From NCBI RefSeq assembly GCF_023074835.1, contig NZ_JALLGW010000001.1, positions 2,976,001-3,040,000 on the forward strand: a DNA stretch of 64,000 nucleotides. Reading direction: 5' to 3'. Shown here piece by piece: positions 1 through 64,000 of this stretch. Below the pieces are notes generated by a model. It made no database searches and had not been told where the DNA came from. It was given only the letters and a program-made list of their open reading frames with translations. Position 1 is the first letter of the stretch. Each line of letters begins with the position of its first letter. Source of the DNA: Halomarina salina. Lineage in GTDB: Archaea; Halobacteriota; Halobacteria; Halobacteriales; Haloarculaceae. The position numbers and the translations under genes were made by a program.

Positions 1-1
1 G

Positions 2-769
2 GGCGACGTCCACTTCATGACGCCCCTGTTCGACGCCGAGTCGGGCGACCCGCTGGCGATGCTCGACGGGGCGAGCATGAACCCGTTCAAGACCGGTGCG
101 GTCGGTGGCGTCGGAGTGGACGCGCTGGCACGCGACGACGTCGAGACGCTCGCCATCGTCGGCTCCGGGGCGCAGGCCCGCGGCCAGCTCCGCGCCGCGG
201 CGACCGTCCGCGACTTCGCGACCGTCAACGTCTACTCGCCGACGAAGGAACACCGCGAGTCGTTCGCCTCGGAGATGAACGGCGAGGTGGCGGCGAGCGT
301 CGGTGCGGTCGCCTCCTCCGACGCCGCCGTCGAGGGCGCAGACGTGGTCGTCACCGCCACGAACGCCAGCGAACCCGTGTTCGACGGCGACCTCCTCGAA
401 CCCGGCACGCACGTCACTGCGATGGGCCAGTACGACCCGGAGAAGCGCGAACTGGACGCCCAGACGCTCGAACGCGCGACGTACGTCCCGGACCTCCGCG
501 CTCGGGCGACCAGCGACGCCGGCGCGTTCATCCAGGCGATGGACGAGGGGAGGGTCACCGAGGACGACATCCACGGCGACCTGGGCGAGGTGCTCGCGGG
601 CGACGTGCCGGGGCGCCAGTCCGACGACGAGATAACGGTGTTCGACTCGGGCGGCACGGGCATCGAGACGGTCGCGTCGGCGTACATGCTCTACGAGAAG
701 GCGTTCGGCAGCGGCCTCGGCGAGACGTTCGACATCGCGCCCGGCAGCGAGGCGCTGACCGGTCGGTAG
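2..769 (+). CDS. Ornithine cyclodeaminase / alanine dehydrogenase family protein (5' truncated)
   Basis: The reading frame is open from base 2, so the N-terminus lies outside the window; about 255 of the usual 320-330 residues remain. A Rossmann glycine motif GSGAQA lies about 50 residues after the first visible Met, following an FKTGAVGG segment typical of the mu-crystallin/ornithine cyclodeaminase fold. The C-terminal ITVFDSGGTGIETVA stretch matches the family signature near the NAD site. Known members are NAD(P)-dependent cytosolic enzymes: ornithine cyclodeaminases (ornithine to proline plus ammonia) or, in archaea, alanine dehydrogenases. Substrate cannot be told from this fragment. The next gene is on the opposite strand and convergent. 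Confidence 0.85.
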   Translation, partial: GDVHFMTPLFDAESGDPLAMLDGASMNPFKTGAVGGVGVDALARDDVETLAIVGSGAQARGQLRAAATVRDFATVNVYSPTKEHRESFASEMNGEVAASVGAVASSDAAVEGADVVVTATNASEPVFDGDLLEPGTHVTAMGQYDPEKRELDAQTLERATYVPDLRARATSDAGAFIQAMDEGRVTEDDIHGDLGEVLAGDVPGRQSDDEITVFDSGGTGIETVASAYMLYEKAFGSGLGETFDIAPGSEALTGR

Positions 770-841
770 GACGAGGTCCGGTCAGTAGGACGGCGTCTGG
801 TCGGGGAGAGCGCGTTCCAGAGTCGGGTTCTCAGCGTGTTC

Positions 842-1861
842 TCAGAGGTACTCTGCGAGACCCAGTGCGTCGAGCAGCGGTACCCCCGCCACGAGCGCAC
901 CGAGGAGGTAGCCGGCGATAGCGCCACCGTTGAGCAGCGGGAGGCCGGCGTGTGCCCGGCCGCGCATCACGAACCGGACGAGGACGAGGAGGCCGAGGAG
1001 CGTCCCGACCAGCGCGGTCAGCGCCGGGAGCGTGAGGACGGTGTCCTCGACGAGCGGTGCGGTGTCGAGGAAGACGCCCGCGCTCACGACGAGCACCGTC
1101 GGCATCACGGCGTCCCCCAGACCGATGTAGAACGCGTCGCGGTCCTCGGGCGCGGGGCGTTCGCGAGCGCTGGCCTCGCTCTCGGCGGCCGCACCTGTGT
1201 CGCCCGTCGTGTTCTCGCCCGCTGCGGACTTCCCGCCGTCGCCACCGTCGGCCGCCGCCTCGGCCTCGTCGAGGTAGGAGTACGACCAGGTCAGCGGGAC
1301 GACGAGCACGACGGGCACCTTGAGGTCCATCACGCCCGACGCGAGCGAGAGCATGTGCTCGGTGCCGTAGACGCTCACCGCGTCGTAGACGGCGAGCACG
1401 GTCAGCAGGATGAGCGCCGGGAGGAGGCCGAAGCTGATGCCGAACAGCGCCGCCGCGCCCATCCCCATCAGCACGCCGACGGCGTCGATGACGTACCACT
1501 CGGGGTGGACGACCAGCGCCACGGCCAGCACCAACGCGCCGAGCACCGCAGGACCGTTGTACCCCAGCAGCGTGAACGCGGCGGGGAGGACGACCGACAG
1601 TGCGTAGAACGCGAGGAACGTGCTGGAGAAGATGACGAGCGCCCGGATGAGCACGTCGGCGTCGAACTTGAACGCGGCGAGCATGAACGCGGTTGCGACC
1701 AGAATCGCGCCGACGTAGACGATGCTGTTCGTCGGGTCGGAGGGGTTCTCGACGGTCTGGTACCCGGCGTCGACGAACGGGTTGGCGAGGAGGAGCGCCC
1801 CGAGTTGGACCACGAGGAACAGCGCGAGCGTCGCACCGGCGGCGACGAGGGACCGTCTCAT
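842..1861 (-). CDS. Presenilin-like (A22) intramembrane aspartyl protease
   Basis: A 339-residue polytopic membrane protein with about nine hydrophobic segments. It carries the two aspartate motifs of presenilin/signal-peptide-peptidase homologues: YD at residues 159-160 in one helix and GLGD at 247-250 in a later helix. The usual PALP loop is represented by LPLLNGG at about 307-313, the form I associate with haloarchaeal members. The two catalytic helices are separated by an acidic, alanine-rich loop (about 198-242). Known relatives cut transmembrane segments inside the membrane; the substrate here is unknown. The ATG at 1861 precedes a hydrophobic first helix, so no further signal is needed. 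It stands alone, convergent with the gene to its left. Confidence 0.85.
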   Translation of the reverse strand: MRRSLVAAGATLALFLVVQLGALLLANPFVDAGYQTVENPSDPTNSIVYVGAILVATAFMLAAFKFDADVLIRALVIFSSTFLAFYALSVVLPAAFTLLGYNGPAVLGALVLAVALVVHPEWYVIDAVGVLMGMGAAALFGISFGLLPALILLTVLAVYDAVSVYGTEHMLSLASGVMDLKVPVVLVVPLTWSYSYLDEAEAAADGGDGGKSAAGENTTGDTGAAAESEASARERPAPEDRDAFYIGLGDAVMPTVLVVSAGVFLDTAPLVEDTVLTLPALTALVGTLLGLLVLVRFVMRGRAHAGLPLLNGGAIAGYLLGALVAGVPLLDALGLAEYL

Positions 1862-1897
1862 GGTCGGGAGTTCGCACCCGGACGCTTGGGCGTTGCG

Positions 1898-2512
1898 TTA
1901 TCGCGTCTCGGAGACGGTCACGTCACAGGCCAGCGCCGTCGAGAAGGTGCGATGCTCGGCGGTCGTCTCCCGCATCGCGACGCCAACGCTCCAGTGGTTA
2001 CAGTCGAACTGGTCGCTCGGGATGGAGACGGTGTGCTCGACATCGCCGAGCCGTATCTCGACCGTGTAGTCGGCTGCACTGTGGAACTGTACCGTGAGGA
2101 AACCACCCTCGGGCACCTCGTGGCTCGCCGCGAGGAGTTCGGTGTCGCCGACCCCGAGCACGAGGCGACCGTCACGAGCAGCCGCCCCGTTCCAGACCCG
2201 GAGGCTGTTGTCGTACTCCCCGTCCCCGACGGCGTACCCCTCGACGAGCGGTCCAGCGTCGGTCTCGGGGAGCGCCGAGAGACCGTGAGTGGTGTTATCC
2301 GACAGGTAAGGTCGTTCGCGGACTGTCGGCGGTGCGTCGAGGGTCGGAGAGGCGTCGGTCGTCGGTGCTGACGTGGTCGGTCCGGGTGTCTCCGAGGCCG
2401 ACGTGCCACCTTCGGTCGACTCGGAGGACTGGCCGTCGGTGGAGAGACAGCCGGCGACCGACGCGACGAGCAGAGTAACGGAACGACGGAGGACGTGACG
2501 ACGGGAGGGCAT
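1898..2512 (-). CDS. Tat-type lipoprotein of unknown function
   Basis: 204 residues. The N-terminus has a twin-arginine pattern (SRRHVL, residues 3-8), a short hydrophobic core and a lipobox ending in Cys22 (SVAGC), so it should be exported folded and lipid-anchored outside the cell. A low-complexity Ser/Thr/Pro-rich linker follows (about 23-65), as usual in haloarchaeal lipoproteins. The rest (about 70-204) looks like a beta-rich domain with two late cysteines. I do not recognise this domain. The gene is separated from the presenilin-like gene downstream by 36 bp and may be co-transcribed with it. Confidence 0.75.
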   Translation of the reverse strand: MPSRRHVLRRSVTLLVASVAGCLSTDGQSSESTEGGTSASETPGPTTSAPTTDASPTLDAPPTVRERPYLSDNTTHGLSALPETDAGPLVEGYAVGDGEYDNSLRVWNGAAARDGRLVLGVGDTELLAASHEVPEGGFLTVQFHSAADYTVEIRLGDVEHTVSIPSDQFDCNHWSVGVAMRETTAEHRTFSTALACDVTVSETR

Positions 2513-2552
2513 CGTTCCGACTCGGACGACCGATGATAAGTGCTTTCTCCTC

Positions 2553-2780
2553 TCAGCGAGCGTACAGGACGTTCCCGAGGAGAGTCGGGAGACGGACGCC
2601 GCTGTCCGGCGTAACGGCGAGGTAGGGCCGCGAAACGGGGCCGAACACGTCGACGACTCGGCCGACGTCGTCCAGGTTCTCGTCGAGGACCATCGTCCCG
2701 ATGTCGGCGTAGTCGTCGTCGGGCGTGCGAACGACGGCGAGTCCCTGCGCGGTCCGGACCACCTCGCCGACGCGCCTCAT
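2553..2780 (-). CDS. gar1: H/ACA RNP component Gar1
   Basis: 75 residues, the usual size for archaeal Gar1, a six-stranded beta-barrel protein that joins Cbf5 in the H/ACA pseudouridylation complex. The features seen are the start [13 protein letters not shown], the central [23 protein letters not shown] stretch (fold core and Cbf5-facing loop), and the final RPYLAV...GNVLYAR strand. It overlaps the end of srp19 by four bases (2777-2780), so the two are co-translated; the srp19-gar1 pairing is common in haloarchaea. Cytoplasmic, housekeeping. Confidence 0.9.
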
Positions 2781-3055
2781 GTGCGTAGCGCCCCGACGTA
2801 GGCGGCCACGGCCTGCAGGAGGTCGGACTTCCCCGCGTCGTCGGCGTTCTGGACCAGCACCCGGCCGCGCGTCTCGTACTCGCGCGGGTAGCGCTTCTCG
2901 CGTTCGACTACGGCGTCGTAGCCGACCTGCTGGACGGCCTTCGCTATCTCCTCGACGGTCGGGTCCGGGACCGCGAGGTCCAGCGAGACCCGGCGACCCT
3001 CCGCGCGCGACAGATTGGCGTCGAGCGCGGCGGGCCAGATGACGTTCTCGACCAT
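2777..3055 (-). CDS. srp19: Signal recognition particle protein SRP19
   Basis: 92 residues. SRP19 binds the 7S RNA and prepares it for SRP54. The family features are the N-terminal [18 protein letters not shown] segment (RNA-contacting loop), the central [10 protein letters not shown] helix and the [15 protein letters not shown] strand carrying RNA-binding basic residues. The start at 3055 has no good alternative. It is first of a two-gene unit with gar1 (ATGA overlap). The 7S RNA gene itself was looked for in the window and not found. Confidence 0.93.
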
Positions 3056-3165
3056 GTCTCTACGTTCTCCTCGGGCGACGCAACTAGCTTTCGGGACACG
3101 CCGACCGCTTCTCGGCGGGTCGGTGGGACGGGAAGCGAGGAACGAGGGGTGAGCGCCGAGCGCAG

Positions 3166-4356
3166 TCAGTCGCGTCTGGCCAGCAGGGCCGCGGCGACGC
3201 TCGCGACGAGCGCTCCGACGACGCCGAAGCCGGGACCGCTCCCGGAGGAGGTGGTGGTCGCTCCGTCGCCGGTGGTGGTAGTCGCACCTTCCGTCGGCGT
3301 CTCGACTGCGGTGGCCGTCGTCGCTCCGCCGTCACTCGGGGTCGCAGTAGTGCCAGTCGTACCGTTCGCTGTCGGGGTCGCCGTCCCGTTCTCGAACGCG
3401 TCGGGGTGGAGTGCCATCGCTATCTTCCGCATCGGCATCACGACCCGTGGAGCGGCCTGGTTCATGTAGTTCGCGTTCAGCGTGAGCGTCTGGTTCTCCC
3501 GGAGGGCGGTGGTGCTCGTGTACGGTTCGGCCGTCGGGAGCGGCGCGTCGCTCGGGTGGAGGAGCCACTCGGGGTCGCTGTCGGCGACGACCTCCTCGTT
3601 CACGACCTCGTAGGAGTCGATGCCGGCGTTCGCGGCGACGTTGTCGCCGCCGGCCGTCTCGATGATCTCGTGGATGAACGTCTGACTCCCCGCGGTGTAG
3701 TTGTAGAAGTAGTAGAGCGTCCGCGGTCGGTCACGGTCCTCGACGGCCGAGCGAATCTCCTCGACGGCCGAGCGCGTCTCCTCCACGACGGCCGTCGCCT
3801 CCTCGCAGTTGCCGACCATCTGCCCGTAGCGGTCGGTCTTCTCGTAGATGCTCTCGATGGACTTGTCGGCCCCGCTCTTGTAGACGGTCAGCCCGGCGTT
3901 CCTGAGCTGTTCGACCGTCTCGTTGCCGATGGAACTCGGCGCGAGGACGAGGTCCGGTTCGAGCGCGACGACCTGTTCGACGTTCACGCCCGCGCCGTCC
4001 TCGGTCAGCACGTCGGTCTTCGCGTCCGAGCCGTTCAGGTAGGACGTGTAGGAGCGGACGGGCATCCCGACGACCCGCTCTTGGGCTCCGACCTCCCAGA
4101 GGATCTGGGCGGTGCTGGCCTGGAGCGCGACGATACGGTCCGGGCGCTGTTCGACGGTGACCTCGGTCCCGGTACCGTCGGTCAGCGTGGCCGGGAACGA
4201 ACACTGCGCCTGTACGGACGATTCGACCTGTGCGGGCGAGACTGCCGCGTCGTCCGTCGCTGTCGGGCCGGTCGAGACGGCCGCCGCGGGGACGGCACCG
4301 ACCAGCAGTCCGACGAGCACGGCGACGACGAGTACTGTGTGTCGTGGCTGTCGCAT
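3166..4356 (-). CDS. btuF: Corrinoid-binding protein BtuF with PGF-CTERM anchor
   Basis: 396 residues. An N-terminal signal peptide (about 1-26) leads into a substrate-binding fold of the BtuF/FecB type: [20 protein letters not shown] start, then two lobes joined by a long helix. A Thr/Ala-rich linker follows at about 330-370. The C-terminus has PGF at 375-377, a hydrophobic helix and an Arg-Arg-Asp end, i.e. a PGF-CTERM sorting signal for archaeosortase A. The protein should therefore capture vitamin B12 or precursors outside the membrane while lipid-anchored. It is transcribed away from btuC-btuD from a shared 59-bp region; the nearby cobalamin operon supports corrinoid over iron-siderophore as ligand. 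Confidence 0.87.
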
Positions 4357-4415
4357 CGACTCTCCCTGCGAACGTATGCAACAAGTATTTACCTAATCCA
4401 ACTGCGCTTGTGTAT
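4357..4415. promoter_or_regulatory. Shared divergent promoter of btuF and btuCD
   Basis: Only 59 bp separate the two start codons. A single AT-rich box (GTATTTACC, about 4385-4393) lies about 26 bases before the btuC ATG and about 31 bases before the btuF ATG on the other strand. It reads acceptably as a TATA element in both directions. Both transcripts would then be leaderless or nearly so. This is inference from spacing; no regulator site was recognised. Confidence 0.5.
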
Positions 4416-5552
4416 ATGCAGTCGTGGGGGCGACTCGGCGCGTGGCTGGTCGGACTAGCCGCGCTGCTGGCGGTCACGTGCGTCGTCAGCGTCGCGTACG
4501 GGACCGTCTCGCTCACCCCCGTCGTCGTCGCCAAGGCGCTGCTGAACGCGTTCGCGATTCCCACGGGACTCGACGTCCAGACCGCTCGCGTCGGCGTCCC
4601 CGTCGTCGGACAGCTACCGTGGCTCACCGCCGGGCTGACGTACACCCACCCGTTCGACTTCGCCGTGCCCGAGAGCGCGCAGGTCATCGTCGTCCGGTTG
4701 CGCGCACCGCGGGTGGCGCTGGCCGCCGTCGTCGGGTTCGCGCTGGCGAGCGCCGGGACGGTGATGCAGGGGTTCTTCCGCAACCCGATGGCCGACCCCT
4801 CCATCGTCGGCGTCTCGACGGGCGCTGCCGTCGGCGCTGTCGGAGCCATCGTCTTCCCCGGCGTGGTCGCCGCGATTCCGTTGCTGGGGCTCCTCCCGTT
4901 CGTCGGCCCCCTCCAGACGTTCGCGTTCGTCAGTGCGCTCGTGACGGCGTTCACCGTCTACCTCATCGCGACCGAGGGCGGCCGGACGCCCGTCGCGACG
5001 CTCCTGCTGGCCGGAGTCGCGGTCCAGACGCTGCTCGGTGCGGTCGTCTCCTACCTCCTCCTCCACTCGGGGGAGAGCGTCGGCCAGGCGCTGTACTGGC
5101 TCATGGGCCACCTCTCGAACGCCTCGTGGGCCGACGTCGTGGTCACGCTCCCGCTGGCACTCGTCGGGTTCGCGGTCCTCGCCGCGTACGCACGCGACCT
5201 CAACGTACTCCTGATGGGAGAGGAAGACGCCCACGCCCTCGGGGTCGAGGTCGAACGGACCAAGCGAATCCTGCTGGCGGTGTCGAGTCTCGTCACGGCC
5301 GCCGCCGTCAGCGTCGCGGGCGTCATCGGCTTCGTCGGCCTCGTCGTCCCGCACGTGATGCGCCTGCTGGTCGGCCCGGACCACCGCGTCCTCCTGCCGA
5401 CGAGCGCCCTCGCTGGCGGCGTGTTCCTCGTCGTCACCGACGCGGTGGCGCGGTCGGGCGCGGCCGAGATGCCTGTCGGCATCGTCACTGCCGCGGTCGG
5501 CGCGCCGTTCTTCCTCTACCTGCTCCGCAGTCGGGAGGTGCGTGCGCTGTGA
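4416..5552 (+). CDS. btuC: Corrinoid ABC transporter permease BtuC
   Basis: 378 residues from the ATG at 4416; longer in-frame extensions would read into the btuF gene and lack a promoter. It is a FecCD/BtuC-type permease with nine to ten membrane helices. Typical family segments are [19 protein letters not shown] near residue 90-110, [21 protein letters not shown], and the late [15 protein letters not shown] motif, the coupling region that contacts the ATPase. A longer than usual first periplasmic loop (about 40-85) is haloarchaeal in style. It overlaps btuD by four bases (GTGA). It moves corrinoids delivered by BtuF across the membrane. Confidence 0.9.
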
Positions 5553-6475
5553 TTCGCGGCGAGGGCGTGACGGTGACGCTCGGCGGCCAGACCGTCCTCG
5601 ACGACGTCTCGTTCGACGTCGAGGAGGGGACGTTCGTGGCCGTCTGTGGGCCGAACGGTGCGGGGAAGACGACGCTCCTGCGGACGGTCAACGGCGTCCT
5701 GCCCCCCGACTCGGGCCGTGTCCTCGTCGACGGCGAGGAGGTGGCCGCGCAGTCACCGAAGCGACTCGCCCGTCGTGTCGCGACGGTCCCACAGGACACG
5801 AGCCTCGCGTTCGAGTTCCCCGTCCGCGAGGTGGTGGCGATGGGACGGACCGCCCACCGCGGTCGGTTCGAACGGACGACGGCCGAGGACCGCGACGCCG
5901 TCGACCGGGCGCTGGAACGCGCCCAGGTCGCAACCCTCGCCGACCGGTCGGTCGGGGCCGTCAGCGGCGGCGAGCGCCAGCGCGTGTTGCTCGCCCGAGC
6001 GCTCGCCCAGGAGACGCCCGTGCTCGTCCTCGACGAACCGACCGCCAGTCTCGACATCAACCACCAGGTCCGGACGCTGTCGCTCGTCCGCTCGCTCGTC
6101 GACGAGGGGAAGACGGCGCTGGCGGCAATCCACGACCTGGACCTCGCGGCGCGGTTCTGCGACGAACTGCTCCTCGTCGCCGACGGTCGAGTACTGGCGA
6201 GTGGCCCCCCGGCCGAGGTGCTCACCGAGTCGGTCGTCGAACGCGCCTTCGGCGCCCACGCCGCGGTCCGGACCAACCCCGTGACGGGGACGCCGGCCGT
6301 GACCGCACTCGACGACGTCGAGGAGCGACCGTCCGGACCACACCCCAGCGGACGACCCGCCGAGGAGCGGTCGGACGAGCTACCCGTCGAGGAACCGTCC
6401 CACGACAGCTCAGACGACGAGGAACGCCGGAGGGAAGCGCTGACTCCCGACCGTCGCCCCGATGACGACGACTGA
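5549..6475 (+). CDS. btuD: Corrinoid ABC transporter ATP-binding protein BtuD
   Basis: 308 residues starting at a GTG that overlaps the btuC stop (GTGA), which fixes the start. All ABC motifs are present: Walker A GPNGAGKT (34-41), Q-loop at about 82, signature VSGGERQ (138-144), Walker B LVLDEP (159-164) and the switch histidine in AAIHDLDLA. Residues from about 245 on form an acidic, Pro/Ser/Glu-rich tail with no fold signal, longer than in bacterial BtuD and typical of halophilic adaptation. It powers import with BtuC and BtuF. Confidence 0.9.
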
Positions 6476-6557
6476 CTCGGCTCGACCCGCCTCGACACTC
6501 TCGCCCGAGGGTTACACTCCATAGACAGAGTTATTTCTTTTACTGTATGTATCCAAA

Positions 6558-6582
6558 AGTTAGATGTAGTGGGAGACTAACT
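6558..6582. promoter_or_regulatory. Inverted repeat before the CAP-domain gene
   Basis: Arms AGTTAG (6558-6563) and CTAACT (6577-6582) flank a 13-base spacer and end 7 bases before the ATG at 6590. The surrounding 50 bases are AT-rich and hold the probable promoter of the CAP-domain gene (6520-6560). It could be an operator or an mRNA hairpin covering the start. Arms of six bases may also arise by chance. Confidence 0.3.
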
Positions 6583-6589
6583 CGCCCGC

Positions 6590-7309
6590 ATGGCAAACAA
6601 GCTCCTCATCCTGGTGTTCGGAGCCGTCATCGTGACGTCGCTCGTCGTCGGTGGGCTGCTCGGAATGCAGTTCGCCGGTGGCGGCGGGGACGAGGTCCCC
6701 GCGACGGCGACGCCTGCACAGAAGACGGCGGCGCAGGCCGCCACGACGACGGGCAGTTCGGCACAGTCGACCGAGTCGACTACCGACGGGTCGACCGACG
6801 AGACGGCGACGTCGGAACCGACGGCGACTCCAGAACCCACGTTCTCACCCGAGTCGGTGAACGGGTCGGCCGTCGAGCAGCACCTCCGCGTCCTCGTCAA
6901 CGAGAAGGTCCGCAACGGGAGCCAGCCGCTCGACTCCGAAGCGACGCTCGAGGAGATGGCCCAGTTCCACACCGACAACATGCTCCAGCAGGGCTACAGC
7001 TCCCACGTCGCCGGTGGCTACTCGACGCGCATGCGATACGAGGAGTTCGACCGCTACTCCCACTGCCGGGTCCCCAGCGACTCCAACGCTGGCATCCGCG
7101 ACGGCGAGGAACTGGAGGTCGTCGGCCGAATCTCCCTCGACTGGCAGGAGGACCCGACCGACCAGGAGATAGCGCGACAGCTCCTCGACGACCTGCGGAG
7201 TGAGGAGAAGCAGATGCAGAAGCTCGGCCTCACGAACGCCGAGACCGCCGGCGTCGGTATCAGCGTCTCCGACGAGGCACGCGTCTACGTCACCGTCGAC
7301 CTCTGCTGA
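6590..7309 (+). CDS. Membrane-anchored CAP (SCP/PR-1-like) domain protein
   Basis: 239 residues. One hydrophobic helix at about 4-24, then a Thr/Ser/Ala-rich linker (about 35-85), so the rest should sit outside the cell, tethered. From about 88 on it matches the CAP fold: a first helix with LRVLVNEKVR, then LEEMAQFHTDNM and SSHVAGG, which supply the two conserved CAP histidines, and a final VYVTVDLC strand in the place of the family's terminal strand. Known CAP proteins include sterol-binding and stress proteins; no enzyme function is assured. It stands alone between btuD and a convergent gene. Confidence 0.78.
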   Translation: MANKLLILVFGAVIVTSLVVGGLLGMQFAGGGGDEVPATATPAQKTAAQAATTTGSSAQSTESTTDGSTDETATSEPTATPEPTFSPESVNGSAVEQHLRVLVNEKVRNGSQPLDSEATLEEMAQFHTDNMLQQGYSSHVAGGYSTRMRYEEFDRYSHCRVPSDSNAGIRDGEELEVVGRISLDWQEDPTDQEIARQLLDDLRSEEKQMQKLGLTNAETAGVGISVSDEARVYVTVDLC

Positions 7310-7326
7310 CCACGACGATTCTCTTC

Positions 7327-7815
7327 TCAGCGCTCGTCGAGCGCGAACCGCACGACTGCGAACGGTCTCTCTCGCTGTTCCCGACCGCCCGACTCCGAGC
7401 GGGTACCGTCCTCGACGGCGAGCGCTCGCGCGAGCAGTCGGTGGCGCTCGACGTATCCCGCCAGGAGGTCCGCACGCTCTTCGCCGACGACGACTTCCCC
7501 GGTCGCGGAGCGTTCCTCCCCACGGTGCCACAGGAGACAGTCTCGGCGCTCCAGGAAGTTCCGCCACCAGGTGGTCTCTCGTTTCGGCGTCACGGCGACG
7601 AGCGCACCGTCTCGACGGTGGTAGGCCACCGGGAACGTGTGCCGGCGGTCGCTCCGACGGCCGACGTACGAGACGAGGACGAGCCAGCGACTCGCGAGCC
7701 AGTGGAGGCGCGACCGCAGGACCGACCGCAACAGCGGGTTCGCGAACCGCTCCTCCAGCGCCCGCTGTACCGACGAGACACGATTCGCCGCTCCCGAGTC
7801 GTGCGAGTCACCCAT
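7327..7815 (-). CDS. DUF385-like (deazaflavin-dependent nitroreductase fold) protein
   Basis: 162 residues with no signal or membrane segment. The segment LASRWLVLVSYVGRRSDRRHTFPVAYHRRDGALVAVTP resembles the split-barrel start of F420-dependent nitroreductase (Ddn/DUF385) proteins, where a TGRKSG-like turn contacts the cofactor. Here that turn is GRRSDR, and the following WWRNF stretch fits the family's conserved tryptophan region. F420 is made by haloarchaea, so an F420 or flavin-linked role is plausible, but no catalytic assignment can be made. The 3' end faces the CAP gene; upstream lies a minus-strand membrane protein gene with 75 bp between. Confidence 0.6.
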   Translation of the reverse strand: MGDSHDSGAANRVSSVQRALEERFANPLLRSVLRSRLHWLASRWLVLVSYVGRRSDRRHTFPVAYHRRDGALVAVTPKRETTWWRNFLERRDCLLWHRGEERSATGEVVVGEERADLLAGYVERHRLLARALAVEDGTRSESGGREQRERPFAVVRFALDER

Positions 7816-7890
7816 CTCGTCCGACAGCGACGACGCGACCCCTGAAGAAGAGCACCCTCGTCCGCTCGACGACTCACCTCCTCCCGTCGC

Positions 7891-8439
7891 TCACTTCGGG
7901 CGGGCGTACAGTTCCCGCGCCCGGTCCTGCGCGGCGTCGAGGTAGACGAGCGTTCCGGGCGGTTGCCACGCCAGCCACGTCGCGCCGACGAGGTCCCCGG
8001 CCGCACACGCGGTGTTGACCAGCGCCACGAACGTACAGACCGCGAGTGCGAGCGGATGAGAGACCACCAGCGTCGCCGCCAACGCCCCGCCGCTGATGAG
8101 CACGGTAGGTGCGAGCAGGACGGCGACGTTCTGGCCCCGACGGACGTGCTGTCGGAGCGGTGCTGCGTGCGGCGTCGGGAAGCCCCAGTGAATCGTGGGC
8201 GTGAGCCCCAGTAGGCGACCGGTGGCGTAGTGGACGATCTCGTGGGCCATCAACACCGGGAGGACGGTGAGGATGACGACGACACCGTGAGCGAGCGAGA
8301 GCGCCCCGACGAGCGAGTCGACCTCCAGCAGCGTCCAGAGCGCGACGGCGATGGCGAGGGCGACGAAGTCCACGGCCGCCCCACCGATGGGGTATCGTCG
8401 ATACGGTTCGTAGCCACCGGGCGAGTCCACGTCGTCCAT
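7891..8439 (-). CDS. DUF3267-type membrane metalloprotease-like protein
   Basis: 182 residues from the ATG at 8439 (MDDVDSPGGY). Upstream in-frame codons encode an arginine-rich, unconvincing extension, so the shorter start is preferred. About four to five membrane helices. A zinc-protease motif HEIVH lies at 66-70 inside a hydrophobic helix, followed by a second histidine-containing turn (HWGFPTPHAA, about 84-93). This layout matches DUF3267 and M50-like membrane proteins of haloarchaea. A site-2-protease-like role is possible, but the second-helix Asp motif of true S2P was not identified. Confidence 0.68.
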   Translation of the reverse strand: MDDVDSPGGYEPYRRYPIGGAAVDFVALAIAVALWTLLEVDSLVGALSLAHGVVVILTVLPVLMAHEIVHYATGRLLGLTPTIHWGFPTPHAAPLRQHVRRGQNVAVLLAPTVLISGGALAATLVVSHPLALAVCTFVALVNTACAAGDLVGATWLAWQPPGTLVYLDAAQDRARELYARPK

Positions 8440-8764
8440 TCGAGCGAAGCGCAGGACCTGTCCCGGAAGAACGTTTTGGGTACGATGAGAGCCATCGACC
8501 GCTCGTGGGTGTCTCTCGTCGTCTCGTGGACCGCGAAACCAGGGGGTTGTCGTTCGATAGGCTGCAGAAGAACCCTCGCGACGTGGTCCCGGATGTCGGC
8601 CGGTGACCCCCTGCCACCGGCGACTCCGAATGCAACGTGTGGCGAGCGGACGTGTGTGGCACGGCCCCCTCGCCTGATTCGTCCAACGAGAGCCAACGGT
8701 ATTGTTATCGGGTGACTGAACCACGGAAGTCACTGGATACTCCCTCTCACACTATCCGTTCCAG
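8440..8764. other. Intergenic region without a gene
   Basis: About 325 bases between the DUF3267-type gene and the end of cbiP. The side next to 8439 holds an AT-rich AACGTTTTGGG stretch (about 8471-8481) that may be the TATA region of the membrane-protein gene. Possible reading frames here are arginine-rich and look like chance. No RNA gene or repeat was seen. Confidence 0.5.
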
Positions 8765-10321
8765 CTAGGAACGAAGACCGAGCGACGCGAAGAGACTCCT
8801 CGTATCGAGATGCGTCGCCACCAGCGACGCTGCCGACTCGTACGGCGAAGCGGGTGACTCGCCGGCGTCGGGTCGCGTGCGGTCGGCGCTGGCGAACACC
8901 GCGTCCACAAACCCCGAGCGGAGCAGGTCGTCGTCGAAGAGCCCGTGCAGGTAGGTACCAAGGACGTCGTCGGTGGCAGCACTCCGTCCGCCGAGCGGCC
9001 GTGTGACCGAGTCGGGACGCGTGTCGAGGAGACTCGTCTCGCCCATGTGAATCTCGTACCCGGTGACGTCCCCCCGGACTCCGGCGAGGAGGCCGCTGTC
9101 GCTCCCGACGACGCTCACGGTGACGCGTTCGACCCGCTTCTTGGGACCGAACCGCGTCTCGACGGGGAGGAGGCCGAGCCCCGAAACCGACTCGGGAGCG
9201 CCGGGCGTCTCGACGCCTGCGTTCGTGATTCGCTCGCCGAGCAGCTGGTAGCCGCCACAGATACCGACAACCGGTCCCGCGAAGTCAGCGAGGCGGTCGT
9301 CGAACCCGGCTGCACGGAGCGCCCGCAGGTCGCCGACCGTGTTCTTCGTCCCCGGGAGGACGACGGCGTCGGCTCCGTCGAGCGTCGCTCCGAGCGGGCG
9401 GAACTCGACGCGGACGCCAGGCACCCGCGCGAGCGGTTCGAAGTCGGTGACGTTCGAGATGCGCGGGAGGCGGGGCACGACGACGCGAACCGACCGGTCG
9501 GGCGCGACGCCGTCGTCGTCGCCCAGTACGCGCGTCTCCTCGCTCGCGCCGAGCGAGACGCTGTCCTCCTCCGGGAGACCGGGGTCGTCGTACGGGAGCA
9601 CGCCGAGAATCGGGACGCCCGTCTCTCGCTCGATGGTCTCGATGCCGTCGGTCAGGAGCGACTCGTCGCCCCGGAACTTCGTGATGGCCGCGCCGACGAC
9701 GCGGTCGCGCAGGTCCGGGGGCATCAGTTCGAGCGTCCCGTAGAGGCTGGCGAACGCGCCGCCGCGCTCGATGTCGACCAGCAGGAGGATGCTCGCGTCC
9801 GCGAAGCGAGCCGTCTCGACGTTCGCCAGGTCGCGATGCTGGAGGTTTATCTCGGCGACGCCCCCCGCACCTTCGGCGACGACGACGTCGTGCTCGGCCG
9901 CGAGCCGTTCGTACGCCGCGATGGCCGCCTCGCGGGCACGCTCCCAGTTCGACTCGTAGTACTCGCCCGCCGCGACGTGGCCGACCGCCTCCCCGTCGAC
10001 GACGACCTGGCTCTCGCCGTCGGCGCTCGGCTTCAGCAGTACCGGGTTCGTGTCGGTCGTCGGCGTGACGCGCGCCGCGCGCGCCTGAGCGTACTGCGAG
10101 ACGCCCATCTCGCCGAACTCGCCGTCAGGCGTGAGCGCCACCTGCGCGTTGTTGCTCATGTTCTGGGCCTTGAACGGTGCGACCGAGACGCCCCGGTCGG
10201 CGAGCAGTCGGCAGAGACCGGCGGCGACCGTGCTCTTCCCGACGTGACTCGCCGTGCCCGCGACGAGTAGCGTCGGCGCGGTCTCGGACGCGGTCGCGGA
10301 GTCGGTCGGCTCGGAGGGCAT
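8765..10321 (-). CDS. cbiP: Cobyric acid synthase CbiP
   Basis: 518 residues, normal for the family. The N-terminal dethiobiotin-synthetase-like domain has the P-loop variant [11 protein letters not shown] (21-31) and [11 protein letters not shown] (48-58), a signature of cobyric acid synthases. The C-terminal class-I glutamine amidotransferase domain has the nucleophile Cys355 in GICGGYQ and a catalytic His459 in TYLHGLF. It amidates adenosylcobyrinate a,c-diamide at b, d, e and g using glutamine and ATP. It is the last gene of the cobalamin operon, two bases after the corrinoid adenosyltransferase gene. Confidence 0.95.
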
Positions 10322-10323
10322 CC

Positions 10324-11046
10324 TCAGAACTCCGTCCCGCGCCGTGCGCGCTGCCCGGCGTCTATCGGGTGCTTCTCCTTCCGGACGTTCGTCACGAGGT
10401 CGGCGTGGTCGTAGAGGTAGTCGGGTTTCGCGTGACTCCCGGTCAACACCAGTTCCAGCCCCTCCGGTTTCGACGCGACGAGGTCGACCACCGCCTCCGG
10501 CGAGACGAGGTCGCGGTCGGCCGCGTAGAGGAGTTCGTCCAGAATCAGCATGTGACAGCCCTCCTCAACCGGCGCGTCGATCGCCAGCGGCCCGTCGACG
10601 TCCCGCGCCGCGTCGACGAGTTCGGTCGCGCGCTCGAACCCCGCCTGCGCCCGTGTCGCGTGGTCGTCGTCGGTCGACCCGTCGGCCATCCCGTGCCAGC
10701 CGTAGTGACCGCTGTTCTCGTAGGTGAACCCCGGCACTGCGGCGATGGCGTTGTACTCGCCGCGGACGGCCTCGACGCTGTCCGCACCGCCCTTCATGAA
10801 CTGGAGCATGTGGACGCGGTAGCCGTGCCCCGCTGCCCGGAGACCCATCCCCATCGCCGCCGTCGTCTTCCCCTTCCCGTCACCCCACCACACCTGGACG
10901 AGGCCGAACTCGTCGGGGGCGTTCGGTTCGATGGCTTCGGCGGTGGGTGTCCGGCCCTGCCCGGGAGTGTTCCTGCGTGTCGATTCGGGCGTCGCATCGT
11001 TCGTGTCGTCCGTTCCGTCCGTGTCGGTGGTGTCTGAGTCGGTCAT
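10324..11046 (-). CDS. cobA: Corrinoid (cob(I)yrinate a,c-diamide) adenosyltransferase
   Basis: 240 residues of the CobA/CobO/BtuR P-loop family, which transfers the adenosyl group of ATP to the Co(I) corrinoid. The P-loop GDGKGKTT is at 55-62, the KGG-containing MLQFMKGG segment at about 80-87, and the family's DELLYA (Walker B region) follows later. The first 45 residues are a haloarchaeal Asp/Thr-rich extension not found in bacterial CobA. The position between cbiA and cbiP matches the pathway order, where adenosylation precedes the final amidations. The start ATG is 87 bases downstream of the cbiA stop. Confidence 0.93.
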
Positions 11047-11059
11047 CGTGGTCGGTAGT

Positions 11060-11105
11060 GTGGTGGTCCGTCGTCGTGGGTGGTCGCGTGGTGGTCCGTC
11101 GTCGT
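11060..11105. repeat. 18-base direct repeat in the cbiA-cobA gap
   Basis: GTGGTGGTCCGTCGTCGT occurs at 11060-11077 and again at 11088-11105, separated by ten bases. It lies in the only real gap (87 bp) inside the cobalamin operon, just before the cobA start. The whole gap is a GT-rich simple-sequence-like tract on the plus strand. It may be a slippage product or an internal regulatory element. Confidence 0.6.
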
Positions 11106-11133
11106 TGTCGGTCGTCGTTCGTCGGTCGGTTCG

Positions 11134-12462
11134 TTACGAGAGCGCGTCGAGGAACGCGTCGAAGAGACCGCTCTCGGGGTGGAAGTGGGCGTACGTGCCG
11201 AGCGTCGCGTACTCGGTCAGCCCCTCGTGGTCGTCGTCGATGCCGTGGCCGCGGATCGTCTCGAAGGCGAATCGGGCGTCGGTCGCCGGGGTCGCCCGCG
11301 AGTAGTGGAACTCGTGGCCGCGGTAGCGTCCGCTCGTTGGCCGGAGCGGCGAGTCGGCGGTCGCCTCCAGTTCGACCATCTCCAGCGCCTGAAGCCCGTC
11401 GTGCATCTCGACGCTCGCCGGGAGCACGCCGGCCATGTCGTAGCGCTCCCCGTCGACAGTCGTCAGGGACTCCGCGAGCGCCATCATACCGCCGCACTCG
11501 CCGAACACGGGCAATCCCTCGGCTGCCGCCCGGCCGAGTTGGTCGAGCGTCGCGCTCTCCGACAGCGTCTCGGCGTGCAGTTCCGGGTAGCCGCCGGGGA
11601 GGTAGACCGCGTCACACGGCGGCAGGTCGTCGCCAGCGACCGGTGAGAACGTAATCACCTGGCCCCCCTCTCCGAGTCGCTCCAGCGTCGCCGGGTAGAC
11701 GAAGCAGAACGCCGCGTCGCGGGCGACGGCGATTCGTCGCTCGTCCCCGGAGACGTCGCGACCCCGACCGATGCGGTCGTTCGGTACGTCGCTCGCCAGT
11801 TTCGGGGGTGTCCGTGCCACCTCCACTAGCGCCTCTGCGTCGAGGTGGCTGGCGGCCTCCGCAAGCGCGTCCGAATCGACGGCCGCCTCGTCGCCGCGGT
11901 GCAGTCCGAGGTGGCGTTCCGGGAGGTCGAGTCCGTCGAGCGGCGGTATCCGACCGAAGTAGGTCAGTCCCTCCGGGAGCGCCTCGCGGATTCCGGTCTC
12001 GTGTCGCCCGCCGTGCGCCTGCTGGGCGACGACGCCGACCACGTCGACGTCCCGGCCCGCGACGGTCGCGTACTCTCGGAAGCCGAGCGCCGTCGCGGCC
12101 ACGCTCTCCATCCCGGCGCTCGCGTCGACGACGAGCACCACTGGTAGGTCGAGCGCCTCGGCGACGGCGGCGGTGCTGTTCACGTCCCCGTCGTACAGCC
12201 CCATCGCCCCTTCGACGACGCAGACGTCGCCCTCGCCGCGGCGGTAGTTCCGGCGGAGACCCGCCTCGCCCTGTAACCACGGGTCGAGCGTCCGCGAGGG
12301 CCGGTCGGCGACGGTGGCGTGCTGGCTCGGGTCGATGAAGTCCGGTCCGGCCTTCGCCGGCCGGACGGCGTAGCCGGCGTCGCCGAGCGCTCGCACGGCC
12401 GCGAGCGTCGCCACCGTCTTGCCGACGCCGGAGGCCGTCCCGGCCAGGACGAGTCCCGGCAT
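11134..12462 (-). CDS. cbiA: Cobyrinate a,c-diamide synthase CbiA
   Basis: 442 residues from the ATG at 12462; a GTG one codon upstream (12465) is equally placed and would give GTGA coupling with cbiZ. The N-terminal ATP-binding part has AGTASGVGKT near residues 7-16 and KAGPDFIDP at about 37-45, and the C-terminal amidotransferase part has the Cys nucleophile in FGECGGMMAL at about 320-329. These are the CbiA/CobB signatures. The enzyme amidates the a and c side chains of cobyrinic acid. It sits between cbiZ and cobA in the operon. Confidence 0.94.
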   Translation of the reverse strand: MPGLVLAGTASGVGKTVATLAAVRALGDAGYAVRPAKAGPDFIDPSQHATVADRPSRTLDPWLQGEAGLRRNYRRGEGDVCVVEGAMGLYDGDVNSTAAVAEALDLPVVLVVDASAGMESVAATALGFREYATVAGRDVDVVGVVAQQAHGGRHETGIREALPEGLTYFGRIPPLDGLDLPERHLGLHRGDEAAVDSDALAEAASHLDAEALVEVARTPPKLASDVPNDRIGRGRDVSGDERRIAVARDAAFCFVYPATLERLGEGGQVITFSPVAGDDLPPCDAVYLPGGYPELHAETLSESATLDQLGRAAAEGLPVFGECGGMMALAESLTTVDGERYDMAGVLPASVEMHDGLQALEMVELEATADSPLRPTSGRYRGHEFHYSRATPATDARFAFETIRGHGIDDDHEGLTEYATLGTYAHFHPESGLFDAFLDALS

Positions 12463-13193
12463 CACGGCGAGAACACCTCCGTGTCGTCGGACGTGACCAC
12501 GCCGTACTCCGCGTCCGCGACGGAGTCGGGCAGGTCTCGTTCTGCGTAGCGCGACCGCAGGCTCTCCCGGACGGCGTCGCGGACGCAGGCCCGCACGGCG
12601 CTCCCGACGGGCGTAGCGCTGCCGGAGAACGTCGCCGTCTCGCCCGCGGGGTCACAGCCAACGACGACGGCGTCCGTGGTGGTCCCCGGGAACCCGGTCG
12701 CCGCGAGGAGCGTCGCCGTCTTCGCCTCGACGGCCACCGCGAGCAGGTTCGCGAGCGCGCCGTCGTCGAGCGCTCGCGTCGTCCCTACGAGGAGGTTCAC
12801 CGTCCCGGCGTTCGTCCGTTCGCCCTCCTCGCCGACCGCCTCGGACTGTCCGGGTCGGTTCACGGCATCGTCCATCGGGAGCGCCGCCGGGTTCGAGACG
12901 CCCGCGGTCGCGTAGACGGTGACCGAGCCAGCTCGCGCCCCGGCGGCGTGCGAGAGGTCGACGCCGGTCAACAGCGCCGGTCCGTCCGTCTCGAACCCGG
13001 CGTCTGCGCGGCGTCCCCGGACGTAGGCGTCGAGGTCGGTCCGGTCCCAGCCCTCCGGGACGCTGACGTTGTACGCCGCGTCGGCGCGGACGAACCCGCC
13101 GTCCCACCCCGAGGAGAGCCAGCGGGCGTCCGGCGACGCGACGCGCAACACGCCGTCGCGGACCGTCGACCCGAACGGCACCGACTCAGACAT
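12462..13193 (-). CDS. cbiZ: Adenosylcobinamide amidohydrolase CbiZ
   Basis: 243 residues from ATG 13193, which overlaps the end of cobD by eight bases. The sequence fits the CbiZ family: a GAGSVTVYATAGVSNPA stretch, an NAGTVNLLVGTTRALDDGALANLLAVAVEAKTATL core, and a TDAVVVG segment. CbiZ cleaves the aminopropanol arm of cobinamide to cobyric acid, so imported incomplete corrinoids can enter the pathway. Its presence beside btuFCD and the CobY branch is the archaeal salvage arrangement. Cytoplasmic. Confidence 0.92.
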   Translation of the reverse strand: MSESVPFGSTVRDGVLRVASPDARWLSSGWDGGFVRADAAYNVSVPEGWDRTDLDAYVRGRRADAGFETDGPALLTGVDLSHAAGARAGSVTVYATAGVSNPAALPMDDAVNRPGQSEAVGEEGERTNAGTVNLLVGTTRALDDGALANLLAVAVEAKTATLLAATGFPGTTTDAVVVGCDPAGETATFSGSATPVGSAVRACVRDAVRESLRSRYAERDLPDSVADAEYGVVTSDDTEVFSP

Positions 13194-14196
13194 CCGCGAG
13201 CGCCTCCAGCAGCCGGTCGTTCTCCTCGGGGAGCCGGACGGCGACTCGGACGTGCGAGTCCAGTCCCCGGAAGGAGGTGGCGTCCCGGACGACGACGCCT
13301 CGCTCGCGGACCTGCTCGACGATGTGGGCGACGTCGCGTTCACCCACGTCGAGCAGGAGGAACGGTGCGTCGGATGGGTGGACCGCGAACCGGTCGTCGA
13401 AGGCGGCGGCCATCCGCTCGCGCTCTGTCCGGACGCGCTCGCGGGTCGCCTCGACGAACGCCGTCTGAGCCATGCAGTGACGACCGACCGCGAGCGCCGA
13501 CGTGCCGAGGTTCCACGTCCGTCGCGCCGCGAGCAGCGCGTCCAGCAGGTCGCCCGTGGCGACGGCGAACCCGGCCCGGATTCCGGGCAGACCGAACAGT
13601 TTGGTGAGCGACCGGGCGACGACGACGCCCTCCGTACCGGCCAGCGACGGCCGGTCGGTGAACCCGAGGAACGCCTCGTCGACGAGCAGCGGCGTTCCCG
13701 AGGCTCGACAGCGGTCGGCGAACGCTCGCAGCTCCCCGTCGTCGTAGGCGTCGCCGGTCGGGTTGTTCGGGTTGCAGACGACGGCGAGCGCGTACTGCTC
13801 GGGGGCCACGTCGAGGAGGGCGTCGTGGGCGACGAACGTCGGGGCCGCTCCCTGGAGTCGGACCTCGCGGCCGTACTCGCCGAAACTCGGGGCCGGGAGC
13901 AGCACGTCGTCGCCGGGGGAGAGCGTCACCTCGACGGCGAGGCGAATCGCCGCGAGACCGCCCGGCGTCGGCACGACCTGCTCGGGCGCGCAGTCGACGT
14001 AGCTCGCGGCGGCCTCGCGGTACTCCCGTGGCGGTTCGGCGGGGTAGCGTCGAGCGTCGTCGAAGCTCTCGACGTGGACCTCGCGCGTGCCCTCGGGGAC
14101 CTGCGGGTTCGTGTTCGCGCTGAAGTCGAGGACGGCCGGGTCGTCCGAACTGCCGTGTGGTTCGCGACCGACCGACCGGACGGCGTCAGCGTCCAT
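13186..14196 (-). CDS. cobD: Threonine-phosphate decarboxylase CobD (PLP fold type I)
   Basis: 336 residues from ATG 14196, overlapping the cobT end by 11 bases; an upstream in-frame start (14256) would intrude further into cobT. It is an aminotransferase-like enzyme: CNPNNPTGD (141-149), DEAFLGF (173-179) and the PLP lysine Lys199 in [15 protein letters not shown]. HisC has the same fold, but the cobalamin context favours CobD, which makes aminopropanol phosphate for the nucleotide loop. The start and spacing indicate translational coupling with its neighbours. Confidence 0.88.
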
Positions 14197-15340
14197 CCGT
14201 GCGCACCTCGTCGGTCGCCTCCCCGTCGGCCGTCTCGTCGTCGGCTGGCTCTCCATCGGTCGATCCTTCGCGAGTGGGTTCGTCGTCCGCTGGCCCTCCT
14301 CCAGCGGCGTCGCCCGCTACAGGACCGATCTCGCGCTCGTAACGGGCGACGACGCGGTCGCGGACGCTCGCCATCTCGACGCCGGCCGTACGGGCCAGCG
14401 CCAGTGCCCCGCCCATGCCCGCGCCCTCCTTCCCGACGCCGTCACTGTAGTGCGCGAGGCCAGCGTGGTCGAGGCGGTCGAATCCGGGGTCCGTGACGGA
14501 CAGTCGGCAGTCGAGAGCCTCGGCCGCGGCGCGCACGTCGACGGAGTCGTCCCCGTCGACGAACGAGGTCGTCGCCAGCGTCAGCGGGTGGTCGACCCCC
14601 GCGTGGCGGACGAGCGCCGCCGCGGCGACCATCTGTGTCCCGCCAGCCAGCGTCACCGGAGCGTCGCGCGCCGCGGCCCCGACGACGAGCCCCATCACCG
14701 TCGCCAGGACGGGGTCGCCCATCCGGGCGACGGCTTCGACCGGGGACCCGGCAAGGGACCCGGCGTCGAGGTCGCTCGCGGTCAGCGCCTCCTCCACGAC
14801 CCGCCGCTTGAGTTCGAGCGGGTTGGTCGGGAGCGACGACGAGACGCCGAACGGTTCGCCGAGTGCGGTGAGCACTCCGAGCGCCGTCGTCGTCCCGCCG
14901 GGAACGCTCTCGCCGACGACGAGGGGACCGTCGGCCGCCCTGCCGACGCGTCTCGCGCGGTCGACTATCTCGGCCGCGTCCGGAACCGGGGTCGGTTCGC
15001 GGATGTCGCTACCCGGTGTCGCCCCCACCTCGACGGTCGGCGCGGCGGACGGAGCCGAGAGGCCGCCGTCGACGACCAGCAGGTCGAAGCCGACCAGTTC
15101 CCGGACGGCGCGGGTGACCAGCGCGGGCGTCGGGCAGCCACCGGGGCTGACCGGCACGGTCGGCGCGTAGACGGGCGTGCCGTACGCGACGAGTTCGGCG
15201 TCGGCCGACGGCGTGTGGTCGAGGAGCGCGGGATTCGCACCGGCGGCGCTGATGCCGTCGATGGCGGCCGTCTCCGTCGTCCCGACCACCAGCGCGAACG
15301 TCGGGTCCGTCGAGTCCGTCGCGACCGGCGAGTCCGTCAC
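14186..15340 (-). CDS. cobT: Nicotinate-nucleotide-dimethylbenzimidazole phosphoribosyltransferase-type protein CobT
   Basis: 384 residues from a GTG that overlaps the cobY stop (GTGA). It belongs to the archaeal CobT branch (TIGR00303-type). Visible family segments are [15 protein letters not shown], a glycine-rich loop like the nucleotide site in bacterial Cob[15 protein letters not shown], and [18 protein letters not shown] near the end of the core. The last 45 or so residues are a repetitive Asp/Glu/Thr-rich tail with no fold signal. Bacterial CobT activates the lower-ligand base to alpha-ribazole phosphate; archaeal members are assigned by context. Confidence 0.88.
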
Positions 15341-15897
15341 AGCAGCGCCTCCGCGAGGTCGGCGTCTGTCGTACGGTTCACGTTGACTGCGAGTCGGGCG
15401 TCGTAGCTCATGTGTATGGTATCGGTGTCGTCGTCCGCGACGAGGTTCACGCCGCTCGGGGCGACCGCGCGGCCGTCGTGGTCGAACGCCGTGTCGACGC
15501 TCGCCCCGAGCGCCTCCTTCAGCGCGACCGGTACGCAGACCGTCGTCGAATCGCCCTCGAACGCGGCGAGGAGCGTGTCGAGGAGCGGACCAGCGAGCAG
15601 GGGGAGGTCGGCGACGACGGTCAGTACGGGTCGCTCCACGCGGTCGAGGGCGAACTGGAGGTCGGCGACGTAGCCCTCGCCGGGTGCGTCGATTCGCTGG
15701 ACCTTCGAGTGGCCGAGATGTGTGGTCGTCTCGGGCACGTGCGGCGAGGCGACGGCGTGGACGGTGTCGACGCGACTTCCCGCGAGTGCGTCGGTGACGC
15801 GGTCCACCATCGGTCGTCCAGCGACCTCGAACAGCGGTTTCTCGGTCGGCGCGTCGAGTCGGGTGCCACGACCGCCGCACATCAGCAGAGCGTCCAC
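15337..15897 (-). CDS. cobY: Adenosylcobinamide-phosphate guanylyltransferase CobY
   Basis: 186 residues from a GTG at 15897 that overlaps the end of cobS by 16 bases. This is the archaeal, non-CobU enzyme that makes adenosylcobinamide-GDP from GTP. The nucleotidyltransferase signature GGRGTRL (8-14) is followed by [14 protein letters not shown], and a VVADLPLL stretch supplies the metal-binding aspartate region. No ATG lies close enough upstream to keep the motif N-terminal. No bacterial-type CobU kinase is needed because CbiZ and CbiB bypass it. Confidence 0.93.
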
Positions 15898-16625
15898 GTC
15901 GTCACCCCCGCAGCGAGCGCCACGACGCGCGCCAGTTCGTTCGTCGCCCCCATCACGTCGCCGTTGACGCCACCGAGTCTGCGGCGTGCCCAGAGTAGCG
16001 TGGCGAGTCCCGTCACGCCCCCAGCGAGAACCGTCACGGCCGAGGCGGGACGCGGCCACGTCAGCGTCGCAGCGGGGAGGGTGAGGACGACCGGAGAGAG
16101 GAGGTCCCGCAGCCCGTTGTCGTCGGTCAGCGCCGACCCGAGGCCCTCGTGGGTCGCCGTGCCGAGACAGACGACGACGGCCGTCGCGAGTTTGGCGCTC
16201 ACCTCCGCGGCGACGACGACCAGGGCGGCTCGGGTCGGGAGTGCGGCCAGTTCGCCCGCGCTCGACCAGAGGCCGAGCACGACGAGCGAGACGGCGACGA
16301 CGGCTCCGACGCCGACCGTCGTGTCCTTCAGCACGCTGCGACGACGCTCGGCGTCGCCGTGGACGACCGCCGCGTCGCCGAGGTCTGCGACGCCGTCGAG
16401 GTGGTTGATGCCGGTGAGGGCGTAACACCACGCGACGAAGACGGCCGCGACGACCAGGGACGGCCCTGGAGCGAGGAGCGGCACCGCGGCGAGTGCGCCG
16501 ACGGGATAGCCGGCCAGCGGGAACGCGACCGGCGTCGTCCGGAACGCCTCCCACGCCGCCTCGTCGCGGCCCACGGGCGCACGCGTGAGGAACCCGAGTG
16601 CGCCACGGAGTGCGGTCGCTACCAC
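15882..16625 (-). CDS. cobS: Adenosylcobinamide-GDP ribazoletransferase CobS
   Basis: 247 residues beginning with GTG at 16625, overlapping the cbiB stop by seven bases. An integral membrane protein with about six to seven helices. The family motif [14 protein letters not shown] (about 72-85) holds the conserved metal-binding aspartates, and LKDTTVG follows. CobS joins adenosylcobinamide-GDP and alpha-ribazole phosphate at the membrane. CbiB, also membrane-bound, is the gene before it. Confidence 0.95.
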
Positions 16626-17521
16626 GCCAGCACCCCGGCGAGGACCGCCGCGAGTCCGCCAGCGACGCCGACCACGCGGACACCCTCACGGGCGTCGCCC
16701 GCAGTGGGCAGTCGTGCGGACGGGTTCAGGACGTAGCTCCCGCGTTTCGCGAGTCGGACGCCGAGCACCGCAGCGAGCGTCGCCATCGGCCACCCCGAGT
16801 TCGGCGACGGCGGGTCGCCCGCCCAGCGACGACTGCGACGGACCGCTCGCGGGTCCAGTGCGGCGAGTGCGACCAGCACCGCGCTGAGCCGGGCCGGGAG
16901 CCACATCACGGCGTCGTCGAGGCGGGCGCTGGCCGTCCCGTGTGGCTTCGACGGGTAGCCGAGCATCGAGTCGAGCGTGTTGACGCCCTTCACCCACGCG
17001 GCCGCGCCAGCGGCGACGGCGAGCGACACCTGCGCCCCGAGCGCGAACGCGAACAGCGGGGCGACGAGGCCGTCCGCGAGGTTCTCGGCGACGCTCTCGA
17101 CCGCCGCGCTCCGGAGTTCGCCGGGCGAGAGCGTCGCGGTGTCGCGGCCGACGAGTCCGCGAATCGCGTCCCGTGCGTGGGCCACGTCGTTCTCGATGGC
17201 GCCGAGGACGTCCGTCGAGAGCGTCAACAGCATCCGGAGGCTACAGAGACAGAACAGCCAGCAGCCAGCGACGAGAGTAGCGACGACCGGACCACTCCGA
17301 CCCGCCAGTGCTGTCGTGCCCGCGACGGTCCCGGCGAACGTCAGGGGGACGACGAGGGCGACGGCAGCACCGACGAGCGTCGGTCGTCCCCACGTCCGGT
17401 CCAGTGGCGCGGCGAGACGGCCGAGGAGCGCGACCGGGTGGACCCTCGCCGGCGGTTCGGCGACCAGTCGGTCCAGCACCACGGCGAGCGCCACGGCGAC
17501 CGTTCCCATCGCCCCCGGCAT
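16619..17521 (-). CDS. cbiB: Adenosylcobinamide-phosphate synthase CbiB
   Basis: 300 residues from ATG 17521, which shares one base with the HAD gene stop (TGATG); an internal ATG at 17509 is a second choice. A polytopic membrane protein. Family signatures are DRLVAEPPARVHPVALLG at the N-terminus, AVESVAENLADGLVAPLFAF in the middle (conserved Asn-Asp), and VNTLDSMLGYPSKPHG. It attaches aminopropanol phosphate, made via CobD, to cobyric acid. It directly follows the HAD gene. Confidence 0.94.
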   Translation of the reverse strand: MPGAMGTVAVALAVVLDRLVAEPPARVHPVALLGRLAAPLDRTWGRPTLVGAAVALVVPLTFAGTVAGTTALAGRSGPVVATLVAGCWLFCLCSLRMLLTLSTDVLGAIENDVAHARDAIRGLVGRDTATLSPGELRSAAVESVAENLADGLVAPLFAFALGAQVSLAVAAGAAAWVKGVNTLDSMLGYPSKPHGTASARLDDAVMWLPARLSAVLVALAALDPRAVRRSRRWAGDPPSPNSGWPMATLAAVLGVRLAKRGSYVLNPSARLPTAGDAREGVRVVGVAGGLAAVLAGVLAW

Positions 17522-18147
17522 CACCGGGCCTCGGTGAGTCGGTCGGAGAGGTTCGTCAGTGGCGTCTCGTCGACGAGAATCGCTCGTCCGCCGACCGCGG
17601 AGACACCGCCGTCGGTCTCCGGGTCGTCGCCGACGTGTATCAGGTCGGCCGGACGCGTTTCGGTCGCCGTCGCAACCGCCTCGAACGCCCGACGGTGCGG
17701 TTTCCGCCAACCACTGTCGACGCTGGCCACGACCGCGTCGAACAGCGACTCGTCGACGGTCGAGCGACGGAGCGTCCGTTCGACGAGGCCGGGGACGCTA
17801 CAGTTCGAGAGGACGGCGACGGACCCTCGCTCGGCGGCCGTCGTGACTGCCGCCCTGGCTCCGAGGCGGGTCTCGACGGGCTTCTCGAACGCGGCCCTGA
17901 CGGCCCGGTGGACGGTCCCGTGCCGGACTTCGACCCCACGACTCGCGAGCGTGTCGCGGGCGTGGGCGACGAGCGAGCGCTCACGACCCGGTTCGACCTG
18001 CTCGTGGGGTTCACGGTACGCCGTCCGCCAGTCGTCCGGGAGAGCGACGCCCCGCTGGCGGAGTTCGGTCGCCACCGCCTCCGACGGGTCGGTCACCGCC
18101 GGTGTCGCGACCAGCGTGCCGAAGAGGTCGAACGAGACGGTCGTCAC
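17521..18147 (-). CDS. HAD-family hydrolase heading the cobalamin operon
   Basis: 208 residues from a GTG at 18147; the open frame continues upstream to a TTG (18234) but gains no conserved residues. HAD motifs are visible: motif I FDLFGT (6-11, Asp nucleophile at 7), a Ser/Thr motif II (VLSNC, about 110), Lys in WRKPHRRAF, and motif IV HVGDDPETD. The form is that of haloacid-dehalogenase-type phosphatases. It overlaps cbiB by one base, so it belongs to the operon. The pathway needs an alpha-ribazole-phosphate (or adenosylcobalamin-phosphate) phosphatase and no CobC or CobZ homologue is present here, so this is a candidate. Substrate is inference. Confidence 0.8.
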   Translation of the reverse strand: MTTVSFDLFGTLVATPAVTDPSEAVATELRQRGVALPDDWRTAYREPHEQVEPGRERSLVAHARDTLASRGVEVRHGTVHRAVRAAFEKPVETRLGARAAVTTAAERGSVAVLSNCSVPGLVERTLRRSTVDESLFDAVVASVDSGWRKPHRRAFEAVATATETRPADLIHVGDDPETDGGVSAVGGRAILVDETPLTNLSDRLTEAR

Positions 18148-18749
18148 CGGCGCCCCCGTGACCGATGCTGCTCGACTCTCGTTCGTCGTCCGGCGCTCTG
18201 TGACCCCATACTCACGAACGACGGGGGTGCACAATAATGCTTTACGTAGTACAAGCGCGGTTGTCAGGTCCCTGCCGGTGCGTTCCGACCACTCGCGGAA
18301 CCGGTGCTCCGTCGCGGAGTCGTGAGGCCCCCGGTCGAATGCGACACTCGGTCCTCGGGGACGGGCGAGGCTATCGGCTGAAGTCAGAGGGGTCGGTCAC
18401 TCGAAGCGAGTGCCACGCGACGAAGGCGACGCCGGTGGCCAAGTGCGCTGTCGCGTGGCTGGACACCCCGTCCGGAGTGCGTCGGGAAGTCACTCCCACC
18501 TTCGTTCCCATCTCCCTCGGAGCAGGTGTGTCCACCTCTACTGATGGAGTTGGTGATATAAACCTTGACGCTGCCTCTGTGGTCGGAACTGGACCGGGTA
18601 CCACTCGGCCACACCCCGGTCTGGCGGGGTTATGCGGTTCTAGTTCCGGAGGCTGGCGGCCAGGAGCCGGCGTCACCGACGTATCTGACTGTTTCCACCG
18701 AGCCCCCGATTCCGGTTGATTTATTTTCAGAAGCCGACTGTACAGTGCA
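18148..18749. other. Intergenic region, divergent promoters, no gene
   Basis: About 600 bases upstream of both the cobalamin operon (minus) and the gene at 18750 (plus). On the operon side an ACGTAAAGC stretch (about 18242-18250, minus strand) is the best TATA candidate and would give a leader of some 70 bases. On the other side TTTATTTTC (about 18719-18727) lies 25-30 bases before the ATG at 18750. No cobalamin riboswitch-like structure or convincing reading frame was recognised. Confidence 0.45.
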
Positions 18750-19439
18750 ATGACCTCGCCGTCGGACGACGACGACAGCGATGACCAGCATCGCTTCCGA
18801 CGGCTGCTCCTCCAGGCGAAAGCGGAGGGCTGTCGCGTCCTCGTCACCGGGGACGTCGGTGCCGACGTTCTGGCGACGCGGAGCCGACGGCTGTTCGGAC
18901 AGGGTGAGAATCGACACCGTCTCTTCGCGGCGACGGCCCTCGGTACCGATAGCATCCGACGCCACCTCCCGGAGACGGTCTCCATCGACGACCAGGACGT
19001 CGAACTGATTCGGCTCGGCGACATCCGCTCGGTGGACGTCACGGAGACGTACTCGACGCCGCCGCACATCGACGACGACAACGAGTTCGCGGCGTTCCGC
19101 TGGCGGGTCGTCGACGCCATCGCGCGTCACCGGGCGGACCACTCGCCCGACCCCGGCGAGTTGCGCGTGGGCGTCGCGCCGCTCGCACCGCTGCTCGACC
19201 AGCACCGCATCGAGTGCATCGACGAGTTCGTCCGCGTCGTGGGGCGAGAGACCGTTCGTTCGAACGGGATGGCGCACTTCCACCTGGGCCTCGACGCGTC
19301 GTCCGACCTCGCTGCACACCTCCTCCCGGAGATGGACGTCCACATCCAGCTCCGTCGACGGACCCCACGCTCGCTCGAACACCGGTGGATACTCCTCCGA
19401 CACAACGTCCACACCGACTGGCTCCCGCTGCAGGAGTGA
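18750..19439 (+). CDS. Haloarchaeal DUF7504-like protein
   Basis: 229 residues, acidic, soluble, no signal. The N-terminus resembles the RecA/KaiC-like haloarchaeal proteins in which RVLVTG opens the core, but here no P-loop follows (GDVGADVLATRSRR), so ATP binding is unlikely. The C-terminal half (VGVAPLAPLLDQHRIECIDEFVRVVGRETVRSNGMAHFHLGL...) is the part I associate with DUF7504 proteins. Function is not known to me. A TATA box at about 18719-18727 suggests a leaderless transcript. It stands alone. Confidence 0.65.
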   Translation: MTSPSDDDDSDDQHRFRRLLLQAKAEGCRVLVTGDVGADVLATRSRRLFGQGENRHRLFAATALGTDSIRRHLPETVSIDDQDVELIRLGDIRSVDVTETYSTPPHIDDDNEFAAFRWRVVDAIARHRADHSPDPGELRVGVAPLAPLLDQHRIECIDEFVRVVGRETVRSNGMAHFHLGLDASSDLAAHLLPEMDVHIQLRRRTPRSLEHRWILLRHNVHTDWLPLQE

Positions 19440-19616
19440 CGGCTGGCCAGCGAGAGGGCTGGCCAGTGACTGTCGGTCACACTGCTGTCGGACGGAGTCC
19501 GACGAACTCGTCTCTACTAAGAACGGCCGAAAAGGGCACGAGAGAGCGGTCCGCATCGAGCCGACCGTCACGGTGCTATCGTCGCTTTGGAGAGACCGCC
19601 TCAGTCGGGGTCCGAG

Positions 19617-19949
19617 TCAGGGGAGCTGTTCGCCGCCCCACTGGTGGTACTCCTGAAGCGCCGCGACACCCTTCTCCGAGATGTCGTAGTAGTTCGTGCG
19701 CCGGTCGATATCCCCCTTCGACACCAGTTCCGTCTCGACGAGCGTGTCGAGGTTCGGGTAGAGTCGGCCGTGCGTGATCTCGTGGTCCATGCGCCCTTCG
19801 AGTTCCTCCTTGATGGACTGCCCGGACGGTTTCTCCAGCCCCGCGATGCAGTAGAGGAGGTCGCGCTGGAACCCCGTCAGCTGGTGAATCGTACTCTCGT
19901 CAACCTTGTCGCCCAGTTCGGTCGTGACACCCGTATCAGATCGAGACAT
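19617..19949 (-). CDS. PadR-family transcriptional regulator
   Basis: 110 residues from ATG 19949 (MSRSDTG). A winged helix of the PadR family: LTGFQRDLLYCIAGLEKPSGQSIKEELEGRM (helices 1-2), then ITHGRLYPNLDTLVETELV (recognition helix, with the family's GRLYP in place of GTLYP) and the wing GDIDRRTNYYDISEKG. The extra C-terminal helix is short, so it may be a minimal dimer. No ligand can be inferred. An inverted repeat between its TATA box and start suggests autoregulation. Confidence 0.9.
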   Translation of the reverse strand: MSRSDTGVTTELGDKVDESTIHQLTGFQRDLLYCIAGLEKPSGQSIKEELEGRMDHEITHGRLYPNLDTLVETELVSKGDIDRRTNYYDISEKGVAALQEYHQWGGEQLP

Positions 19950-19955
19950 GCTACT

Positions 19956-19969
19956 CCAGTATCCACTGG
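19956..19969. promoter_or_regulatory. Operator-like inverted repeat at the padR-type promoter
   Basis: CCAGT (19956-19960) and ACTGG (19965-19969) form a 5-base inverted repeat with a 4-base spacer. It lies between the probable TATA element (CAATAAC on the minus strand, 19982-19988) and the start codon at 19949, where a repressor would block transcription. The arms are short, so chance cannot be excluded. Confidence 0.4.
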
Positions 19970-20606
19970 GAGAGGGCATTGTTATTGACTGTCAAGTGGG
20001 TGAGACAGTCGCAACGATGATTGTTGCACCGCCATCGTTCTCGATATTCACACCATAATGAGGGCCGAACTGATGGATTCAGTCGGAGGTCGACAACACA
20101 CCGGAGATGGCCCAGAGGGACCGAATTCGGCATCGTAGGTGTGTGCTGATGTGTGTAAAGCACCCATCAAACCCACCGTCACTCCAGCGCTGTGCGCAAG
20201 GACGGTCATCGAGGTGAGTCGACTAGTAGTTTCTCTGACAGTCGTCGCTCCACGGCCCTGCAGTGGTTGGCAGTGACGTCGGAATCGTCGAATCGAGACG
20301 TCGCCAGGGCTAGCCCCGTTCGAATCTCTGCGCTTGACCGATAGCTGCGGGCAGCGATTGATTGATATCTGAACGTTTCTCCGTGGTCGCTTCCTCACTA
20401 TCCCCAATTCGGTCGGTACGCGGTTCGTTTCTACTGCGAGGGGCGATATCGAAGTAGCCAGCACGCTGTAAATATCAGTCAGCTATATGGTTCCGCCAGA
20501 GAGATACTCATCGTACACGGGAGTTCGAAGGAGAGCGGCCGTTCACGACCGGACGATACGGCGAACGGGAGCCGCTGCCGAACGAACGTCGACTGCGTAC
20601 ACAGTT
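19970..20606. other. Gene-poor intergenic region
   Basis: About 640 bases between the PadR promoter and the small-protein locus at 20607. It is noticeably AT-richer than its surroundings in places (20340-20480). Possible frames on the minus strand are open but lack protein-like composition. An AT-rich stretch GTAAATATC (about 20468-20476) could be a promoter. No RNA gene was recognised. Confidence 0.4.
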
Positions 20607-20854
20607 ATGAACGGAGAAGCGAGCGAGCCGACGAGGGGGGTTTCGAAGCGGCAAACGAGAGGTTCGCGGATCAGACGCCGTGGGACGTGGGGGCTAGCGA
20701 TTTCGACCGATGGGACCCGGCGACGACACCGTATCGGGCCGTACGAGGAGGGGGAGTAACGATGGAGGTCGCCCCGTACCTCGCGGTCGGCGGATTCCTC
20801 CTGCTGTTCGCGGCGTTCGGCGTCTTCGTCGCGATGGAAGTCGGGTTCGCGTGA
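20607..20854 (+). pseudogene. Small C-terminal-anchored protein gene, apparently frameshifted in a G run
   Basis: An ATG at 20607 opens a frame encoding MNGEASEPTRG that then runs into unlikely sequence. One base added to the six-G run at 20635-20640 joins it to a good frame: GGFEAANERFADQTPWDVG..., then a hydrophobic segment (APYLAVGGFLLLFAAFGVFVA) ending at 20854. The joined product has 82 residues: an acidic, Trp/Asp-containing N-terminal part and one C-terminal membrane helix. An internal ATG at 20762 would alone give a 30-residue membrane peptide. It may be a sequencing error, a true pseudogene, or a slippage site. I do not recognise the family. Confidence 0.5.
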
Positions 20855-20965
20855 CAGAGCGGGGAGTTCGCTCGGCGACCGACGACCGTATCGCTCATCG
20901 GGAGCGGTGTCGTCGGTCTCGCCACGGCGGTACAGCCCAGTGGTGAGGCGGACCGCGGCGGTCGC

Positions 20966-21628
20966 TTACGCGCGGCCGTGTTCTTCGTACGGCTGGACGA
21001 TGACGAACCCGCTCTCACCGGCGAAGTTCATCTGGTAGCGCTCTCCCGACTCCTGGCCGATCATGTCCGAGAGGTTCCGGTTGACCTCGACGTCGGGGGA
21101 CGTGTCGCTCCAGGCCACCGTCGCCTGCGGGTCCGTCGAGATGGGCGGTTCGACGACGATGGGGTCGCCGTGCGTCGTGATCGCGACGTAGCCCGGACCC
21201 TCGAGGTAGACGTTGGTGAGGCCACCGGCGAACGCACCGGCGAGGCTGTCGATGGAGCGAATCTCGTAGGAGATGTCGGACTCGAACGCCAGCACGTCCT
21301 CGCCGTTGACGGTGACCGAGTCCCCGTCGTCCAGCGCGAGTATCTGAATCTTCTTCCCGCGGTCGGCGAGGTACACCTGCCCCTGGCCCTCGACGACCAT
21401 TATCGGCGTCCCTTCACCGGAGGCCGCCTCCTTCAGGAACCCGCGGATGCCACCCTCTGCCGACGCCTTGCCGGTGAACGACAGGTCGCCGGAGTACGCG
21501 ATCATCGACCCGGCTTTCGCCAGCAACGAGCCATCGGCGGTCACGTCGAGCGTGTAGCTGTTCTCGAGTTCGAACGGTGCGTCGCTGTCCGCGGAGGGGT
21601 CGTCGGCCGTGAGTTGCTCGATGTTCAT
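20966..21628 (-). CDS. AIM24 / TIGR00266-type protein
   Basis: 220 residues from ATG 21628. The beta-sandwich family shows ENSYTLDVTADGSLLAKAGSMIAYSGDLSF at the N-terminus, an IRGFLKEAASGEGTPIMVVEGQGQVYLAD core and an SLAGAFAGGLTNVYLEGPGYVAI region, all typical of AIM24-like proteins in archaea and bacteria. No signal or membrane helix. The molecular role of the family is not established; mitochondrial AIM24 is linked to membrane organisation. It stands between the small-protein locus and a TIM-barrel gene on the same strand. Confidence 0.85.
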   Translation of the reverse strand: MNIEQLTADDPSADSDAPFELENSYTLDVTADGSLLAKAGSMIAYSGDLSFTGKASAEGGIRGFLKEAASGEGTPIMVVEGQGQVYLADRGKKIQILALDDGDSVTVNGEDVLAFESDISYEIRSIDSLAGAFAGGLTNVYLEGPGYVAITTHGDPIVVEPPISTDPQATVAWSDTSPDVEVNRNLSDMIGQESGERYQMNFAGESGFVIVQPYEEHGRA

Positions 21629-21780
21629 AGTCGAGTGGAACCAATTTCCAGCAGTTCCACCGGACGTGTCTCGTCGACGGACAAAGAACCCTGGGTGAGC
21701 GACGGACGGCGATGTCGCACCCGACGGCCGGGCGTCACAACGGGGCGACCGTGCACCCACTACCGCTTCCACGCAGCGCG

Positions 21781-22710
21781 CTATCGGTCCGTCGGGGCGT
21801 CGGACCCCCGTCGACCTGAGGAGAGTCCGAGCGCCGCGGCGCCCATCGTCGGGACCGACGCCGGGTCGTCGGGGTCGTCGTGTTCGAACACGGCCCACTC
21901 CGCACCGACGTCGCTGGCGGTGGCGAGTGCCCCGTCGATGTCGACGATACCCGTCCCCGGGTCGACCGACCGACACGCCGTCAGCGGTCCGACCGGCCCG
22001 TCCACGGCCGTGTCCTTGACGTGGACGAGCGGCGTCCGGCCAGCCGTGAACCGGAGCACGTCGGCGGGGTCCTGCCCCGCCGCCGTCACGGTACCGACGT
22101 CGACCTCGAACGAGAGCGCGTCCGGGTCGGTCGCCTCGACGAGTCGGCCGAACGCGGTCCGCTCGACGGGAACGACGCCGTCGGGCCGACCGACCAGGTC
22201 GAACAGTCGGTCGCCGACCAGTCCGAGCCCGGTCTGTGGCTTGCTCGCGCCCGGCGCGTACGGGTTGACGGTCGTCAGGAGCCGTTGGAGCCGCGATGCC
22301 CGGTCGACCGGGACGAAGTCGTGGACCTGGTTGTGGTACGCCAGCGAGGAGCCGTGTTCGGCGAGCTCGCGCCCGAGTTCGTCCAGTCGGTCGGCGAGTG
22401 CGTCGACTCGCGCTGGCGTCCGGAAGTGCGCCGGGGGCAGGTGTGGAATCACGAGTCGCTGGACGCCGACCCGTGCGTAGCGTGCGGCGCACGCCGCAGG
22501 GTCGTCCTCGATGTCGCGGAGCCCGACGTGCGCACCCACCGGTTCGAGGTCGGCGTGCGCGAGGGCGGCGACGACGTCATCGGGATCGGCGTCGGGCAGT
22601 CGGTAGGCGAACTCCACGCCGTCGAATCCGGCGTCGCCGACCCGCCGGATGACGTCCGGCAGCGGTTCGTCGATGTCACGGAGCGAGTACAGCTGGAGCG
22701 CCGACTTCAC
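21781..22710 (-). CDS. Sugar phosphate isomerase/epimerase (TIM barrel, AP endonuclease 2 fold)
   Basis: 309 residues from a GTG at 22710; a longer frame to 22827 starts upstream of the likely TATA (GATATTACA, about 22805-22813, minus) and is rejected. The barrel starts with SALQLYSLRD, then GFDGVEFAY, LEPVGAHVGL, SLAYHNQVHDF, LSFEVDVGTVTAAGQDP and PLVHVKDTA. Those Glu/Asp/His positions match the metal-binding residues of xylose-isomerase-like proteins (IolE/IolI type). A cytosolic sugar or inositol isomerase is likely; the substrate cannot be told. Confidence 0.85.
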   Translation of the reverse strand: MKSALQLYSLRDIDEPLPDVIRRVGDAGFDGVEFAYRLPDADPDDVVAALAHADLEPVGAHVGLRDIEDDPAACAARYARVGVQRLVIPHLPPAHFRTPARVDALADRLDELGRELAEHGSSLAYHNQVHDFVPVDRASRLQRLLTTVNPYAPGASKPQTGLGLVGDRLFDLVGRPDGVVPVERTAFGRLVEATDPDALSFEVDVGTVTAAGQDPADVLRFTAGRTPLVHVKDTAVDGPVGPLTACRSVDPGTGIVDIDGALATASDVGAEWAVFEHDDPDDPASVPTMGAAALGLSSGRRGSDAPTDR

Positions 22711-23046
22711 GGCTCGGCCCTCGTCGCGTCGTGTGAGACCGAGCGGTGTACGACCACCGTCTGCGGCGGAGACATGCTGTTCGACACGTCGCCTCGTCAC
22801 CCCATTGTAATATCCGGCATATGTCACAGAGGAGGGCAGAGAGCCCCCGAACAGAGGTAGAAGGAGGGTCTTAACAGAGACTCCTCGCGGCGACGTGGGA
22901 CGCCGGTGACCGGGTCGGCTTCGAAGTCGGGAGAGAAGGTCGAGGACCGTCAGTTCTGTGAACAGCGAGAGGGGTGCGGAGTGCGGTAGAGCTGTCGCGC
23001 GTGGCTGCGCAGGGTGAACTTCGTCAGGAGCCGTGGCGTTCGACGT
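22711..23046. other. Intergenic region before the glycan island
   Basis: About 335 bases. It holds the probable promoter of the isomerase-like gene (minus-strand GATATTACA near 22805-22813) and the 3' flank of the epimerase gene. No reading frame or RNA gene was convincing. Confidence 0.4.
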
Positions 23047-24036
23047 TCAGGCAGTCGCCTTCGTGAGGGACCGGTACCAGGCGCGGTTGGAGCGGTACCA
23101 GTCGATGAACTTGCGGACGCCCTGGTCGATAGTGACCGACGGTTCGTAGCCGATGAGCGCTCTGGCCTTCCCGATGTCCGCGTGGGTGTGTTCGGCGTCG
23201 CCCCGGTAGCGTTCGTCGTACTCCAGGTTCAGGGGCTGGTCGAACGCGTCACAGATGGTCCGGGCGAGTCGCTCGATGCTGATGTTGTCCGTGCTCCCGA
23301 TGTTGAGGATCTCGCCGTCCGCGGCGTCCGACGTCATGAGCGTGCGGTTCGCGTCGACGACGTCGTCGATATACGTGAAGTCGCGGGTCTGTTGCCCGTC
23401 GCCGTAGATGACGGGGGGCTTCCCGTCGGCACACCGCGTGACGAAGTTCGTGATGGCCATGTTCGGTCGCATCCGCGGGCCGTAGACGGTGAAGTAGCGG
23501 AGTGCGACCGTCGGTAGTCCGTACACGTCGTTGTACGTGCGGGCGTACTGCTCGGCGGCGAGTTTCGATACACCGTACGGACTGACGGGTGTCGTGGGAT
23601 GGGCTTCGTCGTAGGGGAGGTAGTGGTTCTTGCCGTAGACGGACGACGAACTGGCGAGTACCACCCGGCGAACGTCCGAGCTGCGGGCGGCTTCGAGGAC
23701 GTTCAGCGTCCCCTCTACGTTCACCTCGTTGGGTTTCTTCGGGTCCTCGACGCTCGCCCGGACGCCCGCCTGCGCCGCCTGATGGTAGACGACGTCGGCC
23801 TCCGCGACGAGTCGCGACACGGTCGACTCGTTACGGACGTCGTCCTCGACCAACGTGTACGACCCGTCGGTCTTGGCCGCGGTCTCACGCGCCTCCGAGA
23901 CGTTCGTGCGCTTGATCGCGACCTCGTAGTAGGGGTCGAAGTTGTCGACGACGGTCACGTCGTGGCCGTCGTGGACGAACGACTCGGCGAGATGACCTCC
24001 AATGAATCCAGCACCACCGGTGACCAGAACCTGCAT
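23047..24036 (-). CDS. NAD-dependent sugar-nucleotide 4-epimerase
   Basis: 329 residues, a full extended short-chain dehydrogenase. GGAGFIGGH at 7-15 binds NAD; the catalytic set is Ser in ASSSSVYG (about 130-132) and Tyr154/Lys158 in SPYGVSK. YNDVYGLPTVALRYFTVYGPRMRP and YGDGQQTRDFTYIDDVVDA are typical of UDP-glucuronate or UDP-GlcNAc 4-epimerases. It supplies an activated sugar for surface glycan synthesis in the cytosol. It marks the left edge of the island and is divergent from the flippase, with an operator-like palindrome next to its TATA box. Confidence 0.9.
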   Translation of the reverse strand: MQVLVTGGAGFIGGHLAESFVHDGHDVTVVDNFDPYYEVAIKRTNVSEARETAAKTDGSYTLVEDDVRNESTVSRLVAEADVVYHQAAQAGVRASVEDPKKPNEVNVEGTLNVLEAARSSDVRRVVLASSSSVYGKNHYLPYDEAHPTTPVSPYGVSKLAAEQYARTYNDVYGLPTVALRYFTVYGPRMRPNMAITNFVTRCADGKPPVIYGDGQQTRDFTYIDDVVDANRTLMTSDAADGEILNIGSTDNISIERLARTICDAFDQPLNLEYDERYRGDAEHTHADIGKARALIGYEPSVTIDQGVRKFIDWYRSNRAWYRSLTKATA

Positions 24037-24055
24037 TCTTTCTTACCTTCGGTCA

Positions 24056-24063
24056 CAAATATC
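24056..24063 (-). promoter_or_regulatory. TATA box of the epimerase gene
   Basis: Minus-strand GATATTTG at 24056-24063 lies 20-27 bases before the ATG at 24036, implying a leaderless transcript. A strong palindrome starts seven bases further upstream. Confidence 0.5.
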
Positions 24064-24069
24064 AGGGTC

Positions 24070-24097
24070 ACCAATTAGGTAGTAGCACCTTATTGGT
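24070..24097. promoter_or_regulatory. Operator-like 28-bp palindrome upstream of the epimerase promoter
   Basis: Left half ACCAAT-T-AGGT (24070-24080) and right half ACCT-T-ATTGGT (24087-24097) are perfect inverted repeats apart from one T-T mismatch, around a six-base centre AGTAGC. It abuts the TATA box of the epimerase gene and sits in the divergent region of the flippase. Ten matched pairs make chance unlikely. A DNA-binding regulator of the island is the simplest reading; the regulator is unknown. Confidence 0.6.
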
Positions 24098-24361
24098 CGA
24101 GCGTTCGTCCGGCGAGACGTCCTGAACGTCCACACACTCAGCGTTCACGAACAGCAGAGATATCCGAGTGGTACCGGTCGAACACCCAATTTTCACCCCC
24201 ATTTCACCGATATAATCCCTCCTGAAGTGGCCCTGGGACCTCGTAACTGACAGCCGGAGCGCAGGTCGGGTCGACTACTCGCCGCGAGGTTACACAACCT
24301 ATTTGACTGGCGATAGTGCATGTCCTCCTAGACGTCTTTCGCTCGGACGTATCCGCTACGC
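24098..24361. other. Divergent intergenic region, flippase promoter side
   Basis: No gene. AT-rich stretches at about 24183-24213 and CCTATTTGAC (about 24298-24307) are candidate promoter elements for the flippase. An AAATTT-free but T-rich stretch follows, then the start codon at 24362. No further repeat was seen. Confidence 0.35.
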
Positions 24362-25867
24362 ATGATCGACAGGCTCCGTTCGCTCGTCAGGCATCTGGTC
24401 CCCAGCGGGGGGACCGCCCAGCGCGTCACGAAGGGGACGGTCTGGGTCATGAGTCAGAACGTGTTCGGTCGGCTGCTCCAGCTCGGGATGCTGGCGGTGC
24501 TCGCACGGCTCATCGGTCCGTCCGAGATCGGCCTGGTCGGCATCGCGCTGCTCGTGCTGAGCGCGACGAAGAAGTTCACCGAGATCGGCCTGGAGGCCGC
24601 CATCATCCAGCAGGAGGCAGACGACGTCGACCACTATCTGAACACGACGTGGGTGTTGCAGGTGCTCAGGGGCGTCCTCATCGCGGCCGTCCTCTACGTC
24701 GCCGCGCCGTTCGTCGCCGACGTGTTCGACGAGGCTCGGGCGACCGTGCTCGTCCGCGCCATCGGTCTCTCGCCGCTCCTGTTCGGCCTGACGAACCCGG
24801 GTATCGTCTACTTCCAGAAGAACCTGGAGTTCCACAAGGACTTCGTCTACAAGCTCTCGGGGGAGGTCGGGATGGTCGTCATCGCCGTCGCGTACGCGCT
24901 GTTCGTCGAGCAGACCGCGTGGGCGTACGTCGTCGGCTACGTCGCCGCCGACGCCATCCGACTGGTCATCTCGTACCTCATCCACCCCTTCCGACCCGGT
25001 GTCGAGGTCGACCGGGACGCGGCGCGCGACCTCATCGGCTACGGGAAGTGGATAACCGGGTCGTCGGTGCTGTACTTCCTCTACAGCCAGGGCGACGACG
25101 CGTTCGTCGCCGCGTTCATCGGCCCGGCGGCGCTCGCGTTCTACCAGTACGCGTACCGGTTCTCGAACGCCCCCGCGACGGAGTTGACGCAGGTCGTCTC
25201 CAGCGTGCTGTTCCCGATGTTCTCGAAGCTCCAGTCGGACATGGACCTGCTCAAGGAGACGTTCCTGAAGTCGCTCCGCCTCACGACGTTCGTCGCGCTG
25301 CCGATGTCCTGTGGTATCGCCATCGTCGCACCGAGTTTCGTCGTCGCGTTCCTCGGCGAGCAGTGGGTCGAGATGGTCGTCCCGATGCAGATACTGACCG
25401 TCTACGGGCTGTTCAGGTCGCTCGGGAAGACCTGGGGGCCGGTCTGGAAGGCGACCGGTCGGCCGGACTACCACACGAAACTGTCGCTCGTCCGCGTCAC
25501 CCTCCTCGCCATCCTCATCTACCCGCTCACCGACGCGTACGGCATCACCGGGACCGCGCTGGCGGTCACGAGCATCTCGCTGTTCCCGATGATACCGCTC
25601 GAACTGTACCTCATCAAGAACTCCATCGACGTGCGCTACCGGGAGATCGCCTCGGAGATATCCTATCCGCTCGTCGCGAGCGGCCTGATGTCGGCCGGAC
25701 TCGTCGTGTTCAACACCAGCGTCAGCCTCCCACCGCTGCTCGAGTTCCTCGCCCTCTCGGTGCTCGGCGTCGCCCTCTACGGCGTCTCCGTGCTGGTGCT
25801 GGAACTCACGTTCGACTGGGGCATCCGCGGGAACCTCGAGTCCATCGCCGCGAACCTCAGCGACTGA
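24362..25867 (+). CDS. Polysaccharide/lipid-linked glycan flippase (Wzx/AglR type)
   Basis: 501 residues with about 12-14 membrane helices. The N-terminal KGTVWVMSQNVFGRLLQLGMLAVLARLIGPSEIGLVGIA and the EIGLEAAIIQQ segment are typical of MOP-superfamily polysaccharide flippases. It should move lipid-linked sugars from the inner to the outer face of the membrane. It is the first plus-strand gene of the island, divergent from the epimerase, and its 3' end faces the DUF1616 gene. Confidence 0.88.
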   Translation: MIDRLRSLVRHLVPSGGTAQRVTKGTVWVMSQNVFGRLLQLGMLAVLARLIGPSEIGLVGIALLVLSATKKFTEIGLEAAIIQQEADDVDHYLNTTWVLQVLRGVLIAAVLYVAAPFVADVFDEARATVLVRAIGLSPLLFGLTNPGIVYFQKNLEFHKDFVYKLSGEVGMVVIAVAYALFVEQTAWAYVVGYVAADAIRLVISYLIHPFRPGVEVDRDAARDLIGYGKWITGSSVLYFLYSQGDDAFVAAFIGPAALAFYQYAYRFSNAPATELTQVVSSVLFPMFSKLQSDMDLLKETFLKSLRLTTFVALPMSCGIAIVAPSFVVAFLGEQWVEMVVPMQILTVYGLFRSLGKTWGPVWKATGRPDYHTKLSLVRVTLLAILIYPLTDAYGITGTALAVTSISLFPMIPLELYLIKNSIDVRYREIASEISYPLVASGLMSAGLVVFNTSVSLPPLLEFLALSVLGVALYGVSVLVLELTFDWGIRGNLESIAANLSD

Positions 25868-26033
25868 CGACGACGACCGGTCCTCGCCGCTCGTGCCACC
25901 ACCCTTGGAGCCACGGCACCTGCGAGACGTGACAGGCGGACAGCGCCGGGACGACCTGGGTCGGCCAGGAGAACACGCTCGCAGAACAGCGCGACGCGGA
26001 GAGTACCGGTTGACTCGTCTCTGGGCCGCCTCC

Positions 26034-27011
26034 TCAGCCACTGGCGTTCACGGAGACCCATCGGTGCACCTCGCGGTACGCGTTGTCGACGGTCGGGTTC
26101 TCGGGCACTTCTCCCCGATACAGCAGCATCGTCAGCCGGAGGCGCTCGCCGGTGAACGGCGGAGTGACCGTCGGGTCGACGACCAGTCGAGCGTCGGCCG
26201 GGACCTCGCGGCCGAACTGTGAGAGGGTCGCCGTCCTCGTCACCGTGCCGTCCTCGCTCACCTGCTGTAACTGGACGACGCCGGCGAACCGCACCGTCTC
26301 GCGCTCGTGGTTGTCGATGCGCAGGTGGAGCGTCGTCGCTTCACCCCGGACGAACTCGGTCGGGTAGTCGCCCGCGACGGCGTTCCCCGACTCGTCTATC
26401 GACACCTCGTAGAACTCGGTGGGCGTCTCGGCGTTCGGAGGGGTGGCCGCGACGTAGACGACGCTCGCGGCGACGAGGACGATGGCGAGCACCACGAGGC
26501 CGTTCGAGACGCGAGAGAACCGCGGCGCCTCCCGCCATCGGTTGACCCCGAACCGCTGGGCGAGACCGTAGTCGAACCGCTCTCGGGCGGGCAGCGAGCG
26601 GCGGCGGACGGCGGCGACCACGACGCCCAGCACCGTCGGGACGAGGAGCGCCAGCACCACCGACCGCAGGTCGATGAGCCACCGCGACCAGTCGAGGAGC
26701 ACGCCCGAGAGGACGGCGACGGCGACGCTGACGACGACCGCGAGCAGGAGTCGTTCGAACACGTCGATACCCCCTCCGACCGTCTCCTTCGGCCCCTTCT
26801 TCGCGGCCGGGAAGAGCGCGGCGACGAGCGCGTAGCCGGGGACGAACAGGAGCATGGGCAGGAAGACGACCAGCTGGAGTGCGGTCGGAATCGGTGGCTG
26901 GAGGAACGCCAGTAGCTCTGCGACCCCGGCGACGACGACGACAGCGACGAGGTCGTGCGCGGAACTCGATGCGCGAGTGTGGTCCAGACGGCGGGAGGGT
27001 TGCTTATCCAT
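26034..27011 (-). CDS. DUF1616 membrane protein
   Basis: 325 residues. The first half has four hydrophobic helices (about 20-37, 43-66, 85-105, 113-132) with LQLVVFLPMLLFVPGYAL, the DUF1616 hallmark. A further helix (about 170-190) leads to an outside domain (about 200-325) with FYEVSIDESGNAVAGDYPTEFVRGE and a YRGEVPENPTVDNAYREVHRWVSV end. Haloarchaeal members recur in glycosylation clusters, but the activity is not known to me. Last gene of a minus-strand unit with 27075 and two glycosyltransferases. Confidence 0.85.
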   Translation of the reverse strand: MDKQPSRRLDHTRASSSAHDLVAVVVVAGVAELLAFLQPPIPTALQLVVFLPMLLFVPGYALVAALFPAAKKGPKETVGGGIDVFERLLLAVVVSVAVAVLSGVLLDWSRWLIDLRSVVLALLVPTVLGVVVAAVRRRSLPARERFDYGLAQRFGVNRWREAPRFSRVSNGLVVLAIVLVAASVVYVAATPPNAETPTEFYEVSIDESGNAVAGDYPTEFVRGEATTLHLRIDNHERETVRFAGVVQLQQVSEDGTVTRTATLSQFGREVPADARLVVDPTVTPPFTGERLRLTMLLYRGEVPENPTVDNAYREVHRWVSVNASG

Positions 27012-27074
27012 CGGTAATTGTCGTGGTGTCTGTCAGCGCGCGTCTCGTGGCGTAGTCGTCGTACATGGAGCGAT

Positions 27075-27359
27075 TCACAGTGTCGGGAGCGTTCCGGGAG
27101 GGACGACCTGCTGGACCCAGCCGTAGACGAAGACCAGGAAGCCGACGAATCCGAGTATCGTCACCCAGCGGAGGTGTCGGTGCCAGCGCGGTGGCTCCCC
27201 CATCGGTGCCGAGTACTCGGCGGCCAGGAGGAACCCGACGTATCCCGTCGCGTAGACGAGGGCGGTCGTCACCCGACCGAACTGGCTGAGGACCAGCGCA
27301 CTCGCCACACACCAGAGGAGGAACGCGCCCACGAACCGGCGGAGCGTCGCGTCGGTCAC
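27075..27359 (-). CDS. Small three-to-four-helix membrane protein
   Basis: 94 residues from a GTG at 27359 preceded by GGAGGG at a good ribosome-binding distance. An ATG at 27389 would add ten residues. Hydrophobic segments: FVGAFLLWCVASALVL, VTTALVYATGYVGFLLAA and WVTILGFVGFLVFVYGWV. It lies between the DUF1616 gene and a glycosyltransferase, and both spacings suggest one operon. Family not recognised; the cluster suggests a surface-glycan membrane role, by context only. Confidence 0.7.
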   Translation of the reverse strand: MTDATLRRFVGAFLLWCVASALVLSQFGRVTTALVYATGYVGFLLAAEYSAPMGEPPRWHRHLRWVTILGFVGFLVFVYGWVQQVVPPGTLPTL

Positions 27360-27404
27360 GACGCTACCCTCCGTCGGGAAACGGAACACATCCGTCGGTT
27401 CACC

Positions 27405-28568
27405 TCAGGGCGCACCGTACTCGACCTCCGTCGCGCCGTCGAGCGACTGCGAGGCGAGTCCCTCGACGAACCGCTCGTAGTCGTCGCCGACGGTCCGAGT
27501 CGAGAACTCGTCGGCCCGCGACTGCAGTCTCTCCTCCTCCACCGGGTCGTCCAGCGTCGCGAGGAGCGCCTCCGCGAACGCCTCGTCGTCGCCGACCGGG
27601 ACCAGCGGGCCGTACTCGCCGCCGACGAGGATCTCGTCGGGGCCGCTCGGGCAGTCCGTCGAGACGACGGGACAGCCACACGCCAGCGCCTCGATGAGCG
27701 TCGTCGGGAGGCCCTCGTGGCGCGAGGAGAGCGCGAAGACCGCGGCGCGGTCCATGCAGGCGTACTGGTTGTCGACGTAGCCCGGGAAGTCGACGACGTG
27801 GTCGATACCTAGCGCGGCAGCCTGTCGTTCGAGGTCGTCACGCAACGACCCCTTCCCGGCGACGAGGAGCCGGGTGGTCGGGCGCTCCTCGTGGACGCGA
27901 GCGAACGCCCGAAGGAGGGTCGGCAGGTCCTTCTGTTCCTCCAGGCGGCCGACCGAGAGGACGACGTCGAGGTCCTCGTCGGCCAGCCACGGGTGGTCGA
28001 CGTCACCGGCGGCCTGGTCGCGAATCTCGTCGATGGGGAGCGGGTTGTAGAGGACGCTGCTCCGACTCGCGTCGGCCGTCGTCCCCCGGACGGCGCTGTC
28101 GACGACGCCCCGCGAGACGCCGACGAGGTGATCGGCGCGGCCGTACATCCGGGCCGCCAGCGCGTCGACGAGCGCGTCCTTGCGACCCTCCTTCTCGCCG
28201 AACGTGTTGTGTTCGGTCGGTATCGCGCGGACGTCGGTACCGGCTACCTCGACGGCCGCCAGCGCGACGACGTTGGCGTAGGTCATCTGCGAGAACAGCG
28301 CGAACGGCCGGCGCGAGCGGAGGTAGGAGACCAGTCGCGGGACGCACGCGCCGAGACCGAGGACGGGGACCGTCGGCGTCCGCAGGTCGACGACGGTGAC
28401 GTCCCCGGTGACCTCCGAGCGGAGTCTGCCGCGTCTGAACGCGAGGACGAGGTCCACGTCGTAGCCGCGACGGCCGAGTTCGTTCGCCAGCGTCACCGTC
28501 ACGCGCTGCGCGCCGCCGACGGTGAGGGAGGGGACGAAGAACGAGAGCTTCCGTTCGTGCGTCGACAT
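27405..28568 (-). CDS. Glycosyltransferase family 4 (GT-B)
   Basis: 387 residues, a two-Rossmann GT-B protein. The N-terminal SLTVGGAQRVTVTLANELGRRGYDVDLV is typical. The C-terminal E-x7-E signature is HEGLPTTLIEALACGCPVV (Glu285, Glu293), preceded by VGRLEEQKDLPTLLRAFARV. It is a retaining transferase using a nucleotide-sugar donor; donor and acceptor unknown. Likely acts on the inner membrane face. Co-oriented with the GT2 gene upstream and two membrane-protein genes downstream. Confidence 0.93.
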   Translation of the reverse strand: MSTHERKLSFFVPSLTVGGAQRVTVTLANELGRRGYDVDLVLAFRRGRLRSEVTGDVTVVDLRTPTVPVLGLGACVPRLVSYLRSRRPFALFSQMTYANVVALAAVEVAGTDVRAIPTEHNTFGEKEGRKDALVDALAARMYGRADHLVGVSRGVVDSAVRGTTADASRSSVLYNPLPIDEIRDQAAGDVDHPWLADEDLDVVLSVGRLEEQKDLPTLLRAFARVHEERPTTRLLVAGKGSLRDDLERQAAALGIDHVVDFPGYVDNQYACMDRAAVFALSSRHEGLPTTLIEALACGCPVVSTDCPSGPDEILVGGEYGPLVPVGDDEAFAEALLATLDDPVEEERLQSRADEFSTRTVGDDYERFVEGLASQSLDGATEVEYGAP

Positions 28569-28685
28569 AGCTATCTACGGAGCCTCTCGGTGGAGCACGA
28601 CCATTAGTAGGTGGTCGCTATCGGCCCGGAGCACTGTCGAGTCGCCGTTCGAGAAGCGAGTCGCGACACGCCGGAACACAGTCCG

Positions 28686-29648
28686 TTACCCGCTCGTGGA
28701 CCGCGTCCGCTCTCGTTGCATCCGGGCGACGCCGCGAGCCAGTTCGTAGGAGTAGCGGCCCCCGAGCGAGGCGAGGAACAGCGGGTAGCACTCCGTCAGC
28801 GTGGGGTCCCACTTCAGCGCGCGAGCGAAGTGGGTCCGCGCGTCAGCGTACCGCTCACACCGGACGGCGGAGCGACCGAGCGTCGTGTTCAGCGTGGCGA
28901 GGAACCGACGCTCACAGCGGCGGCCGTACGACCGCGCGAGGTCGCGGTGTCTCGCGAGGAACAGCGGGTAGGAGACGTCGCGCTTCGTCTCGAAGTCGTG
29001 GCTGATGCGGTCGGCGTGTTCGATGTCGCGCAGGGTCAGCAGTTCCGGGAGCGAGCGGAACTCGCAGTGCAGCGACAGGCGGATGTACCACTCCTTGTCC
29101 TGCCAGCTCGGGAACTCCGTGTCCGGGAGGCCCGCCTGCTCGACGACGCTCCGTCGGACCATCAGCGCGGAGAACTCGCCGAACGGCGCGCCCATCAGGA
29201 TGTCCTCCGCCACGTCGCCGTCGGCGGTCGGCACCTTCGTCACCGTGCCCTGGGGGCCGTCGTACTCGGTGCCGGTACAGACTGCGCCGACCGCGTCGCC
29301 GCCCGTCTCGAACGCGTGGACCTGTGCGGCCAGTTTCTCCTCGCGCCAGCGGTCGTCGTCGTCGAGGAACGCGACGAACTCCCCCGTCGCCGCCTCGATG
29401 CCCGTGTTCCGGGCGGCGTTCGCTCCCCGATTCTCATCGTGGCGAAGTATCTCCAGTCGTGCCAGTCCCGCCGAGGGCACGTCCGCGAGCGTCTCGCGTG
29501 CTGGCGTCGGCGAGCAGTCGTCCACCACGACCAGTTCGACGGCGTCGTAGGTCTGTGCCCGGACGCTCTCGACGGCCGCTCGGAGCCGCTCCGGGCGCCC
29601 GTACGTCGGGATGACCACGCTGACGACCGGGGCTGCTTCGTCGCTCAT
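28686..29648 (-). CDS. Glycosyltransferase family 2 (GT-A)
   Basis: 320 residues from ATG 29648 (MSDEAAP). GT-A features: VVSVVIPTYGRPERL (8-22), VVVDDCSP (first Asp pair, 41-48), ENRGANAARNTGI and FLDDDDRW (94-101) as the DXD metal site. The C-terminal third is Arg-rich and helical with no membrane segment. Inverting transfer from a nucleotide sugar is expected; specificity unknown. First gene of the minus-strand unit, divergent from the transferase at 29880. Confidence 0.93.
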   Translation of the reverse strand: MSDEAAPVVSVVIPTYGRPERLRAAVESVRAQTYDAVELVVVDDCSPTPARETLADVPSAGLARLEILRHDENRGANAARNTGIEAATGEFVAFLDDDDRWREEKLAAQVHAFETGGDAVGAVCTGTEYDGPQGTVTKVPTADGDVAEDILMGAPFGEFSALMVRRSVVEQAGLPDTEFPSWQDKEWYIRLSLHCEFRSLPELLTLRDIEHADRISHDFETKRDVSYPLFLARHRDLARSYGRRCERRFLATLNTTLGRSAVRCERYADARTHFARALKWDPTLTECYPLFLASLGGRYSYELARGVARMQRERTRSTSG

Positions 29649-29845
29649 CGGTCTCTCTCCCGACCGAGTACGGCGGTCCACTTCAGTAGTCGTCTTCATC
29701 CGCGCGGCCTGGGCGGGTCGCGTTCGCCGTCGTGCTCCCGTCCGGAGGCTGTGACTGCGAGGAAGCGAGATTCCCGGGGGAGTGTCCGCAGGCCGTGAGG
29801 CGCGTTTAACCTGCCCTTACTCACCAGCTCGTGGTGGTAACAGCG

Positions 29846-29854
29846 TACTTACTT
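29846..29854 (+). promoter_or_regulatory. Probable TATA box of the 29880 transferase gene
   Basis: TACTTACTT at 29846-29854 sits 26-34 bases before the ATG, so a leaderless or short-leader transcript for the plus-strand glycosyltransferase, sulfatase and related genes is likely. Confidence 0.45.
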
Positions 29855-29879
29855 AGTCCCGATTGTGTGAGTAGCACCT

Positions 29880-31016
29880 ATGAGAGTTCTCCGTATCGCC
29901 CAGGACGTGTTCCCCGAGACGGTCGGGGGGGCGCCGTACCATATCCACGCCCTGAGCCGTGACCAGGCGCGAAACGGCCACGACGTGACCGTCTGTACCG
30001 TCTCCTCCGACGAGACCCTCCCCGACCGCGAGGAGACGGACGGCTACACCATCGTCCGGCAGACCCCGAAGCTGGAGATATTCGGGAACCAGCTCCTCTC
30101 GGGGACGTCCCGGATGTTCCGGGATACGAGCGAGTTCGACGTCGTCCACCTCCACTCGCACCTCTTCTTCTCCAGCAACGTCGGTTCGTTCTTCGCGCGG
30201 TTCTCCGACACCCCCGTCGTCGTCACCTGTCACGGTCTCCTCTCCCAGACGCCACCGGAGTGGGTGTCGAAGGCGCACCTCCGGACGCTCGGCAGGTGGA
30301 CGTACGGCTTCGCCGACCGGGTGTTCTGCTACACGGACGTCGAGCGGCGTCGGCTCCGCGAACTCGGCGTCGACACCGAGATAGACGTCATCCCGAACGG
30401 CATCGACACGAAGGCGTTCTCGCCGACGGGAGACGTGCACCGGGAGATCGACGACGACCCGATGGCGTTCGTCTTCGTCGGCCGTCTGGTCGACGGGAAG
30501 CGCCCGATGGACGTCCTGCACGCGCTCGAAGCGGTGCGACGGGATCACCCCGACGCGACGCTGTACTTCTGTGGCGACGGGCCACTGCGCCAGGCACTGG
30601 AGGCCAGGGTCCGCGAACAGGACCTGTCGGACGCCGTCACCTTCCTCGGTCACGTCCCGTACGAGGAGATGCCGGCCGTCTACCGCGCGGCGGACTGCCT
30701 CGTGCTGGCGAGTCGAACCGAGGGGTTCCCACGGACCGTGATGGAGTCGCTGTCGTGTGAGACTCCGGCGGTGACCTCCCACCTCGACCAGATAGCGCCC
30801 CTCGTCAACGCGGCCGGGGCGACGGTCCAGACCGGCGACGTCGACGGGTTCGCACGGGAGATGAGCGCCCTCGCCGACGACCGGGACCACCGGGAGTCGC
30901 TCGGCCAGGAGGGCAGACAGCGGGTCCTCGACGCCTATCGCTGGGAGGACCTCGTCGAGAAGACGACGGAGATGATGCAGGTGGCCATCGACCGCCAGCC
31001 AGTCGAGGTGCGCTAG
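29880..31016 (+). CDS. Glycosyltransferase family 4 (GT-B)
   Basis: 378 residues, complete GT-B. Start MRVLRIAQDVFPETVGGAPYHIHALSRDQARNGHDV. The second domain has VGRLVDGKRPMDVLHAL, VIPNGIDTKAF and the E-x7-E signature TEGFPRTVMESLSCETPAV (Glu281, Glu289). Retaining mechanism expected; sugar unknown. The next start codon follows directly after its stop (TAG ATG), so translation is coupled. First of four co-directional island genes. Confidence 0.94.
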   Translation: MRVLRIAQDVFPETVGGAPYHIHALSRDQARNGHDVTVCTVSSDETLPDREETDGYTIVRQTPKLEIFGNQLLSGTSRMFRDTSEFDVVHLHSHLFFSSNVGSFFARFSDTPVVVTCHGLLSQTPPEWVSKAHLRTLGRWTYGFADRVFCYTDVERRRLRELGVDTEIDVIPNGIDTKAFSPTGDVHREIDDDPMAFVFVGRLVDGKRPMDVLHALEAVRRDHPDATLYFCGDGPLRQALEARVREQDLSDAVTFLGHVPYEEMPAVYRAADCLVLASRTEGFPRTVMESLSCETPAVTSHLDQIAPLVNAAGATVQTGDVDGFAREMSALADDRDHRESLGQEGRQRVLDAYRWEDLVEKTTEMMQVAIDRQPVEVR

Positions 31017-32297
31017 ATGGGGACGACCGACTCCTCTCCGGAGACCGTCGGCGCGACCGGCGAGACGGCGGCGGCGACAGCGGGCGACGAGAGACACACG
31101 GAGGAGACGCCCACCGGGACCGCGAGCGCCGATGACCCCATCGAGGTCTGTCTCCTGACGAACCACCTCGCCCCCGACGGCGCGCCGACGCTCCTGCTGG
31201 AGATAGTCACCGGGTCGGACTCTCCCGACATCTCGTTCACCGTCTGCTCGTTCGGCGGCGACGACGAACTCGGACCGGCGTTCGAGGAGGCGGGCGCGAC
31301 GGTCGTCGACCTCGGCTCCTCGATGTCCGTACCGCAGTTCGACCCGCTGTCGATACCGCGTGCGCTCCGGTTCTTCCGGACCGCCGAGTTCGACGTCCTC
31401 CACTGTCACATGCCGTACTCCCACACCGTCGGTCGCGTGCTGGGGGCAGCGTTCGGCGTGGACACCATCGTCAGCACGCAGCACAACGTCCCGGACAACT
31501 ACCACCCGGTCGAGCGGGCCGGCGAGCGACTCACGCGGTTCCTCGACTCGACGACCGTCGCCGTCTCCGAGGGTGTCGAGAACGCGTTCACCGGTCGTTC
31601 GGAACTCCACGAACCGGGGACGACCCCGGAGTGGTGTACCATCCGCAACGGTATCGACGTCGAGGCGTTCCACCGGAAGGTCGCGGCGGCCGACGGCTCG
31701 GCGGTCCGGGCGACGCACGACCTGGACGACGAGACGGTGTTCCTCAACGTCGCCCGGTACGAACCGCAGAAGGCCCAGGTCGACCTCGTCACGGCGATGG
31801 GACGGGTCGTCGAGTCGCTGCCCGACGCCCACCTCTTCGTCGTCGGCTGGGGGTCCGCGGAGGAGGACATCCGCGACGAGGTCGCGCGACTCGGTATCGG
31901 CGACAGCGTCACCGTGACGGGCCGCGTCCCGACGGTCCACGAGTACTACGCGGCCGCCGACGTGTTCGTCTCCTCCTCCATCTTCGAGGGCCTCCCCATC
32001 ACGCACCTGGAGGCGATGGCCGCCGAACTCCCCATCGTGACCACCGACATCCCCGGGGTTCGCGAGGTCGTACTGAACGGCGAGACGGGCCAGCGGGTGC
32101 CGATCCGGTCGCCCGCGGAACTCGCAGAGGCGATGACGACCGTGGCGACGAGCGACGGCCGCGACGCGATGGGGCGGGCCGGCTACCAGCGCGCGCTCGA
32201 CGCGTTCAGCATCGAGGACACGGTGGCGTCGCACCTCCGCCTCTACCGCGACCTCCACCGGCAGCACGCGTCGAGCGACGCGGCGACCGACGACTGA
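31017..32297 (+). CDS. Glycosyltransferase family 4 (GT-B)
   Basis: 426 residues; the ATG follows the previous stop without a gap. The first 40 residues are a Thr/Ala/Glu-rich extension outside the fold. The GT-B core begins IEVCLLTNHLAPDGAPTLLLEI. The second domain shows LNVARYEPQKAQVDLVTAM and FEGLPITHLEAMAAELPIVTTDIPGVREVV. A retaining transferase is likely. The paired GT4 genes suggest consecutive additions to the same glycan. Confidence 0.92.
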   Translation: MGTTDSSPETVGATGETAAATAGDERHTEETPTGTASADDPIEVCLLTNHLAPDGAPTLLLEIVTGSDSPDISFTVCSFGGDDELGPAFEEAGATVVDLGSSMSVPQFDPLSIPRALRFFRTAEFDVLHCHMPYSHTVGRVLGAAFGVDTIVSTQHNVPDNYHPVERAGERLTRFLDSTTVAVSEGVENAFTGRSELHEPGTTPEWCTIRNGIDVEAFHRKVAAADGSAVRATHDLDDETVFLNVARYEPQKAQVDLVTAMGRVVESLPDAHLFVVGWGSAEEDIRDEVARLGIGDSVTVTGRVPTVHEYYAAADVFVSSSIFEGLPITHLEAMAAELPIVTTDIPGVREVVLNGETGQRVPIRSPAELAEAMTTVATSDGRDAMGRAGYQRALDAFSIEDTVASHLRLYRDLHRQHASSDAATDD

Positions 32298-32390
32298 CAC
32301 CGATGACGGGACCACCCACCGGTCGGTCGTCCGCCGACCTCGGACCGACGCTCCCCGCGTCGAGTCGCGACACCGCACGGAGGCGAACGC

Positions 32391-34274
32391 ATGGCCGGGT
32401 TTGAGGCGGGCCACCGGAGCGGGAGGTGGAGTCGGGTCCAGCACGAGTACGCCTACACCGCCCAGTCGCTGTTGCTGGGACTGGCGGCCCTGTTGCTCAT
32501 CGTCGAGTGCGTGTTCTTCCTGACCGTCCCGGCGGCGACGGGGTTCGAGACGTCCGTCGTCGAGGGGTTCCCGCTCGGGTTCTGGCTCGGGTTCTACGGG
32601 ACGCTCGCCATCGGCATCGTCGTTCTCCTCCTCTCGGCGATGACCGGGAGCGGGAGCTGGCGACAGGCCATCGGTCTGGTCCTCGCCAACTACGCACTGT
32701 TCCTGTTCCTGCCGGTCGCGAAGGGCTACAAGCTCTACGGCCGGGGGCAGGCCGACGCGCTCCGGCACCTCGGCGACGTGAAGGCGATGGTGTCGACGGG
32801 AGCACTCCCCGGCGTCTGGTACCCGGCCGACCACATCCTCGCGGCGCAACTCCACCTGATGGGTCTCCCGCTCACCTCGGTGAAGTCGGCGCTGGCGTTC
32901 GTCTTCACCGCCATCCTCATCGTCTCGGTGGGGATGCTCGTCAGGTCGCTGACGGGGAGCGTCGTCGGCACCGCCTGCGGCCTGCTGGCGGCCGTCCCGT
33001 TCGTCTACACGACGTTCCACGTCTCGATGCACCCGGCCATCCACTCGTTCATGCTGCTCCCGGCCATCGTGTTCGTCGTCGAGCGCTACCGGCGGACGAA
33101 CGACACGGTCTACCTCGGCCTGTTCGTGCTGTTCGGCATCACGATGGTCTACTTCCACCCGATGACGAGCATCCTGCTCGTGGTGTTCCTGCTCGGGACG
33201 TCCGTCGTCACCTGGCTCTACGGGCTGGTCGTGGGCGAACCGACCCGCGTCCTCAGCCCGCGACTGGCGCTGACGATTCCGCCGATGTCGTTCGTCTGGC
33301 TCATCAACTTCCGGAAGATGCGCGACGCCGTGGCGCGCGTCGCCGCCGCCAGCGACGGCTCGACGGCCGCCGGAGCCGAACTCGGGCAGGCCGCGTCGGC
33401 ATCGTTCTCGCCGCTCCAGCTGTTCACGCGGTTCATGCACGTCTACGGAGCTATCTTCGTCTTCCTCGTCGTCGCGGGGCTGTTCGCCCTGTTCATCCTC
33501 TACCGCGTCCTGCAGCGCGACGTGCCGTACGCCGAGGCACTGACGGCAGCACACTTCGGAGCGGGGTTCGGCATCGCGGCGGTGTTCCTCGTCGCGCAGC
33601 TCATCGCGAAGGGGCCGATTCGCGTCTCGCGGTACATGATACTCATGGCGACGCTGCTCGTCGCCATCCTCCTGGTGCGCTGGATAGACGGCGGTCGGCG
33701 CGTGCTCCCGGTCCTGCTGGCAGGGTTCGTCGTTCTCGCCGCCGTCCTGGGGGCGAACGCGGCCTACGAGCCGAACAAGCACCTCACGTACTCGGAGTAC
33801 GAGGGGGCGCAGTTCCTCGCCTCGAGCAACGACGAGTCCATCCCGGTCCGGTCGCAGTCGACGTCGAACAAGATGGAGGAGTTCGTCCTCGGCAGCGACC
33901 ACCCGAAGCTCTGGCCGAAGACGCTGATAGCGGGGAACGGCGTCCCGCCAGCGCTCGGCTACGCCGAGAACGAGACGGCGGCCCAGACGTTCGGCCGGTC
34001 GTACGTCGTCACCAAGGCCTACGACACCGAGTACTACACCGCCTCGTACTTCACCGAACAGCAGCAACGGCAGCTGTTCCTCTACGACGAGACCCACGTC
34101 GAGCGACTCCGGAACGACCCGACCGCCTCGAAGATATACGAGAACGGCGGGTACGCCGTCTGGCTCGTCGACGAACGGCCAGCGGAGACCGAAAACGCTC
34201 CGAACGGAACGGCGACGGGAACGAACGCCGTGACGACCGCACCGGACCGACCGTCGACCCGCACTCGCAGCTGA
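32391..34274 (+). CDS. Large GT-C-like polytopic membrane protein
   Basis: 627 residues with about a dozen membrane helices in the first 440, then a long outside domain (about 445-627) rich in Ser/Asp/Glu and ending in an acidic Thr-rich tail. Loop DALRHLGDVKAM (about 120-131) after the third or fourth helix lies where GT-C enzymes have their catalytic acid. An in-frame alternative start is absent. In haloarchaeal glycan clusters such proteins are annotated as GT-C transferases or undefined membrane proteins. Lipid-phosphate sugar donors would be used outside the membrane. Starts 93 bp after the GT4 stop. Confidence 0.7.
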   Translation: MAGFEAGHRSGRWSRVQHEYAYTAQSLLLGLAALLLIVECVFFLTVPAATGFETSVVEGFPLGFWLGFYGTLAIGIVVLLLSAMTGSGSWRQAIGLVLANYALFLFLPVAKGYKLYGRGQADALRHLGDVKAMVSTGALPGVWYPADHILAAQLHLMGLPLTSVKSALAFVFTAILIVSVGMLVRSLTGSVVGTACGLLAAVPFVYTTFHVSMHPAIHSFMLLPAIVFVVERYRRTNDTVYLGLFVLFGITMVYFHPMTSILLVVFLLGTSVVTWLYGLVVGEPTRVLSPRLALTIPPMSFVWLINFRKMRDAVARVAAASDGSTAAGAELGQAASASFSPLQLFTRFMHVYGAIFVFLVVAGLFALFILYRVLQRDVPYAEALTAAHFGAGFGIAAVFLVAQLIAKGPIRVSRYMILMATLLVAILLVRWIDGGRRVLPVLLAGFVVLAAVLGANAAYEPNKHLTYSEYEGAQFLASSNDESIPVRSQSTSNKMEEFVLGSDHPKLWPKTLIAGNGVPPALGYAENETAAQTFGRSYVVTKAYDTEYYTASYFTEQQQRQLFLYDETHVERLRNDPTASKIYENGGYAVWLVDERPAETENAPNGTATGTNAVTTAPDRPSTRTRS

Positions 34275-34287
34275 CACCACACAACCA

Positions 34288-35775
34288 ATGCCACCGACAG
34301 ACCACCACGACCCGACCCCGAACGTCCTGTTCGTCGTCATGGACACGGCCCGCGCTCAGACCGTCCACGCTGGCCTCGACGACGGCCTCATGCCCGCGAC
34401 GGCGCGCCTCGCCGAGGAGGGCGTCCGGTTCGACGCGGCCATCTCGACGGCCCCGTGGACCCTCCCGTCCCACGCGTCGATGTTCACAGGCCAGCGGACG
34501 AGCGACCACGGCGTCCACTCGGGCAACCGGTCGTTCGACCCGGACGTGACGCCCCTGGCGACGCGCCTCGCCGAGCACGGCTACCGGACGGCGGGCATCT
34601 CGGGGAACGTCTGGGTCAGCCCCGGGTTCGGCTTCACGCAGGGGTTCGACGAGTTCTCGATGTCGTGGGGCCTGTTCTGGGACGGCATCGACCTCACGTC
34701 GGCGCTGAAAGACGGCGTCTCGACCGCCGCAATCCGCGAGCTCGTCCGAGAACACCCGGTAACCGAGTTGCCGAAGGGGTTCGTCGGCGGCCTGTTCACA
34801 AAGTTCGTCGCCGGACGGCACGACGACGGGGCGAAGCGGACGGTCGACCGGACGCTCTCGTGGCTCGACCGCACCGCCGAGGAGACGGCCCCGTTCTTCT
34901 ACTTCCTCAACTTCATCGAGCCGCACCTGCCGTACGCACCCCCCGAGGCGTTCCGCGAGCGACACTGGCCGGACCACCTCGACCCGGACATCCTCGACGG
35001 CGTCTCGCAGGACCCGTGGCCGTACATCGTCGGCGAGACGGACATCTCCGCCGAGCAGTTCGAGGGACTCCGAGCGCTCTACCGCGCGGAACTCGCCTAC
35101 CTCGACAGCCAGCTCGACCGCCTGTTCGAGGGGCTCCGCGAGCGCGGCGTGCTCGACGACACGATGGTCGTCGTCGTCGGTGACCACGGCGAGAACGTCG
35201 GTGACCACGGCCTGATGGATCACCAGTACTCGCTCCACGAGACGCTGGTTCACGTCCCGCTGCTGGTTCGCTACCCCGACCGCGTCGAACCGGGAACGGT
35301 CGTCGAGGACCCCGTCGAGGTCCGGGACCTCTTCCCGACGGTGCTGTCGGTGGCCGGTGTGGACCCGCCGGAGACAGACGGCGTCTCGCAGAACGTCCTC
35401 GTCACCGAGGACGGCGAGTACGGGACTCGTGAACGGGCAGTGAGCGAGTACGTCGTCCCCCAGCCGTCGATGGAGTCGCTGCAGGAGTCCACGGGCGTCG
35501 CGCTGGCGGAACTCGACCGGTTCGACCGCGCACTGCGGTCGGTACGGGAACGCCGCTGGAAGTTCGTCGAGGCGACCGACGGGAGCACCGTCCTGTACGA
35601 CCTCGACGCCGACCCTGGGGAGACGACCGACATCTCGGCCGACCACGAGGACGTCGTCGAGCGACTCCGGTCGACCGTCCACGACGCGCACGGCGCTATC
35701 GCTCGGGGGGAGAAGCGGTCGGTCGACGTCGACGAAGCCAGCAGGAAACGACTCGAAGACCTTGGGTACATCTGA
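34288..35775 (+). CDS. Sulfatase-family hydrolase (alkaline-phosphatase superfamily)
   Basis: 495 residues. No signal peptide was seen. The N-terminal NVLFVVMDTARA (Asp19) supplies metal-binding residues; APWTLPSHASMFTG (55-68) occupies the sulfatase signature, with Thr58 where sulfatases have formylglycine-forming Cys/Ser and His62 where they have Arg. GDHGENVGDHG (about 290-302) gives the second metal-binding set. Sulfate, phosphate or phosphoethanolamine-type transfer are all possible. In an operon-like position 13 bp after the GT-C-like gene. A cytosolic location is implied by the missing signal. Confidence 0.85.
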   Translation: MPPTDHHDPTPNVLFVVMDTARAQTVHAGLDDGLMPATARLAEEGVRFDAAISTAPWTLPSHASMFTGQRTSDHGVHSGNRSFDPDVTPLATRLAEHGYRTAGISGNVWVSPGFGFTQGFDEFSMSWGLFWDGIDLTSALKDGVSTAAIRELVREHPVTELPKGFVGGLFTKFVAGRHDDGAKRTVDRTLSWLDRTAEETAPFFYFLNFIEPHLPYAPPEAFRERHWPDHLDPDILDGVSQDPWPYIVGETDISAEQFEGLRALYRAELAYLDSQLDRLFEGLRERGVLDDTMVVVVGDHGENVGDHGLMDHQYSLHETLVHVPLLVRYPDRVEPGTVVEDPVEVRDLFPTVLSVAGVDPPETDGVSQNVLVTEDGEYGTRERAVSEYVVPQPSMESLQESTGVALAELDRFDRALRSVRERRWKFVEATDGSTVLYDLDADPGETTDISADHEDVVERLRSTVHDAHGAIARGEKRSVDVDEASRKRLEDLGYI

Positions 35776-35836
35776 CGCGGGAGTGCGTCGTCGGTGTGAC
35801 GGAAAAGCGTCCGCGACGGGTCGCTGGTTCGACTGC

Positions 35837-37135
35837 TCAGACGGCGAGGTTCAGCTGTTCCTCGACGTTCCAGCCGTCGAGGTCCAGCCCGTAGCCGTAC
35901 GTCATGTTGCCGAACACGAGCGCCGACTCGGTGTCCGTCGACCGGATACCGTTCGAGTAGTTCCCGTAGCAGAGCACGTTCTTGCACCCGGACTCGAACA
36001 GGATCCCATCGCCGCGGTGACCGGCGATGCGGTTGCCGGTGACCGTCGCCGCGAGGTGACCGCCACCCGTCGACTGGACGCTGATGCCAGCGCGACCGCC
36101 GCCGCGGTAGACGTTGTTGGCCACGACGACCGACGACGCCGTCACGTTGGACGTCTTGTAGTTGTACGCCGCCGTCGATGCGTCGAGCGCCGTGTTGTTC
36201 GCGATGATGGTGTGGTTCTCGCCGCCGTCGCCCGCGACGCGGACGAGGTACTGCGAGCGGTTGTCACGCAGGTGGTTGCCCTCGACGATGAACCGGGCCG
36301 GGTTCTCCGCCGTGTTCACCTCGCTGCCGCAGAACAGCGCCTCCTCGCCGGTGTCGTGGACGTAGTTACCGCGGAAGACGACGCCGTCGATAGGGTCGGA
36401 GTTCCTCGCGTAGGCGTTGATGCCCTTCGCGCCGACGTGGTGGACGTGGTTGTCGGTCGCCCAGACGCCTCGACAGCCGACGAAGTTGACCGCGTGCGGC
36501 TGGTCGGTCGTGCCGTCGTGGTCCTGCCAGTTCTTCACCTCGCAGTTCTTGACCGTGGCGGCGGTCACGTTCTCGAACCGGACCGCTCCGCGACCGGTGT
36601 CGTCGTCGCGGTCACCGTCGATGGTGAGGCCGTCGAGGACGAGGTTCTCACCGCCACGGAACCGGAGGAAGTGGTCCCACTCGTCGACGTCGGGCGAGGC
36701 CTTCAGCGTCCCGCGACCGAAGATGGTCGTGTTGCCGGTGTTCCAGGTCTCGACTGCGTCACAGACGTAGGTGCCCGCGGGGAGGTAGACGACGTCGTTC
36801 GACTCGATGGCCGTCCGTAGCGCGTCGGCGTTCTGCTCGGGGTCTGCCGCCGACGAGAGGCCGTACGACTCGGCGGAGACGTAGCCCCCGACGCCGGTCG
36901 TTTCGGGGCTCTCGTTCGGTGGATTGAGTGCGGTCCACTGGGAGCCGTCGCCGTAGAACACCTCGCCGGTGTCGGTCGCTCGGAAGAGCGCGCCCGCCGT
37001 CGGGGCGTAGTTCGTTCGGTTCGCCTTCACGTCGCGAACTTCGACGTCTCGGCTGAGCTTCTCGAAGTTCTCGTTCAGGGGGACGTGCCACTCCAGACTG
37101 CCTTTCTCGGGGGTTGCGTATCGTTCGTTGTTCAT
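35837..37135 (-). CDS. Right-handed parallel beta-helix protein without a signal peptide
   Basis: 432 residues. N-terminal part (1-100): NERYATPEKGSLEWHVPLNENFEKL, then FRATDTGEVFYGDGSQW, a small domain seen in phage-tail-like and surface beta-helix proteins. From about 110 pectate-lyase-like coils begin, with LPAGTYVCDAVETWN, FGRGTLK and many Asn/Val-rich turns (GNYVHDTGEEALFCGSE, VEGNHLRDN, NVYRGGGRAG, GNRIAGHRGDG). Such folds are lyases, epimerases or adhesins. No lyase active-site set could be assigned. Neither Sec nor Tat signal is seen, odd for an extracellular-type fold. Confidence 0.8.
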   Translation of the reverse strand: MNNERYATPEKGSLEWHVPLNENFEKLSRDVEVRDVKANRTNYAPTAGALFRATDTGEVFYGDGSQWTALNPPNESPETTGVGGYVSAESYGLSSAADPEQNADALRTAIESNDVVYLPAGTYVCDAVETWNTGNTTIFGRGTLKASPDVDEWDHFLRFRGGENLVLDGLTIDGDRDDDTGRGAVRFENVTAATVKNCEVKNWQDHDGTTDQPHAVNFVGCRGVWATDNHVHHVGAKGINAYARNSDPIDGVVFRGNYVHDTGEEALFCGSEVNTAENPARFIVEGNHLRDNRSQYLVRVAGDGGENHTIIANNTALDASTAAYNYKTSNVTASSVVVANNVYRGGGRAGISVQSTGGGHLAATVTGNRIAGHRGDGILFESGCKNVLCYGNYSNGIRSTDTESALVFGNMTYGYGLDLDGWNVEEQLNLAV

Positions 37136-37180
37136 CGTCGTGTGTGTGTGTCGTTGTCGTTGTGCTGTCGTTCGGTGCCG

Positions 37181-38437
37181 TTACTCTCTGACGCCGCCGT
37201 AGCCGTACATCCCGTACGCCTGCTCGCCGAAGTCACGGTCAGAGCCTGGGGTCGTGGTCGGCGTCGCCGTCGGGTCGGTGGTCGGCGTCTCCGTCGTCGA
37301 ATCGACGCGACGGAACTCGAGCCAGTTGAGGTTCATCCCCGCCTCGACCACGTCGAGACGGAGGACGTCGCGGGTCCCGGATTCGACGGTGTGCTCGCCG
37401 AGCGACGCCGTCTCCCAGGTGAACCAGCCGCCCGTCACCGGGAGGGCACGCTCCGCGAGGAGGGTGCCGCCCAGCGACAGCCGAACGGTGCCCGAATCGC
37501 GTGCGGACGCGGTCCGGAGGTGCAGTTCGTACGTTCCGGGTTCGACGTCGACGGTGTACTCGAGCCACTCGCCGGCGGCGAGATAGCCGACGCTGTAGTC
37601 GTTCGTCGAATCCTGGGACGCCTCGATGTCGACGGCCGTGTCCCGGTACACCGGGCCGTCGGGTGACCACGGCTTCTGCTCACTCGTCGTGTCGTAGTAG
37701 GTCGGGTCACCCTCGCTGACGTCGAAGTCCTCCATCTGGATGCGACCCGGAATCGTCCGGGCCGTCCCACCGTACGGCGACTGTCCCTCGATGGGAGTCG
37801 GCGTCGTCGTCGGTGTCTCGGTCGGGGTAGCGGTAGGCGTCTCCGTGGGCGTCTCGACCGAGCCGTCCCCCGCAGTCACGGACAGGGTGTAGTCGCCACT
37901 GCCCTCGTGGATGTCCACGAGCTGCGTGAAGTACATCCCGTCCGTCCGTGCCTCGTGGGTTATCTCCGTAGGCGAATCACCACCGACGATGGTGAAGTCG
38001 ATGTTCCGTCCGTCGCTGTCGTACACGAGGAGTGCGACGGCACCGTTCGAGGACTCGCGGTCGAGGACGACCCGGATCGGGTCGCCGACGGCCGCCGCGA
38101 AGGTGAACCAGTCGACCTCGCCGCTGTCGAGCGTCGCGCTGACCGTCCCGCCGGACGGCACCCGGTTCGCCGCGCTCCGTTCGTCGTTCGGTTCCGTCTC
38201 GGCGACCGTCCCGTCGACGAGTTCGGTCGTGCCACCCTGCACGACCGCCGAGCCGTCGTAGCTGTACACCGTCGGTACCTGGACGGGAGCGGCCGCGGTC
38301 GGTTCACTCTCCATCACTGTCAGTCCCAGCCCCGAGGCCGCTGCCGCCGCGGAGAGGCCGAGGACCGCACGCCGTGACAGCGTCGACCTCGACCCGCCGC
38401 CGTCCTCTCTCCCGGCATTACTGTCTTCTTTGGGCAT
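37181..38437 (-). CDS. Tat-exported PPC- and CBM6-domain protein
   Basis: 418 residues. A Tat signal SRRAVLG (21-27) with a following Ala-rich core shows folded export. From about 80 on a PPC-type beta domain (ETEPNDERSAANRVPSGGTV...DWFTFAAAVGD). A Thr/Pro linker (about 195-218) leads to a CBM6-like sugar-binding domain (GRIQMEDFDVSEG...AGEWLEYTVDVEPGTYELHLRTAS). A second Thr-rich linker precedes a C-terminal tail FGEQAYGMYGYGGVRE. It probably binds surface or external polysaccharide. Same strand and next to the beta-helix gene; 45 bp between them. Confidence 0.85.
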   Translation of the reverse strand: MPKEDSNAGREDGGGSRSTLSRRAVLGLSAAAAASGLGLTVMESEPTAAAPVQVPTVYSYDGSAVVQGGTTELVDGTVAETEPNDERSAANRVPSGGTVSATLDSGEVDWFTFAAAVGDPIRVVLDRESSNGAVALLVYDSDGRNIDFTIVGGDSPTEITHEARTDGMYFTQLVDIHEGSGDYTLSVTAGDGSVETPTETPTATPTETPTTTPTPIEGQSPYGGTARTIPGRIQMEDFDVSEGDPTYYDTTSEQKPWSPDGPVYRDTAVDIEASQDSTNDYSVGYLAAGEWLEYTVDVEPGTYELHLRTASARDSGTVRLSLGGTLLAERALPVTGGWFTWETASLGEHTVESGTRDVLRLDVVEAGMNLNWLEFRRVDSTTETPTTDPTATPTTTPGSDRDFGEQAYGMYGYGGVRE

Positions 38438-38644
38438 TACTCATTATCTTGTGAAAGTCTCGGATGAATCTGATTGTCAGCTATGTATTGAGCGAAGCGT
38501 GAACGACCGAGTACCGCCGCTCGCAGTGAATCAGCCATCAGTACGGCGGATAGTCATCGAATGAGACCAATCCCCGGCGAGGCCCCCGTTTATATCTTCC
38601 GGCTATCGAGACTATTCGAATCCGAGAAATTTCCCGGCGAGCGG
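38438..38644. other. Intergenic region upstream of the CBM6 gene
   Basis: About 205 bases, AT-richer than the genes around it (tracts near 38440-38490 and 38585-38635). It probably holds the promoter of the Tat-CBM gene; TTATCTTGTG (about 38453-38462, minus strand reading) is a candidate. No gene seen. Confidence 0.35.
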
Positions 38645-39817
38645 CTACTCTCGGCGCTCGTTGAACCAGACGTCGACGTGGTGGGTCGGGGTGTAGGATT
38701 TACCCACGATGTCCGGACGACCGTCGCCCGTCAGGTCGACGGCCTTCGCCTCGTGGGTCGGAGTCCCGCGAGCGATGCAGCGTTCGGTGAACGACCCGTC
38801 CCCGTCGTTCGCGTAGACGAACTGGCGTGGCGAGTCGGTCGTTCCCAGGCCCATCTCGGCCACGTAGACGTCCGGCGACCCGTCGCCGGTGAAGTCCGCG
38901 CTCTGCAGCGAGTGGGGGTTCTGGAGGTCGTCGTGCAGGACCGTCATCTCCCAGTCGGGGGGGTCGGCCCACCCCACGCGTCCCGGCGTCCCGTCGTGGT
39001 ACGGGCGGTCGCCCTCGCTAAAGACGAGTTCGTCCGCGCCGTCGCCGTCGAGGTCCGCGGCGACGACCCGCGTCCACTTCCACCCCTCGGCGACGGACTC
39101 CCGGACCCAGTCGTCGGCCTCCCGGTGGAAGACGTTCGGCCCGGCGACGACCTCGTTCTCGCCGTCGCCGTCGAGGTCCCCGACGAGGAGGCCCTCGGCG
39201 TCGACGTCGTCGGAGACGACCTGGCGGTTCTCGACGGGCCACGGCGACTGCGTCGGGTCGTCGGGGACGTCGTAGTAGTAGAGCGTCTGGCTGTGGACGG
39301 CCAGCGCGACGACCTCGTCCTCACCGTCCCCGTCGACGTCGGCGATGGCGACGTCGTGGTACGAGACGAACTCGTCGGTGATGGTCCGTCGCGTCCACGG
39401 GTCGCGGGGGTCGGCGGGTTGCTCGAACCAGTACAGTTCCGGGCTGAGCGACCGACCGAGGACATCGGTCGGGAGGTGCTGACCAGCGAGGAGGTCGTCG
39501 CGGCCGTCGCCCGAGATGTCGCCGAGCGCACCGCCGACGCCCAGCGGCGGCGCGTGGTCGATGCGGTGGCGCTCCCAACCGGGGTTCTCGTACCAGAACA
39601 GGTTGGTCTCGCCGAGCCCTACGCGTTCGCGGAGACCGGGGAACGTCGGGAGGCCGCGCCGCTCGGCCATCGCGAGCACTCCCTTCGCGGGATGCGGTTC
39701 GCCGTTCGCCCCGATGACGATGTCGGGCCGTCCGTTCCCGGTGAGGTCGGAGCAGAGACACATGCTCAGGACCCCGGACGGAGGGTCGTCGTCCACGCGC
39801 TCGTGTCGGAACTCCAT
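38645..39817 (-). CDS. FG-GAP/VCBS repeat beta-propeller protein without a signal peptide
   Basis: 390 residues with about seven repeats centred on calcium-loop-like motifs: DLTGNGRPDIV, DISGDGRDDLL, DVDGDGEDEVV, DLDGDGENEVV, DLDGDGADELV, DFTGDGSPDVY, DLTGDGRPDIV. These are FG-GAP/VCBS blades of a beta-propeller, often lectin-like or adhesion modules. The start MEFRHERVDDDP has no hydrophobic stretch, so no Sec or Tat signal. The start is at ATG 39817 with a TATA (GTTAAACC on the minus strand, 39840-39847) 23-30 bases upstream. Function unknown; sugar or calcium binding is an inference. Confidence 0.82.
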   Translation of the reverse strand: MEFRHERVDDDPPSGVLSMCLCSDLTGNGRPDIVIGANGEPHPAKGVLAMAERRGLPTFPGLRERVGLGETNLFWYENPGWERHRIDHAPPLGVGGALGDISGDGRDDLLAGQHLPTDVLGRSLSPELYWFEQPADPRDPWTRRTITDEFVSYHDVAIADVDGDGEDEVVALAVHSQTLYYYDVPDDPTQSPWPVENRQVVSDDVDAEGLLVGDLDGDGENEVVAGPNVFHREADDWVRESVAEGWKWTRVVAADLDGDGADELVFSEGDRPYHDGTPGRVGWADPPDWEMTVLHDDLQNPHSLQSADFTGDGSPDVYVAEMGLGTTDSPRQFVYANDGDGSFTERCIARGTPTHEAKAVDLTGDGRPDIVGKSYTPTHHVDVWFNERRE

Positions 39818-39848
39818 ACGCTCGGGTTCGGCACCTCGTGGTTTAACT

Positions 39849-39869
39849 ACCCGCCGCCTGCGGGCGGGT
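39849..39869. promoter_or_regulatory. Hairpin-forming repeat upstream of the VCBS gene
   Basis: ACCCGCC (39849-39855) and GGCGGGT (39863-39869) pair around a seven-base centre. It lies directly upstream of the TATA-like box of the VCBS-repeat gene. It could be an operator or a chance GC repeat. Confidence 0.35.
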
Positions 39870-40017
39870 CCTGCAGGGACAGTGTGGAGTCGCCCGACGC
39901 GCGGCGCGGTCTCGAACTCCAGATAGGATCACCCGCCTCGTTCGCCCTCCCGAGTCGCGGCGACGTGCGTCGATTATGCGGTGCATATCAAAACCCGGTG
40001 ATGTCGTCGAGACGACA

Positions 40018-41160
40018 ATGCCCTTCGACGTCGCCTTCGTCGGCACCGGCGCGACCCCGGACGACCCGGACCGGACGGGGTTCGCGATGGCCTATCGCCA
40101 CGCCGCGGGCTACGACCGACTGGAGAACTGCCGTCTCGTCGCCTGTGCGGACATCGTCAGAGAGAACGCCGAGGCGTTCGCCGACCGCCACGACATCGAC
40201 TCGGAGAACGTGTACGAGCACTACGAGGAGCTGCTCGCCGAGGTGGAACCGGACATCGTCTCCGTCTGCGTCCCGCCGGCCGTCCACGCACCCATCGTCG
40301 TCGACTGCGCCGAGAGCGGTATCCCGAAGGCCGTCCACTGCGAGAAGCCCATGGCGACGACGTGGGCGGACTCGCGCCGGATGAAACACGCCTGCTCGGA
40401 CGCGGGCGTCCAGTTGACCATCAACCACCAGCTCCGGTTCGGCCGGCCGGTCAGGGAGGCGAAGCGACTGCTGGACGAGGGGGCCATCGGCGACCTGCGA
40501 CGCGTCGAGTTCGCCGAGGAACATCTCTACGACACCGGCTCGCACTCGTTCGACCTCTGCCACTACTTCGCGGGCGACAGGCGCGTCGACTGGGTGCTCG
40601 GCCAGCTGGAGTACAGCGAGGAGAACTGCTGGTTCGGCGAGCACAACGAGAACCAGGCGATAACGCAGTGGCGCTACGAGAACGGCGTGTTCGGCCTGGG
40701 CACCACCGGCGACGACCGGATGGTCGACTGCTACCTCCGACTCCGTGGGACGGACGGCTGCGTGGAGATTCGCTCCGGGAGCGAACCGCTCCGCATCCGT
40801 CAGGACGGGAGGGGCTGGCGGCAGGTCGACACCGGCGACGACCGCCTCTACGGCCCACAGGCGGGGCTCGTGAAGTCCGCGGCCCGCTCGGTCCTCGGCC
40901 GCGTCTCCAGCCGAGCGGACGAGCGTCTCGGCGACACCTCCTACACCCAGCGGGGTATCGAGGACCTCGTGACCGCCCTCGAAACCGGTACGGAGCCGAC
41001 GTGCAACGCCTCGGCGGCGCTCGCGGCCGACGAACTCGTCTTCGCGACGTGGGAGTCGGTGCGGCGACGGGGCCGGGTGGACCTCCCGCTCCTCATCGAC
41101 GACAACCCGCTGACGCAGATGGTCGAGAGCGGGGCGTTAGAACTGGAGTCGAGCGGCTAA
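40018..41160 (+). CDS. Gfo/Idh/MocA-family oxidoreductase
   Basis: 380 residues from ATG 40018; an upstream in-frame ATG (39976) would add 14 weakly supported residues. N-terminal NAD-binding part starts VAFVGTGATPDDPDRTG with an inserted loop before the family's second glycine, ACADIV, then VSVCVPPAVHAPIVVDCAESGI and HCEKPMAT (EKP 109-111), the family's hallmark. The C-terminal part binds the sugar substrate. Likely a sugar or nucleotide-sugar dehydrogenase in glycan precursor synthesis. Convergent with the GT2 gene. Confidence 0.9.
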   Translation: MPFDVAFVGTGATPDDPDRTGFAMAYRHAAGYDRLENCRLVACADIVRENAEAFADRHDIDSENVYEHYEELLAEVEPDIVSVCVPPAVHAPIVVDCAESGIPKAVHCEKPMATTWADSRRMKHACSDAGVQLTINHQLRFGRPVREAKRLLDEGAIGDLRRVEFAEEHLYDTGSHSFDLCHYFAGDRRVDWVLGQLEYSEENCWFGEHNENQAITQWRYENGVFGLGTTGDDRMVDCYLRLRGTDGCVEIRSGSEPLRIRQDGRGWRQVDTGDDRLYGPQAGLVKSAARSVLGRVSSRADERLGDTSYTQRGIEDLVTALETGTEPTCNASAALAADELVFATWESVRRRGRVDLPLLIDDNPLTQMVESGALELESSG

Positions 41161-41168
41161 CGCAACGG

Positions 41169-42089
41169 TCACCGGGGGCTACTGCCTGCTGCCCGGTCGA
41201 CGAGGCTCCACAGTTCGACGAGGGTGTTGATGGCGACCTCCTTCAGGCGGTCGGTGTGAGAGAGCCCCGACGAGGTCTGCTGCACCTCCGAGTACTGCGC
41301 GGCGTACTCGAACACGTCGGGGTAGATGCGTTCGAGGAGGCGTTTCGTCTTGCGGGCGTAGACGACCTTCCGCACGTAGCCGCGGAGCGACGTCGCGTAG
41401 TCGTGGTAGACGACGGGGCCGGGGTGGTAGCGGAGCGCCTCGTCCCCCTCGACGACGCTCTCCAGCCGATACGACAGTTCGATTCCCTCGTGTCCGGCCC
41501 GACCCGTCAGCGCCTCGTTGAACCCCGCCACGGCGAGGAACGCCTCGGCGTCGAACGACGCGTTTCCCTCGATGTTGATGTAGTACGGGAGCGGGTCGTC
41601 ACCGAGGTCGTACCAGGTCTGGAGGCGGTTGTAGATGGTGTCTGCCCGCGGGACGACGCGGCCGCGGACCGCGACGACGTCGTGGTCCCGGTGGATACGG
41701 GCGTGCTGTGCCACGAAATCCCGCGCGGGGAGCGCGTCGTCGTCGAGGAAGACGAGAATCTCACTGTCGGTGGCGGCCGCTCCGATGTTCCGAGCGGCGG
41801 TGATGCCGTGGTTCTCGGTCAGTTCGACGTAGGTGGTGACGAACGGGTGGGACTCGACCGCCTCGACGACGTCCCAGGAGGTCCCGTTGTCGACGAGGAC
41901 GACGTCGAAGTCGGAGGCGGTCTGTTCGGAGAGCCGATCGAGAACTCGCCGAAAGTCCCTCCGGTCGGTGCGGAAGAGGACGACGACGACGGTCACCGAC
42001 GCGTCGTTGTCGTGGAGGTGGACGACGTCTCTGACCCGGTCGTCCTCGTGGGGAGGTGTCCAGGGGTCGGCGGGGGTGGAACGCTGCAT
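41169..42089 (-). CDS. Glycosyltransferase family 2 (GT-A)
   Basis: 306 residues. VTVVVVLFRTD, VVLVDNGTSWDVV, TENHGITAARNIGA and LVFLDDDALPARDF give the nucleotide-binding and DXD regions of GT-A. After ALTGRAGHEGIELSYRL the C-terminal part is helical without clear membrane segments. Similar to transferases that add rhamnose or hexose in exopolysaccharide clusters; donor not known. Its 3' end faces the oxidoreductase. Confidence 0.92.
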   Translation of the reverse strand: MQRSTPADPWTPPHEDDRVRDVVHLHDNDASVTVVVVLFRTDRRDFRRVLDRLSEQTASDFDVVLVDNGTSWDVVEAVESHPFVTTYVELTENHGITAARNIGAAATDSEILVFLDDDALPARDFVAQHARIHRDHDVVAVRGRVVPRADTIYNRLQTWYDLGDDPLPYYINIEGNASFDAEAFLAVAGFNEALTGRAGHEGIELSYRLESVVEGDEALRYHPGPVVYHDYATSLRGYVRKVVYARKTKRLLERIYPDVFEYAAQYSEVQQTSSGLSHTDRLKEVAINTLVELWSLVDRAAGSSPR

Positions 42090-42240
42090 CGTGTTCGGTC
42101 ACACAACCGTACAGTCCGAATCACCAAAAAGTATGACGAGAGTTGAACGTCGGTAAGTATCTCGTTCTCGTCGACAGTCCGGCGGGGTCGGGGTCGCCGC
42201 GTGCGACGGCTGGCGAGCCGTTCGGGTGCTCGCCCTGACC

Positions 42241-43170
42241 TCACAACTGCTCTCGAAGCTGGCCCGCGACCACCCGAATCGCCTCGTCTGAGCCGTACTC
42301 TGGCTCGAAGCCAGTGGCGAGCAGTCTGTCGATGGGGAGGAAGACGAGCGGGATGTCGCCGGTCCAGCCACGGTCGCCGCCGGTGTACTCGTACTCCGGG
42401 TCGAGACCCATCTCGTCGGAGACGATGTCCGCGATGCGCGTCACGTCCGTCGTCTCGCGCGTGCCGAGGTTGAACACGTTGAGCGAGTCGTCGGCGTGTT
42501 CGACGACGTGTCGCATCGCGGCCGTGCAGTCGGTCACGTGCATGTAGGACTTCTGCTGTTTGCCGTTGCCGAGGATTTCGAGAGTCTCGGGCGTCGCGTC
42601 GAGTTTCTCGACGAAGTCGGGGACGACGCCGGCGCCGAAGCGGGGACCGACGATGTTCGCGAACCGGAACGTCCAGACCGTGAAGTCCTTGCTGTGGGCG
42701 TACACCGAGCAGACGGACTCCTCGGCGAGTTTGGTCGCCCCGTACGTGCTGATGGGTTCGAGCGGGCCGTAGTCCTCTGGCGTCGGTTCTCCTGCCTCGC
42801 CGTACACCGTACACGAGGAGGTGAACGCGAGGTTCGTCACGCCGACGGCGTCCATCCGTTCGAGGACGTTGTGGGTCATCCGGGTGTTCGTCTCGAACTG
42901 CCGGCGTGGCGAGTCCGTGTCGACGTACTTGTCGGCGGCCGCCAGGTGGAACACCACGTCGACGTCCTCGGTGATCGCGGTCGCCACGTCCGACTCGTCG
43001 AGCAGGTCGCCGTCGACGAACGTCACCTCGTCGGGAACGCTGTCCAGTCGACCGTTCGAGAGGTCGTCGACGACCACCACGTCGTTCTCGGCGGCGAGGT
43101 CGGCGGCGAGCTGTGAGCCGATGAGCCCCGCACCACCAGTCACGACGATGCGCTTCCCGATGAGTTCCAT
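42241..43170 (-). CDS. NAD-dependent sugar-nucleotide epimerase/dehydratase
   Basis: 309 residues from ATG 43170 (MELIGKR). GGAGLIGSQ (12-20) binds NAD, then FTSSCTVYGEAGEPTPEDYG and STYGATKLAEE give the Ser/Tyr/Lys catalytic set. The C-terminal GNGKQQKSYMHVTDC region resembles UDP-glucose or UDP-galacturonate epimerases. It differs clearly from the epimerase at 23047. Last gene of the island on this side. Upstream in-frame codons are Arg-rich, so the longer start is rejected. Confidence 0.9.
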   Translation of the reverse strand: MELIGKRIVVTGGAGLIGSQLAADLAAENDVVVVDDLSNGRLDSVPDEVTFVDGDLLDESDVATAITEDVDVVFHLAAADKYVDTDSPRRQFETNTRMTHNVLERMDAVGVTNLAFTSSCTVYGEAGEPTPEDYGPLEPISTYGATKLAEESVCSVYAHSKDFTVWTFRFANIVGPRFGAGVVPDFVEKLDATPETLEILGNGKQQKSYMHVTDCTAAMRHVVEHADDSLNVFNLGTRETTDVTRIADIVSDEMGLDPEYEYTGGDRGWTGDIPLVFLPIDRLLATGFEPEYGSDEAIRVVAGQLREQL

Positions 43171-44017
43171 ACTGGGTGTCGAAAGCACCGCTACATCGGT
43201 GTTCCGATGTCGGGTATCGGGACGGTACCGGACGCGGACCCACGCGCACGGGTCGGACTGAGGTGCCGATTCCGCGCGCTCCAGAGTCGCCACTCGAGCC
43301 AAGATAAAAGACACCGCCGTGAGGCGGTTCCAGAGGCTGTCAGAGGCGCTCCGAGGGGAACTCGCCGGCCTCCGTCGGCCAGCGGGTTATCTGTCTCTGC
43401 CGCCGGATGATCCGACCTTCCTTCCTACTCGTCTCGTCCGGGCGACTCCCCCAGTGTACTCCCATCGTGATGACTGATAACTTTATCTGTATTTCTAGGA
43501 ATCGGAGATGTTCACGAATCTGTTTGGAATGTCAACGGCCAGTCGCCGGGGACGCTCCGGAGGCGATTCGGGTGGAGCCCAGCGACGGCCGGAACGCTGG
43601 GGACGTTCACCACGAAGCGGTCTCGAGGCTCGGGGACAGGTCGTCGGCGACGCGACGACAGTGGAGTCGGTTCGCCACGACTTCTGGTCTCCTACTGCGA
43701 CACTCCGACGCCCGAGGGCGGGCCGTGGAGCGAGACTACCTCTCACGACGAGCGCCGTCCTTTTTGTCGGGATTATGAATCGTCGAAACAAATAAATTTC
43801 AGCGCCCCTTCTCTATAAGAGAGCCACGGGAAACGTTCACAGCGCTGTCAGAGGCACCCTACGCCTCCCGTGGCTCGACGCTCGCCCTGGCGCGTGTCAG
43901 GGACCTCTTCCACCGTTTCCCGGTCCACTCGGCAGCCGGTACCCCTGCAGTGAGTAACAGCAGTAGCTGTGTCCGGATACCAGTCGGTCGTTCGAGCGGC
44001 GACGAAGGGAGGAGGAG
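43171..44017. other. Gene-free region at the edge of the glycan island
   Basis: About 850 bases between the last epimerase and a tRNA gene, with patches of lower GC (43455-43515 and 43780-43830). Frames near 43407-43795 on both strands are open but Arg/Ser-rich and look like chance. A small TCTCT-ATA-AGAGA hairpin lies at 43810-43822. Nothing was recognised as a gene. It is the sort of gap left by a decayed element. Confidence 0.4.
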
Positions 44018-44090
44018 AGCCGGTGGAGGGATTTGAACCCTCGGCCTATTCCTTACGAAGGAATCGCTCTGCCAGCTGAGCTACACCGGC
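44018..44090 (-). tRNA. tRNA-Thr (anticodon CGU)
   Basis: 73 bases. The minus strand reads GCCGGTG (acceptor), TAGCTCAGCTGGCAGAGC (D arm), ATTCC-TTCGTAA-GGAAT (anticodon arm with CGT at the centre), AGGGTTCAAATCCCT (T arm), CACCGGC (acceptor) and a T discriminator. All stems pair. The anticodon CGU reads ACG threonine codons. No intron. A minus-strand TATA-like CTTAAGCTTC (about 44122-44131) lies 30-40 bases upstream. CCA is not encoded. Confidence 0.96.
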
Positions 44091-44266
44091 GCGGTGTACC
44101 AGATACTGGTGCCAACTGAAGCTTAAGGGTTGCGGAGTGTGACGACCGCGTCCCGGTCCGTGAATCCGGCGACCTCACGGTACGGTCGTTCCGTCGTCGT
44201 GTCGCTGCCGGATACGTTCCTACTGCAGCGCACGTATCGGTACTCGGGGACGCCAGCCGCCCCCGC

Positions 44267-44536
44267 TCAATCGCCCTGTGCGCTCGCCGCCTGGTCGTCG
44301 TGTGACGGGCTCCGTTCGTCGGTCGGTTCGGTGTCCTCGACCGCGCTGGCCAGCGATTCGGTGAGCGTGATGACCGCCTCCTCGTGGGCCTGCTTCGACC
44401 GGTACACCGCCGTCGGAGCGACGCCCAGTGCGTCGTACTCGTCGAGGGCGTCGGCCGGGAGGTCACCACGGTCGTCGGCGTACCACCGAATCCGGGCGAG
44501 CAGGGCGTGGACGTGGACCAGTTCCCGCTTCCTCAT
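44267..44536 (-). CDS. UPF0058 family protein
   Basis: 89 residues. Start MRKRELVHVHALLARIRWY is the helical hallmark of UPF0058; the region PADALDEYDALGVAPTAVYRSKQAHEEAVITLTESLA fits the conserved helical pair. A Ser/Asp-rich tail ends it. It is a small acidic helical protein common in haloarchaea; function unknown. A CAGAC/GTCTG inverted repeat lies between its TATA (CCTAAAAC, 44563-44570) and start, suggesting repression. Confidence 0.85.
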   Translation of the reverse strand: MRKRELVHVHALLARIRWYADDRGDLPADALDEYDALGVAPTAVYRSKQAHEEAVITLTESLASAVEDTEPTDERSPSHDDQAASAQGD

Positions 44537-44542
44537 AGTGTA

Positions 44543-44562
44543 CAGACTAAGAGTTTGGTCTG
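44543..44562. promoter_or_regulatory. Operator-like inverted repeat at the UPF0058 promoter
   Basis: CAGAC (44543-44547) and GTCTG (44558-44562) around a ten-base centre. It sits between the minus-strand TATA element GTTTTAGG (44563-44570) and the ATG at 44536, overlapping the probable transcription start. Confidence 0.4.
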
Positions 44563-44650
44563 CCTAAAACCTTCGAGACATGCTACACCGTACCACGGAG
44601 GAGGTTCGCTGCCTCGGCTGTCACCTCGACGTCCTGCGGTCCGGCGGCAG

Positions 44651-44926
44651 TCAGTCCGAGAGAGCGCCCGAGTCCGCGTCCGCGGCGGTCACGGTCGCCG
44701 TGTTCTCGAGTTCGACTCGGCCCCCACAGTCGACGGTGACGATGTGTCCCTCGTACTCGAACTGGACGTGGACCGGGTTCGGGTCGGCGACCAGGGCGTC
44801 GAGCGCGTCGGGGTCGACGGTGTCGTAGAGTGGTTCGAGCGTTCGTGGTGGTACACCCTCCGCGGAAGCGACGGCACCGACGATGCCCGTACTCGGCGCA
44901 TCGTCGACCCTACGGAACTGCGACAT
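44651..44926 (-). CDS. HalOD1 output-domain protein
   Basis: 91 residues. IVGAVASAEGVPPRTLEPLYDTVDPDALDALV and VHVQFEYEGHIVTVDCGGRVEL are the HalOD1 domain, a small output module found alone or fused to signalling domains in haloarchaea. Its target is not known. The TATA (about 44953-44961, minus) suggests a leaderless transcript. It is divergent from the amphi-Trp gene. Confidence 0.85.
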   Translation of the reverse strand: MSQFRRVDDAPSTGIVGAVASAEGVPPRTLEPLYDTVDPDALDALVADPNPVHVQFEYEGHIVTVDCGGRVELENTATVTAADADSGALSD

Positions 44927-45048
44927 TTTCAGGAGGTGATTCCTGCTCCGGAATAAGTGTACTGAGGTACGGTCTACCGGGGCGTACCGACGCCGCTCCC
45001 CGGTCGCGGGGCCGCAGGCTTATTTCGCTGCCGACCGTCGAACGGTCC

Positions 45049-45282
45049 ATGGCCGAGAAACTGCAGGACGAGACGACGTTGTCGCGTGAAGCGGCCGCCG
45101 AACGACTCGAACACCTCGCTGGAGAACTCCGCGAGGGGAGCGGGAACTTCAGGGTCGGAAACAAGACCGTCGAACTCTCGCCCGCTGAAGAACTATCCTA
45201 CGAGATCAGCGTCGAGGAGCGGAAGTCGCTCCTCCGGAGCAACCGTGAGACGGTGACGGTGACGCTGAACTGGAAGCCGTAA
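45049..45282 (+). CDS. Amphi-Trp domain protein
   Basis: 77 residues from ATG 45049. MAEKLQDETTLSREAAAERLEHLAGELREGSG..., then VELSPAEELSYEISVEERKSLLRSNRETVTVTLNWKP: the amphi-Trp domain with its terminal amphipathic Trp strand. The TATA GCTTATTTC (about 45018-45026) is 23-31 bases upstream, hence probably leaderless. Small cytosolic domain of unknown role. Confidence 0.87.
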   Translation: MAEKLQDETTLSREAAAERLEHLAGELREGSGNFRVGNKTVELSPAEELSYEISVEERKSLLRSNRETVTVTLNWKP

Positions 45283-45308
45283 CGCGTCGGCCCGGTACCG
45301 CCGAGTTC

Positions 45309-46289
45309 TCACCGCGTGAGTCGGACGTCGAGGCAGACGTTCTCCTCGTGTGGTGCGTACGACCGGACGACGTGTCGGGTCTCCACCGTGACCGAGTACG
45401 TCGGCTCCGCGGCCGCTCGTATCGCCCGCTCGCCCGGACCGAAGGGCTCCTCGTCGTGCTGGATGTCGTAGTAGTGGAGCACGCAGTCGTCGTCCGCGAG
45501 CGCGACCGCCGTGTCGAGGAACGCGTCGGCGCTGTGCGGGAGGTTCATCACGAGCCGGTCGGCCCAGTCCGTGTACTCGGTCGCCACCTCGCGCACGTCG
45601 CCGGCGATGGCCGTCACCCGGTCGGCCACCCCGTTCCGCTCGGCGTTTTCGCGCAGGAACGCGACGGCAGCCTCGTTGAGGTCCGTCCCGACGCAGGTCG
45701 CGCCACGCGCGGCGAACGGTATCACGAACGGCCCGACGCCCGCGAACATGTCGAACGCCCGCTCGTCGGCGGCGACCTGTTCGGCGACGCGGTGGCGCTC
45801 GGTCGCGAGCCGCGGCGAGAAGTACACCGTGGCGAGGTCGAGTGCGTATTCGAAGCCGTACTCGCGGTGGACCGTCCTGGTGTCGCCCGCGAGGACGTCC
45901 CAGTCCCGGACGCGCAACTCACCTTTCACCTTCGAGGCTCGGTTGACGACGCTCTCGACGGGCAGGTCGCTCTCGACGATGGCGTCGGCGACGGCCCTGG
46001 CCCGGTCGGCGTCGTCCTCGTCGAGGATGGCCACGTCGCCGATGCGCTCGTAGCTCGGCTCCCAGCCGAGGACGTCGGCGGGCATCTGCTGCCCCGCTCG
46101 GGCGGGCACGTCGTGCGCGACGACCTCGTAGCCCTCGGCGGTGGCCGCCTCGCCGTCGCTCACCGGGACGTAGAGCCAGCCGTCTGCGACCGTTATCTCG
46201 TGGTCCTCGTCGACGAGGTCGAGCGCGGCGAGGGCGCTCCGCGTCGTCTCCCCCGACTGCGGACGGACGCGGACGCACGGAACTTCCAT
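45309..46289 (-). CDS. trm5: tRNA (guanine37-N1)-methyltransferase Trm5 family
   Basis: 326 residues. N-terminal domain ends with LPVESVVNRASKVKGELRVRDWDVLAGD, the Trm5-specific linker. The SAM-binding part has ERHRVAEQV, FDMFAGVGPFVIPFA (motif I) and VGTDLNEAAVAFL; motif IV is VMNLPHSADAFL (NLP in place of NPPY), as in archaeal Trm5. It makes m1G37 in tRNA, guarding reading frame. Convergent with amphi-Trp, divergent from dph5. Confidence 0.9.
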   Translation of the reverse strand: MEVPCVRVRPQSGETTRSALAALDLVDEDHEITVADGWLYVPVSDGEAATAEGYEVVAHDVPARAGQQMPADVLGWEPSYERIGDVAILDEDDADRARAVADAIVESDLPVESVVNRASKVKGELRVRDWDVLAGDTRTVHREYGFEYALDLATVYFSPRLATERHRVAEQVAADERAFDMFAGVGPFVIPFAARGATCVGTDLNEAAVAFLRENAERNGVADRVTAIAGDVREVATEYTDWADRLVMNLPHSADAFLDTAVALADDDCVLHYYDIQHDEEPFGPGERAIRAAAEPTYSVTVETRHVVRSYAPHEENVCLDVRLTR

Positions 46290-46409
46290 ACCGCCTCTCG
46301 CGAGCGTGGTGGGCTAAGCCTGACGCTTCGTCGGCCACTACGGGCGACTCCCGGTCGGCTACCGGTGACGAGTCCACGGCGTTAAGCCCCCGCGACGACC
46401 AGCGGACAC

Positions 46410-47240
46410 ATGCTCACCTTCGTCGGACTCGGTCTCTGGGACGAACGCTCGGTCACCGTCGAGGGACGGGAAGCGCTCCGTGCGGCCGACCGCGTCTTCG
46501 CCGAGTTCTACACGTCGCGACTGATGGGAACGTCGCTGGAGGCCGTGGAAGCGTTCCACGACACCGACATCGAGGTCCGGGACCGCGCAGGCGTCGAACA
46601 GGAGCCGGAGCCCATCCTCGACGCCGCCGAAGCGTCGGACGTGGCGTTCCTCACCGCCGGCGACACGATGATATCGACGACGCACGTCGACCTGCGGATG
46701 CGCGCCGAGGAGCGAGGCATCGAGACGCGCGTCATTCACGGAACGACCGCCGAAGCCGCCGCCTCGTCGCTGACCGGCCTGCAGAACTACCGGTTCGGAA
46801 AGGCGACGACGCTCCCGTTCCCGTACGTCCACGGCGGCGACGGCGTGCCGGGCAGCGTGCTCGACACCATCGCCGACAACCGCGAGCGCGGCCTGCACAC
46901 GCTCGTCTTCCTCGACATCAAGGTCGAGGGGAGTTCGACCGACCAGCGCAACGCGGAGCGTACGACGGACGACCGCGAGCGCGAGGCGTTCATGAGCGCG
47001 GACTACGCCGCCGACCTGCTGTCCGAAGACCTGCCGGAGACGCTCGCGGTCGCCGTCTGTCGGGCGGGCAGTCCCGACCCACTCGTCGTCGCCGACAGCC
47101 TGCAGTCGCTCGCGGAGCGGTCGTTCGGCGACCCGCTGCACCTACTCGTCGTGCCGGGGGACCTGCACCTGCTGGAGGCGGACGCGCTCCGGGAACTCGC
47201 GGGCGCACCTGCTGCGCTGGTCGACGAACGAACGGTCTGA
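46410..47240 (+). CDS. dph5: Diphthine synthase (Dph5/DphB)
   Basis: 276 residues. MLTFVGLGLWDERSVTVEGREAL, FLTAGDTMISTTHVDLRMRA and VIHGTTAEAAASSLTGLQNYRFGKATTLPFP are the SAM-binding and catalytic regions of diphthine synthase. It trimethylates the modified His of elongation factor 2. A TATA (GCGTTAAGC, about 46379-46387) gives a leaderless transcript. Convergent with artA. Confidence 0.93.
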   Translation: MLTFVGLGLWDERSVTVEGREALRAADRVFAEFYTSRLMGTSLEAVEAFHDTDIEVRDRAGVEQEPEPILDAAEASDVAFLTAGDTMISTTHVDLRMRAEERGIETRVIHGTTAEAAASSLTGLQNYRFGKATTLPFPYVHGGDGVPGSVLDTIADNRERGLHTLVFLDIKVEGSSTDQRNAERTTDDREREAFMSADYAADLLSEDLPETLAVAVCRAGSPDPLVVADSLQSLAERSFGDPLHLLVVPGDLHLLEADALRELAGAPAALVDERTV

Positions 47241-47273
47241 GCCAGCGGATGGTACGGAGGAGAGGATAGGAAG

Positions 47274-47278
47274 AAAAA
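47274..47278 (-). terminator. Probable transcription terminator after artA (and dph5)
   Basis: A five-A run on the plus strand (47274-47278) is a T-run for minus-strand transcription. It lies about 40 bases beyond the artA stop, in the convergent gap with dph5. Archaeal terminators are often plain U-tracts, but length is marginal. Confidence 0.35.
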
Positions 47279-47315
47279 GGGAGGGAGGAAGCCGAGCGAG
47301 GACCGAGCAGCGCCG

Positions 47316-48302
47316 TCAGTCCATCGGGCGGTCCGTGGTCTGGGTGGTCGGGCGGTCGGTGGCGCTCTCCGCGCCGAGCGCCCCCGCGAGGTCGTACTCC
47401 TTGCCCGTCAGCATGAACAGCGCGTCGTCGAGGATGACGCCGACCTCGGGGAGTTCGCGGACGACGAACCACGTGATGGCGACGAGCGCGATGACCGACA
47501 CGAACTGCGCGAGCAGTCGGTCGGCGACGTAGTACGACACCATGTACGGGTCGTCCGTGCCGAACAGATCCATCACGACGTCGGGGAACACCTGGAGGTG
47601 ACTCTGCCCGAACGAGAGCGCGATGAACACGTTCCGGACGAGATTGAGCACGTAGATGACCGGGAGGCTCACCGCCAGCGCGCGCAGTTTCCGGCCGAGC
47701 GGCGCGCGAACGGCGAGGATCGGCCCGGCGAAGATGGCCATGCTGCCGAGGCCGGTACAGGCGATGAGGATGGTGTAGGTGATGCGGTGGTCGCCCTGGT
47801 AGAACTCGAAGGTGTTGCGGTAGTCCGGACGCGGCGGGTTCGCCTCGGCACCGCTGACGACGGTGAAGTCCCCCGGCGCGGTCTGCCCAAGGAGGCTCAT
47901 CCCGAACTCGGTGTGGCGAGTCACCGTCTCGATGAGGAACTGCCGGGCGGGGTCGATGGTCTGGACGGGGAAGAAGACGAGCCCCATCACGCCGACGGCC
48001 CGCGAGAGCACCATCAGCGACTCGCGGCCCTGCGCGAGGAGGTAGCCGGCGTACAGACACGCCGGGACGGCCACCACGACGAGGATGCCCTCGACGATGC
48101 TCTTCTGCGCGAACGCGAAGTGGTGGACGAGCGTGAGCCAGAACAGCGCGAACAGCCCCCAGCCGAGGACGGCCAGCGGTCGCGCCTCCCGCCGGTCGGC
48201 GACGTCGAGGACGGCCGCCGCGAGGAACGTCCCGACGACGAGCCACGCCAGCGGGTCCGCGAAGCGGTGTGCCCACGCCAGTACGTCCAGCACACCAGTC
48301 AT
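47316..48302 (-). CDS. artA: Archaeosortase A
   Basis: 328 residues with about eight membrane helices. The catalytic triad of ArtA is present at matching spacing: Cys182 (LIACTGLGSM), Arg223 (VLNLVRNVF) and Arg262 (VADRLLAQF). This spacing equals that published for Haloferax volcanii ArtA (Cys173, Arg214, Arg253). It cleaves PGF-CTERM proteins and joins them to membrane lipid. The next gene upstream on the same strand is an S-layer glycoprotein with such a signal; BtuF at 3166-4356 is another candidate substrate. Confidence 0.93.
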   Translation of the reverse strand: MTGVLDVLAWAHRFADPLAWLVVGTFLAAAVLDVADRREARPLAVLGWGLFALFWLTLVHHFAFAQKSIVEGILVVVAVPACLYAGYLLAQGRESLMVLSRAVGVMGLVFFPVQTIDPARQFLIETVTRHTEFGMSLLGQTAPGDFTVVSGAEANPPRPDYRNTFEFYQGDHRITYTILIACTGLGSMAIFAGPILAVRAPLGRKLRALAVSLPVIYVLNLVRNVFIALSFGQSHLQVFPDVVMDLFGTDDPYMVSYYVADRLLAQFVSVIALVAITWFVVRELPEVGVILDDALFMLTGKEYDLAGALGAESATDRPTTQTTDRPMD

Positions 48303-48479
48303 ACCACGAGCGTAGGTTGAGACGTGTATAGGTCTTGTCGTTGGACAGTCCCGCCGGAGTACGGCGGTCTGCTACTGATGTATCGGAGTCCGGCGAGCGC
48401 GAGCGCCGTCGCTCGTCGGGTGTAGCGTTCGAAAGAAAGGTATCGCGGGTGACCGGAGCGAGGTCCGGTTGTTCAGCCG

Positions 48480-50774
48480 TTAGTTGTCGCGGCGCACTGC
48501 GAGCAGTGCGGCAGCGACGAGTGCGACGAGTGCGACGATGACACCGAAGCCGGGACCGTCACCGTCGGAGTTCGTTCCTTCGGTGGTGGCCGTGGCGGTG
48601 TCGCCGGGACCTTCAGTCGTGCTGTCGGTCGGCTCGTCAGTCGTCATCGTGCCGCCGTCGGTCGTCGTCGGCGCGTCGGTCGTCATCGTACCGTTGCCGG
48701 TCGTCGTGTTGTTACCGGTGGTACCGTTAGCGACCGTGTACTCGGCGGAGTCGACGACTGCCGAGCCACCGGACGTGTACGGACCGTCCTCGGAGCCTTC
48801 CGAGGTGACGAAGTCGTACTGCTCGTTACCGTTGGAGTCCATGTGCGGCATCGCGATGACCGTACCGGACTCGTTGAGCGGCGAGTCGAGCGTGACTTCG
48901 ACGTCCGACTGCTCACCGGACTCGAGGTACTCGGACGTGCCGAGGACCGAGCCGATGGCGTCGCCTTCCTCAGTCAGCGAACTGTCGTGGATGGTGACGA
49001 AGCCACCCTCGGAGAGGGTGACACTGTCGACCGTAACGGTCGAGCCGTCGCCTTCCTGGTCGCTGATGGAAACCTCAGCCGTCTGGGCTGGGTTGATGAC
49101 ACCGTTGGCGCTGTCAGAGGCACTGAAGATGCCCTGCGCGTCAGCCTCGACGGTGAAAGTCGTGTTCTCGCTGTAGTCCGAGAAGTCGAACGAGGAGCTG
49201 AACGTACCATCGTCCTGGACCTCAGCAGTGTCGTCGAGGAGGAACGGGCTGTCGCCAGTGGAGCGAACGACCACGCGGACCTGTGCGCCAGGCGCGTACT
49301 CGGTCTCACCGGAGACGGTCTGGTTGTCCTCTGCGCGGACAACGACCATGTCCTCATCGTTGACTTCCTCGGTGTCGAGGGAGAGCGTCTCCTCGACGAC
49401 CGAGAACGTAGCGCTCATCGTCTCGTCTTCGTCGACGAGGCCGCTCGATTCGTCGAACTGGAGCGTGACGTTGTACTCGCCACCGACCTCTGCGTTGTCG
49501 AGGTCGCTGGTGTCAACGAGGATATAGTAGACGCCGTCCTCGGAGACGACTTCGGCCGAGCTCAGGTCAAGTTCCTCAGCTTCAGCGTTCGGGCCTGGGT
49601 CGACCTCTGTGGCCGTCAGGCTCGCACTGTCGCTGCTGACGAGGTTGAGAAGACCGCCCTCAGCCTCGATTGCGCCTTCGAGACCCGAGGCCTCGAGACG
49701 GTGAACGACGACGTCGCCCACGACAACGCTGTCACGGTCGACCGACGCGTTCTCAACTTCGCTCACTTCGGAGTACTCCTGCGTACCCGTAGCGACCGAG
49801 ATGTCGAAGGAAGTCGACGAGCGCTCGTTGATGACGAGCGTACCGACGTCCTGCTCCCCCTCACTATCGGCGAGGGTCATCTCGTAGTCAGTAGCGTCGA
49901 GAAGGCCGTCATTGCCAGTCGTGTTGTTCGCGTTCGCAACGGAACCCTCCTCTGCGGTGAGGTTACCGTTGTAGGTGTTGAACATGACGACGGCCTGCCC
50001 ATCAGAGTTAGGGGAGACCTCGGCCGTCTTGACGTAGTTCACTTCCTCACTACCGATGGTGAGGTTGACGGGGCCTTCCGCGCCGTTCTCGAAGTCGACC
50101 ACGATCTCTGCGATGTCGCCGCGGTCGGTCTCGAAGACAGACTGGTTGAAGTTGACGTCAGGCTCCTCGAACTCGCCGACGTCGACCGACACGTTTGCGC
50201 TAGCGTCCGTGTCAGCAACCTCGAAGTCGATGTCGTAGGAACCAGCGTCGACATCGCCCTCAGTGATGGTGAACTCGCGCGAGTTGCCGTCGACTTCGAT
50301 GTTCTCGTAGTCGTCGACACCGAGCAGCGTCTCAATCTCCGAGTTGCTGAGTTCGTCGGAACTCGCAGAGACGTTGAAGTCAGCGCGGTTCGAGTCGAGG
50401 GTAAGCGTTCCGTCCTCGAATTCAGCGCTCAGCGTCTGCTCGCCGAGGTAGAACGAGATGTCCGTTGTGTCGTTACCGGTGCCCTGCAGCGTGTAGCTGC
50501 CGGCTTCCATGTTACCGGTGCGAATCTCGATCTCACCGTCGCTGCCTGCGTCGTACTCCCCAACGGGGGTTTCGCCGTCAAGCAGCACGTAGGTTACATC
50601 TGCGTCACCACTATACGTCAGCGTCTGACCCTGAACGTAGAAACCATTGTTCGTGATTTCTTCAGAGTCCTGAGCCGCAGCACCGCCCGTCAGCGCGATG
50701 GACCCGGCGAAGACCGAGAAGACCACCAGCGCAGCGAGGAAGAGGCTGCGAACCTTGGAATTGTTTCCTGTCAT
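48480..50774 (-). CDS. csg: S-layer (major cell-surface) glycoprotein with PGF-CTERM
   Basis: 764 residues from ATG 50774 (MTGNNSKVR). Signal peptide to about Ala34 (GGAAAQD cleavage region), of the haloarchaeal surface-glycoprotein type. Long acidic beta-rich body with numerous Asn-X-Ser/Thr sites for N-glycosylation. A Thr/Gly-rich stretch (about 675-735), suited to O-glycosylation, leads to PGF at 741-743, a hydrophobic helix and Arg-Arg at the end. It forms the outer protein lattice and is anchored by ArtA, whose gene is next downstream. Leader about 95 bases from a strong TATA box. Confidence 0.92.
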   Translation of the reverse strand: MTGNNSKVRSLFLAALVVFSVFAGSIALTGGAAAQDSEEITNNGFYVQGQTLTYSGDADVTYVLLDGETPVGEYDAGSDGEIEIRTGNMEAGSYTLQGTGNDTTDISFYLGEQTLSAEFEDGTLTLDSNRADFNVSASSDELSNSEIETLLGVDDYENIEVDGNSREFTITEGDVDAGSYDIDFEVADTDASANVSVDVGEFEEPDVNFNQSVFETDRGDIAEIVVDFENGAEGPVNLTIGSEEVNYVKTAEVSPNSDGQAVVMFNTYNGNLTAEEGSVANANNTTGNDGLLDATDYEMTLADSEGEQDVGTLVINERSSTSFDISVATGTQEYSEVSEVENASVDRDSVVVGDVVVHRLEASGLEGAIEAEGGLLNLVSSDSASLTATEVDPGPNAEAEELDLSSAEVVSEDGVYYILVDTSDLDNAEVGGEYNVTLQFDESSGLVDEDETMSATFSVVEETLSLDTEEVNDEDMVVVRAEDNQTVSGETEYAPGAQVRVVVRSTGDSPFLLDDTAEVQDDGTFSSSFDFSDYSENTTFTVEADAQGIFSASDSANGVINPAQTAEVSISDQEGDGSTVTVDSVTLSEGGFVTIHDSSLTEEGDAIGSVLGTSEYLESGEQSDVEVTLDSPLNESGTVIAMPHMDSNGNEQYDFVTSEGSEDGPYTSGGSAVVDSAEYTVANGTTGNNTTTGNGTMTTDAPTTTDGGTMTTDEPTDSTTEGPGDTATATTEGTNSDGDGPGFGVIVALVALVAAALLAVRRDN

Positions 50775-50892
50775 GTTTATCGTACCTGTCGGGTCTAGCA
50801 CTGTTCCCAACCGATGACCAAGTGGCCACCGCACAGGTTGGTACTTTGTACTGTCACCATGGGTAGGGGTACAGGCAGAACCTAAGCCCAGT

Positions 50893-50900
50893 GTTATAAA
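50893..50900 (-). promoter_or_regulatory. TATA box of the S-layer gene
   Basis: Minus-strand TTTATAAC at 50893-50900, preceded by a purine-rich GAAAGCA (B-recognition-like). Transcription would begin near 50870, giving a leader of about 95 bases before the ATG at 50774, similar in size to leaders of other haloarchaeal S-layer genes. Confidence 0.6.
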
Positions 50901-50914
50901 TGCTTTCTGGTGGC

Positions 50915-50997
50915 GTCAGACGCGTGTTAACCTCTCTCAGCGCCGGAACCGGGGGTTATGAGCTTTGTGTCAATGTCGGCCACCTGTCTGACGCGTG
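50915..50997. repeat. Imperfect direct repeat upstream of the S-layer promoter
   Basis: GTCAGACGCGTG (50915-50926) and GTCTGACGCGTG (50986-50997) differ at one base and are 71 bases apart, the nearer one 15 bases upstream of the TATA box. Could be activator sites; could also be chance. Confidence 0.35.
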
Positions 50998-51093
50998 ACC
51001 CGAGAACGCCCTGAAACAACCGTATAGCGGCCTGAATAATGGTTCGCCATCTACTCCTCATCTCCGGATAGTCATCCACAAGTGAGCGTTACG

Positions 51094-51116
51094 AGTTACT
51101 CATCAGACGAGTAACT
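51094..51116. promoter_or_regulatory. Inverted repeat upstream of the S-layer gene
   Basis: AGTTACTC (51094-51101) and GAGTAACT (51109-51116) are perfect 8-base arms around a seven-base centre. It lies between the minus-strand S-layer promoter and a plus-strand TATA box. It may be an operator or a hairpin. Confidence 0.5.
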
Positions 51117-51147
51117 ATCGCCGGATCTACCGCTGGAAGGAGACGAG

Positions 51148-51386
51148 TTTAAATACCACCCCACATCGCAAGAGGGCCGCGCGTTCGCGCGCGCCCCGTC
51201 CCACGGTTCGGTGGTCGACCAGTCCCGGCGGCGGAAGGAGGGAGTGCCGGGGGCACCGCTGTCGAACGGTGAGAGCGGCCGTGGAATCGCAGAGCAGATG
51301 CGCGGCGGCCGGTCGGTAGAGCGAGTCGGCAGTCCGTGTGGTCGAGCGGCAGTACGAGGAGCGAGCCGACGATGCCCAATGAGCCG
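51148..51386 (+). ncRNA. Candidate non-coding RNA with its own TATA box
   Basis: A strong plus-strand TATA (TTTAAATA, 51148-51155) has no gene downstream: the next coding sequence (51387 on) is on the minus strand. About 20 bases further is a hairpin with a TTCG tetraloop (arms about 51174-51183 and 51188-51197, one mismatch) and then CCCGGC/GCCGGG (51224-51229 with 51246-51251) and other hairpins. No tRNA, SRP or RNase P signature matched. I infer a transcript of about 200 bases; sequence class unknown. Confidence 0.4.
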
Positions 51387-52148
51387 TCAGCGCGTGACGA
51401 CTTCGACCTCGTGGCCGTCGTTGGTCTTGGTGAACGCGTAGTTGTGGTCACAGGACTCCGGATCGCGGTAGCCCTCGGCCTCGCGTTCCATCAGCGTCTC
51501 CCAGGCGTCGTCGAGGTCGTCACACCGCACGGCGACGTGGCCCCACGCGTCGCCCATCTCGTAGGAGCGCCCGTCGTAGTTGTACGTCAACTCGACGCTC
51601 ATCGCCTCCTCGGCGGCCTCCTTCGGCTTCGCGAAGTAGTTCGCGAACGTGTCCGACTCCCAGCGACCCGTCTGTTCGTACTCCAGTTTCCGGGCGTACC
51701 AGCCGAGGGTCGCGTCGGCGTCCTCGACGCGCATCATCGTGTGGTCGAGGCTCCACTTCGCGCCGTGGTCGCGCTTCACGAGTTCTATCTCGTGGCCGTC
51801 GGGGTCCTTCACGAACGCGTACCGGTTGTCGCAGGACTCCGGGTCGCGGTAGTCCTCGACGCCCGCGTCCATCAGTTCGTCGTACGACGACTGCAGTTCG
51901 TCCTCGGGGACGCGGACGGCGATGTGGCCCCACGCGTCGCCCATCTCGTAGGAGCGACCGTCGTGGTTGTACGTGAGTTCGAGCAGCGCACCTTCGTCGT
52001 GCATCTCCTCGGGGCCGAGGAAGACGTTCGTGAACGTGTCGGCCTCCCAGCGACCCTTCTCCTCGTAGTCGATGGCTCCCGTGTAGAACTCCAGTGCGGC
52101 GTCGAGGTCTTCGACGCGCATCATCGTGTGGTCGAGAATGGCGTTCAC
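51387..52148 (-). CDS. VOC-superfamily protein, tandem domain (glyoxalase-like)
   Basis: 253 residues from a GTG at 52148. Two halves of about 125 residues are clear repeats: each begins LDHTMMRVED, has a GRW-DTF-N segment, ELTYN-DGRSYEMGDAWGH-AVR and a YRDPESCD-YAF-DGHE-E-V end. His, Glu positions in DHTMMRV, ELTYN, GHIAV and HEIELV match the metal ligands of glyoxalase I-like VOC proteins. Lactoylglutathione lyase activity is only one possibility because archaea use other thiols. Same strand as the TIGR04206 gene but 116 bp from it. Confidence 0.88.
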   Translation of the reverse strand: MNAILDHTMMRVEDLDAALEFYTGAIDYEEKGRWEADTFTNVFLGPEEMHDEGALLELTYNHDGRSYEMGDAWGHIAVRVPEDELQSSYDELMDAGVEDYRDPESCDNRYAFVKDPDGHEIELVKRDHGAKWSLDHTMMRVEDADATLGWYARKLEYEQTGRWESDTFANYFAKPKEAAEEAMSVELTYNYDGRSYEMGDAWGHVAVRCDDLDDAWETLMEREAEGYRDPESCDHNYAFTKTNDGHEVEVVTR

Positions 52149-52264
52149 GACGAGAGCCACTCGCGGCCGAGCGATAAACGTTGGTGCGAAGGAGTCGCTG
52201 CCCACCCTGCCACCACGAGACGACGCGACGAATCCCCCCGCTCCGCCAGCGCCGATGGGGAACC

Positions 52265-52828
52265 TCACTCGGTCCGCTCGTCGACCCACTCGATTACGGC
52301 GGGCCAGTAGAGCCACCACGCGGCGATGAGCAACAGGACGCTCCCGAACGGGACGGCGAGCGTCCCCGGTCGCCGCGAGAACGCGTAGGCGAGCGGGAAC
52401 TGGTTCAGCGCGGCGAGCACCAGCAGCCCCCCGGTCAGTCGCCGGTCGTCCCACCCGGCGACCCCTGCGAGCGCGCTCGCCACCGCGCCGACGTAGATGC
52501 CCGCACCGACCAGCCACGACTCGATGGCGGCCGACCGACCGTATACGGACAGCCGGAGGTAGTCGGGGAGCGTGACCAGCGTCCACGGGTCGTCGTTGAG
52601 CAGCCCGAACGGGAACACGAACGTCAGGTCGACACCGGCGACGACGGTCCACGGGACCACCCCGAGTCCCAGTACGACGAGTAAGCGACCGAGCGCACGG
52701 CCGCGGTCGCTCGCGCGTGCGCGCGACGAGACCGCGCCCCGGTTCCGACTGGTCGGGGAGCGACTCCGGGCCGTCTCCTCGTCGGTAGAGTCGCCCGCGG
52801 AGGCGGCGTCCGACGACCCGTCGGACAC
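52265..52828 (-). CDS. TIGR04206-type membrane protein
   Basis: 187 residues. A Ser/Arg/Asp-rich tail (1-45), then about five hydrophobic segments: LGRLLVVLGLGVVPWTVVAG, WLVGAGIYVGAVASALAGVA, GGLLVLAALNQFPLAYAF, GTLAVPFGSVLLLIAAWWLYW. I associate the pattern with the TIGR04206 family of haloarchaea. Function unknown. It begins two bases before the DRG gene stop region (stop 52830), so co-transcription with the GTPase is likely. Confidence 0.75.
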   Translation of the reverse strand: MSDGSSDAASAGDSTDEETARSRSPTSRNRGAVSSRARASDRGRALGRLLVVLGLGVVPWTVVAGVDLTFVFPFGLLNDDPWTLVTLPDYLRLSVYGRSAAIESWLVGAGIYVGAVASALAGVAGWDDRRLTGGLLVLAALNQFPLAYAFSRRPGTLAVPFGSVLLLIAAWWLYWPAVIEWVDERTE

Positions 52829-52829
52829 G

Positions 52830-53942
52830 CTATCGCCGCATGATGAGGCGCAGGACGTCCTCGTCCTGGAGTTCGTGGTCGAGACCCACCTGCTGTTCGT
52901 CGTGTTTCGCGCTCGGTCCCGACACGCGGGCGAACCGGAAGCGCTGGCGGAAGTCGCTCCCGAGTTTGTCCAGCACGTCGTCGATGCTGTTCTTCCCGCG
53001 ACGCACGACCAGCGGTTCCTCGCGGTCGACGCCGCGCCCCGGCTTGTCCATGTAGATGCGGATGAGGCCGAGCGCCTCCCAGATGGACTCCTTCAGCGAG
53101 TCGAGGCCCTTGCCCTCCTCGGCGCTGATGAAGACGGCCTCCTCGGGGTCGATGTCGCGCTCTCGGAGGTCCTCGTTGACCGTCTCCAGGTAGTCCGGTT
53201 CGATGAGGTCGGCCTTGTTGACCGAGACGATGGAGGGGAGGTAGACGCGGTTGTCCATCAGCGCGTCGACGAGCAGGTCGATGGTCATCTGCTCGCGTAC
53301 CGTCACGTCGGCGTTGATGTAGTCGTACTCGCGGAGGACGCCCTTGATGGTCTCCTCGTCGAGGCCGACGTCGCCACCGGTGGTGAGTTTGATACCGCCC
53401 TTGTGTTTCTTCGTGACGCTGATGCTCGGCGGGGTGGAGTCGAGGCGGATCTTGTTGTAGTACAGCTCCTCGCGGAGGCGGTCGTACTGCTCGATCTCGA
53501 ACACCGAGAGGACGAACAGTACGAGGTCGGCGGTCCGCACGACCGACAGCACCTCGCGGCCACCACCGCGCCCTTCGGCCGCACCCTCGATGAGCCCCGG
53601 CACGTCCATCAACTGGATGTTCGCACCGCGGTACTGCAACATCCCCGGGTTCACGTTCAGCGTCGTGAACTCGTAGGACCCCACCTCGCTTTCGGCGTTG
53701 GTCAGCGCGTTCAGAAGGGTGGACTTCCCCACGGAGGGGAAGCCGACGAGGGCGACGGTGGCGTCGCCGGTCTTCTCGACCGCGTAGCCCTGGCCACCGC
53801 CAGCCGAGGACTGGTTCTCCAGTTTCTCCTTCTTCTGTGCGAGTTTCGACTTCAGCCGACCGATGTGTGCCTCGGTGGACTTGTTGTACGGAGTGTTGGC
53901 TATCTCCTCCTCGATGGCCTCGATCTCCTCCTCAAGTCCCAT
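52830..53942 (-). CDS. DRG-type GTP-binding protein (Obg/DRG with TGS domain)
   Basis: 370 residues from ATG 53942; the upstream ATG (53960) is rejected because the TATA (GTTTTTCC, about 53969-53977, minus) places transcription start at about 53945. A coiled N-terminal helix (1-48) carries NTPYNKSTEAHIGRLKSKLA. G1 GFPSVGKST (67-75), G3 DVPG (113-116), G4 NKAD (242-245) and a C-terminal TGS domain (about 295-368) are complete. DRG proteins are linked to translation in archaea and eukaryotes. Cytosolic. Confidence 0.92.
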   Translation of the reverse strand: MGLEEEIEAIEEEIANTPYNKSTEAHIGRLKSKLAQKKEKLENQSSAGGGQGYAVEKTGDATVALVGFPSVGKSTLLNALTNAESEVGSYEFTTLNVNPGMLQYRGANIQLMDVPGLIEGAAEGRGGGREVLSVVRTADLVLFVLSVFEIEQYDRLREELYYNKIRLDSTPPSISVTKKHKGGIKLTTGGDVGLDEETIKGVLREYDYINADVTVREQMTIDLLVDALMDNRVYLPSIVSVNKADLIEPDYLETVNEDLRERDIDPEEAVFISAEEGKGLDSLKESIWEALGLIRIYMDKPGRGVDREEPLVVRRGKNSIDDVLDKLGSDFRQRFRFARVSGPSAKHDEQQVGLDHELQDEDVLRLIMRR

Positions 53943-53996
53943 TGCTCTACTCTCCGCCATCCTGCAGGAAAAACGTGTCCTTGTCGGTTGGTTCGA

Positions 53997-54266
53997 CTAG
54001 GTCCCCATATCTATCCCAACCTCACTGTCGCCACGTTGTTCGGCCAATGTTCCCCAAGAGCTGAAGATGAAAAGCCAACACAACACCACACCGTGCACTA
54101 ACCAGTATAGTGTAATCACTGCAATACACCAAGGCATTCCCTCGACGGGATATCCCAACGATTTGAACAGAAAAATCCGATGGCTGCACTCAATCTCCAC
54201 ATATCCACCGAATCCCCGATAGAAGACCTCACAAGGGGAACTGTGCATTTCTCCGGAGCTCACCAT
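53997..54266 (-). CDS. Possible small membrane protein
   Basis: 89 codons from ATG 54266. One long hydrophobic segment CIAVITLYWLVHGVVLCWLFIF (about 47-68) then an acidic end. Codon use is AT-richer than in the flanks, and no family is known to me. Could be a real transferred gene or chance in low-GC DNA; a later Met just before the hydrophobic segment is another start option. Confidence 0.25.
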   Translation of the reverse strand: MVSSGEMHSSPCEVFYRGFGGYVEIECSHRIFLFKSLGYPVEGMPWCIAVITLYWLVHGVVLCWLFIFSSWGTLAEQRGDSEVGIDMGT

Positions 54267-55299
54267 CCCCCACAGACGATACTATGGCGAGAGCCTGTTC
54301 AACCCACTGCTCCAGACACCCGAATTCAAGCGTTTCAACGAATCACATTCGGTGGCTAGACGTACCAGCGAGTAATCCCTCAACCGTGAAAACTGACATA
54401 CTCAACGGATCTGTGGAAACGATATCGACCCATATTCCACCCGGGAGACGACGAATGAGGTGAGGGTCGAGATACGGTCAGAACACACAAGAGACCTCCA
54501 GACGCCCATTACCCCCGAAATAACCGAGATGGTGGGTGACGTAATCCGGGACGGATCACCTACGTTTCACGCGGGGAAATCGCTGTACGTGACCCATGTG
54601 TGGAACAGTTGGACTCTACAGCGAGAGGTTGGCCACGGTATCCCGTTGAGTGAACAGTGAGCAGATACTGCTGAACACGCCCATACAGTCCCAGAGAGGT
54701 CGATACCACGGCTTTAGAGCGTTCTACCCTTCCACACCGGGTTCATCGTATCGACCGGTCTAGACTGCCCACCAGAAACGCGAACCCACAGTCTCTCTTC
54801 AGAGTCTCTCTACCGGGCATTAGGGCCATATGTGGAAGAATATGTTAACCGGTCAGAATGACTGCGCGATGAGTGTCGCGAGGGGACCGAGTTGGTATAG
54901 TGTGGATTTCACACGTTCGACGTGGCTATCATCTGCAAGGAGAGACTCCGCTCTTTCAGGCGGGCGTGAATCCGACATGGAAATTCCCCTCGGCCGTCGC
55001 CGGCTGGCCGAATCCCACACCCTCAGCCCACCTTGTGAGAAGCATAGTATCACGGGTACGCCGTCTCCCCACGGGCAGGCCACCGTGAGAGACGGGCAAC
55101 ACTCCATCTATCTCTACGGTGCGCAGGAAACTTGGCCAAACGGTGTGAACCGCGCCGGTCAGACCGTGTCGCGAGGCATGACCGCTTAGAAAGCCGCGTT
55201 GAGAAACCGCGGGACGATGACTCGCTTGTGGATGGGAGCGCCCGTGACAGCGCCCGGAGACGCTCCCGAAGGACAGTCGAAACTCGCCTCGCCGATACT

Positions 55300-55400
55300 G
55301 GGAGAACAAGTTCTGAAACCGACTCGGCACCGGGCCAGGGTTCCTACTGTGTGGGGAAGCCCCGCCGTTTACCGCGGGGAGGATGTCACAGTAGTCACTT
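55300..55400 (+). mobile_element. Possible IS200/IS605-type element remnant (right-end-like)
   Basis: CCCCGC (55360-55365) and GCGGGG (55374-55379) form a hairpin around CGTTTACC, followed by AGGATGTCAC. This resembles the conserved 3' region of haloarchaeal IS1341/TnpB-type elements. A short upstream frame (VETRLADT, SSETDSAPGQ) recalls the degenerate C-terminal tails of TnpB in haloarchaea. No intact transposase or RuvC motif was seen. The similarity is from memory and needs a database comparison. Confidence 0.35.
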
Positions 55401-55551
55401 ACGTGAATCAATACCAATTTCACACTCGTTTCAACGAATCGGGCTTTGAGCACGGCACGAGGTCTCCTTTCTGTGGCTACTCGAACGTTGATCGTCTTTG
55501 AGAAAGCAAGCGTACGCACACGCCTATACCGCGCGCCGTCATACGATTCCC

Positions 55552-55713
55552 ATGGACAAGCGTACCCTGGGGAAGAACCTCGCGCTCCTCGGTCTCGCCT
55601 TCGTCGCCCTCCTGCACACCGCCCTCAGCCTCGTCTTCCAGACGAACCTCACGATGCTCGGTATCGCGTTGCTCATAATCGTCGTCGTTGGGCTGCTCCT
55701 CGTCAACCTCTGA
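55552..55713 (+). CDS. Small two-helix membrane protein
   Basis: 53 residues from ATG 55552 (MDKRTLGKN). Two hydrophobic stretches: LALLGLAFVALLHTALSLVF and MLGIALLIIVVVGLLLVNL. No family is recognised. It lies directly at the border of the AT-rich region and 80 bp before the VNG_1110C-type gene; its GC resembles the ribosomal side. Confidence 0.6.
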   Translation: MDKRTLGKNLALLGLAFVALLHTALSLVFQTNLTMLGIALLIIVVVGLLLVNL

Positions 55714-55817
55714 GCGTCGCTTCCGAGCGTCGTCATCGTGGGGGTTAACGCGGCCGACCGCCGTCCCGTGGACGCCTTTCAGTACGTTAATACGTGATGG
55801 TCGAGAGCGAACGAACG

Positions 55818-56018
55818 ATGAGTGACGCCGGTCGATTCCGCGACAGCACGCAGATCGTCCTCCCCCGAGGGAGGCTGGGTGACCTGCGCGCGGACCTCGG
55901 GCGGGAGTTCACGCTGACGTTCGTCGAGCAGGACGGTCGCGTCCGCATCATCGGCAGTCCGGTCGAGATCAAGAGCGCGAGCGACTGGCTCGTCCGTCAC
56001 GGCATCTCCCTGCCCTGA
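55818..56018 (+). CDS. VNG_1110C-type haloarchaeal protein
   Basis: 66 residues from ATG 55818. GTG 55794 or ATG 55797 in frame would add 7-8 residues but a TATA (GTTAATA, about 55786-55792) puts transcription start near 55818, favouring a leaderless mRNA. RFRDSTQIVLPRGRLGDLRADLGREFTLTFVEQDGRVRIIGSPVEIKSASDWLVRHGI is an alpha-beta protein. I match it to the haloarchaeal family VNG_1110C by size and by its position before L11. Function unknown. Confidence 0.7.
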   Translation: MSDAGRFRDSTQIVLPRGRLGDLRADLGREFTLTFVEQDGRVRIIGSPVEIKSASDWLVRHGISLP

Positions 56019-56175
56019 GGCTCGACGCCGTCCACGCCGTGTCGTCTCTCACTGCGCCATCCCCCGACCAGCTTCGCCCGTAGGTATCGAGAACCGCTCC
56101 GAGTAGCCTCCCGTCCTCCGGCGGAGACGTCCCACACTGTGTGACACTCCACCGTGGGGACGGCGACAAGACAAC

Positions 56176-56185
56176 TCTTAAAAGC
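56176..56185 (+). promoter_or_regulatory. TATA box of rpl11
   Basis: TCTTAAAAGC at 56176-56185 lies 23-32 bases before the ATG at 56208. The transcript is therefore probably leaderless, as reported for rpl11 in Halobacterium. Confidence 0.5.
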
Positions 56186-56207
56186 GCGAGAGGGGAATGA
56201 AGCCGAT

Positions 56208-56687
56208 ATGGGAGGTACCATCGAAGTGCTCGTCCCCGGCGGGCAGGCCAATCCTGGGCCACCGCTCGGGCCGGAGCTCGGCCCCACGCCGGTCGACGTG
56301 CAGGCAGTCGTCAGTGAGATAAACGACCAGACCGCCGCGTTCGACGGCACCGAAGTGCCCGTCACCGTCACCTACGACGACGACGGGAGCTTCGAGATCG
56401 ACGTCGGTGTGCCGCCGACGGCGGCGCTCGTCAAGGACGAACTCGGCTTCGAGACGGGCAGCGGCCGCCCGCAGGCGGAGTTCGTCGCGGACATGTCCAT
56501 CGACCAGCTCGTGACGGTCGCGGAGCAGAAGCTCCCCGACCTGCTCGCGTACGACACGCGCGGCGCGGCGAAGGAGGTCGCCGGCACCTGCGTCTCGCTC
56601 GGTGTCACCATCGAGGGCGAGGACGCGCGGACGTTCAAACAGCGCGTCGAAGACGGCGAGTTCGACGACCAGCTCAGCGCGGCGTAA
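56208..56687 (+). CDS. rpl11: Large-subunit ribosomal protein L11 (uL11)
   Basis: 159 residues from ATG 56208 (MGGTIEVLVPGGQANPGPPLGPELGPTPVDV): this is the conserved N-terminal domain that holds the GTPase centre and binds stalk proteins. The C-terminal RNA-binding domain ends IEGEDARTFKQRVEDGEFD. It is an independent transcript ahead of the L1-L10-L12 unit. Acidic, in the haloarchaeal style. Confidence 0.97.
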   Translation: MGGTIEVLVPGGQANPGPPLGPELGPTPVDVQAVVSEINDQTAAFDGTEVPVTVTYDDDGSFEIDVGVPPTAALVKDELGFETGSGRPQAEFVADMSIDQLVTVAEQKLPDLLAYDTRGAAKEVAGTCVSLGVTIEGEDARTFKQRVEDGEFDDQLSAA

Positions 56688-56840
56688 CCAGGCGGACTCT
56701 CTTTCACTCTCCGAGCGGCGAGCGACGGCACTGCTCGGCGTGCTCGACGCGCTCGCGGCTGACCGTCCGTGACGGTACCGCCGAGTGACGCCTCGAATCG
56801 CCCCCGCGACCACGAGGAGGCTCACGTCGCCAGTTCGACG

Positions 56841-56848
56841 TACTTAAG
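56841..56848 (+). promoter_or_regulatory. TATA box of the rpl1-rpl10-rpl12 operon
   Basis: TACTTAAG at 56841-56848. A start about 25 bases downstream (near 56870) would give a leader of roughly 60-65 bases before rpl1, the length expected for the known regulatory leader. Confidence 0.5.
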
Positions 56849-56872
56849 TCCGCGAGGTCACTCGTGCGAAAC

Positions 56873-56929
56873 GAGACAGGCGTAGCCTGTTTCACGCCGT
56901 AGTAGCCTCACGGCGCACTACGGAGGTGA
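56873..56929 (+). promoter_or_regulatory. Structured rpl1 leader: likely L1 autoregulatory site and ribosome-binding site
   Basis: Nine-base-pair hairpin GAGACAGGC/GCCTGTTTC (56873-56881 with 56885-56893, loop GTA, one G-U pair) is followed by CGCCGT/ACGGCG (56895-56900 with 56910-56915), then GGAGGTGA (56922-56929) four bases before the ATG of rpl1. In haloarchaea and methanogens, L1 represses its own mRNA by binding a copy of its 23S rRNA site in this leader. I see the structure and position; L1 binding is inferred. Confidence 0.6.
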
Positions 56930-56932
56930 ACA

Positions 56933-57571
56933 ATGGCAGATCAGGAAATAGAGGATGCAGTCTCTCGCGCACTCGACGAGGCACCGCCCCGGAACTTCCA
57001 GGAGACGGTGGACCTCGCGATAAACCTGCGAGACCTGGATCTCAACGACCCGTCTAACCGTGTCGACGAAGGCATCGTCCTTCCGAACGGAACGGGCCAA
57101 GACACACGTATCGTCGTGTTCGCAGAGGGTGAGACAGCCCTCCGAGCACAGGACGTCGCCGACGACGTACTCGACGGTGACGACCTCGAAGAACTCGGTG
57201 ACGACGACGACGCCGCGAAGGATCTCGCCGGCGAGACGGACTTCTTCGTCGCCGAGGCGAGCATGATGCAGGACATCGGTCGCTACCTCGGGACCGTCCT
57301 CGGTCCCCGCGGGAAGATGCCGACACCGCTTCAGCCCGACGACGACGTCGTCGAAGTCGTCGAACGAATGAAGAACACGGTACAGGTACGCTCGCGCGAC
57401 CGTCGGACGTTCCACACCCGCGTCGGTGCGGCCGACATGTCGGCCGACGAGATCGCCGACAACGTGGACGTCATCCTGCGCCGAATCGAAGCAGACCTCG
57501 AGAAGGGGCCGCTCAACATCGACTCCGTCTACGTCAAGACGACGATGGGCCCCTCCGTGGAGGTGGCCTAG
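56933..57571 (+). CDS. rpl1: Large-subunit ribosomal protein L1 (uL1)
   Basis: 212 residues. [40 protein letters not shown] is the L1 start, [31 protein letters not shown] the highly conserved middle, and [41 protein letters not shown] the end. It forms the L1 stalk on the 50S subunit and is the likely autorepressor of this operon. Good Shine-Dalgarno. The stop is immediately followed by the rpl10 ATG. Confidence 0.98.
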
Positions 57572-58624
57572 ATGTCCGCAGAGTCCGAACGCAAGACCGA
57601 CGTCATCCCGCAGTGGAAACAGGAGGAGGTCGACACCGTCGTCGACATCCTGAACAGCTACGAGAGCGTCGGCGTCGTCAACCTCGCCGGCATCCCGTCG
57701 CGACAGCTCCAGGCGATGCGCCGTGACCTGCACGGCACCGCACAGCTTCGCGTCTCCCGGAACACGCTGATGAACCGGGCGCTGGACGAGACCGACGACG
57801 ACCTCTCGGAGCTGAAGGAGTTCATCGAGGGCCAGGTGGGCCTCATCGGGACGAACGACAACCCGTTCGGCCTGTACAAGGAGCTCGAAGCCTCGAAGAC
57901 GCCGGCGCCCATCAACGCCGGCGAGGTCGCCCCGAACGACATCGTCATCCCCGAGGGTGACACCGGCATCGATCCCGGTCCGTTCGTCGGCGAACTCCAG
58001 CAGGTCGGCGCGGACGCCCGCATCCAGGACGGCTCCATCCAGGTGCTGTCCGACTCCACCGTGCTCGAAGCCGGCGAGGAGGTCAGCACGCAGCTCGCGA
58101 ACGTACTGAGCGAACTCGGTATCGAACCGAAGGAGGTCGGCCTCGACCTCCGCGGCGTCTACTCCGACGGCGTCCTTTTCGACCCCGAGGACCTCGCCAT
58201 CGACATCGACGACTACCGTGCGGACGTGCAGGCGGCCGCCAGTGCCGCCCGCAACGTCTCGGTCAACGCCGTCTACCCGACGGCCCAGACCGCAGGCCTC
58301 ATCCTCGGCAAGGCGAGCAACGAGGCCCGTTCCCTCGGCCTGCACGCCGCCGTCGAGAGCCCGGACATCGCCGACACGCTCGTCGGGAAGGCCGACTCGC
58401 AGATGCGGGCGCTCGCCGCCCTCATCGACGACGAGGAGGCGCTCCCCGAGGAACTGCGCGGCGCTGACCTCACGGCCCCCGCCGGGGACGACGAGGACGA
58501 CGCCGACGACGACGAATCGACCGACGACCAAGCAGCCGACGCTGACGCCGAGGCCGACACCGACGACGACGAAGACGACGATGACGACGACGGTGGCGAC
58601 GCACTCGGCGCGATGTTCGGCTAA
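57572..58624 (+). CDS. rpl10: Large-subunit ribosomal protein L10 / P0 (uL10)
   Basis: 350 residues. N-terminal RNA-binding part has [49 protein letters not shown]; a [15 protein letters not shown] segment is in the middle. The acidic tail repeats Asp/Glu/Ala and ends GDALGAMFG, the same C-terminal type as L12, which contacts translation factors. The stop-start junction with rpl1 (TAG ATG) shows coupling. Confidence 0.97.
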
Positions 58625-58642
58625 CCCCCCCAATACAGAACA

Positions 58643-58987
58643 ATGGAGTACATCTACGCAGCACTCATCCTGAACGAGACGGACGAAGAGATCAACGAAG
58701 AGAACATCACCGCAGTCCTCGAAGCGGCCGGTACGGACGTCGAGGAGTCCCGCGTCAAGGCGCTCGTCGCCGCGCTGGAGGACGTCGACATCGAGGAGGC
58801 CATCGACACGGCCGCCGCCGTCCCCGCAGCAGGCGGGGCCGCGGGCGGTGCCGCCGGTGGCGAGGCCGACGAGGCCGAGGAAGCGGAAGCCGACGCCGAC
58901 GAGGCGGAAGCCGACGCCGACGACGGCGACGACGACGAGGAAGACGACGACGCCAGCGGCGAGGGTCTCGGCGAGCTGTTCGGCTGA
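58643..58987 (+). CDS. rpl12: Ribosomal protein L12 / P1 (archaeal)
   Basis: 114 residues. [55 protein letters not shown] is the dimerising helical N-domain; an Ala/Gly hinge follows; the last 40 residues are extremely acidic and end GLGELFG. It forms the factor-recruiting stalk with L10. It begins 18 bases after the rpl10 stop. Confidence 0.97.
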
Positions 58988-59035
58988 ACCGGCAGTTCAC
59001 CCTCACCCGTCCGACTCGACTCGAATACACCTTCT

Positions 59036-59043
59036 CCGTTTTT
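59036..59043 (+). terminator. Probable terminator after rpl12
   Basis: A TTTTT run at 59039-59043 lies about 50 bases past the rpl12 stop, with no further ribosomal gene downstream. Consistent with an archaeal U-tract terminator; no clear hairpin. Confidence 0.35.
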
Positions 59044-59179
59044 CGACCCGCCAGCGACGCGTGCGTTCCGCCAGCGGCGCTCCGGTCCACTACGCTCGCC
59101 TCCGCCAGCTACCCCTCCACCACCCCTCATCACACGGGGGACGAACGTTCAAGGGCGAAAGCGCGACCACGCTCCCGTG

Positions 59180-60409
59180 ATGGAGCCACAGGTCGTCCTC
59201 GCGCCGGAGTTCGCGCTCGCAGTCTGTGGGTTCACGCTGGCTGGCGTCGCCCTCGGGACGCTGAGCGGACTGGTGCCGGGCCTCCACGCGAACAACGTCG
59301 CCCTCCTGCTGGCGGCGGGGGCGGCCAGCGCGCCCGGTCCGCCGACGCTCGTCGCCTGCGCGATGCTCGCGGCGGGCGTCGTCCACACGTTCCTCGACGT
59401 GGTGCCCGCGCTGGCGCTCGGCGTCCCCGACCCGGCGATGGCCGCCAGCGCACTCCCTGGGCACCGCCTCGTCGTCGAGGGACGGGGCGAGGAGGCGCTC
59501 CGCCTGTCGGCGCTCGGGAGCGCGCTGGCCGTCGTGCTCGCGGTGCCGCTGGCGATACCCGTCACGACCGGGATGACCGCGGTCTATCCGACGGTCACCG
59601 CCCACCTCTCGCTCGTCCTCGGTGGCATCGCTCTCGCGATGGTGCTCACCGAACCGACGCCGGGACGAGCGGTCGGCGCGCTGGTCGCCGTCGGTGCCAG
59701 CGGTACGCTCGGCGTGCTCACCCTCGACCTCCCCGTCTCCGGACCGCTCGGTGGGAGCACGCTCATGCCGCTGTTCGCGGGACTGTTCGGCGTCCCGGTG
59801 CTCGTCGACGCGGTCGGCGGCGCGGGCGTCCCCGAACAGGACGACGCCACGCTCGCCCTCTCGAAGGGCTCGGTCGCCGGACTGGGCGGTGTCGGCACGC
59901 TCTCGGGCGCGGCGGTCGGCTACCTGCCGGGCGTCTCCAGCGCCGTCGCGGCGACGCTCGCGTTGACGACTGTCCCCGGTAGGTACGGCGCTCGCGGGTT
60001 CGTCGTGGCGACCAGCGGCGTCAACACGGCGAACACGGTGTTCGCTCTCTTCGCGCTGTTCGCCCTCGGCACACCCCGGACGGGCGTGCTGGTCGCCGTC
60101 GACGAGACGGTGGGGACGCCGTCGCTCTCCCTCTCCGTGCTCGCCGTCGTCGGCGCGGCGATGGCGGGGTTCGTCCTCGTGGGAGCACTCGGCCCGTCCT
60201 ACCTCCGGGTCGTCGGGAACGTCGACCCGACGCGGCTCTCGGTCGGTGTCCTCTGCCTGCTCGCCGTCTTCGCGTTCCTGTTCGCGGGCGGACTGGGCGT
60301 CGGACTGCTCGCTATCGCCGGACTGGTCGGGATGCTCCCGCCTCGGCTCGGCGCGAAGCGAGCGCACCTGATGGGGGTACTCATCGGGCCGCTCGCGCTG
60401 GGCGGGTGA
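59180..60409 (+). CDS. TctA/DUF112-type membrane permease
   Basis: 409 residues from ATG 59180 (a GTG one codon upstream is a possible start). Polytopic; the start LAGVALGTLSGLVPGLHANNVALLL is the glycine-rich loop of TctA-type tricarboxylate transport permeases. Twelve or so helices; a FAGLFGVPVLVDAVGG repeat and GVSSAVAATLALTTVPGRYG match the second family loop. Haloarchaeal members occur without TctB or TctC, so the substrate is uncertain. 192 bp after rpl12, independent. Confidence 0.85.
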   Translation: MEPQVVLAPEFALAVCGFTLAGVALGTLSGLVPGLHANNVALLLAAGAASAPGPPTLVACAMLAAGVVHTFLDVVPALALGVPDPAMAASALPGHRLVVEGRGEEALRLSALGSALAVVLAVPLAIPVTTGMTAVYPTVTAHLSLVLGGIALAMVLTEPTPGRAVGALVAVGASGTLGVLTLDLPVSGPLGGSTLMPLFAGLFGVPVLVDAVGGAGVPEQDDATLALSKGSVAGLGGVGTLSGAAVGYLPGVSSAVAATLALTTVPGRYGARGFVVATSGVNTANTVFALFALFALGTPRTGVLVAVDETVGTPSLSLSVLAVVGAAMAGFVLVGALGPSYLRVVGNVDPTRLSVGVLCLLAVFAFLFAGGLGVGLLAIAGLVGMLPPRLGAKRAHLMGVLIGPLALGG

Positions 60410-60430
60410 GGAGCGACGGAGAGAGCCACC

Positions 60431-61441
60431 TCAGATGTAGTCGACCCGACGGAAGTACGCCAGCATGACGACGGCGACCGCCAGCATCCCGACCATGACG
60501 GCGGGGTAGCCGTACGCCCACCGGAGTTCGGGCATGTTCGTCGGTCCTCCCTCGAAGTTCATCCCGTAGACGCCGACGACGAACGTCAGCGGGAGGAAGA
60601 CGGTGGCGACGACGGTGAGGGTCTTCATCACCTCGTTGGTCGACTGCGAGACGGTGTTCAGGTAGATGTCGCGCGCGCCGCTCGTCAGGTCGCGGTAGGT
60701 CTCGGTGAGGTCGACGATCTCGACGAGGTGGTCGTAGACGTCGCGGTAGTACTTCTCCGTCTCCGGGCGAATCTGCTCGGGGTCCCCCCGAGCGAGGACG
60801 ACGAGAGCGCTCCGGGTCGGCCACGTCACCTTACGGAAGGAGAGCAGGTCCCGGCGGACGTTGTTGATGCGTTCGAGCGTCCCGATGTCCGTCGAGACCA
60901 GCACGTCCTCCTCGACCAGCTCGATGGTCGTCTCGATGCGGTCGAGCACCTCGAAGTACTCGTCGACGAGTCGGTCGAGCACGCGGTAGGCCGCGTAGTC
61001 GGCACCCCGGTCGAGCAGTCGGCCGTCCCCGCGGGCCACGGCGTCCCAGACCGCGTCGACCGCCGCGATGGGTTCCGTCGAGAGGACGCAGAGCCAGTCG
61101 TCGCCGACGACGAGACCGACCGGCTCGTCGTGGACCTCCTCGTGGAACGGGGTGTCGCCACGGGTGAGTTCGGCCTCCTTGACGAGCGCGAACGTGTACT
61201 CCTCGAACGACTCGACCTTCGGGCGGACGTTGTTCACCACGTCCTCGACCACGAGCGAGTGGACACCGAACGCCTCGGCGACGTGGCGGAGTTCGTGGGC
61301 GTCGGCGGCCGTCGCGTCGACCCACGACACGCCCTCGGTGTCACGAACCCGTCGGAGGTCGTCCGCAGCGGGGTCGCCGTCGTCGTCGGTCACGTCGACC
61401 GTCTCGACGGTGTCGTCGTGGTAGACGGCGCTCCGAATCAC
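60431..61441 (-). CDS. corA: CorA-type magnesium/divalent metal transporter
   Basis: 336 residues from a GTG at 61441 that overlaps the small upstream gene (GTGA). A long N-terminal cytosolic alpha-beta domain (1-235) leads to two helices, with the pore signature YGMNF at 292-296, and a basic-free tail FRRVDYI. The layout matches CorA pentameric Mg2+ channels. Coupled to the 51-residue membrane protein. Convergent with the TctA-type gene. Confidence 0.93.
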   Translation of the reverse strand: MIRSAVYHDDTVETVDVTDDDGDPAADDLRRVRDTEGVSWVDATAADAHELRHVAEAFGVHSLVVEDVVNNVRPKVESFEEYTFALVKEAELTRGDTPFHEEVHDEPVGLVVGDDWLCVLSTEPIAAVDAVWDAVARGDGRLLDRGADYAAYRVLDRLVDEYFEVLDRIETTIELVEEDVLVSTDIGTLERINNVRRDLLSFRKVTWPTRSALVVLARGDPEQIRPETEKYYRDVYDHLVEIVDLTETYRDLTSGARDIYLNTVSQSTNEVMKTLTVVATVFLPLTFVVGVYGMNFEGGPTNMPELRWAYGYPAVMVGMLAVAVVMLAYFRRVDYI

Positions 61442-61593
61442 GGCCGCCCCCGTGGCAGTGCCGCCAGCGCGATGCCAGCCATCACGCCGGTGACGGTGAG
61501 TGCGCGTCCGGGGTACGGCGTGGCGACGCCGACGGCGTACCCGGCGAGTGCGAGCAGCGTTATCGCGAGACCGAGCGCACGGAGGCGGTGCAT
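61438..61593 (-). CDS. Small membrane protein coupled to corA
   Basis: 51 residues from ATG 61593 (MHRLRALGLAI). Two hydrophobic segments: ALGLAITLLALAGYAVGV and ALTVTGVMAGIALAALP. It ends in the corA start (GTGA overlap), so the two are co-translated. Family not recognised; it may be a CorA partner, by position only. A longer frame upstream lacks protein character. Confidence 0.65.
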   Translation of the reverse strand: MHRLRALGLAITLLALAGYAVGVATPYPGRALTVTGVMAGIALAALPRGRP

Positions 61594-61674
61594 ACCCCCG
61601 CAATCACACGGGAGCGAAAAAGCGTATCCCCGGTCACCGACCACGGCTGCAGGGCTCGACACGGCCCGATGTGG

Positions 61675-63162
61675 CTACAGACGGTACGTCGGGCCGTCGT
61701 CGCCGTCCTCGACCTCGACGCCGAGCGCTTCGAGGTCGTCCCGGATGCGGTCGGCGCGCTCGTAGTTGCCCGACTCCCGTTCCTCCTCGCGGACCGACAG
61801 CAGGAGGTCGACCAGGTCCCCGGCGAGCGTCACGTCGCCCTCGGTCGAACTCGCGCCGAAGACCAGGCCGAGGACCGTCCCGCCGAGAGCGTCGAACGTG
61901 TTCACCGCGTCGCCGAGGGCCGCCTGGTCGAACCGGTCGGTCTCGTCGACGTGGCGGTTGACGGCGGTCGCCAGTTCGAGGAGTGCGGCCAGCGCACCGC
62001 GCGTGTTGACGTTCTCGTCCATCGCCTCGGTGAAGTCGGTCTGCGCGCGGTCGACGACCGTCCGGAGGTCCTCGTCGGCCGCCTTCGCGGAGGCGTCGGG
62101 CGAGTCGAGCGCCTCGGTCGCGCGTTCGTACGCGCGCTGGAGCCGCTCCCAGCGCTCGCGTGCCTCCTCGACGGTCGCCTCGGAGTACGTCTGCTCAGAG
62201 TCGTAGGCCGTCGACAGCAGGAACGTCCGGACGACGTTCGCTCCCAGTTCCTCCACCGCGGTCTCGACCGTCCAGAAGTTGCCCAGCGACGACGACATCT
62301 TCTCGCCCTCCGTCTCCAGCAGGCGGACGTGGAGCCAGAACCGGGCGAACTGCTCGCCCGTGGCCGCCTCGCTCTGCGCGATCTCGTTCTCGTGGTGGGG
62401 GAAGACGAGGTCCTGCCCGCCCATGTGGATGTCGAGCGTCTCGCCGAGGTGGGTTGTGCTCATCGCCGAGCACTCGACGTGCCACCCCGGACGACCCTCG
62501 CCCCACGGCGAGTCCCACGTCTGGGCCGTCTCGCTCGCGTCGTCCGGAGCGGCCGCGCCCTCGTGGCGGTGTTCGGCGACGGTCTCGGGGGAGACGCCGT
62601 CGGCCTTCCAGAGCGCGAAGTCCGTCGGGTGGCGCTTCTCCGCCTGCTCCTCGTCGGGCGCGTTCGCCTCCAGGTCCTCGATGGACTGGTTCGAGAGCTT
62701 TCCATAGTCCTCGAACGCGGTGGTGTCGAAGTACACCGACCCGCTGGACTCGTAGGCGTAGCCCTTCTCGACGAGCGTCTCCACGAGGTCGATTATCTCG
62801 GGGACGTGTTCGGTCACCTTCGGGTACACCTCAGCGCGCAGGAGGTTGAGCGAGCGCATGTCGGCGATGGCTCGTTCGAGGTACGTCCGGGCGACCGCGG
62901 CCTCGCTGTCGCCCAGCTCGTCCTCACCGACGCGGGCGACGATCTTCTCGTTGACGTCGGTGACGTTCTCGACGTGTCGCACGTCGAACCCGCGGAACGC
63001 GAGCCAGCGGTGGACCACGTCGGCGTGGACCCAGAGGCGCGCGTGGCCCAGGTGCGGCGGGTCCGAGACGGTGAGCCCACAGACGTACAGCAGGACCTCG
63101 TCGTCGGCCGGTCGGAAGTCCTCGCGCTCGCCCGTGAGGGTGTTCGTCAGGCGGATGCTCAT
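61675..63162 (-). CDS. cysS: Cysteinyl-tRNA synthetase
   Basis: 495 residues from ATG 63162 (MSIRLTNTL). HLGH (37-40) stands for HIGH, and KMSSS (288-292) for KMSKS. Zinc ligand residues Cys28 (YVCGL), Cys231 (HVECSAMS) and HHENE (256-260) are present. PHHENEIAQSEAATGEQFARFWLHV is typical of class-I CysRS. The C-terminal anticodon domain has the helical DALRSPDAS region. It charges tRNA-Cys; single-gene unit divergent from 63303. Confidence 0.95.
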   Translation of the reverse strand: MSIRLTNTLTGEREDFRPADDEVLLYVCGLTVSDPPHLGHARLWVHADVVHRWLAFRGFDVRHVENVTDVNEKIVARVGEDELGDSEAAVARTYLERAIADMRSLNLLRAEVYPKVTEHVPEIIDLVETLVEKGYAYESSGSVYFDTTAFEDYGKLSNQSIEDLEANAPDEEQAEKRHPTDFALWKADGVSPETVAEHRHEGAAAPDDASETAQTWDSPWGEGRPGWHVECSAMSTTHLGETLDIHMGGQDLVFPHHENEIAQSEAATGEQFARFWLHVRLLETEGEKMSSSLGNFWTVETAVEELGANVVRTFLLSTAYDSEQTYSEATVEEARERWERLQRAYERATEALDSPDASAKAADEDLRTVVDRAQTDFTEAMDENVNTRGALAALLELATAVNRHVDETDRFDQAALGDAVNTFDALGGTVLGLVFGASSTEGDVTLAGDLVDLLLSVREEERESGNYERADRIRDDLEALGVEVEDGDDGPTYRL

Positions 63163-63302
63163 GGCGGCGATACCGCAGGCGTCGGTTTGAACGCATCGGA
63201 ACCGCGAGACGCGGTGGCGCGGCAGTGCACCGGTCCAGCGGCACACCAGGGCAGGACGCTGAGCGGGAGAGCCTTGATGTGCTCGGGGTCCGAGGACCCG
63301 AC

Positions 63303-63665
63303 ATGTCACGACGACGGCAGGCCCTCCTGGAGTTCGCGGGCGCGGTGCTCGCGCTCGCCGCGACCGAGCGGTTCAGACGATGGCTCCCTGAAGACGAGCG
63401 ACCGCCGCGCTCGCCCCGGTGGCTCGCAATCGGTGCCATCACCGGTATCGGGTACTGCTGGCTCAACGACACCGACCGCGGTGGGATACGGACGAACCGT
63501 CGTCGGGGCATCGCCGTCTCGCTGCTGTTCGCCGCCGTCCGGTTCGGCCTCTTCCGCGACCGGCCGGACGCGAGGAGCGAGTTCAGTACCGGACGCTCCG
63601 TCGGGACGGTGCTCTACCGCCTCCGCTACGGCGTCCTCGGTGCGCTCCCCGGAAGCGACGACTGA
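63303..63665 (+). CDS. Uncharacterised haloarchaeal protein with weak membrane helices
   Basis: 120 residues from ATG 63303 (MSRRRQALL). A hydrophobic stretch LLEFAGAVLALAA at 8-20, then a GAITGIGYCWLND segment and a RRGIAVSLLFAAVRFGLF helix; the ends are Arg-rich. It may be a small membrane protein. I do not recognise the family. Upstream gap to cysS is 140 bp, divergent. Confidence 0.55.
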   Translation: MSRRRQALLEFAGAVLALAATERFRRWLPEDERPPRSPRWLAIGAITGIGYCWLNDTDRGGIRTNRRRGIAVSLLFAAVRFGLFRDRPDARSEFSTGRSVGTVLYRLRYGVLGALPGSDD

Positions 63666-63891
63666 GGCTCGACGCGACGCACCGCCCCGGCACTCCAGGT
63701 ACGTAGGACACAGTACGCTACCCCAGCCGTAATGAGTCCCGTCCCCGTAGTCCACGGCCAGTGACCGGAGATGAGACGGCGACCAATGCACGGTACCGGC
63801 GAGGGACAGCGCCAACGAACGGCTGGCGTCCTCGTGTCGACGGCGAGCGCCAGCGAGAGCGTCGACCCACGACCGGTGGGTCGTCGGTGAC

Positions 63892-64000
63892 GTGACGCAG
63901 TTCGACCGTGGCCTCGGCGTGACGAAGTGGCTGAGAGACGTCTTCAGCGGGGGCGACGAGCTCCTGCTGGCGTTACTGACACAGCTCGGAGACGTGTGGT
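63892..64000 (+). CDS. Start of a PAP2-family phosphatase (3' truncated by window edge)
   Basis: From a GTG at 63892 the frame reads VTQFDRGLGVTKWLRDVFSG and then LLALLTQLGDVW to the window end. This resembles the N-terminus of haloarchaeal PAP2 (type 2 phosphatidic acid phosphatase) proteins, in which TQLGDVW precedes the first helix. Only 36 residues are visible, so the catalytic motifs are outside the window. The start is fixed only by the absence of a better upstream codon. Confidence 0.5.
   Translation, partial: MTQFDRGLGVTKWLRDVFSGGDELLLALLTQLGDVW

What the first reader, a model, noticed from the sequence alone, without database searches (positions are those of the whole stretch)
17521..18147. 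HAD hydrolase as the missing alpha-ribazole-phosphate or cobalamin-phosphate phosphatase
The cobalamin operon is otherwise complete for late steps, but no CobC- or CobZ-type phosphatase is in the window, and this HAD gene is translationally joined to cbiB at the head of the operon. Seen: HAD motifs and the one-base overlap. Known: archaea use varied phosphatases (CobZ in some). Inferred: this one fills the gap.
Basis: partly seen in the sequence, partly recalled or inferred. Interest (0 to 1): 0.6.

Follow-up and report, generated by a model that had tools for sequence, protein, structure and literature searches.

The report
Haloarchaeal HAD hydrolase heading vitamin-B12 operon
The first gene of a vitamin-B12 assembly operon in a salt-loving archaeon encodes a small hydrolase that is probably the phosphatase finishing B12's lower loop; this role was already predicted in print for its relatives, and genome comparisons here support it, but nobody has tested it.

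Summary
A 208-aa HAD hydrolase (17521-18147, minus strand) shares one base (TGATG) with cbiB and heads a seven-gene overlapping operon HAD-cbiB-cobS-cobY-cobT-cobD-cbiZ. No CobZ-type (PgpA) gene exists in this genome or in 116 relatives. No relative has a CobC above the curated cut-off. A weaker CobC-like gene exists in this genome but does not track CobS, whereas the HAD does. In 218 near-complete haloarchaeal genomes 176 have both HAD and CobS. Of 27 lacking CobS, the HAD is gone in 18, decayed in 6 and intact in 3. Its catalytic residues are intact in 105 of 107 genomes with CobS. Two cautions: 15 near-complete genomes have CobS without the HAD, and in this genus two species keep an intact HAD without CobS. 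An unusual feature is motif I DxFGT: the usual acid/base Asp is an invariant Phe. Best reading: a dedicated but replaceable cobamide nucleotide-loop phosphatase; substrate and activity are untested.

The parts
17521..18147 (-). HAD-superfamily hydrolase (208 aa), candidate cobamide nucleotide-loop phosphatase; orthologue of HVO_0586 / VNG_1577C
   Evidence: PF00702 E 7e-12; synteny in Halobacterium salinarum and Haloferax; AlphaFold pLDDT 96 HAD fold
18115..18138 (-). motif I region of the HAD: nucleophile Asp7, Phe9 in place of the acid/base Asp, Thr11
   Evidence: Phe9 in 107/107 CobS+ orthologues
17519..17523 (-). TGATG: HAD stop and cbiB start share one base
   Evidence: sequence
16619..17521 (-). 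cbiB, adenosylcobinamide-phosphate synthase
   Evidence: PF03186 E 2.9e-71; TIGR00380 above cut-off
15882..16625 (-). cobS, adenosylcobinamide-GDP ribazoletransferase
   Evidence: PF02654 E 5.2e-39; TIGR00317 above cut-off
15337..15897 (-). cobY-type guanylyltransferase
   Evidence: TIGR00454 E 3.8e-33, NF045495 E 3.5e-23, both below cut-off; operon position
14186..15340 (-). archaeal cobT-type NaMN-dependent phosphoribosyltransferase
   Evidence: NF003371 above cut-off; TIGR00303 E 2.6e-66 on a slightly truncated query
13186..14196 (-). cobD, threonine-phosphate decarboxylase
   Evidence: TIGR01140 E 2.6e-86, 289.8 bits against cut-off 290.55
12462..13193 (-). cbiZ, adenosylcobinamide amidohydrolase, without the CobZ domain of CbiS
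   Evidence: PF01955 E 2.4e-44; matches only positions 4-195 of 335 of CbiS model NF038002

Best explanation
The gene encodes a Mg-dependent type-IA (C1 helical cap) HAD phosphatase dedicated to assembly of the cobamide lower nucleotide loop. It removes the 5'-phosphate either from adenosylcobamide-5'-phosphate, the product of the CobS reaction, or from alpha-ribazole-5'-phosphate, the product of the CobT reaction. Asp7 would be the nucleophile. Thr11 and Ser114 with Lys149 would hold the phosphate, and Asp174/Asp179 would bind Mg. Because Phe9 replaces the usual acid/base Asp, leaving-group protonation and hydrolysis of the aspartyl phosphate must be handled some other way. It is the usual, but not the only possible, provider of this step in haloarchaea. 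Shown: operon, conservation, co-occurrence, co-loss or decay. Inferred: phosphatase chemistry, substrate, roles of individual residues.
For: Overlapping operon head. HAD next to cbiB in 84/88 same-family genomes and within 4 kb of cobS in 116/124 genomes across the order. HAD tracks CobS: 124 both, 5 HAD only, 11 CobS only, 15 neither; family sample Fisher p 1e-7. In 11 genera containing both CobS+HAD+ and CobS- species, all CobS- species of 10 genera have lost or decayed HAD. Active-site residues intact in 105/107 CobS+ genomes against 3/9 CobS- genomes. G050 shows the operon excised from mid-HAD to the end of cbiZ. No CobZ/PgpA in 116 genomes with positive controls. No CobC above cut-off, and CobC-like proteins do not track CobS, p 0.27. 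Motif IV GDDxxTD is of Mg-phosphatase type and the fold matches HAD IA enzymes at Z 17-19. Independently predicted in PMC8305020.
Against: 15 near-complete genomes, including most of genera g2, g24 and g29, have CobS but no HAD, and the g2 ones and G006 have no CobC-like protein above 80 bits either, so some other phosphatase can serve. G011 and G030, of the window's own genus, keep an intact HAD with dN/dS about 0.2 and no cbiB or cobS. G201 has CobS and an unlinked HAD copy without its nucleophile. The canonical acid/base Asp is missing. No biochemical data exist. The statistics are not fully corrected for phylogeny.
Confidence: 0.66

Rival explanations
1. Another phosphatase, such as the CobC-like histidine phosphatase at G000:C1:811214-811744, supplies the step, and the HAD serves the pathway in an auxiliary way, for example as a damage-control phosphatase.
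For: The CobC-like protein scores 107 bits to the CobC model. CobS+ genomes without the HAD exist, so alternatives must exist.
Against: CobC-like proteins do not track CobS (p 0.27), are missing in 20 genomes with HAD and CobS, and lie below the curated cut-off in all 116 genomes.
Confidence: 0.13
2. The HAD acts on another phosphate ester of the same operon, such as threonine phosphate, aminopropanol phosphate or a by-product nucleotide, rather than on the loop phosphate.
For: The whole operon is usually lost together, so co-loss does not show which step the HAD serves. HAD phosphatases vary widely in substrate (general knowledge).
Against: The only unfilled phosphatase step of the late pathway is EC 3.1.3.73 (table of PMC8305020). 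Hydrolysing intermediates needed by CobD or CbiB would be wasteful.
Confidence: 0.12
3. It is not a phosphatase but a HAD hydrolase of dehalogenase or epoxide-hydrolase type acting on carbon.
For: Motif I DxFGT lacks the phosphatase acid/base Asp in 107/107 orthologues; structural neighbours include haloacid dehalogenases and cis-epoxysuccinate hydrolases. Two other HADs of this genome with Tyr at this position pass the dehalogenase model.
Against: It scores 28 bits against the dehalogenase cut-off of 125; it keeps GDDxxTD, unlike those two proteins; no suitable substrate exists in the pathway.
Confidence: 0.06

Closest known systems
HVO_0586 (Haloferax volcanii) and VNG_1577C (Halobacterium), predicted EC 3.1.3.73
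   Same: Same family and gene order; orthologues 50-58% identical stand before cbiB in H. salinarum and three Haloferax species. The same function is already predicted.
   Different: None known; those are also untested. The H. volcanii gene itself was not fetched here.
CobZ of Methanosarcina mazei and the CobZ part of CbiS
   Same: Same predicted reaction; archaeal replacement of CobC.
   Different: Unrelated family; PgpA/PF04608 has no member in this genome or 116 relatives.
CobC of Salmonella
   Same: Same predicted reaction.
   Different: Histidine-phosphatase fold and phospho-histidine chemistry; not homologous to HAD.
Haloarchaeal RuBP phosphatase (NF053830, PMC9700705)
   Same: HAD phosphatase of haloarchaea whose role was found from gene neighbourhood and co-occurrence, then confirmed by assay.
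   Different: Score 33 bits against cut-off 330; different pathway.
YihX of E. coli, HDHD3, PH0459
   Same: HAD IA fold; among the closest solved structures.
   Different: About 20% identity; functions unrelated or unknown.

Membership tests
HAD superfamily, type IA (C1 cap) | Asp nucleophile in motif I, Thr/Ser motif II, Lys motif III, acidic motif IV, Rossmannoid core with helical cap | tested here: met
   D7, S114, K149, D174, D179 conserved in at least 105/107 CobS+ orthologues; PF00702 above cut-off; model matches HAD IA structures at Z about 17-19
canonical HAD phosphatase | DxD in motif I (second Asp as general acid/base) | tested here: not met
   DLFGT or DCFGT; Phe at the second position in 107/107
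haloacid dehalogenase type II | TIGR01428 above cut-off | tested here: not met
   28.2 bits against 125.4
CobC (histidine phosphatase) | His_Phos_1 / TIGR03162 match | tested here: not met
   no such match for this protein
CobZ / PgpA | PF04608 match | tested here: not met
   no match; that CobZ belongs to PF04608 is from general knowledge
predicted haloarchaeal EC 3.1.3.73 family (HVO_0586/VNG_1577C) | orthology and position directly upstream of cbiB | tested here: met
   H. salinarum and three Haloferax species share the gene order
cobamide nucleotide-loop phosphatase (function) | dephosphorylates alpha-ribazole-5'-phosphate or adenosylcobamide-5'-phosphate | not testable with these tools
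   needs assay or mutant

The most novel reading that the evidence does not exclude
A third, non-homologous family of cobamide nucleotide-loop phosphatase, confined to haloarchaea, works with a HAD active site whose general acid/base Asp has become an invariant Phe, and it usually decays when the pathway is lost.
Probability: 0.5. Interest if true: 0.45.

Novelty: already known. Interest (0 to 1): 0.3.

Why it matters
It would close one of the last two gaps listed for the late steps of haloarchaeal B12 synthesis and salvage, and add a third unrelated solution for the same reaction. The value added here is a genome-wide test of a published but untested prediction, together with an active-site oddity that makes a biochemical test worthwhile.

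Tried and rejected
Chance overlap of unrelated genes: rejected by conserved adjacency. CobZ elsewhere in the genome: none found. CobC elsewhere as the main enzyme: only a sub-threshold homologue, which does not track CobS. CobZ domain hidden in cbiZ (a CbiS fusion): cbiZ matches only the first 195 of 335 model positions. Dehalogenase: well below cut-off. A curated RNA family such as a B12 riboswitch between 12000 and 20000: none at gathering threshold. Structure search gave only general HAD IA neighbours and no substrate hint. Family outside haloarchaea: all 35 matches among 197 phylum genomes fall in the same order. Rodionov 2003 could not be read; its prediction is cited through PMC8305020. 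A statement about which residue YihX has at the second motif I position was not verified and is not relied on.

Full report
What is there. The minus-strand ORF 17521-18147 starts with GTG and encodes 208 residues with HAD motifs: FDLFGTLV, LSNCS, GWRKP and HVGDDPETD. Its stop codon shares one base with the cbiB start codon (TGATG). The operon continues with cobS, cobY, cobT, cobD and cbiZ, each overlapping the next. The window lies in a 4.46-Mb haloarchaeal genome, 99.7% complete.

Prior knowledge. PMC8305020 (Pfeiffer and Dyall-Smith, 2021) lists HVO_0586, which precedes cbiB HVO_0587, as predicted EC 3.1.3.73, citing Rodionov et al. 2003 for VNG_1577C, and states that CobC has no homologue in haloarchaea. 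A full-text search for these locus tags found no other paper. In Halobacterium salinarum and three Haloferax species the orthologue of the window gene, 50-58% identical, stands directly before cbiB.

Is the gap real? PgpA/CobZ (PF04608) has no match in this genome or in 116 same-family genomes, while the controls in Methanosarcina and Methanocaldococcus ring. The CobC model TIGR03162 has no match over its cut-off in 116 genomes. The window genome does hold a CobC-like histidine phosphatase with 107 bits against a cut-off of 162.9, so the claim 'no CobC homologue' is too strong for the genome as a whole.

Co-occurrence. In 116 same-family genomes, 88 have HAD and cbiB, 84 of them adjacent. Against CobS the HAD gives Fisher p 1e-7 and the CobC-like proteins p 0.27. 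Across the order, in 155 genomes at least 95% complete, 124 have both, 5 HAD only, 11 CobS only and 15 neither; 116 of the 124 pairs are linked. Eight pairs are unlinked; in named loci the unlinked case is mostly Halorubrum, where most genomes checked still have CobS elsewhere.

Decay after pathway loss. Among 218 near-complete genomes from both samples, 27 lack CobS. In 18 the HAD is gone and in 6 it is damaged: in G050 a deletion joins the HAD N-terminus to the CbiZ C-terminus, G071 and G186 have lost the nucleophile, G220 the N-terminal half, and G196 and G215 the invariant Arg148. Three keep an intact copy: G011, G030 and G257. Of 107 CobS+ genomes checked, 105 have all of D7, T11, S114, R148, K149, D174 and D179. 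Counted by genus, 10 of the 11 genera that contain both states follow the pattern in all their CobS- species. These counts are not a formal phylogenetic test.

Exceptions. The near-complete CobS+ genomes of genera g2 and g29, five of the six of g24, G006 and G234 lack the HAD; in several the operon head is btuF instead. They must use another phosphatase. In the window's own genus, G011 and G030 lack cbiB and cobS but keep an intact HAD with dN/dS about 0.2, which hints at a second role there. G201 has CobS and a HAD copy without the nucleophile.

Mechanism. AlphaFold gives a confident HAD model with helical cap whose neighbours are type-IA HADs. Motif IV GDDxxTD is that of Mg-dependent HAD phosphatases (general knowledge of the superfamily), but the second Asp of motif I is Phe in every CobS+ orthologue checked. 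The protein is far below the dehalogenase cut-off. The likeliest chemistry remains phosphate-monoester hydrolysis through an aspartyl phosphate, with acid/base help from elsewhere; this is inferred. From established knowledge, CobT makes alpha-ribazole phosphate and CobS then gives adenosylcobamide phosphate, whose dephosphorylation ends the pathway (PMC9561151). Co-occurrence cannot tell the two substrates apart, since the operon is lost as a unit.

Verdict.

Noticed in passing
G011 (L043:5803-6444) and G030 (L044:5847-6461): Two species of the window's genus lack cbiB and cobS yet keep an intact HAD orthologue beside a thermosome gene, with dN/dS about 0.2: a possible second function.
   Followed up: partly
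L038, L039, L040 (genus g2), L041 (G006), L170, L171 (genus g24), L172 (genus g29): Loci of CobS+ genomes without the HAD; in L038, L041 and L172 btuF stands at the operon head. Their loop phosphatase is unknown.
   Followed up: partly
L203 (G201:C1:2645777-2646373): HAD orthologue lacking nucleophile, motif II Ser and motif IV Asp but otherwise conserved (283 bits), in a genome that has CobS.
   Followed up: no
G000:C2:431637-432167 and 471555-472085 (L002, L003): Two identical copies of a region of at least 3.5 kb about 40 kb apart on contig 2 (or an assembly duplicate).
   Followed up: no
window 18750-19439 (+): Divergent neighbour of the operon encodes a DUF7504 protein of unknown function.
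   Followed up: no
L110, L121, L161 (Halorubrum): In Halorubrum the HAD gene is away from the cobalamin operon, beside a metallo-beta-lactamase-like gene.
   Followed up: partly
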